A stretch of 23,410 nucleotides of DNA from a virus: positions 1-23,410 of the IMG/VR virus record IMGVR_UViG_3300025151_000312, one strand, 5' to 3'. This document shows positions 1 to 23,410 of the stretch, piece after piece. The position numbers were made by a program, and so were the translations under genes. The notes under the pieces are model-generated. The model searched no databases, was not told the DNA's origin, and saw only the letters and a program-made list of their open reading frames with translations. Position 1 is the stretch's first letter; each line of letters begins with the position of its first letter.

Positions 1-51
1 TATGATCCATTGTCATTAACTAATGTACCACAATTAGAAGCAGCCGAATAG
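1..51 (+). CDS. C-terminal end of an upstream gene (partial)
   Basis: An open frame runs from base 1 to a TAG at 49-51 and encodes 16 residues ending in QLEAAE. The next gene has its own AAAGGAAA ribosome binding site immediately after this stop, as expected for a late operon. The rest of the gene lies left of the window, so the product cannot be named. From its position it is probably another virion gene. Confidence 0.6.
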   Translation, partial: YDPLSLTNVPQLEAAE

Positions 52-65
52 GAAAGGAAACCAAT

Positions 66-416
66 ATGGCTTATAAAGTATGTAAATATCGGCTCAATGC
101 TGATGGAACAATACCAGACTTCTTGCACTTCGGGCATAGCCCAATGGGGATGCATGGAGTTTATGTAGTCGTAGATGCCGATACCGCATCCCCTAGAGAT
201 AATGTTATGATCGGCATTGTTAAAGATGGTGGTAGCGGTGACTTTACTGAGATTGCTAGTAAAGATGATCTACAAACTTATCTAGCTTCTGTGTCAGGAG
301 ATTGGACAGATCCAGATCCAACTGAAGATGATCCAGATAATACTAAAGCATTTGATAATGCAGCTCACGCTAAACTAGTATGGGATGCTTTGGATGCCTG
401 TAACGCTACGTTATAG
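66..416 (+). CDS. Conserved hypothetical protein, probably virion-associated
   Basis: This is a 116 aa soluble protein of unknown function. It starts at an ATG preceded by a purine-rich AAAGGAAA site. The N-terminal half contains aromatic and glycine-rich beta-like segments (HFGHSPMGMHGVYVVV), followed by an acidic low-complexity stretch around residues 77-92 rich in D, P and E. There are no membrane segments or recognisable catalytic motifs. It lies 14 bases before the next late gene and is probably co-transcribed with it. A small structural or head/tail accessory role is inferred only from the neighbourhood. Confidence 0.75.
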   Translation: MAYKVCKYRLNADGTIPDFLHFGHSPMGMHGVYVVVDADTASPRDNVMIGIVKDGGSGDFTEIASKDDLQTYLASVSGDWTDPDPTEDDPDNTKAFDNAAHAKLVWDALDACNATL

Positions 417-430
417 AAGAGGAAAGTAAA

Positions 431-1522
431 ATGGCTGTTTTAACAGATGCTCAAGCAAAAAATTATAAAGATAGAAATCCAGATTTAGCAACTTATTTAG
501 CTACACCTGAAGGTCAGGCACAGGTTGAATCATTTGGTGGGGAATCTAATTTTTTAGGAGCGCATATTGATCATGCAATGGCTCAAGGTGAAAATAGAGA
601 TTATCAAATAGATGCTCCAGTAACTGAAGCTCCAGAGTATGCTACACAACAACAGGTACAAAATCTACAATCAGCAGTCGATTCTATAGATGTTAATCCT
701 GTTGTTCAAGGAGGTGGTACAAGTTATTATAGTACCGTAGCAGATCCTGTAGACTATGATCGTATTCAAGGTTTTGTAGGTGTTCCTGAAATTAGAGATG
801 CAGAAGGTAATATTACTCAACAAGCAACAGGAATATATGCTCAACCTGGAGGTCTTATGTCAGGACAACAGGATCTTATGACTGGTCAACAAACTCTAGG
901 TACTGGTCAAACACTTCTTGCAGAAGGTCAAACTACATTAGGTGAAGGTCAGACTGCACTAGCAGCAGGTCAACAGGGTATCATGGGTGGACAACAGGCA
1001 CTAGGAGAAGGTCAACAAGCTATCGGTGGTGCTATTGGTGTAGCTAGTGAAAACCAACCTCAAACATTATTTGGTGGTCAGATGGCACTAGGTCAAGGTC
1101 AGGCAGGTATTACTAGTGGTGTTCAAGGATTAGGTAGAGATCTAACTACATTAACTGGTGATCTTAGTGACTTTGAGAGCGCACAAAGACAATATCAATT
1201 AGCTGCTGAAGGTCAGAGAGCGCAAGGTAGAGAAATAGGTATGACTACTCGTGATCAGTTAGAAAATCAGTTAAGAACTGTTGGAGCGCAAACTAATAGA
1301 ATGGCAGAACAACAGGCACAAATGAGACAGCAAGGCATGATGGCTCGTCAAGTAGCACCACAAGCACCACAAGTACAACAGGCAAGTCAGGCAGCACAGA
1401 TTGCAGGTCAAAATCTTAGATCATTTGCACCTCAACAAGGAGGTATGATGGGTCCAACTGGTCCTGTTGCAGTAGATCCTAGAGATCAAGTCGGGTTTGG
1501 TCCTACAAGAAGTCCAGTTTAA
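431..1522 (+). CDS. Gln/Gly-rich virion protein with GQ heptad repeats
   Basis: This is a 363 aa protein of unknown function. The N-terminus has a short NPDLA-containing segment (residues 16-20), related in style to the NPDVA motif of the next gene. Residues 145-200 form eight uninterrupted seven-residue repeats of the form G-Q-x-x-L/I-x-x. Three more follow at 216-236, the last with V in place of Q. After residue 250 the protein is Q/A/R-rich and probably helical, and it ends in a Pro/Gly-rich tail. Heptads with a hydrophobic residue at one fixed position suggest an extended fibrous or coiled-coil segment. A tail-appendage or internal virion role is inferred. The start has an AGAAGAGGAAAG ribosome binding site. 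Confidence 0.8.
   Translation: MAVLTDAQAKNYKDRNPDLATYLATPEGQAQVESFGGESNFLGAHIDHAMAQGENRDYQIDAPVTEAPEYATQQQVQNLQSAVDSIDVNPVVQGGGTSYYSTVADPVDYDRIQGFVGVPEIRDAEGNITQQATGIYAQPGGLMSGQQDLMTGQQTLGTGQTLLAEGQTTLGEGQTALAAGQQGIMGGQQALGEGQQAIGGAIGVASENQPQTLFGGQMALGQGQAGITSGVQGLGRDLTTLTGDLSDFESAQRQYQLAAEGQRAQGREIGMTTRDQLENQLRTVGAQTNRMAEQQAQMRQQGMMARQVAPQAPQVQQASQAAQIAGQNLRSFAPQQGGMMGPTGPVAVDPRDQVGFGPTRSPV
863..1138 (+). repeat. In-frame 21-bp repeats encoding G-Q-x-x-L heptads
   Basis: Eight degenerate 21-base units run in tandem from 863 to 1030, and three further units lie at 1076-1138. Each begins with a glycine codon, usually followed by CAA or CAG, and has a Leu/Ile codon at position five of the heptad. 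Codons differ between copies, so the repeat is conserved at protein level. This suggests selection on the fold and not a recent DNA expansion. Confidence 0.85.
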
Positions 1523-1534
1523 TAGGAGAGTATA

Positions 1535-3544
1535 ATGCCACAAGCAGGTGATATAGATGTACAATCAGGACAATATGTAATATTTGATCCTAGTTACGGT
1601 AGCAATGGTGAATTTCGTGCAGCTACTTTAAAAGAATTACAAGATGCTGGAGAAAATGTACCAGAAAACTACTTGGGTATTGGAGCAGAAGTTCCACAAG
1701 GAAAAGTAAGAGCTACCGATCCAAATACTGGATTAAATGTATTTGTAGATGCTCCACCTGATCCTAATGCTCCTCCACCACCTAAAACTCCAGAACAAAT
1801 ACGAGATGAGCAGTTTAATACTCAGTTAGCTAATTATGTAGATGCTCAAGGTAATATTCGTGAAGATTTGATGGGTGGTGATTTTAACTTTACTGCACAA
1901 CAACTAAGAGATTTAAATGCTCAAGGTAATACTGATCAGTTACAGTCTGCTTTAGATAATTTAAAACAGAGACAAACAGATAGAGATATAGGATTTAAAG
2001 GTGCATTTGATGATCCTAGTAGAGCTACTGCATTTAGAACTGCTCAAGGCACTAATCTAGGTAACGTAGATGCTTATGGTCAACAAACTGCTCAAGGCCA
2101 ACAGGCACAGATGGCAACTAATCCTACATTAATACAGGGAACACTAGACCAACAAGGTTATATGGATGCAAATCCAGATGTTGCTCAAGCTATACAAAGA
2201 GGAGATTTTACATCTGCTCAACAACACTATGATACCTTTGGTAAATTTGAAGGAAGAACTGCACCTACAACAGGTGGTACAATATTTAAACCTACAATGC
2301 AACAGGTACAACCAGAGGAGTTGCTTAATAAACAGAATTATCAACTGGACCCTAGATCCACATTCGCACCTACGCAAACAGTGCAGAATGTACAACAAGC
2401 AACTACTCCTACTAAAACTGGACCTGCTAACTTTCAAGCTACTCAAATGTTTGATCAGGTACAGCAACAAAATATACAGGCAGCAAAACAAGATGATCTA
2501 AGAGATTTCGTAACAGCCCAACAAGAACAAGTTGACACTCAATCAACGGTACAGGGTCAGTTAGCATCTCTTACTGCTCAGTTTGATGGTGGTGAAATAC
2601 CGTCATGGGCTGCACCATCTATACGTTTAGCTGAACAAAGACTAGCAGCACGAGGTATGGGTGCATCTACAATGGCAGGAGAAGCTATACTTAATGCTGC
2701 TATGGAAGCTGCTACACCTATAGCTGCTGCTGATGCTCAGACATTCGCTGCATTCCAACAAGCTAACTTAAATAACAGACAACAAGCAGAAGTGCTAAAC
2801 TCACAACAGACATTACAACTAGATATACAGAACTTAAACAATGAACAACAGACTAGAGTATTTAATTCTCAGCAAAGAGTACAGGCTCTGTTTAATGATC
2901 AGTCAGCTATTAACTCATCCAAACAGTTTAATGCATCTAGTGAGCAACAGAATGACCAGTTCTTTGCAGGACTGTTTAATGAGACAAGTAAGTTCAATGC
3001 ACAACAACAGAATGCTATAGCTCAGTTTAATGCTGGACAGACAAATACAATGGCTCAGTTTAATGCTAATCTAGAGAACCAGAGAGAGCAGTTTAACACT
3101 AAGAATAGTATACTCATAGATCAATCTAATGCTGTATGGCGTAGACAGATTAATACTCAGAATACTGCACTACAGAATGCTGCTAACCAAATGAATGTTA
3201 TGAATAGATTTAACATGAGCCAAACTGCACTAAACAATCGTTGGCAACAGTTTAGAGATAATGAGTTCTGGGCTAGAACTACTGCTCGTGACAATGATCA
3301 ATATGCTAAGAAAGTTGCTTATGCCTCATTTATTTATGGTAAGAATGCAGACGCTGCTTTCTCTAGTAAGGTAGGTGCTTTAGCATTTGATGTTGTATCA
3401 GGTCTAGGTCAGGAGTTTGGTGATGACTTAGTAGACGGTGTTAAAAGTTTCTTTAGTGACGGTGATACAGTTGATACCGATCCTTTTGATTTTGATATTG
3501 GTGGTGTAGGTGGTGGTAACGAATTAGATTTATTACTTGATTAG
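1535..3544 (+). CDS. Large Gln/Asn-rich virion protein with NPDVA motif
   Basis: This is a 669 aa protein with an AGGAG site before its ATG. The N-terminal 80 residues look globular and are followed by a Pro-rich linker. Around residues 208-241 there is a YMDANPDVA...HYDTFGKFEGR segment, a small motif seen in diverse secreted and phage proteins. Residues roughly 400-600 are strongly Q/N-rich and helical, with repeated QFNA/KFNA units spaced 10-15 residues apart. The C-terminus has an amphipathic segment (VVSGLGQEFGDDLVDGVKSFF) and an acidic tail. Position before a set of probable ejection proteins suggests a T7 gp14-like internal core protein or a tail protein. That is inference, since no diagnostic domain is visible. 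Confidence 0.82.
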   Translation: MPQAGDIDVQSGQYVIFDPSYGSNGEFRAATLKELQDAGENVPENYLGIGAEVPQGKVRATDPNTGLNVFVDAPPDPNAPPPPKTPEQIRDEQFNTQLANYVDAQGNIREDLMGGDFNFTAQQLRDLNAQGNTDQLQSALDNLKQRQTDRDIGFKGAFDDPSRATAFRTAQGTNLGNVDAYGQQTAQGQQAQMATNPTLIQGTLDQQGYMDANPDVAQAIQRGDFTSAQQHYDTFGKFEGRTAPTTGGTIFKPTMQQVQPEELLNKQNYQLDPRSTFAPTQTVQNVQQATTPTKTGPANFQATQMFDQVQQQNIQAAKQDDLRDFVTAQQEQVDTQSTVQGQLASLTAQFDGGEIPSWAAPSIRLAEQRLAARGMGASTMAGEAILNAAMEAATPIAAADAQTFAAFQQANLNNRQQAEVLNSQQTLQLDIQNLNNEQQTRVFNSQQRVQALFNDQSAINSSKQFNASSEQQNDQFFAGLFNETSKFNAQQQNAIAQFNAGQTNTMAQFNANLENQREQFNTKNSILIDQSNAVWRRQINTQNTALQNAANQMNVMNRFNMSQTALNNRWQQFRDNEFWARTTARDNDQYAKKVAYASFIYGKNADAAFSSKVGALAFDVVSGLGQEFGDDLVDGVKSFFSDGDTVDTDPFDFDIGGVGGGNELDLLLD

Positions 3545-3554
3545 GAGACAATAG

Positions 3555-3878
3555 ATGGTAGCTGATCCAACAAGCATGGCAGTAAGTCTAGGTTTTAAAG
3601 CACTAGGTAGTATATTTGGTAGTAAAGGCAAATCTAGAAAAGCAACTCCTGAAGATTATGCAAAACAAAGTTTATCTGCTAGTGGATTTAAAACTAGTTC
3701 TATAGGAATGAGCCAACCTAGTACAGGTAGAGGTTCTAAACCTACCCCTGCTAGTGCAGAAATGTATGATTATTATCAGATGGTAGCTAAAGCTAAGTTA
3801 GTTGCAGATAGACTAGATCCAGAAAAAGGAACACAAGTTGGAGAATACGGTGCTATTAAGCAGGGTTCGATAACGTAG
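3555..3878 (+). CDS. Small hypothetical virion protein
   Basis: This is a 107 aa protein of unknown function with an AGGAGA site upstream. The N-terminus has a glycine-rich amphipathic helix (SLGFKALGSIFGSKGKS), followed by a basic and Ser/Gly/Pro-rich linker and a helical segment near residues 70-90. It sits between the Q/N-rich protein and the acidic 162 aa protein, and its spacing fits a continuous late operon. A minor internal virion component is likely from context only. Confidence 0.72.
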   Translation: MVADPTSMAVSLGFKALGSIFGSKGKSRKATPEDYAKQSLSASGFKTSSIGMSQPSTGRGSKPTPASAEMYDYYQMVAKAKLVADRLDPEKGTQVGEYGAIKQGSIT

Positions 3879-3891
3879 GAGGTAGTAGAGT

Positions 3892-4380
3892 ATGTTAAAT
3901 GAATTTTTAGGAGATGGACCTATTCCAGGATCTTCTTTTACAGAAGAAGTTGGTACTGCTAAATGGCAGAAACCACCAAGGATAACCTTGCCTACTGAAG
4001 CCTTTCAACATTTTATAGATGTATTGGCTAAAGGAGATAACTACGACAGAATAGTATTTTGCATGGATGAAGGATTGCCAATAGAAGGTATTACTAATAC
4101 TATAGTTAATAACATGACTGCTAGTGGTCTTATTAGTTATGATGTAGCTCTTTTACTAACACCAGAAATAGGTAGAGTATTAGAAGCCGTAGCTAAGAAA
4201 GCAGAGATAGACTATGTTATGGCTATTCCTCGTAAGGTAGATACTAGCTTTGTCGAAGCTCAGATCAAAAAGATAGAAGAAGAAGAGGGTCTTACTCCAT
4301 CTGATTCAGAAGAAGAACCTGAAGAGGAAGAAGTAGAAGATGAGGAAGAACCAGAGCGTAAAGGTTTAATGGGAGCGTAG
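3892..4380 (+). CDS. Acidic-tailed virion-associated protein
   Basis: This 162 aa protein follows a GGAGGTAGTAGAGT ribosome binding region. The N-terminus carries the segment PIPGSSFTEEVGTAKWQKPP. From memory, this form (PIPG.S...EPG.A....PP) recurs in unassigned small virion proteins of marine phages. A helical middle follows, then a highly acidic stretch from about residue 130, and the C-terminus ends RKGLMGA. The function is unknown. The next gene begins one base after this stop, so translation is probably coupled. Confidence 0.78.
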   Translation: MLNEFLGDGPIPGSSFTEEVGTAKWQKPPRITLPTEAFQHFIDVLAKGDNYDRIVFCMDEGLPIEGITNTIVNNMTASGLISYDVALLLTPEIGRVLEAVAKKAEIDYVMAIPRKVDTSFVEAQIKKIEEEEGLTPSDSEEEPEEEEVEDEEEPERKGLMGA

Positions 4381-4381
4381 T

Positions 4382-5800
4382 ATGTCATTTTTCAAAAGAG
4401 CAGTAGTAGGGGCATTAGAGCGTAGAGAAGAAGTAAGAGCAGCTAATGAAGTTAAATATGAATCTGATGTCGCTAAAGGTATAACTAAATTAGAAGAAGC
4501 TGAAAAAGAAATGAAGAAGAACAATCTAATTGTTCGTAATAGAAAAAAATTAATAGCTCCTATAGGCATAAATGTTTTTAACGAAACTGGTAAACAATTT
4601 GATGATCCTGTACTTTTAAATGTTCTTATGTCTTCTAAAGGAGATACAGCTTTAGCAACAGATACGTTAATTAGAATGGCTAAAAATCAATCCCCTACTC
4701 CTACAACTACTGTAACAGACGGTATGGAAGGTTTTGCTCAAGAGTCAACGTCTACAAGAGACTTGAGTGATATGTCTGGAGATACAACTAAAGCACTACA
4801 AGATGCTTCTAGTATGATTAGTACTACAAGCACTCAACTACCATCACAACAGAAAGCAATGATTACAGCAAAAGAAAGTGAAAGAACACAGAGATATGGT
4901 GGTGGTATCGCTGGTAATATAATGAATACTTTACTTGGAGGAGTATCTGGACCGTCTGTAAGAGAAGCAGTAAAAGAAAGATATTCTTCTATGTTTAGAA
5001 CGCCTGAAGAAGGTGAACAGGCATATACTGATACTATGAATTATATGGAAGAAGTAAGAACTAAAGGAGAAGCATCAACCATTCCTGATTTACCTCCCAA
5101 TGTATTAGCAGATGTTCAAAGGCAAGTTCGTAAAGCTAAAAAAGCAGAAATATTTGAAGCTAAGATTGGTGGTGTAATAGATGAAAGATTAAGAGAATTA
5201 AGAATGTTTATTGTAAATAAAGCTCCAAGCGCACAACAGCAACAGATTCAATCAATGCTTTCATCACTGGGGGGTAATTATAAAGCTCCAGACATAAATA
5301 CATTACCAAAGGCAGTCCAGAATCAGATATCAGAATATATAGATATTAGAAGAGAAGCCATAAAAGGATCTACAGATGTTTTTAATACTACAGGTTTTAA
5401 TTCAGTTTACGGTGCATCAAGTCACTTTTTAGACACAACAGTAGATGGAAAAAACCAGTTGGACATATATTTACGCAGAATGAAGAGAGCAGGAGGAGAG
5501 AGTACATCTAACCAAAGTAATACAAGTAATGCACCTAAAAAATCTTCTAGACCTACAAGAAAAATAGGAAATAAATTGAGGGATTTATCTGGCTCTACTG
5601 TTTTATCTAGTGACGAAATTTATAAAAGATATAATGTAGATAATATGGATGATTTTCACAAAAAATATCAAAATAGATTTGTGGGAGATATGCCTTCAAT
5701 AGAAGCAGGTAAAAAAGTAGGTTATCTTAAAGTATATAATATAGAGGGTACTAAAATTGCAATAGGTAATGGCAATAGAACTATTAGACAATTACCTTAA
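4382..5800 (+). CDS. Probable internal virion protein (472 aa)
   Basis: The gene starts immediately after the stop of the acidic-tailed gene. Residues 10-55 form a charged, probably coiled-coil helix rich in E, K and R. A Thr/Ser-rich linker (about residues 99-165), a helical middle and a basic Ser/Asn-rich C-terminal part follow. There is no signal peptide, membrane segment or catalytic motif that I recognise. Its place directly before the 1227 aa protein matches the order of T7 internal core proteins gp15 and gp16, so a DNA-ejection component is a reasonable inference. No sequence homology to those proteins is claimed. Confidence 0.78.
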   Translation: MSFFKRAVVGALERREEVRAANEVKYESDVAKGITKLEEAEKEMKKNNLIVRNRKKLIAPIGINVFNETGKQFDDPVLLNVLMSSKGDTALATDTLIRMAKNQSPTPTTTVTDGMEGFAQESTSTRDLSDMSGDTTKALQDASSMISTTSTQLPSQQKAMITAKESERTQRYGGGIAGNIMNTLLGGVSGPSVREAVKERYSSMFRTPEEGEQAYTDTMNYMEEVRTKGEASTIPDLPPNVLADVQRQVRKAKKAEIFEAKIGGVIDERLRELRMFIVNKAPSAQQQQIQSMLSSLGGNYKAPDINTLPKAVQNQISEYIDIRREAIKGSTDVFNTTGFNSVYGASSHFLDTTVDGKNQLDIYLRRMKRAGGESTSNQSNTSNAPKKSSRPTRKIGNKLRDLSGSTVLSSDEIYKRYNVDNMDDFHKKYQNRFVGDMPSIEAGKKVGYLKVYNIEGTKIAIGNGNRTIRQLP

Positions 5801-5818
5801 TAAAGAAAGTATATAAGT

Positions 5819-8800
5819 ATGAAAAATTCTATGGATAATCTCAGCTACGATAAACTTCTACAAAATGAAGAGTTTATAAATAATACTCGTAGTGTACTGT
5901 ACGATAGTTTTGGTGAGGATCATATTCTTAGTACTGATAAAGAGGTTGTAGACGCATTCTATGAAAATTTTAGAGAAGTCGATACTAACGTGGTTGACGC
6001 ATATCAATTATGGAGTGCTACAAACGGTGATCTTGATGATGCTCAAAAAGACGAACTAAGACAATCTTACGAAATATATCGTGCATTACCTAGCTTTTGG
6101 GAAGATGATTCCGCTTCTAATGTTCAGGCATTTTGGGATTATGCCTCTGCTATTTTTACTGATCCTGCTACATATTTAGGAATAGCTACTGGTGGTATTG
6201 CTAGTGCTGCAACAAAAGCATCTGCATATGGTGCGGTAAGAGCAGGTCTACAAACATCCTTACAAGTAGGTCGTAAAGCTACTATTAACTCTGCTATGGC
6301 AGGTGTTGCTACAGATACTGTAACCAGTGTTTTAACGGATGCAGAAATACAAGGCGTGGAAAGAAGAATAAATTATAGAGAGGATGGTTATGATTTTGGT
6401 CAGGCAGCATTAGCTGCTGCCGCTGCTATTGTTCCTGGAGCAGCTATAGGTCTTACAGGTAGAGGGTTAAAGGCTTTAAGTAAATCTGATGATATGTTAC
6501 AAAGTGTAGCAGATGGTAAGGCAATTTATCTAGAAAGTTCAGAAGCAGGTAAAGCATTCTTAGAAGGAAGAGTAGTTGAAGGTAGCTTTGTTCAAGTTAA
6601 TGACAGAAATATATTAAAAGGTGATGCAGTAGATCGTATGGCTTATGTAGATAGTATTAATACAGATAAAAATACTTATACTGTTAATGTGGGATTTGAT
6701 GAGTTAGGTGATGCTGTAACTAAAGAAGTAAACATAGATAAAGTAAAACTAGTTGATCCTTTTGATTCTAAAGTTACTATGAAAATAGAAAGGCAAATTC
6801 AAGGTGCTGCTAAAATATATAACACTGAGAGAGCGCAATTAGGTTATAAAGACTTTCAAAAAGAAATGAAAGAAGTCTTAGAAGCAAGAGGAGTTACTAA
6901 AAAAGAATTAGAAGAATTAGATCAAGGTGTTGAATTTGTATTGTCAGAATCAGCAGTAAAAAAAGTAAACGCAGCCTTTTTAGATATTATACAAGATTCT
7001 GGTATATCTTATAACCCTAATAAAGCAATATCCGTTATGGTAGAGGATGTTTTAGCTAATCAACCTAAAGGATTTAATGCTACTGACTTTGTAAAAATAC
7101 TAGATTCTCATGGTGTTAGTAATATAGAAATGTTAGGCGTGATGATGGGTGAAACATTATCAAAAGCCTATAGAGGTACAGTATATAAATCTGCATCTAC
7201 ATTAGGTAAGTTAAGTGGGTTAAGTAAGAAAGCGAGAAAACTAGCTATAGAAAAAGAGTTAGATGTAACTTTTGGAGGAAACTTTCAAAAACTTACAGGT
7301 AAAATGCGTACAGAAGCTCAGTTTAGAGGTATAAAAGACGGTAGACAATACGCCGAAGAGGTATTGGGAACAACTGAACTTAGTAAGGAAACAGAAGCGT
7401 ATTACACTGCTTTACTTGCAGAACGAAACAATATAGATAAAATGATTAAATTGCATGGCCCTACTGCACATAGAGGTGATCAGTGGAACAGAATGATTAG
7501 ATTGGGTATGATTGCCCAACCTGCAACAACTATTCGTAATGCTATGGGTGGTTTAATTAGATCTCCAATGGATGCTACTACAAGAACTTTTGATAATATA
7601 ATAACTATGGGTATGTCAAAAATTACAGGAAATACTATTCGTCCTGTTAATCTTTCTGATGGTTTTGAGCATTTAACTTCTTTATTATCTCCTCAAGAGT
7701 ATAATGAAATGGCTAAGTTAATAATGTCTAAGAAACCTTTAGCTGCTGAGTTAATAAAAGGTCCAGAAGGTTACTTGCAAACTGCTAAGATAGCTCAGAC
7801 TATGAACGGAGATAAAGGTGGATTTGTAAATAAAGTATTAGGCTATGGATTTGACCCTTTGGAACGTGGTTTAATTCATGCAAACGTACTAAATAGTGTG
7901 CAAGACAAATATATGAAGTCTCAATCTTTTATAGTAGGATTAAGACAATCTATGCTAAGAGAAAATTTAGATCTTGATGATTTTATAAGGACAGGTAAAA
8001 TACAAGATATTGATGATCGTTTTATAGCAGACGGTATGCAATGGGCTTTTGAATATAACTACCAAGCTAACATTAGAGGTGATACAGCTTTAACTAGATT
8101 TGCTGTAGAAACAATCAACAAACTATCTAATGTTCCTTATGCAGGATCTGCACTAGCACCTTTTCCTAAATTTATGATAAATAGTATGAAATTTATGTAC
8201 GAACATTCTCCTGTAGGTTTACCTGAATCTATCGCAAAAATGAAAAGAGGGTTTGGAAAAGAAGGTAATCAGTTTTTACAACAAGAAGGAATAAAAGCTC
8301 TTAGTAGACAGGCAAGTGGAGCATCTTTATTGTTAATGGCATATGCTATAAGAACATCTGAACTCGGTGGTGATCTTTGGCATGACCTAATGGATGATAC
8401 AAATAACGCACAAGATGTTAGTACTTGGTATCCTCTAGCTCCTGCTTTATGGTTTGCTGATGGTATAGTTCAATTTGGTGAGCAACTAGATGGAAAAAGC
8501 AACATGGGAGATTTTAAAGAGGCTTGGCTTTTAGACACCATGAAAGCACTAGGTGGACCCTCTAGTAGATCTGGAATATGGAAAGAGATTGATAAAAATT
8601 TTCTAGAAGGTATTATATCTGGAGATGCTAATAGTAAAGAAGAATTACTAAATGGTATGGGTAGAGCTATGGGAACTATATTTGGTGCGTTAGCTACGCC
8701 ATTAAAGTTAGGCTCTGAAATACTAGCAGAAACAAATGCTTTTGGATTTGATGATATGGCTAGAGTACTACACGATGCTAGAAGTAGCCAAGGATTTAAA

Positions 8801-9502
8801 GATAATTTTTTAGATGCAATTTTTAAAAATGTTCCTTATGGATACTCAATGTTAAAAAGCCCTTATAGTGGAGTAAAAAGACAGAAAGATGGCACATACT
8901 TGTTTGAAGAAAACATAGAGTATTCAAGAGATATAAAAACAGGACAAACAACCGTACCAAGAACTAGATATTCTGTTCTTAATCCAGAACCTTTAACTAA
9001 TGTTTCTCCTTTAGGAAAACAAGTTTCTGGTGGGTTTAGAAAAAGAAGAAGAAATAAGGTAGAAAAAGAATTTGAAAGACTAGGACTTGCAGAATGGAGA
9101 CTGTTTAAAAGATCAAATATACCTGAGTACGATAATAAGTTAGCAGAGCTAACTGGAGTTTTTGCTCAAAGATTATTACAGGATCATATGACAACCGATA
9201 AATATTTAAATCAAAATGATTCTGGTAAAAGGGAGTCAATTAAAGGAGCATTAAGTGATGCAAAAAATATGGTTGCACTATCCTTTAATTCTCTTTTTCA
9301 TTTAGGAATGTTAGGTACACTAGATAAACAAAAGAAAAGACCTAGAAATGATGGCGTAAGATGGATGCAAAAAAATGGAGTTCTTCCTAATTTTGAAAAT
9401 GAAAGAGCAGAGTTTATAAGTAACTTTGAATTTACAAAAGATGAAACTGAGTTACTAGTAAATCTAACTAAAATATTTAGTTCTAAAAATGCTATGAGAT
9501 AA
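5819..9502 (+). CDS. Giant internal virion / DNA-ejection protein (1227 aa)
   Basis: This is the largest gene in the window. The N-terminal 100 residues are acidic and helical. Alanine/glycine-rich hydrophobic stretches lie near residues 114-150 (DPATYLGIATGGIASAA) and 195-211 (QAALAAAAAIVPGAAIG), with another around 831-845. Such segments could insert into the host envelope. A segment near residues 560-590 (IAQPATTIRNAMGGLIRSP) resembles a conserved stretch I associate with very large internal proteins of marine podoviruses. The C-terminal part is basic. Size, late position and membrane-active segments fit a T7 gp16-like ejectosome protein. No transglycosylase motif was identified, so that activity is not claimed. 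The start is weakly supported (AAAGAAAG site). Confidence 0.8.
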   Translation: MKNSMDNLSYDKLLQNEEFINNTRSVLYDSFGEDHILSTDKEVVDAFYENFREVDTNVVDAYQLWSATNGDLDDAQKDELRQSYEIYRALPSFWEDDSASNVQAFWDYASAIFTDPATYLGIATGGIASAATKASAYGAVRAGLQTSLQVGRKATINSAMAGVATDTVTSVLTDAEIQGVERRINYREDGYDFGQAALAAAAAIVPGAAIGLTGRGLKALSKSDDMLQSVADGKAIYLESSEAGKAFLEGRVVEGSFVQVNDRNILKGDAVDRMAYVDSINTDKNTYTVNVGFDELGDAVTKEVNIDKVKLVDPFDSKVTMKIERQIQGAAKIYNTERAQLGYKDFQKEMKEVLEARGVTKKELEELDQGVEFVLSESAVKKVNAAFLDIIQDSGISYNPNKAISVMVEDVLANQPKGFNATDFVKILDSHGVSNIEMLGVMMGETLSKAYRGTVYKSASTLGKLSGLSKKARKLAIEKELDVTFGGNFQKLTGKMRTEAQFRGIKDGRQYAEEVLGTTELSKETEAYYTALLAERNNIDKMIKLHGPTAHRGDQWNRMIRLGMIAQPATTIRNAMGGLIRSPMDATTRTFDNIITMGMSKITGNTIRPVNLSDGFEHLTSLLSPQEYNEMAKLIMSKKPLAAELIKGPEGYLQTAKIAQTMNGDKGGFVNKVLGYGFDPLERGLIHANVLNSVQDKYMKSQSFIVGLRQSMLRENLDLDDFIRTGKIQDIDDRFIADGMQWAFEYNYQANIRGDTALTRFAVETINKLSNVPYAGSALAPFPKFMINSMKFMYEHSPVGLPESIAKMKRGFGKEGNQFLQQEGIKALSRQASGASLLLMAYAIRTSELGGDLWHDLMDDTNNAQDVSTWYPLAPALWFADGIVQFGEQLDGKSNMGDFKEAWLLDTMKALGGPSSRSGIWKEIDKNFLEGIISGDANSKEELLNGMGRAMGTIFGALATPLKLGSEILAETNAFGFDDMARVLHDARSSQGFKDNFLDAIFKNVPYGYSMLKSPYSGVKRQKDGTYLFEENIEYSRDIKTGQTTVPRTRYSVLNPEPLTNVSPLGKQVSGGFRKRRRNKVEKEFERLGLAEWRLFKRSNIPEYDNKLAELTGVFAQRLLQDHMTTDKYLNQNDSGKRESIKGALSDAKNMVALSFNSLFHLGMLGTLDKQKKRPRNDGVRWMQKNGVLPNFENERAEFISNFEFTKDETELLVNLTKIFSSKNAMR

Positions 9503-9517
9503 ATGGAGTATGACATA

Positions 9518-9841
9518 ATGCAATCACTGGACAGTATATCTCTAGATCTTACTAATGCTTTAGTACCACTAATAGCAATATTCCTTAGTTTAGGGCTTGG
9601 TTTTTTTATTAAGGATCTAATAACAAACTTTATTACTGGTATTAGATTTAAATTTGATGGTAGTTTTAATGAGGGTGACAAATGTATCGTAGATGGAGAT
9701 CGGGCCGTACTAGTTAAAGTAGGTATATACGAGAGTGTATTTGCTATAACTAATGGTCGAGGCCATGTATGGAGATATGTACCTAATGAGAGAATTAAGT
9801 TTCTCAAGATAGAAAAGATAATAGAGGAGCCTAAAGAATGA
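9518..9841 (+). CDS. MscS-like mini mechanosensitive channel domain protein
   Basis: The protein has 107 aa from the ATG at 9518, which has a GGAG nine bases upstream; an in-frame ATG at 9503 has a poor site. Residues 12-32 are one hydrophobic helix, followed by KDLITNFITGI. That matches the end of the MscS pore helix and its N-x3-G motif. The MscS beta domain then follows in order: F50-x2-G53-D54, V68-G69, and the VPN segment at 88-90. The protein therefore keeps only the pore helix and beta domain, where E. coli MscS has 286 aa. Its stop overlaps the holin-like start (ATGA). A role in late membrane permeability or turgor is inferred. Similarity to MscS was judged by eye. Confidence 0.72.
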   Translation: MQSLDSISLDLTNALVPLIAIFLSLGLGFFIKDLITNFITGIRFKFDGSFNEGDKCIVDGDRAVLVKVGIYESVFAITNGRGHVWRYVPNERIKFLKIEKIIEEPKE

Positions 9842-10299
9842 TTACTATACTAGGATCATTAATTGGATTTGCTGGATCAGCTTTACCTAAAGTGTTCGAC
9901 ATGGTTAATGATTGGCAAGATCGTAAGCATGAGTTAGCTATGATGGACAGACAACTAGAAGCATCTAAGCTACAACACGTTCAGAAGATTGAAGCACTAA
10001 ATATAGAAGCTGATATCAGTGAGACTAAGGCAATATACAAACACGATCAGTCATTAAAGACTACAGGATTTATGTCTGCTCTAAGAGCATCAGTTAGACC
10101 AGTTATAACATATCTATTTTTTACTTTATTTGCAGTAATAAAAGGTACAGCTATGTACGGTTTAATCTATACAGATGGAGTTGTGTGGGAAATGGCTATA
10201 CAAACACTGTGGGATGAAGAAACTCAAGGAATATTTGCTGCTATTATTTCATTCTGGTTTGGAAGTAGAGCCTTACAAAGATCTAGGAGCAGTTCGTAA
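9838..10299 (+). CDS. Holin-like protein (three-TM family)
   Basis: This 153 aa protein overlaps the preceding stop by four bases. It has an N-terminal hydrophobic, glycine-rich segment (residues 1-20), then a long charged helix (30-70), then two hydrophobic helices (about 90-111 and 131-146), ending in a basic Ser/Arg tail. This layout and the RASVRPVITYLFFTLFAV core match the three-TM holins of gene transfer agents and many alphaproteobacterial phages. A holin makes the inner membrane permeable so that the lysozyme about 800 bases downstream can reach peptidoglycan. The assignment rests on topology and motif memory. Confidence 0.75.
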   Translation: MITILGSLIGFAGSALPKVFDMVNDWQDRKHELAMMDRQLEASKLQHVQKIEALNIEADISETKAIYKHDQSLKTTGFMSALRASVRPVITYLFFTLFAVIKGTAMYGLIYTDGVVWEMAIQTLWDEETQGIFAAIISFWFGSRALQRSRSSS

Positions 10300-10577
10300 T
10301 GGCAATCAAAAAAGGTAAGGAAACATTCTCTGGTTATAATAAACCCAAGAGAACACCAAGTCATCCTAAGAAATCTCATGCCGTACTAGCTAAAGAAGGT
10401 ACTAAGGTAAAGCTAATACGGTTTGGTCAGCAAGGAGTTAAAACTGCTGGTAAACCTAAGAAGGGAGAATCGTCAAGACAAACAGCTAGAAGAAAATCAT
10501 TTAAAGCTAGACATGGCAAGAACATAGCCAAGGGTAAAATGTCAGCAGCGTATTGGGCTAACAAAGTAAAATGGTAA
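10299..10577 (+). CDS. Small basic conserved phage protein
   Basis: This 92 aa protein overlaps the holin-like stop (TAATG). It is very basic, with Lys/Arg spread throughout. It contains KVKLIRFGQQGVKTAGKP and a C-terminal ARRKSFKARHGKNIAKGK...SAAYWANKVKW segment that I recall as common in small unassigned marine phage proteins. The ARH...K...YW pattern may be a small structural domain. There is no membrane segment. DNA binding or virion association is plausible from charge, but the function is unknown. Confidence 0.8.
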   Translation: MAIKKGKETFSGYNKPKRTPSHPKKSHAVLAKEGTKVKLIRFGQQGVKTAGKPKKGESSRQTARRKSFKARHGKNIAKGKMSAAYWANKVKW

Positions 10578-10608
10578 TATGGGATACTATAAATATTATT
10601 ATATGCAA

Positions 10609-10614
10609 AGGAGG
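10609..10614 (+). promoter_or_regulatory. Perfect Shine-Dalgarno AGGAGG selecting a GTG start
   Basis: AGGAGG ends six bases before the GTG at 10621. It is far stronger than anything in front of the upstream in-frame ATGs at 10579 and 10603, so it decides the start of the following gene. Confidence 0.75.
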
Positions 10615-10620
10615 TATTTA

Positions 10621-10788
10621 GTGAATAAGCCTAAATTTGATTCTACAGGATCATTAATAAAAGATGAAGGTGAAAAAGTATTGATTGAAGATAACTGGAT
10701 TAAAGTAAAACCAGTAGATAAAGAGAAGTTAAATAGTTTGCAAGACAGATATCTAAAAAATAAAGAGTTCTGGAGAAACAGACAATGA
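10621..10788 (+). CDS. Hypothetical 55 aa protein
   Basis: The GTG start at 10621 is chosen because of the AGGAGG six bases upstream. The product is about 55 aa, mixed charge and soluble, with an ENWIK-like central strand region (EDNWIKVKPVDKEKL) and a helical basic C-terminus. If translation began at 10579 instead, it would gain a Tyr-rich 14-residue extension. Its stop overlaps the next ATG (ATGA at 10785). It belongs to a run of very small genes between the holin-like and lysozyme genes. No family is recognised. Confidence 0.68.
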   Translation: MNKPKFDSTGSLIKDEGEKVLIEDNWIKVKPVDKEKLNSLQDRYLKNKEFWRNRQ

Positions 10789-10946
10789 TCAGTGGAAAAG
10801 TATTTTATGGGGGAGCTAATAATATCATGGTAAATAAAACAGAAGAAGATAATAATACTAATAAGCAATGCAGTTGTGACAGTTGTATTGAGTGTAACTG
10901 TGATCCAAAGGTTTGCAGATGTGGTTGTCATAAAGAGGAGGAATAG
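10785..10946 (+). CDS. Cys-rich metallothionein-like miniprotein
   Basis: An open frame of 53 aa begins at the ATGA overlap at 10785; an internal ATG at 10827 behind GGGGGAG (10809-10815) would give 39 aa. Eight cysteines and one His lie within 21 residues (29-49 in the long form). Their spacing is C-x-C-x2-C-x2-C-x-C-x4-C-x-C-x-C-H, flanked by Asn/Glu-rich and Glu-rich ends. Dense CxC and CxxC pairs in a tiny protein are the hallmark of metallothioneins and other metal-cluster miniproteins. Zinc, copper or cadmium binding is inferred. It lies in the late cassette, tightly spaced with its neighbours, so it is probably made late. Confidence 0.72.
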   Translation: MISGKVFYGGANNIMVNKTEEDNNTNKQCSCDSCIECNCDPKVCRCGCHKEEE

Positions 10947-10949
10947 ATA

Positions 10950-11126
10950 ATGAAAGGTGTAAAACATTACTTTAAAAATGGTAAAGAGTATAAGGGTGGT
11001 ACACACAAGATGCCTAATGGGTCTACTCATAGTGGTAAAACACATACTAAGACTAGTAAACCAGTAGTTCATTTTAAAGATTTATCTAAAACTGTACAGG
11101 CTAGAATAAAGAAAACTAAAAAATGA
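10950..11126 (+). CDS. Small basic His/Lys/Thr-rich protein
   Basis: A 58 aa protein starts at an ATG four bases after the previous stop; GAGGAGGA within the end of the previous gene serves as its ribosome binding site. It is basic and rich in Lys, His, Gly and Thr (MPNGSTHSGKTHTKTSKPV), with a helical KDLSKTVQARIKK end. I recall similar THKMP-G..H.G.THT sequences among small marine phage proteins of unknown role. Its stop overlaps the lysozyme start (ATGA at 11123), indicating coupling to the lysis enzyme. Confidence 0.72.
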   Translation: MKGVKHYFKNGKEYKGGTHKMPNGSTHSGKTHTKTSKPVVHFKDLSKTVQARIKKTKK

Positions 11127-11572
11127 GAAATATGACTGATGAGGGTCTTGACCTGATTAAGTTGTACGAGGGGTATAGTTCATCCCCTTATCTGTGTCCT
11201 GCCCAACATTGGACAATCGGATATGGGGCTATCTGGGGTTTAGATGGTAAAAGAGTAACAGAAGATCATCCTGATATAAATAAAGATCAAGCTGACCAAT
11301 TACTAAGAAGAGATGTAAGGAAGTCACAAGTAGCAGTATTACGACTAATAAAAGTACCTTTAGAGGATGGACAGTTTGATTCGCTATGTTCATTCGTATT
11401 TAATTTAGGTAGTGGTTCTCTACAAAGCAGTACTCTAAGACGCAAAATAAATAGGGGAGATTATATTGGTGCAGCAGATGAATTTCCACGTTGGGTATTT
11501 GCAGGGGGAAGAAAGTTAAAAGGATTAATAAAGCGAAGAAATCAGGAGCGATTAATGTTTATAGGAGGATAA
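11123..11572 (+). CDS. GH24 lysozyme (endolysin)
   Basis: This 149 aa phage-type lysozyme should cleave the MurNAc-GlcNAc bond of peptidoglycan at the end of infection. The catalytic glutamate is E16 (KLYEGY), followed by the CPAQHWTIGYG active-site strand with T31. The residue six before T31, Asp20 in T4 lysozyme, is C25 here. That is typical of the CPAG.WTIGYG branch of GH24, and T4 D20C is known to stay active. The conserved C-terminal DGQFDSLCSFVFNLG helix and the final WVFAGGRKLKGLIKRRNQE segment are present. There is no clear signal or SAR sequence, so release probably needs the upstream holin-like protein. Confidence 0.92.
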   Translation: MRNMTDEGLDLIKLYEGYSSSPYLCPAQHWTIGYGAIWGLDGKRVTEDHPDINKDQADQLLRRDVRKSQVAVLRLIKVPLEDGQFDSLCSFVFNLGSGSLQSSTLRRKINRGDYIGAADEFPRWVFAGGRKLKGLIKRRNQERLMFIGG

Positions 11573-11573
11573 C

Positions 11574-11765
11574 TTGGCAGCAAAGAAAAAATCTAAAAGT
11601 AAGGTAAATGAAGCAGGTAACTATACAAAACCTGCACTAAGAAAGAGAATATTTAGTCGTATTAAGGCAGGTAGTAAAGGCGGTGCTAGTGGACAATGGT
11701 CAGCAAGAAAAGCTCAAATGTTAGCATCTGCTTATAAAAAAGCAGGAGGAGGGTATAGAGGATAA
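11574..11765 (+). CDS. Small basic Gly/Lys-rich protein (TTG start)
   Basis: A 63 aa protein starts at TTG 11574 with AGGAGG eight bases upstream. It has a Lys-rich head, RKRIFSRIKAGSKGG in the middle and a C-terminal GQWSARKAQMLASAYKKAGGGY motif. From memory this motif is widespread in short proteins of marine phages and some bacteria. It probably folds as a small helical domain binding nucleic acid, but no function is established here. Its stop overlaps the next start. Confidence 0.8.
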   Translation: MAAKKKSKSKVNEAGNYTKPALRKRIFSRIKAGSKGGASGQWSARKAQMLASAYKKAGGGYRG

Positions 11766-12019
11766 TGGCCCTAAAGAAATCTCAAAGAAGTCTTAAAAAC
11801 TGGACTAGACAGAAGTGGAGAACCAAATCAGGTAAACCATCTACCCAAGGACCAAAGGCTACTGGAGAAAGATACTTACCTTCAGCAGCTATAAAATCTA
11901 TGAGTTCTGCTGAGTATGCTGCTACTACTAGGAAGAAGAGAAGAGATACCAAGAAAGGTAAGCAATTTTCCAAACAACCCAAAAGAATTGCTAAAAAGAC
12001 TAAAAATTATAGACGTTAG
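11765..12019 (+). CDS. Small basic conserved protein, last gene of the rightward unit
   Basis: This is an 84 aa, strongly basic protein. It carries SLKNWTRQKWRTKSGKPS..., GERYLPSAAI and a Lys-rich tail. The WTRQKWRTKSGKPS and ERYLP elements are, in my recollection, a conserved family of unknown function that often pairs with the GQWSARKAQ type gene just upstream. No catalytic residues stand out. It ends eight bases before the convergent terminator hairpin. Confidence 0.82.
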   Translation: MALKKSQRSLKNWTRQKWRTKSGKPSTQGPKATGERYLPSAAIKSMSSAEYAATTRKKRRDTKKGKQFSKQPKRIAKKTKNYRR

Positions 12020-12055
12020 AAAAAAATGACCCTCTAGGATGAGGCAGAGAGGGTC
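12020..12055 (-). terminator. Intrinsic terminator between convergent units
   Basis: GACCCTCT (12028-12035) and AGAGGGTC (12048-12055) form a perfect 8-bp stem with a 12-base loop. Read on the minus strand, the stem is followed by A and a run of seven T, a classical rho-independent terminator for leftward transcription. On the plus strand the stem is followed by TTAGAG, so rightward stopping should be weaker. It lies just after both gene sets end. Confidence 0.8.
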
Positions 12056-12071
12056 TTAGAGATAGTCTTAG

Positions 12072-12097
12072 GTAGGTAGTGTCCAGATTATACCTAC
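12072..12097. repeat. Inverted repeat in the 127-base convergent gap
   Basis: GTAGGTA (12072-12078) and TACCTAC (12091-12097) are perfect complements around a 12-base loop. Neither strand has a T-run after it. It may be a second structural element for the 3' ends of the transcripts or a protein-binding site. The rest of the gap, to 12146, shows no gene. Confidence 0.4.
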
Positions 12098-12146
12098 ATC
12101 GACTGTAGCATAGCTTAAAATGCTTTATATGGGATTTAGCCTATTT

Positions 12147-12488
12147 TTACCATTTAAATGCCTTAATTGACTCCTTATTATCTATAATTTCACCAGTAAA
12201 CCCTGCATCTACTAAACACATAGATTGTGTATCACTTGATTTAACTATTGCTGCGGTCCATGTTTGGGTATCAGTATTCAAATGTATAAAAGTTACATGA
12301 CCTCTAGCTGATATTCCACGAAATATTAACTTTTCTTTATGACCATCTGCGATAACCCTCTTAAAATTCTCTATACTTCTACACCCAAGTTCTTGAGCTT
12401 GTTTTGTTTCTGCATTAACACCAGTAAATACTAATGCTATTGCTACAAATAATAATCCAAATAGTCCTAGCTTTGTTCTTACGTTCAT
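12147..12488 (-). CDS. Secreted (periplasmic) hypothetical protein
   Basis: This 113 aa protein starts at the ATG at 12488, with AGGAG five bases upstream. An in-frame GTG at 12503 is unlikely because that site lies inside the extension. Residues 1-26 are a clear signal peptide: basic MNVRTK, a hydrophobic core, and VNA before ETKQ as the likely cleavage site. The mature part is small and beta-rich, with two cysteines (C36, C91) that could form a disulfide in the periplasm. It is the last gene of the leftward operon. Roles such as envelope modification or superinfection exclusion are possible but unsupported by any motif. Confidence 0.78.
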   Translation of the reverse strand: MNVRTKLGLFGLLFVAIALVFTGVNAETKQAQELGCRSIENFKRVIADGHKEKLIFRGISARGHVTFIHLNTDTQTWTAAIVKSSDTQSMCLVDAGFTGEIIDNKESIKAFKW

Positions 12489-12499
12489 AGTATCTCCTA

Positions 12500-12943
12500 T
12501 CACACTAAAAATGTTCGTTTAAGATGATCTTCAACATATTGTATTGCTCTTTTTAATGTAGGTACATCATCATCCATACCTCCTAAAGCTCTGTTGCATT
12601 TATGACACAACCAACCTCTAAACGTATCTGTGTCATGACAATGATCTAGTACCCAAGATCCGTTTTTAGTATTACCTCTACCTTTAACGTGTTCAGCATC
12701 TCCATTACAAATAGGACAAGTATATCCTTCTGGAGGCATACCATGTTCTAGTCGTAACTTATTTCTTATTTTAGTTAATTCATTGTTACAAGGTTTGCAC
12801 TCAGGTCTTAAATAGTTAGCACCTGAACTAAAGGTAAAGGAGGATAAAGGTAGATATGTATTACATTTTATACATACCTTACCTTCACCTGCCCCTAAGT
12901 CTTCATTCTCAGAACAAGTCTCTTCAAATAGACTATACTGCAT
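12500..12943 (-). CDS. Endonuclease VII-like HNH nuclease
   Basis: The protein has 147 aa from the ATG at 12943, with AAAAGGA about nine bases upstream; a longer frame to 13027 has no ribosome site. An N-terminal zinc ribbon (C24-x2-C27, C49-x2-C52) precedes the nuclease core. The core is the T4 gp49 recombination endonuclease VII type: C76-x2-C79, then LDHCHDTDTFRGWLC with D100 and H101 in the His-Me finger, and C113-x2-C116 closing the structural zinc site. Such enzymes resolve Holliday junctions and debranch phage DNA before packaging. A homing or nicking HNH role is the alternative. It overlaps the end of the RMF-like gene. Confidence 0.85.
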   Translation of the reverse strand: MQYSLFEETCSENEDLGAGEGKVCIKCNTYLPLSSFTFSSGANYLRPECKPCNNELTKIRNKLRLEHGMPPEGYTCPICNGDAEHVKGRGNTKNGSWVLDHCHDTDTFRGWLCHKCNRALGGMDDDVPTLKRAIQYVEDHLKRTFLV

Positions 12944-13130
12944 TTCTATTAATCCTTTTAAGATTAATAAAGTACCCTTTGTTATATCCACGTTCCCACT
13001 CTTTATATCGAGAAGTTCCGTAAACATAAGGGTTAATGAAGTTCTCTTGGAACCCCACTACACCCTCCTTATATATTTTCTTCAGAGGATAAAAATCCCC
13101 ACTAAAGAATCTTTTTCTTTTAAACGCCAC
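12933..13130 (-). CDS. RMF-like small protein (GTG start)
   Basis: This 65 aa protein starts at GTG 13130, behind a perfect AGGAGG (13136-13141) five bases upstream. It begins within the 3' end of the reductase gene in another frame. The order YKEGVVGF...NPYVYGTSRYKEWERGYNKGY follows the pattern of ribosome modulation factor: a G-containing helix, CPY/NPY, then W-x2-G-[YW]. E. coli RMF (55 aa) dimerises 70S ribosomes. Many phages carry RMF-like domains of unknown role. Effects on host ribosomes are inferred from family resemblance seen by eye only. It overlaps the endonuclease VII-like start. Confidence 0.68.
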   Translation of the reverse strand: MAFKRKRFFSGDFYPLKKIYKEGVVGFQENFINPYVYGTSRYKEWERGYNKGYFINLKRINRNAV

Positions 13131-14826
13131 AAACACCTCCTGAGTTAGTGATTTCGCAAATGTCATGTGTCTCAACGTGTTCATCAAACTCTGTTCCTAG
13201 TTTATCAACAGCTTCTGAATAAGGTACTACCGATAGTGGTTGCCCACCTCTGCACCCATCAGGGTATGCTGTAAATCCTCGTAACCTATGAGCATAGGAA
13301 GCTAGAGTATCAGAAAAGTTTTTTACTGTATCTTCATTGTTATTTTTAGATCCCCAAGCAGGTAGATTAATAGTAGAACTAATGGACATATCAACGTAGT
13401 CTTGTACATCAGCTTGGAATTTAATCCTTCTCTCATAATCTTCTGCTAGGTCCAGTGCAGATTCAATACTCTCTGGATCTACACCGTAAAGATCTATTAA
13501 CTCTTGTGCTGCTGAGTCTACAACGTATTGATATTTCCAACGAGTACCACCAGTTAGATATCTACGTTTGTATGCTACAGCGAATATAGGTTCTATGCCA
13601 GAAGAAGTACCACTAAGAATACTAATAGACCCAGTTGGAGCAATAGCACGGTTTGCCACTGGCCTAGATATGGATAATTCGTCTGCAAATTCTCTAGAAA
13701 CTTTGTCGCTGATTCCTTTATATACAGATAACCATCTGTGAAGATTTGTGGTAACTTCATATTTCTCTCCTTGTTTAATTAACCACTCGTGCATACCCAT
13801 CAGGCCAAGACCTAACCTTCTGTTTTTCTCTCTTACTTGATAAACTTTCTGGTAAGGTAACTCAGCCCTCAAAGTACCACATATTAAAAATTTAGTAGCT
13901 AGTTCGACTACATGGGCCAATTCCCATAACGAGTCAATACGCCCAAGATTGATACTGCCCAAATTGCACACATCACTGTCATCAGAGCTACATACTTCAG
14001 TACAGGCGTTTCGTAAAGTTTCATTTTCGTTCTCCATAAAGTTAAAGCTAAATCCTGGTTCAGCAGAACGAAGTGCCTGTTTGACATTACTCAAGAACAC
14101 TTCACCAACATCACCAGTGTTCCAGTAATTTACAAGCCAATCTGTATCATAGTTTACACTTATATTAGTCATATCAAGAGGGGCGCGAAAGTTAAAGTCT
14201 TGCTCTTTGATTTGTTTAAATGTAAAACCTGTAGTACCTACTGGCATTGTATCCCAATCCTTTGCTGTTAAAAAGCTAGGGATATCATTGTGCTTCCAGT
14301 TTAAGGAAGCGTACATGGCAGATCTACGAGATCCACCCTGCATCACGTTGGCTCCAATAGAATTAATCATCTGCATCTTAGGAATAGGACCAGACGCTAA
14401 TCCACCAGAACCTCCAAGAGAACGTCCTGATTCTCTGTAAGTAGAATAGTCAATGCCTATCCCACCACCAGTCATCAAACATGACTCAGCTTTCCAACTA
14501 AGGTTAGCCCAATCTTCTCTTGTATCTTCTTCTGCTGACAATAGAAAGCAGTTATTGTAAAATCTCTTATCTCTTCCTGCATAGTATAAGTATCGACCAC
14601 CAGGAACGAATTTGAGATCTGTTATATACTCTTGTAGTTGTTTGCGTTCTTCTTTACGCATTAAGGCTTCTTCACCTGAACGTAGATTACCACATACATC
14701 TTCTACAAGTACTCTAGACAACTGTTCCCAAGTATCACAACCTGTATGCGAATACTTTAAATTAAAGATGTCTTCTGAAAATTTAGAACGAAACATTGGG
14801 TTCATGTTAGATTTAAAACTACTCAT
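13120..14826 (-). CDS. Ribonucleotide reductase, probably class II (B12-dependent)
   Basis: This 568 aa enzyme would reduce ribonucleotides to deoxyribonucleotides for phage DNA synthesis. Visible active-site elements are C93 (NNCF), the N273-x-C275-x-E277 triad that carries the thiyl radical, its partner C287 (CNLGSINL), the APTGSISILSGTSSGIEP phosphate-binding segment near 396-413, and two C-terminal cysteines (C557, C566) for re-reduction. The IAPTG...SSGIEP and YPDGCRGGQPLS forms resemble adenosylcobalamin-dependent NrdJ/RTPR enzymes. No small-subunit gene is visible in the window, which also favours class II. It lacks an N-terminal ATP cone. A class I alpha subunit is the alternative. 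Confidence 0.88.
   Translation of the reverse strand: MSSFKSNMNPMFRSKFSEDIFNLKYSHTGCDTWEQLSRVLVEDVCGNLRSGEEALMRKEERKQLQEYITDLKFVPGGRYLYYAGRDKRFYNNCFLLSAEEDTREDWANLSWKAESCLMTGGGIGIDYSTYRESGRSLGGSGGLASGPIPKMQMINSIGANVMQGGSRRSAMYASLNWKHNDIPSFLTAKDWDTMPVGTTGFTFKQIKEQDFNFRAPLDMTNISVNYDTDWLVNYWNTGDVGEVFLSNVKQALRSAEPGFSFNFMENENETLRNACTEVCSSDDSDVCNLGSINLGRIDSLWELAHVVELATKFLICGTLRAELPYQKVYQVREKNRRLGLGLMGMHEWLIKQGEKYEVTTNLHRWLSVYKGISDKVSREFADELSISRPVANRAIAPTGSISILSGTSSGIEPIFAVAYKRRYLTGGTRWKYQYVVDSAAQELIDLYGVDPESIESALDLAEDYERRIKFQADVQDYVDMSISSTINLPAWGSKNNNEDTVKNFSDTLASYAHRLRGFTAYPDGCRGGQPLSVVPYSEAVDKLGTEFDEHVETHDICEITNSGGVCGV
13136..13141 (-). promoter_or_regulatory. Perfect AGGAGG selecting the RMF-like GTG start
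   Basis: AGGAGG on the minus strand lies inside the codons for the reductase C-terminus (SGGV) and five bases before GTG 13130. It is the best ribosome binding site in this stretch and sets the start of the RMF-like gene. Confidence 0.75.
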
Positions 14827-14995
14827 TTGTTATTTCTACCTCTTCAATAATAATTTCAAAACCCTCAAAGTAATCTTCAAGAACTGTTTTAACATCTTTA
14901 GGTAAGGTCTGAAGAAGACCGTCAACCCCATCTACAGGGACATAATGACTATCTTCTTCTACCTTTACCTTTGCAGTTAAAGTTAAGTTAAACAT
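14819..14995 (-). CDS. Hypothetical 58 aa acidic protein
   Basis: A small frame from ATG 14995 to TAG 14819 fills the space between the coiled-coil gene and the reductase. Its start overlaps the previous stop (TAATG) and its end overlaps the reductase start (ATGAGTAG). Those overlaps support it as a real coupled gene. The product has a beta-like N-terminus (MFNLTLTAKVKVEE) and an acidic helical C-terminus (PKDVKTVLEDYFEGFEIIIEE). The function is unknown. Confidence 0.65.
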   Translation of the reverse strand: MFNLTLTAKVKVEEDSHYVPVDGVDGLLQTLPKDVKTVLEDYFEGFEIIIEEVEITNE

Positions 14996-15228
14996 TACAA
15001 CCTAAACGACCGATGTAAAACAGTAGCCCTACTAAAACCACTATCTATTCTAGCTTGAGATAGTTTCTTAGCTGCTTCAACCATACTTTTTTCTGCATCT
15101 TTATAAACTATTTGAGCAGCTTCATATGCATCTTGAGCATCGTATACATCTTTATACTTTAATTGATTTAATTCCTGTTGTTTGACTTTGATCTCTTCTT
15201 CAAGATCTTTAACTAGACTAGCTTCCAT
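14995..15228 (-). CDS. Short coiled-coil protein
   Basis: This 77 aa protein has an AAAGGAG site upstream and starts inside the end of the MazG-like gene. Residues 5-60 are a continuous charged helix with a heptad-like pattern (LEEEIKVKQQELNQLKYK). The C-terminus is basic (VLHRSFRL). There is no catalytic motif. It may be an oligomerising accessory protein of the nucleotide or recombination genes around it, but the role is unknown. Confidence 0.72.
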   Translation of the reverse strand: MEASLVKDLEEEIKVKQQELNQLKYKDVYDAQDAYEAAQIVYKDAEKSMVEAAKKLSQARIDSGFSRATVLHRSFRL

Positions 15229-15760
15229 AGTTTACTCCTTTCTCAATTAAATCCGACAAGTCGGGTTGTTTATGGTCAGCAGGTTTAACCAACTTACCAT
15301 CCTCTCTAAAATGACCTTTTTGTACTTTGGTCATATTGTTATGGTGTACTCTTAAAAATGCTTCTGGTAAAAACTTTAACTCCTTATACCGTGAAGCAAA
15401 ACCAAATACAACATATAATAGATCACACATTTCTTTCATAAGTTTTTCTGGATTAACTTTATCAGCATCAATTTCATCAACAAGTTCTTGAAACTCTTCT
15501 TCAATTAATCCTTGACACAAGTCAAGTCTATCAAAGTTTTCCTTACTTACTTCTGTTAAAGAATTACCTCTATTTTGGAGGTGGACTTTATCATATATTG
15601 CTGCATTTGTCAAGCGATTTGTTACTTCATCTTGAAAATTTTCTAAAGAACCTAGATAGTCTGCTTGTAATTCCAAAGGTATCATTCCTCCTGTAGTAAG
15701 TTTATCTGCCACACTCTCATTATGTATATAACCATTTAAATTTTCTGTAAGTGACACCAT
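15218..15760 (-). CDS. MazG-like nucleoside triphosphate pyrophosphohydrolase
   Basis: This is a 180 aa all-alpha NTP-PPase of the MazG/PRA-PH superfamily. The metal-binding motif is E88-E89-x2-E92 (LIEEEFQEL) followed by E110-x2-D113 (KEMCDLLYVVFG). A C-terminal NNMTKVQKGHFREDGKLVKP segment is typical of the phage members. These enzymes hydrolyse (d)NTPs to monophosphates and pyrophosphate, and in marine phages are proposed to tune dNTP pools or ppGpp. The N-terminal 80 residues are extra relative to minimal members. It sits between a DUF3310 gene and the reductase region, fitting nucleotide metabolism. Confidence 0.85.
   Translation of the reverse strand: MVSLTENLNGYIHNESVADKLTTGGMIPLELQADYLGSLENFQDEVTNRLTNAAIYDKVHLQNRGNSLTEVSKENFDRLDLCQGLIEEEFQELVDEIDADKVNPEKLMKEMCDLLYVVFGFASRYKELKFLPEAFLRVHHNNMTKVQKGHFREDGKLVKPADHKQPDLSDLIEKGVNYGS
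15585..15613 (-). promoter_or_regulatory. Candidate internal promoter within the MazG-like gene
   Basis: On the minus strand TTGACA (15613-15608), a 17-base spacer ending TGA, and TAAAGT (15590-15585) repeat the layout of the two intergenic promoters. Because it lies inside coding sequence it may be chance. If used, it would raise expression of the reductase, RMF-like and endonuclease VII-like genes. Confidence 0.4.
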
Positions 15761-15761
15761 A

Positions 15762-16055
15762 TTAACCTTCCTTTCTTGTTGGTTTTCTTCCCCTAGCTTG
15801 ATCTAAAAGATCTTGCACATCTGGAGTATTTTTATAACGATTTAAAGCAACTTCTGATATTAATCTATCTAGATACCACTTAGCTTTTTGTAAATCTTCT
15901 TCAGGCTTACCTTTGTAATTAAAACGCCAAAGGTATTTCATTATATTTCCTTTTAAGTAATCCTTAAAGTTATCTCCTGTAGTTGCTTTAATTGCATCAA
16001 TACACTCTACTCCATGTTGATTGTAGTGTGGAGGGTGATTAACCATATCTTTCAT
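15762..16055 (-). CDS. DUF3310 protein
   Basis: This 97 aa protein has an AGGAG site five bases before its ATG. The family signature is clear: NHPPHYN at residues 6-12, ECIDAI, then FKDYLKGNIMKYLWRFNYKGKPEEDLQKAKWYLDRL. DUF3310 genes are common in phages near nucleotide-metabolism and replication genes. Some have been called nucleotide-kinase-like, but no activity is established. The two-base gap to the MazG-like gene suggests they work or are expressed together. Confidence 0.88.
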   Translation of the reverse strand: MKDMVNHPPHYNQHGVECIDAIKATTGDNFKDYLKGNIMKYLWRFNYKGKPEEDLQKAKWYLDRLISEVALNRYKNTPDVQDLLDQARGRKPTRKEG

Positions 16056-16063
16056 ATTATCTC

Positions 16064-16354
16064 CTAATGCTTTGTTGGTGGTAGTTTAGTATTTAAATAA
16101 ATAACATTTCCCTTTACTTCTATTTCACTAGGTTCTACAGCTTCTTCTACTGCATGACCTATTATATCTTGAACCATTTCCATTACAGCAGAACCAATGT
16201 CCTTTATCATTTCATGCTCTGTACTGTTTTTAACTGATGGTGATGCGAAGTCACCACAAGTTATTTGTATTTCTACACCATCATGAGTAACTAATATCAT
16301 AAGACTACAATCAGGTATATTAGCTATATGATTTATTTTTTGCTTATCTGACAT
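16064..16354 (-). CDS. Hypothetical 96 aa protein
   Basis: The gene starts at an ATG with a GGAG site and overlaps the end of the upstream nuclease gene by 22 bases. The product has a beta-rich N-terminal half (SLMILVTHDGVEIQITCGDF), a long helix with EMVQDIIGHAVEEAVE, and a beta-like C-terminus. There is no signal or membrane segment and no known family is recognised. It is presumably an accessory protein of the replication operon. Confidence 0.7.
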   Translation of the reverse strand: MSDKQKINHIANIPDCSLMILVTHDGVEIQITCGDFASPSVKNSTEHEMIKDIGSAVMEMVQDIIGHAVEEAVEPSEIEVKGNVIYLNTKLPPTKH

Positions 16355-16713
16355 GACATCTCCAAAAAGTCTTTAGCGTAAACAAGTGCTAGTGGTTCTT
16401 TGCGATTAGCTTTGATGATCACTAACGGTTTAGTATTCTTTGTAACATGACTTTCAGCTTGAGACATAATATCATATACAGCAAACTTTGCTCTAGATTT
16501 ACACTCAACAGCCCAAGGCCATTTCTTTCTGGCAAGAGGAGATAAACTAATATCAGGGCCATTCACACCCATCGGAGTAGACTTGACATCATCATCTTCT
16601 ACACCTTTTAGTTTAGATAGTAGTATATCTCTTACCCATTGTTGTAATAACCTTCCTTTATTTTTAGCTGATGCGGGTTTCATATCTGTTAGCCATTTGC
16701 GTATAGTACTCAT
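16333..16713 (-). CDS. Small PD-(D/E)XK nuclease
   Basis: The protein has 126 aa from the ATG at 16713 (CAGGTAAC upstream); a longer frame to 16746 has a weaker start. The nuclease core is visible: K18-G20-R21 helix (NKGRLLQQWVRDIL), D54 in NGPDISL, and E70-C-K72 on the next strand (WAVECKS), followed by a helix with a Gln (SQAESH). That order is the PD-(D/E)XK fold as in Holliday junction resolvases and T7 endonuclease I-like enzymes. It lies directly after the Cas4-like exonuclease, so roles in host DNA breakdown or junction resolution are likely. Confidence 0.8.
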   Translation of the reverse strand: MSTIRKWLTDMKPASAKNKGRLLQQWVRDILLSKLKGVEDDDVKSTPMGVNGPDISLSPLARKKWPWAVECKSRAKFAVYDIMSQAESHVTKNTKPLVIIKANRKEPLALVYAKDFLEMSCQISKK

Positions 16714-17533
16714 AGTTACCTGCTTTAGATACAGGGTTCTTAACATACTTTAAACCCTTCCAACATGAGAACTTATAGTCACAAAATGTACATGGCATCT
16801 GTAGTTTACGATTACCAGTAGATTTCTTATAATAAGTTTCCAAAGTATCATCATAAAGCCTCTCAAAATGAGCCTCTTCAGTAGTTTTAGAGATCTGTAG
16901 TGCTTTTTGTTCAATCAAATCAATGTAGTGATCTTGATCTTCAGGATCAGCCTCAATTACTTTCATTTGACCTGTACCTTTATTAACTACGATCCAACCT
17001 CCTGCTTTTACACCTTCTGCCTTAGCATAGCCAAACAACTGACAGCAATAACCAAAGTCATCTTGCCTTTTTAGTTGTTCGTAGGAAGCAAATCGTTTGT
17101 CATAAGACCATGAACTTGCACTCTTAATATCCCATACACTCTTATCCTCTAATTGTATAACTAAATCCAATTCACCATACATATCACCTGACTTAGTTGG
17201 AAGTTTAACTTTTTTGTTCATATCAGTAATCTTTATACCTGCTGATAACAATAAAGCAACAGCTAGAACTTCAGTCATATCACCATAAGCCATCATGATC
17301 TTGAAGTGATCTGGCTTTGGTGCTTCTTTCCAACCAAGTTTAGATGCCTGTAGCTGACACATAGGTTTACCAATCTGAGACATAGACGGTAAACCATTAC
17401 TACTACCTAGCTTCTTGTAGTTAAACCTAGATAACTTTTCGTTGAACATCTGACTAGCTTCATAGATGACACTACGAGGTATCTCTGGAGTTCCTGCAAG
17501 AAATAGGTCTAGTTTAGATTGAAGATCAGTCAT
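16664..17533 (-). CDS. Cas4/RecB-like exonuclease with Fe-S cysteines
   Basis: This 289 aa PD-(D/E)XK exonuclease has catalytic residues D123 (GELDLVI) and D135-I-K137 (WDIKSAS), with Q165 of motif IV (YCCQLFGYA) following. Cysteines C59, C248, C251 and C257 (CTFCDYKFSCW) match the four-Cys iron-sulfur cluster of Cas4/AddB-type nucleases. Phage members take the place of T7 gp6 exonuclease, degrading DNA ends for recombination and nucleotide recycling. The ATG overlaps the end of the upstream ssDNA-binding candidate (ATGACTGA), with only a weak AAGA site, so translation is probably coupled. Confidence 0.86.
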   Translation of the reverse strand: MTDLQSKLDLFLAGTPEIPRSVIYEASQMFNEKLSRFNYKKLGSSNGLPSMSQIGKPMCQLQASKLGWKEAPKPDHFKIMMAYGDMTEVLAVALLLSAGIKITDMNKKVKLPTKSGDMYGELDLVIQLEDKSVWDIKSASSWSYDKRFASYEQLKRQDDFGYCCQLFGYAKAEGVKAGGWIVVNKGTGQMKVIEADPEDQDHYIDLIEQKALQISKTTEEAHFERLYDDTLETYYKKSTGNRKLQMPCTFCDYKFSCWKGLKYVKNPVSKAGNYEYYTQMANRYETRIS

Positions 17534-18332
17534 CTTCTTGAGCAGGAAGTATGTCTATAAATTCAGAACCAAGATTAATATTTTCTCTCATTCGTTCAAC
17601 TACAGATTCATTTTCCTTTTTGATGACTTCTTGAAATACTGCTAGGTTATCCTTGTCATCTTGACTGATATCAATCTTAGCATCTAGCAAAGGCTTGTAC
17701 TTCAAAACAAACCACTGATTAGATCCTCGCTTCTCAACACCATAAGAGAGTTCTAGATTGTAGTTGAAGTGTTGCCTATTCTGTTTAGCAAGTTCTCCTA
17801 CAACCTTACCAATCTCATAGAAGTTAGATGGGCCAAGACGCATACGGAATGGTACAGGATCAAACTCAACTGGATCAGAACCTGCCTTGACTGCATCAGT
17901 CATGGTCATCATACCAAACAAATGTCTATACAATTTAACCTTACTGGCTCTTGCATAGGCAACTGGGTCTTCTGCCTTTAACTTCTCACGTTGTCTGGAA
18001 GGTATCCAACCACACTTGTTACCACCTTGCCAATCTAACGCTTTGTCACCAAACCTGACAAAGTGCTGAGACATATTAGTATACTCTTCCTCATCACTAT
18101 CGAATACAGAAGTCTGCATAGTAGTAGCAAACACTCGTACCGATACGTTCTTACCGAACACTGTACTGTGATCAGGATGCTCCAATCGTATTGATGGAAC
18201 AGGTACACTAGCCATATCATCCCCAAAGAATGCATCCCTGTTTATAGATGCTCTTGGAATTACTGGCCCTGTATCTTCTGGAACAACAAACAAATCTGTT
18301 GATTCCGTAAAGTCTAATTCGACTAATGACAT
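17526..18332 (-). CDS. Probable single-stranded DNA-binding protein
   Basis: This 268 aa soluble protein has an AGGAG site. It shows a beta-rich central part (residues 50-220, several aromatic strands such as NQWFVLKYKPLL) and ends in an acidic tail (DILPAQEDD). An acidic C-terminal tail on a protein encoded between DNA polymerase and exonuclease is the pattern of T7 gp2.5 and other phage SSBs. The call rests on that context and tail, because no sequence motif proves an OB fold. It has its own promoter directly upstream (18360-18388). An alternative is an unassigned recombination mediator. Confidence 0.6.
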   Translation of the reverse strand: MSLVELDFTESTDLFVVPEDTGPVIPRASINRDAFFGDDMASVPVPSIRLEHPDHSTVFGKNVSVRVFATTMQTSVFDSDEEEYTNMSQHFVRFGDKALDWQGGNKCGWIPSRQREKLKAEDPVAYARASKVKLYRHLFGMMTMTDAVKAGSDPVEFDPVPFRMRLGPSNFYEIGKVVGELAKQNRQHFNYNLELSYGVEKRGSNQWFVLKYKPLLDAKIDISQDDKDNLAVFQEVIKKENESVVERMRENINLGSEFIDILPAQEDD

Positions 18333-18359
18333 ATTATTCTCCTTTCAAAGTAGACTGAT

Positions 18360-18388
18360 TGTATAACACATACTTTCGTAATTGTCAA
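18360..18388 (-). promoter_or_regulatory. Sigma70-type extended -10 promoter before the SSB candidate
   Basis: On the minus strand TTGACA (18388-18383) is followed by a 17-base spacer ending in TGT, then TATACA (18365-18360). The -35 contains the stop codon of the polymerase gene. The -10 lies 27 bases before the ATG of the SSB-like gene, leaving room for a leader of about 20 bases with its AGGAG. It is the best promoter match I found in the window. Confidence 0.7.
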
Positions 18389-20478
18389 GCACAATCTTGC
18401 TGTTCCATCCAGTTTTTTCCAATAGACATTTCAACTTCCAAAGGAATAAATTTATCTAGACCAAATCGCTTTTCAGCTTCATCTTGTGCTTTAACTAAAC
18501 ATATACTGGCAACCTGTTTGACTTCTTCAATCTCATCAGGATGACAATCTACTACAACAGAATCGTGTACCGTATTGATAACTAGGCTTTTTAAATTACG
18601 TTCTCTTAGCTGTTTGTGTAACATAATTACGCCAAGAGGAACTATATCAGCAGTAGCTACCGACTGAACAGGGTAATTGACTATCTGTGTCTTAACAGAT
18701 GCTTTCCCTTGTTTAGTACGATATACATTAGGGAACTTAAACTGCCTACCTGTAGCAGTAGTAATAGTTTCATTTTGAATAGCTTCATCTTGCAGTCTTT
18801 CATGCCAGTTGAATACTCCTGAGTATTTTCCAAAGAACTCTTGGAAGTATACTCTTTGTGCGAATGTACCCTGCGTTCCTCCGTAAAGAGGTCTGAACGT
18901 AGATGCCTTGGCAGCTCCTCTATCTGTTGGTTCACCGTTTTCAGTGAGTACTTTTGCCGTGTAAGAATGGACATCGAACCCCTCCTCTACTTCCTTTTTA
19001 ATTGTCTCATCCTTGGCTAGGATACCTGCTATCCTAAACTCTAGCTGAGAATAATCTACCTCAAGCAACTGTCCATCCTTAAATCTACTCACAAACGCTT
19101 TTCTAACAGGAAATAACTTTCCTTTGGGCATATTCTGTAAATTAGGGTTACTACTACTTAATCTACCTGTAGCAGTAGTACACTGATTAAAGTTGGCATG
19201 AAGTATATTATCTGTACTATTAACCATGTTCTTAAATATTCCTTCTATAAAAGAACTTCTGTATGTATCAATAGCAGATAATCTTATTAGAGAGTTAAGA
19301 AACTTCTTGACTTCTGTATTACTCTGTCCTCTCTCTAGTTCTACGAGTGTATGTTTGTCTGTCTTAAATCCTCCTGCTGATGCCAGAGCAACTGTAGGAT
19401 TAACCTTTAGTCCTGCTATATCTCCTAACTCCTTGTAGATAAAACCAGTACCCTCACACTGCACACACTTAGTTGTATTCTTATATGGTGTACCATCCTT
19501 CTTATATTTCTGTATAACTCCCTTTCCATTACAAAACAAACAGCGTTTAGCTTGGGTCTTGAACGTGGGAATAAAACATTCATCGATACATCTAACGAAA
19601 CCTGACTCCATCATTTTAGGTCTGCGTTTTGGTTTTCCTCTGGCATCTATTCCAATGTTCATAACATCACGCCAAGTCTTTTTGTCTTTTAACTTGTATG
19701 AATAAATAACCTGAGACAACTGCTCTGGTGAACTGAGATTGATTGGTGTGTCACCTACCAGTTTCTTAACTGTACTATTAAGATACTCAGTCAACTCTGC
19801 CTGTTCTACTTGGTAGTCATGGTCAACCTTATGCATCTCAGCAGTATCAATAGCCATACCTGCTCGTTCTATATCAGTGAGGACATCACAGAACTCACAC
19901 ATAAGATCTCGTATTGGTATCAACGACTTGTTAGAGTTCTTCTTGAACAATGCTTCTTGTCTTTCAAATACTTCAGCAGTAGCTACAATATCATAGTAAA
20001 GATAAGTAGTTTGATCTTCTTTAGACATATCACTGTAGTTCAAACCTTGCTTGAATGCATCGGCAAGTGAGTCATCTTTACGAGTAACATCATACTTCTC
20101 TGCTAATGCTTTCAAACTTAACTTATCTCTTATACCTTTGTTAAGTATATACTCGTTAATCATAGTATCAATAATCTTTGATCGACAGTCTATACCTACC
20201 TCACGCAACCAAGCCACATCAAACTTAGCGTTATGGGCAACCACATAAGTAGCATCTTTAAGTACATCTTTAAACATAGCCCAGTCAGTTGAAGATGCAT
20301 CAGCAGTTCTAACTATATATACAGTCTCCTCATCATCCTCGTACATCAAAGATCCATCTAAATTTCTAATAGTATAACCAATAGCAGCTAATGTATTCTC
20401 TTTGTTGTATGGAGAAGGGTCTTTACGATCTCCTCCTAAATCAACTTCTAAGTCTACGATTATTGCATAATCTTTCAT
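18385..20478 (-). CDS. polA: Family A DNA polymerase with 3'-5' exonuclease and zinc-ribbon insertion
   Basis: The phage replicase starts at ATG 20478 behind GCAGGAG and has 697 aa. Numbers here count from a TTG five codons upstream. Exonuclease motifs: D14-x-E16, N88-x2-F91-D92, Y164-x3-D168. Polymerase motif A is D480-YSQLE. Motif B is R525-x3-K529-x3-F533-x3-Y537-G; F533 corresponds to E. coli F762. Motif C is H643-D644-S645, where most relatives have HDE. Between NLSSPEQL (252-259) and the TATGR segment (440-444), residues 318-350 hold two CxxCxGxG units. This thumb position is about where T7 gp5 carries its thioredoxin-binding loop, so a processivity or DNA-contact role is inferred. Confidence 0.95.
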   Translation of the reverse strand: MKDYAIIVDLEVDLGGDRKDPSPYNKENTLAAIGYTIRNLDGSLMYEDDEETVYIVRTADASSTDWAMFKDVLKDATYVVAHNAKFDVAWLREVGIDCRSKIIDTMINEYILNKGIRDKLSLKALAEKYDVTRKDDSLADAFKQGLNYSDMSKEDQTTYLYYDIVATAEVFERQEALFKKNSNKSLIPIRDLMCEFCDVLTDIERAGMAIDTAEMHKVDHDYQVEQAELTEYLNSTVKKLVGDTPINLSSPEQLSQVIYSYKLKDKKTWRDVMNIGIDARGKPKRRPKMMESGFVRCIDECFIPTFKTQAKRCLFCNGKGVIQKYKKDGTPYKNTTKCVQCEGTGFIYKELGDIAGLKVNPTVALASAGGFKTDKHTLVELERGQSNTEVKKFLNSLIRLSAIDTYRSSFIEGIFKNMVNSTDNILHANFNQCTTATGRLSSSNPNLQNMPKGKLFPVRKAFVSRFKDGQLLEVDYSQLEFRIAGILAKDETIKKEVEEGFDVHSYTAKVLTENGEPTDRGAAKASTFRPLYGGTQGTFAQRVYFQEFFGKYSGVFNWHERLQDEAIQNETITTATGRQFKFPNVYRTKQGKASVKTQIVNYPVQSVATADIVPLGVIMLHKQLRERNLKSLVINTVHDSVVVDCHPDEIEEVKQVASICLVKAQDEAEKRFGLDKFIPLEVEMSIGKNWMEQQDCA

Positions 20479-20479
20479 A

Positions 20480-20557
20480 TTATTCTCCTGCAAATAGCAT
20501 TATTAAAACTGTTATAAAACATATTCCTATTATGTATGCGTGATTAAGTAAATCCAT
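20480..20557 (-). CDS. 25-residue single-TM microprotein
   Basis: A tiny frame runs from ATG 20557 to TAA 20480, between the cell wall hydrolase and polymerase genes. GAGGAT lies about six bases upstream. Its stop sits within TAATATG, just before the polymerase ATG, and the polymerase ribosome site is inside its last codons. The product begins MDLLNHAY and then has about 15 hydrophobic residues (IIGICFITVLIMLFAG), a single membrane helix. It may be a small membrane regulator or simply a coupling leader for the polymerase. No family is recognised. Confidence 0.6.
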   Translation of the reverse strand: MDLLNHAYIIGICFITVLIMLFAGE

Positions 20558-20566
20558 TTAATATCC

Positions 20567-20974
20567 TCACTTATAAAATATATGATCACCTATTTGTCTT
20601 ACTCTTATCTTATACTTTGCCCACCAAGGGTTTACCTTTGTGCTATGGTAGTACATAGATCCTTTTACCACATCTTTCAGTCCATGTAAAGTCTTTTCTG
20701 CAACATCTACTGAATTTAAATATGCAGTCATATCTTTAGGTCTGTCACTTAATCCATCACAGTACCAACTGAACTGGCATCTATGTCTAATAGGATAATT
20801 AATAGACCATGAGTATGTTGGGCCTTGCATTACCACTTCACAGATACTGTTAGGATATTTTTTACTCTTTACTCTTTCCATTACCACTTGAGCTACAGCT
20901 ACCTGACCTTCTATCGGTTGATCTCTAGCTTCATGATATATATTAAGTGCTAAACAAGCTAATCCTTCAAGCAT
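20567..20974 (-). CDS. SleB-type cell wall hydrolase
   Basis: This 135 aa enzyme starts behind a perfect AGGAGG. The fold of Hydrolase_2/SleB lytic enzymes is clear: NIYHEARDQP with the likely catalytic E15, QVAVAQVVMERVK, CQFSWYCDG around residues 66-74, and YYH...NPWW near 108-118. Family members cleave peptidoglycan or cortex glycan strands. There is no signal peptide. Its place among replication genes, away from the GH24 lysozyme, is notable. It may be a second endolysin, a virion-borne hydrolase or a helper for lysis. It is expressed from its own promoter region at 21017-21045. Confidence 0.88.
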   Translation of the reverse strand: MLEGLACLALNIYHEARDQPIEGQVAVAQVVMERVKSKKYPNSICEVVMQGPTYSWSINYPIRHRCQFSWYCDGLSDRPKDMTAYLNSVDVAEKTLHGLKDVVKGSMYYHSTKVNPWWAKYKIRVRQIGDHIFYK

Positions 20975-20993
20975 ATTATACCTCCTAGATAGT

Positions 20994-21015
20994 GTATCCC
21001 CCCGAAGGGGAATAC
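20994..21015 (-). promoter_or_regulatory. TTCG-loop hairpin before the cell wall hydrolase
   Basis: On the minus strand GTATTCCCC and GGGGGGATAC flank a TTCG tetraloop, with one bulged G and a wobble pair. UUCG loops closed by C-G are unusually stable in RNA. No T-run follows, so it is not a standard terminator. It lies between the candidate promoter and the AGGAGG of the hydrolase gene and could protect or process a transcript coming from the helicase genes. Confidence 0.5.
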
Positions 21016-21016
21016 T

Positions 21017-21045
21017 TCAATATCACATAATAATCAGTTTGTCAA
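21017..21045 (-). promoter_or_regulatory. Extended -10 promoter before the cell wall hydrolase
   Basis: On the minus strand TTGACA (21045-21040), a 17-base spacer ending TGA, and TATTGA (21022-21017) lie in the 75-base gap after the helicase gene. The -10 hexamer is a weak match, but the TGN extension and perfect -35 compensate. It would start a transcript about 35 bases before the hydrolase ATG. Confidence 0.55.
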
Positions 21046-21049
21046 GTTA

Positions 21050-22261
21050 TTAATCAATATATCTAGATATTTCTGGTTTAATCACAGTAGTACAAGTACC
21101 ATGCTTACCACCTAGCTTATTCTTACTGACATAGATATGCCTGAGTCCGTTGTCTGAACCACCTTCCTCAGTCTCTTTACCTATACCAATAATAAGATCT
21201 GCTTCAGCAGCTTTACCTACCCTTGCTCCTGCCATTTGAGTGAAGCGTAGCACAGTTCTGCCATCTGCTTCAGCATTAGCCTGAGACACACCAATGATTG
21301 CACACTGATGCTTCTTGGATAATGTCCTAGCAGTACGATAGATCTCACCCAAACGTATATCGTCCCTAGCATGAGTACCTCCGACTTGCATCTTGTCTAG
21401 CTGATCAATGCCTAATACATCAGGCTTGTGCTTTGCCAGTAACTGATCCAGTTCCTCCATCGAGGACACCTCATCAGTGTTCAAGAACACACACTGACTA
21501 GAGTATACATCCCATTGATTGTGTGCAGTAATAGTATCATTAGCAATCTCTTTGTCAGTCATGCCAGTGAACGAACTAACTGCTCTCAATGCAGTACGCT
21601 CAACAGGTTCCTCATTACCTAGTATCATTACCTTTGCACCTTGGTTCAAAAAACCATCTGGCCCAAACAATGTAGATATCAGGAACGCAGTTTTGCCAGT
21701 TTCGACAAGAGCAAAGACAGCAGAGAAGGTCGAGGGGCCAATACCTGCACAGATTTCTTTGAGTCCTTTGAGGTTCCATTTGTATTTGGATACATCTTTA
21801 GTAGAGTGGAGTAAAGATGCCACGTCATGTTTAATCTCCTGTATAGTTTCCTTGGGCATGAAGTTCTGTTCATACTTACCCAATAACTCATTAACCTTGG
21901 TCAGGTCATTCACCTTATTGTCCATCATCTTGATACCAAGATCAGCTAACTGTCTACCAAAGTAAACTTTAAACTGATCTCTGAGAACATCTTCTGCAAC
22001 ATCCTCACCAATATCATTAGACAATGTTCTGGTCAGCATCATCATAGCTTGTTTCTGGCTACTTGTCATAGTCCTAAACTCACTAAACAATACCTGTTCT
22101 ACTTCGGCAGGAGTTAAGTCACGCCCATATCTTGCATGACCTAACTCAATGCTACGCCAGATCTTCTTGGCTTCATTCTCAAAGAAGTCCATTGCGATCA
22201 AGTGTCTGTTCTTCTCATAGAAGTTATGAGATAGAAATAGTCCTAATAAATCATTAGACAT
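21050..22261 (-). CDS. DnaB/RepA-like replicative helicase
   Basis: The protein has 403 aa from the ATG at 22261 (AAAGGA upstream, eight-base overlap with the methyltransferase gene); a longer frame to 22318 lacks a good site. The N-terminal 130 residues are helical, like the DnaB N-domain. The RecA-type core shows Walker A ALVETGKT (184-191, with Ala for the first Gly), GNEE with E218, Walker B VLGID ending at D286, and VSQAN with Q327. It would unwind DNA as a hexamer. Primase is encoded separately upstream, so the T7-style fused primase-helicase is split here. Confidence 0.88.
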   Translation of the reverse strand: MSNDLLGLFLSHNFYEKNRHLIAMDFFENEAKKIWRSIELGHARYGRDLTPAEVEQVLFSEFRTMTSSQKQAMMMLTRTLSNDIGEDVAEDVLRDQFKVYFGRQLADLGIKMMDNKVNDLTKVNELLGKYEQNFMPKETIQEIKHDVASLLHSTKDVSKYKWNLKGLKEICAGIGPSTFSAVFALVETGKTAFLISTLFGPDGFLNQGAKVMILGNEEPVERTALRAVSSFTGMTDKEIANDTITAHNQWDVYSSQCVFLNTDEVSSMEELDQLLAKHKPDVLGIDQLDKMQVGGTHARDDIRLGEIYRTARTLSKKHQCAIIGVSQANAEADGRTVLRFTQMAGARVGKAAEADLIIGIGKETEEGGSDNGLRHIYVSKNKLGGKHGTCTTVIKPEISRYID

Positions 22262-22847
22262 ATTCGTTTGTATCCTTTCTTTGTGCAACACATATTGTAT
22301 CGTTATGCGCTCCACCATGAGTTACCAATAGTATTTCTTCATAGTTACCAAACTTCTTACCAACTCCCATAGAGTTCCATCCGAATGATAACACAAGACC
22401 ACCAGACTTGACAAGAGGTCTGATACGATCTTTTATTTTAGTATAGAACGTACTCTGTGTATCTTGTTGTGTAGTCTTTATACCACTAGCACTGTAGCAC
22501 TCACTGATCTGTCTTGGACTGTATGGTGGATCATACAACACAACATCAGCTTGTATTCCTGAATCCAATAACATATCCAGAAACTCGTCAGCTTTCATAT
22601 GATACTGAGCATCTGTAATTGTATTTATATCATTAGTTATTGTACCATACTTACTATCTCTGGCAAAAGGATCTACAATAATTGGTTTATTTATTTCAGT
22701 ATCTTTATCAAGACAATAATCATAATAAGCACCATGATGATGTTCACTGTATATCGTATCAATCCAGCGTTCAACAAAATCTTTAACAGGTTTCATGCTA
22801 AAAGTTTGACTGTTAGGCATGGAAAAGGCTCTATTGTATTTAGTCAT
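22254..22847 (-). CDS. DNA adenine methyltransferase (DPPY)
   Basis: This 197 aa protein starts behind AAGGAG. The catalytic motif IV is D-P-P-Y in VVLYDPPYSPRQISECY. Upstream, IIVDPFARDSKYGTITNDIN is a divergent form of the SAM-binding motif I, and GGLVLSFGWNS follows as a later strand. This is the compact orphan N6-adenine methyltransferase type often seen in phages. It would modify phage DNA, perhaps against host restriction, and no partner nuclease is adjacent. Its place between primase and helicase suggests early expression. SAM binding is inferred, because motif I lacks the usual FxGxG. Confidence 0.82.
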   Translation of the reverse strand: MTKYNRAFSMPNSQTFSMKPVKDFVERWIDTIYSEHHHGAYYDYCLDKDTEINKPIIVDPFARDSKYGTITNDINTITDAQYHMKADEFLDMLLDSGIQADVVLYDPPYSPRQISECYSASGIKTTQQDTQSTFYTKIKDRIRPLVKSGGLVLSFGWNSMGVGKKFGNYEEILLVTHGGAHNDTICVAQRKDTNEYV

Positions 22848-23410
22848 TATAATACTCCTTCTGGTTTTTCTTTAGGGTCAACATCAAGTAATCTTACTTC
22901 ACATTTAGTAAATTGTCCAATTCTATTTTTCATTTGTATTGCCTTGGCAGATGCATCTCTATCTAGACATACCACAACACTTGGATAGTTTGCTACAATA
23001 TCAAGTATCTGATCAGATAAATTTGTACCTAGCAATGCAAGTCCAGTACCATACTGTGATACAGCTACGGCAGATGCACAATCTTCAACGACATAACAAG
23101 TCTCACTATTACCACAAATAAAAGGTAATCCTGATTTACCATATCTATGCCATTTACTCCATGATCTTCCTAGTGTTCTACCGACAGCATCAACCACCTT
23201 ATTCCTCCAAATAGTAGGAACATCAAAGTTAGATGGTTGTGCCATGAAGATTGGAAATACTGCTCTGTCTAATTTAACATCATAATATAGCTGTACTTTA
23301 TTAGTATCAATATTATTCTCATTACAATATTTAATCATCTTCTTTGGGAAATAGATAGAGAAATGTTCTGGTATATCGAACTCATATTTATTTGGCTCAG
23401 CAGCAATGAT
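22847..23410 (-). CDS. TOPRIM primase, N-terminal part beyond window
   Basis: The frame is open from TAA at 22847 to the right edge, so the gene is partial. An internal ATG at 23338 is not the true start, because the codons upstream (EFDIPEHFSIYFPKK) continue naturally. The TOPRIM domain is visible: E in CYVVEDCASAVAV, then the strand VVVCLDRDASAKAI supplying the D-x-D metal site. The WRNKVVDAVGRTLGR and GKSGLPFIC segments just before it are as in T7-like and DnaG primases. The N-terminal zinc-binding domain would lie beyond 23410. It primes DNA synthesis with the separate helicase. Confidence 0.85.
   Translation of the reverse strand: MIAAEPNKYEFDIPEHFSIYFPKKMIKYCNENNIDTNKVQLYYDVKLDRAVFPIFMAQPSNFDVPTIWRNKVVDAVGRTLGRSWSKWHRYGKSGLPFICGNSETCYVVEDCASAVAVSQYGTGLALLGTNLSDQILDIVANYPSVVVCLDRDASAKAIQMKNRIGQFTKCEVRLLDVDPKEKPEGVL

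Follow-up and report, generated by a model that had tools for sequence, protein, structure and literature searches.

A cysteine-rich, metallothionein-like protein family of marine phages with putative metal binding, paired in some lineages with an Fe-S carrier gene

Phages are known to carry auxiliary genes for carbon, sulfur, phosphorus and Fe-S metabolism; my search of the literature, confined to open-access papers, turned up none describing a phage metallothionein. Described proteins that invite comparison with the one reported here are the bacterial metallothioneins of the SmtA/BmtA family (PF02069), such as Synechococcus SmtA and Pseudomonas PflQ2MT, the latter with a Zn3Cys9His cluster (PMC7387436), the animal and plant metallothioneins, whose domains bind several metals, and the ferredoxin-type or Fe-S carrier proteins. 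The Fe-S auxiliary genes iscU and erpA have already been reported in HMO-2011-type viral genomes (PMC9038755), in a paper where a search for the words 'cysteine' and 'metal' finds no mention of a Cys-rich gene.

The stretch of DNA analysed here (the window; 23,410 nucleotides of IMG/VR record IMGVR_UViG_3300025151_000312) is part of the genome of a marine podophage of the HMO-2011 type. Its DNA polymerase is nearest to those of Roseobacter phages CRP-212, CRP-3 and CRP-235, Puniceispirillum phage HMO-2011 and Pelagibacter phage HTVC033P, at ~37-42% identity, and contains a Cys-rich insert of the kind labelled a DnaJ CXXCXGXG domain in the HMO-2011 record. The late gene block contains a gene for a 53-aa Cys-rich protein, flanked by a 69-aa and a 58-aa gene and situated just before a GH24 lysozyme (Table 1). 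Translation of 10785-10946 (+) gives MISGKVFYGGANNIMVNKTEEDNNTNKQCSCDSCIECNCDPKVCRCGCHKEEE, followed by the stop codon; the protein contains four CxC pairs and ends in CSCDSCIECNCDPKVCRCGCH plus four residues. The original prediction of eight Cys and one His within 21 residues, in CxC and CxxC spacing, was borne out by this translation (10869-10931), and the ATGA by which the ORF start overlaps the upstream stop is indeed present at 10785-10788; the downstream gap, given as four bases, is three (10947-10949), with the next ATG at 10950. The 58-aa gene product has no PHROG and no significant Pfam match. Three small Lys-rich proteins (window 10299-10577, 11574-11765 and 11765-12019; PHROGs without assigned function) flank the slot of the Cys gene and are kept across otherwise diverged backbones. 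Elsewhere in the window, a 135-aa ORF on the minus strand (20567-20974) that adjoins the DNA polymerase in the replication block has, by eye, the look of a SleB/CwlJ-type cell-wall hydrolase.

Table 1. Coordinates of the features discussed (window positions unless a contig is named).
Feature	Position	Strand	Evidence or remark
53-aa Cys-rich protein gene	10785..10946	+	translation; homologues on many viral contigs; purifying selection
N-terminal segment MISGKVFYGG, conserved, lineage-specific	10785..10814	+	synonymous variation only
Putative metal-thiolate Cys/His module CSCDSCIECNCDPKVCRCGCH	10869..10931	+	conserved core in alignments; densest Cys stretch of the window
Upstream 69-aa gene (MGYYKYYY...EFWRNRQ)	10579..10788	+	homologue in a related backbone holds an inserted Cys module
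Downstream 58-aa gene	10950..11126	+	homologues at the same place in close relatives
GH24 phage lysozyme (endolysin)	11123..11572	+	PF00959 E=1.3e-41; PHROG endolysin
Phage hesB, A-type Fe-S carrier	L071:8071-8394		PF01521 E=1.3e-15; GGGCSGF and SQCGCG present
PF01883 Fe-S assembly protein	L172:4714-5007	-	replication block; contig also has hesB and the Cys gene

The ORF is genuine. Across 53 distinct DNA versions of a 19-codon core, both TGT and TGC are used at Cys codons and pS is 0.85 against a pN of 0.106, with synonymous sites near saturation, so that coding is well supported. No other stretch in any of the six frames matches this density of eight Cys per 21 residues, the next best having six, and a chance run of cysteines is ruled out. 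Of the two candidate starts, that of the 53-aa rather than the 39-aa product is favoured because the codons of the N-terminal segment show only synonymous changes in the ten sequences compared. The window protein has aromatics, F7 and Y8, outside the core, and by eye its sequence contains no apparent signal peptide or transmembrane segment.

Like SmtA/BmtA, the phage protein is small, with clustered cysteines, CxC pairs and His as a likely ligand, and it is presumed to share their cytosolic metal-thiolate chemistry. However, its cysteines are laid out differently, the window member has eight where the PflQ2MT cluster has nine (PMC7387436), and the family has been found only in phages. No sign of the SmtA/BmtA zinc-finger fold was seen in the AlphaFold2 model (34 aligned sequences), but that model is of low confidence, with a mean pLDDT of 58 and no confident fold. 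Membership of PF02069 is rejected since the model does not match: a search of the window record gave nothing at E<=10 while controls were detected, and none of 17 family members matched. With animal and plant metallothioneins it shares Cys density, modularity and a Cys domain free of aromatics, and a counterpart of their multi-metal domains is putative; searches of Pfam and the PDB revealed no homology to a metallothionein. More broadly, Pfam, NCBIfam, PHROGs, PADLOC and PDB sequences yielded no credible match. The protein nevertheless has the general features of metallothioneins, being very small, with CxC/CxxC-clustered cysteines, conserved Cys and His and a core without aromatics. Judged by its sequence, it represents a new metallothionein-like family of marine phages, for which metal binding is putative.

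Relatives of the Cys protein were found on roughly 90 uncultured viral contigs spanning several genome backbones. A single protein query returned 24, and alignment queries 78 and then 80 kept of 93. In the 78 loci and the window together, the core occurs in 53 distinct versions as DNA and 29 as protein; all loci collected hold 51 protein cores in 96 DNA contexts, which are not equivalent to contigs. The consensus core is CDSC[IVT]EC[NG]C[DN]PxVC[RK]CxCH. Five Cys and the His never vary among 94 cores of 19 residues, and the third Cys is present in 92 and the last in 90; as parts of the motif served to seed the searches, this conservation is in part selected for. At position 8 G or N predominates, position 12 is free to vary, and not one of the 1786 positions is aromatic. 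The variants CDACIECGCDHDVCHCECH, CGSCDECNCNPEDCECSCH and CDDCIKDNCEVQTCECSCH, found via neighbouring genes, keep all or most of the Cys layout.

The family was found only in phages in the data searched. Neither phage isolates nor plasmids nor a first scan of bacterial genomes yielded the Cys gene, and a profile run over 11 HMO-2011-type genomes, without a positive control, gave none. A relaxed DNA pattern applied to viral contigs picked up further members of this family along with unrelated noise; no group among them was clearly new. Bacterial genomes gave nothing convincing: in a second scan, L113 proved to be a phage-like contig inside a Halobacteriovorax MAG, its match also being carried by an IMG/VR record, and L114 a chance frame antisense to a 610-aa ORF.

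Taking HMO-2011 as the yardstick, the family spans at least three backbones. In one the terminase is ~80% identical to that of HMO-2011 and the Cys gene sits between gp63- and gp59-like genes, a slot in which HMO-2011 itself holds gp60-62, including a methanesulfonate monooxygenase. Another, with a terminase ~46-51% identical, has a fusion form, and the window lineage is the third; L083, L113 and L133 are more distant phages with the Cys gene. Its prevalence depends on clade: among relatives of the 153-aa gene of the window (9838-10299), 24 of 27 close ones carry the core and none of 53 distant ones does. Sampling by a gp58-like gene found it in 13 of 15 contigs at 85% identity or above (one non-carrier has only 27 bases upstream) and in one of 65 at lower identity, there in a reduced form with hesB also present.

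The protein is modular. Relatives have 7, 8, 9, 11 or 12 Cys according to module, some being the core alone and others adding an extra CxCx6CxC arm (MTCECGEEPVCMC...). One backbone encodes a fusion in which the Cys module interrupts a homologue of the 69-aa upstream protein; aligned by BLASTP with the L072 fusion protein, the 69-aa protein of the window gives E=4e-18 and leaves the Cys segment in an alignment gap. In L035 (3912-4199) the start of the 69-aa gene runs in frame into the Cys protein, another case of small-protein pieces shuffled at this site, and in L033 (4333-7812) a 1159-aa ORF occupies the same variable slot, with the 92-aa Lys-rich gene on one side and the 69-aa gene on the other. 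The original prediction had staked its case on homologues keeping the cysteines and the frame, and the great majority keep both. The exceptions belong to the window lineage: L022 (3161-3370), L023 (6001-6210) and L024 (3617-3826), in two distinct sequence versions, have a reduced motif, MTCECG...CECEPEVS, an in-frame TAG and then CGCH, and the stop may reflect decay or read-through.

The Cys gene of many relatives abuts a HesB/IscA-like A-type carrier gene or has one close by. The L071 protein matches PF01521 and has the three conserved Cys of such carriers; there the Cys gene comes first and hesB second, with a 17-base overlap, and in L172 and L179 the order is reversed. L172 has, in addition, a PF01883 Fe-S assembly gene nearby, and L179 contains the same ORF. 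Starting from hesB, a strict scan found the core on 22 of 26 contigs; L202 and L203 carry a reduced Cys form, L204 has no Cys ORF within the available sequence, and in L207 the hesB is distant (44% identical). With L207 excluded and reduced forms included, 24 of 25 phage-hesB contigs have a Cys ORF, and among contigs sampled through the 153-aa gene, 11 of 24 with the core have hesB versus one of 56 without it. These contigs are related by descent, and the counts describe linkage rather than providing a strict test. The window fragment has no hesB, 11 isolates have none above the family cut-off, and most Cys-bearing contigs, the window included, have none in the available sequence. This neighbour and the reported erpA (PMC9038755) are probably genes of one kind; the pairing of hesB with the Cys gene, in differing gene orders, is new in the present analysis.

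What, then, does the Cys protein do? On balance I consider it somewhat probable that it is a phage-encoded cytosolic metallothionein-like protein that buffers Zn(II)/Cu(I) and possibly shields Fe-S assembly. Several observations support a metallothionein-like reading: Cys and His are near-invariant despite saturated synonymous change, the core combines zero aromatics with several CxC pairs, variants reached via neighbour genes mostly keep the Cys layout, and hesB linkage (24/25) persists while gene order varies between lineages. A Cys number that varies from 7 to 12 by module is expected of a metal buffer and not of a protein with one fixed cofactor. Against it, neither a metallothionein model nor a solved structure gives a match, AlphaFold2 yields no confident fold, and L022-L024 have a stop inside their reduced motif. 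The metal-binding, metallothionein-like reading of the original prediction is partly supported, by composition, Cys/His conservation and modular Cys number, but not as membership of PF02069. The main rival, an iron-sulfur or iron-binding miniprotein that works alongside the phage HesB and PF01883 proteins as a small carrier or acceptor, I consider rather unlikely. It would explain the adjacent A-type carrier in several lineages and the PF01883 protein in L172/L179, the core opens with a ferredoxin-like CxxCxxC, and Fe-S genes are known auxiliary genes of HMO-2011-type phages (PMC9038755). However, the 2[4Fe-4S] ferredoxin motif CxxCxxCxxxCP is absent, the core instead reading CxxCxxCxCxP, with the fourth Cys after one residue and Pro two residues beyond. 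The core likewise lacks a ferredoxin's hydrophobic core, having no aromatics and few hydrophobics to shield a cluster. Variable Cys number, the absence of an IscU-type scaffold from 40 Cys-bearing or hesB-bearing records and the many Cys-bearing contigs with no visible hesB all tell further against this rival.

Two other explanations fare worse. That the module is a structural zinc-binding domain folding or tethering another phage protein, for example of the virion or lysis apparatus, would suit its fusion inside the 69-aa-protein homologue and its late-block position near lysozyme. It seems improbable for a protein that is usually short and free-standing and whose Cys number and flanks vary freely, and HMO-2011-type isolates build virions with no counterpart detected (in the profile search, run without a positive control). 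The related idea, made in the original prediction, that the protein protects the lysing cell or virion found no support; lysozyme is nearby in many backbones, and nothing else ties the Cys gene to lysis. A disulfide-rich peptide active outside the cytosol would account for the high Cys density alone and is very improbable, given that no signal peptide or transmembrane segment is seen by eye, the Cys number is often odd (7, 9, 11), the terminal CH is invariant in cores, and closely packed CxC pairs fit metal thiolates better than disulfide scaffolds.

To return to the metallothionein-like protein, d10 metals are the expected partners of a cytosolic peptide in which 8-9 thiolate and imidazole ligands are clustered. 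With 7-8 Cys and one His as its ~8-9 ligands, the core would hold two or three thiophilic ions, either Zn(II) or Cu(I)/Cd(II), and the CxCx6CxC arm of longer relatives could take up one more. During infection the protein may act as a metal buffer or store, stopping free Zn/Cu from mis-metallating thiol-rich targets, and in several lineages the likely beneficiary would be the phage's own adjacent A-type carrier. Zinc overload in E. coli lowers or blocks IscA iron binding and ferredoxin cluster binding (PMC6495748), so a thiolate buffer beside such a carrier would make sense. Shielding of Fe-S assembly cannot be the sole role, since most Cys-bearing contigs have no visible hesB. The fuller proposal, of a phage-specific metallothionein family that in some lineages forms with hesB a metal-management module, buffering Zn/Cu and keeping Fe-S assembly working, is possible and, I think, somewhat doubtful.

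The auxiliary-gene slot occupied in one HMO-2011-like backbone and the Fe-S carrier neighbour in several lineages point to intracellular metal management. A Cys protein beside an Fe-S cluster gene in some phages suggests that metals are managed inside infected cells; if it binds metal, an abundant marine phage group would directly manipulate the Zn or Cu pools of the cells it infects, and the pairing with hesB would provide a testable reason for doing so.
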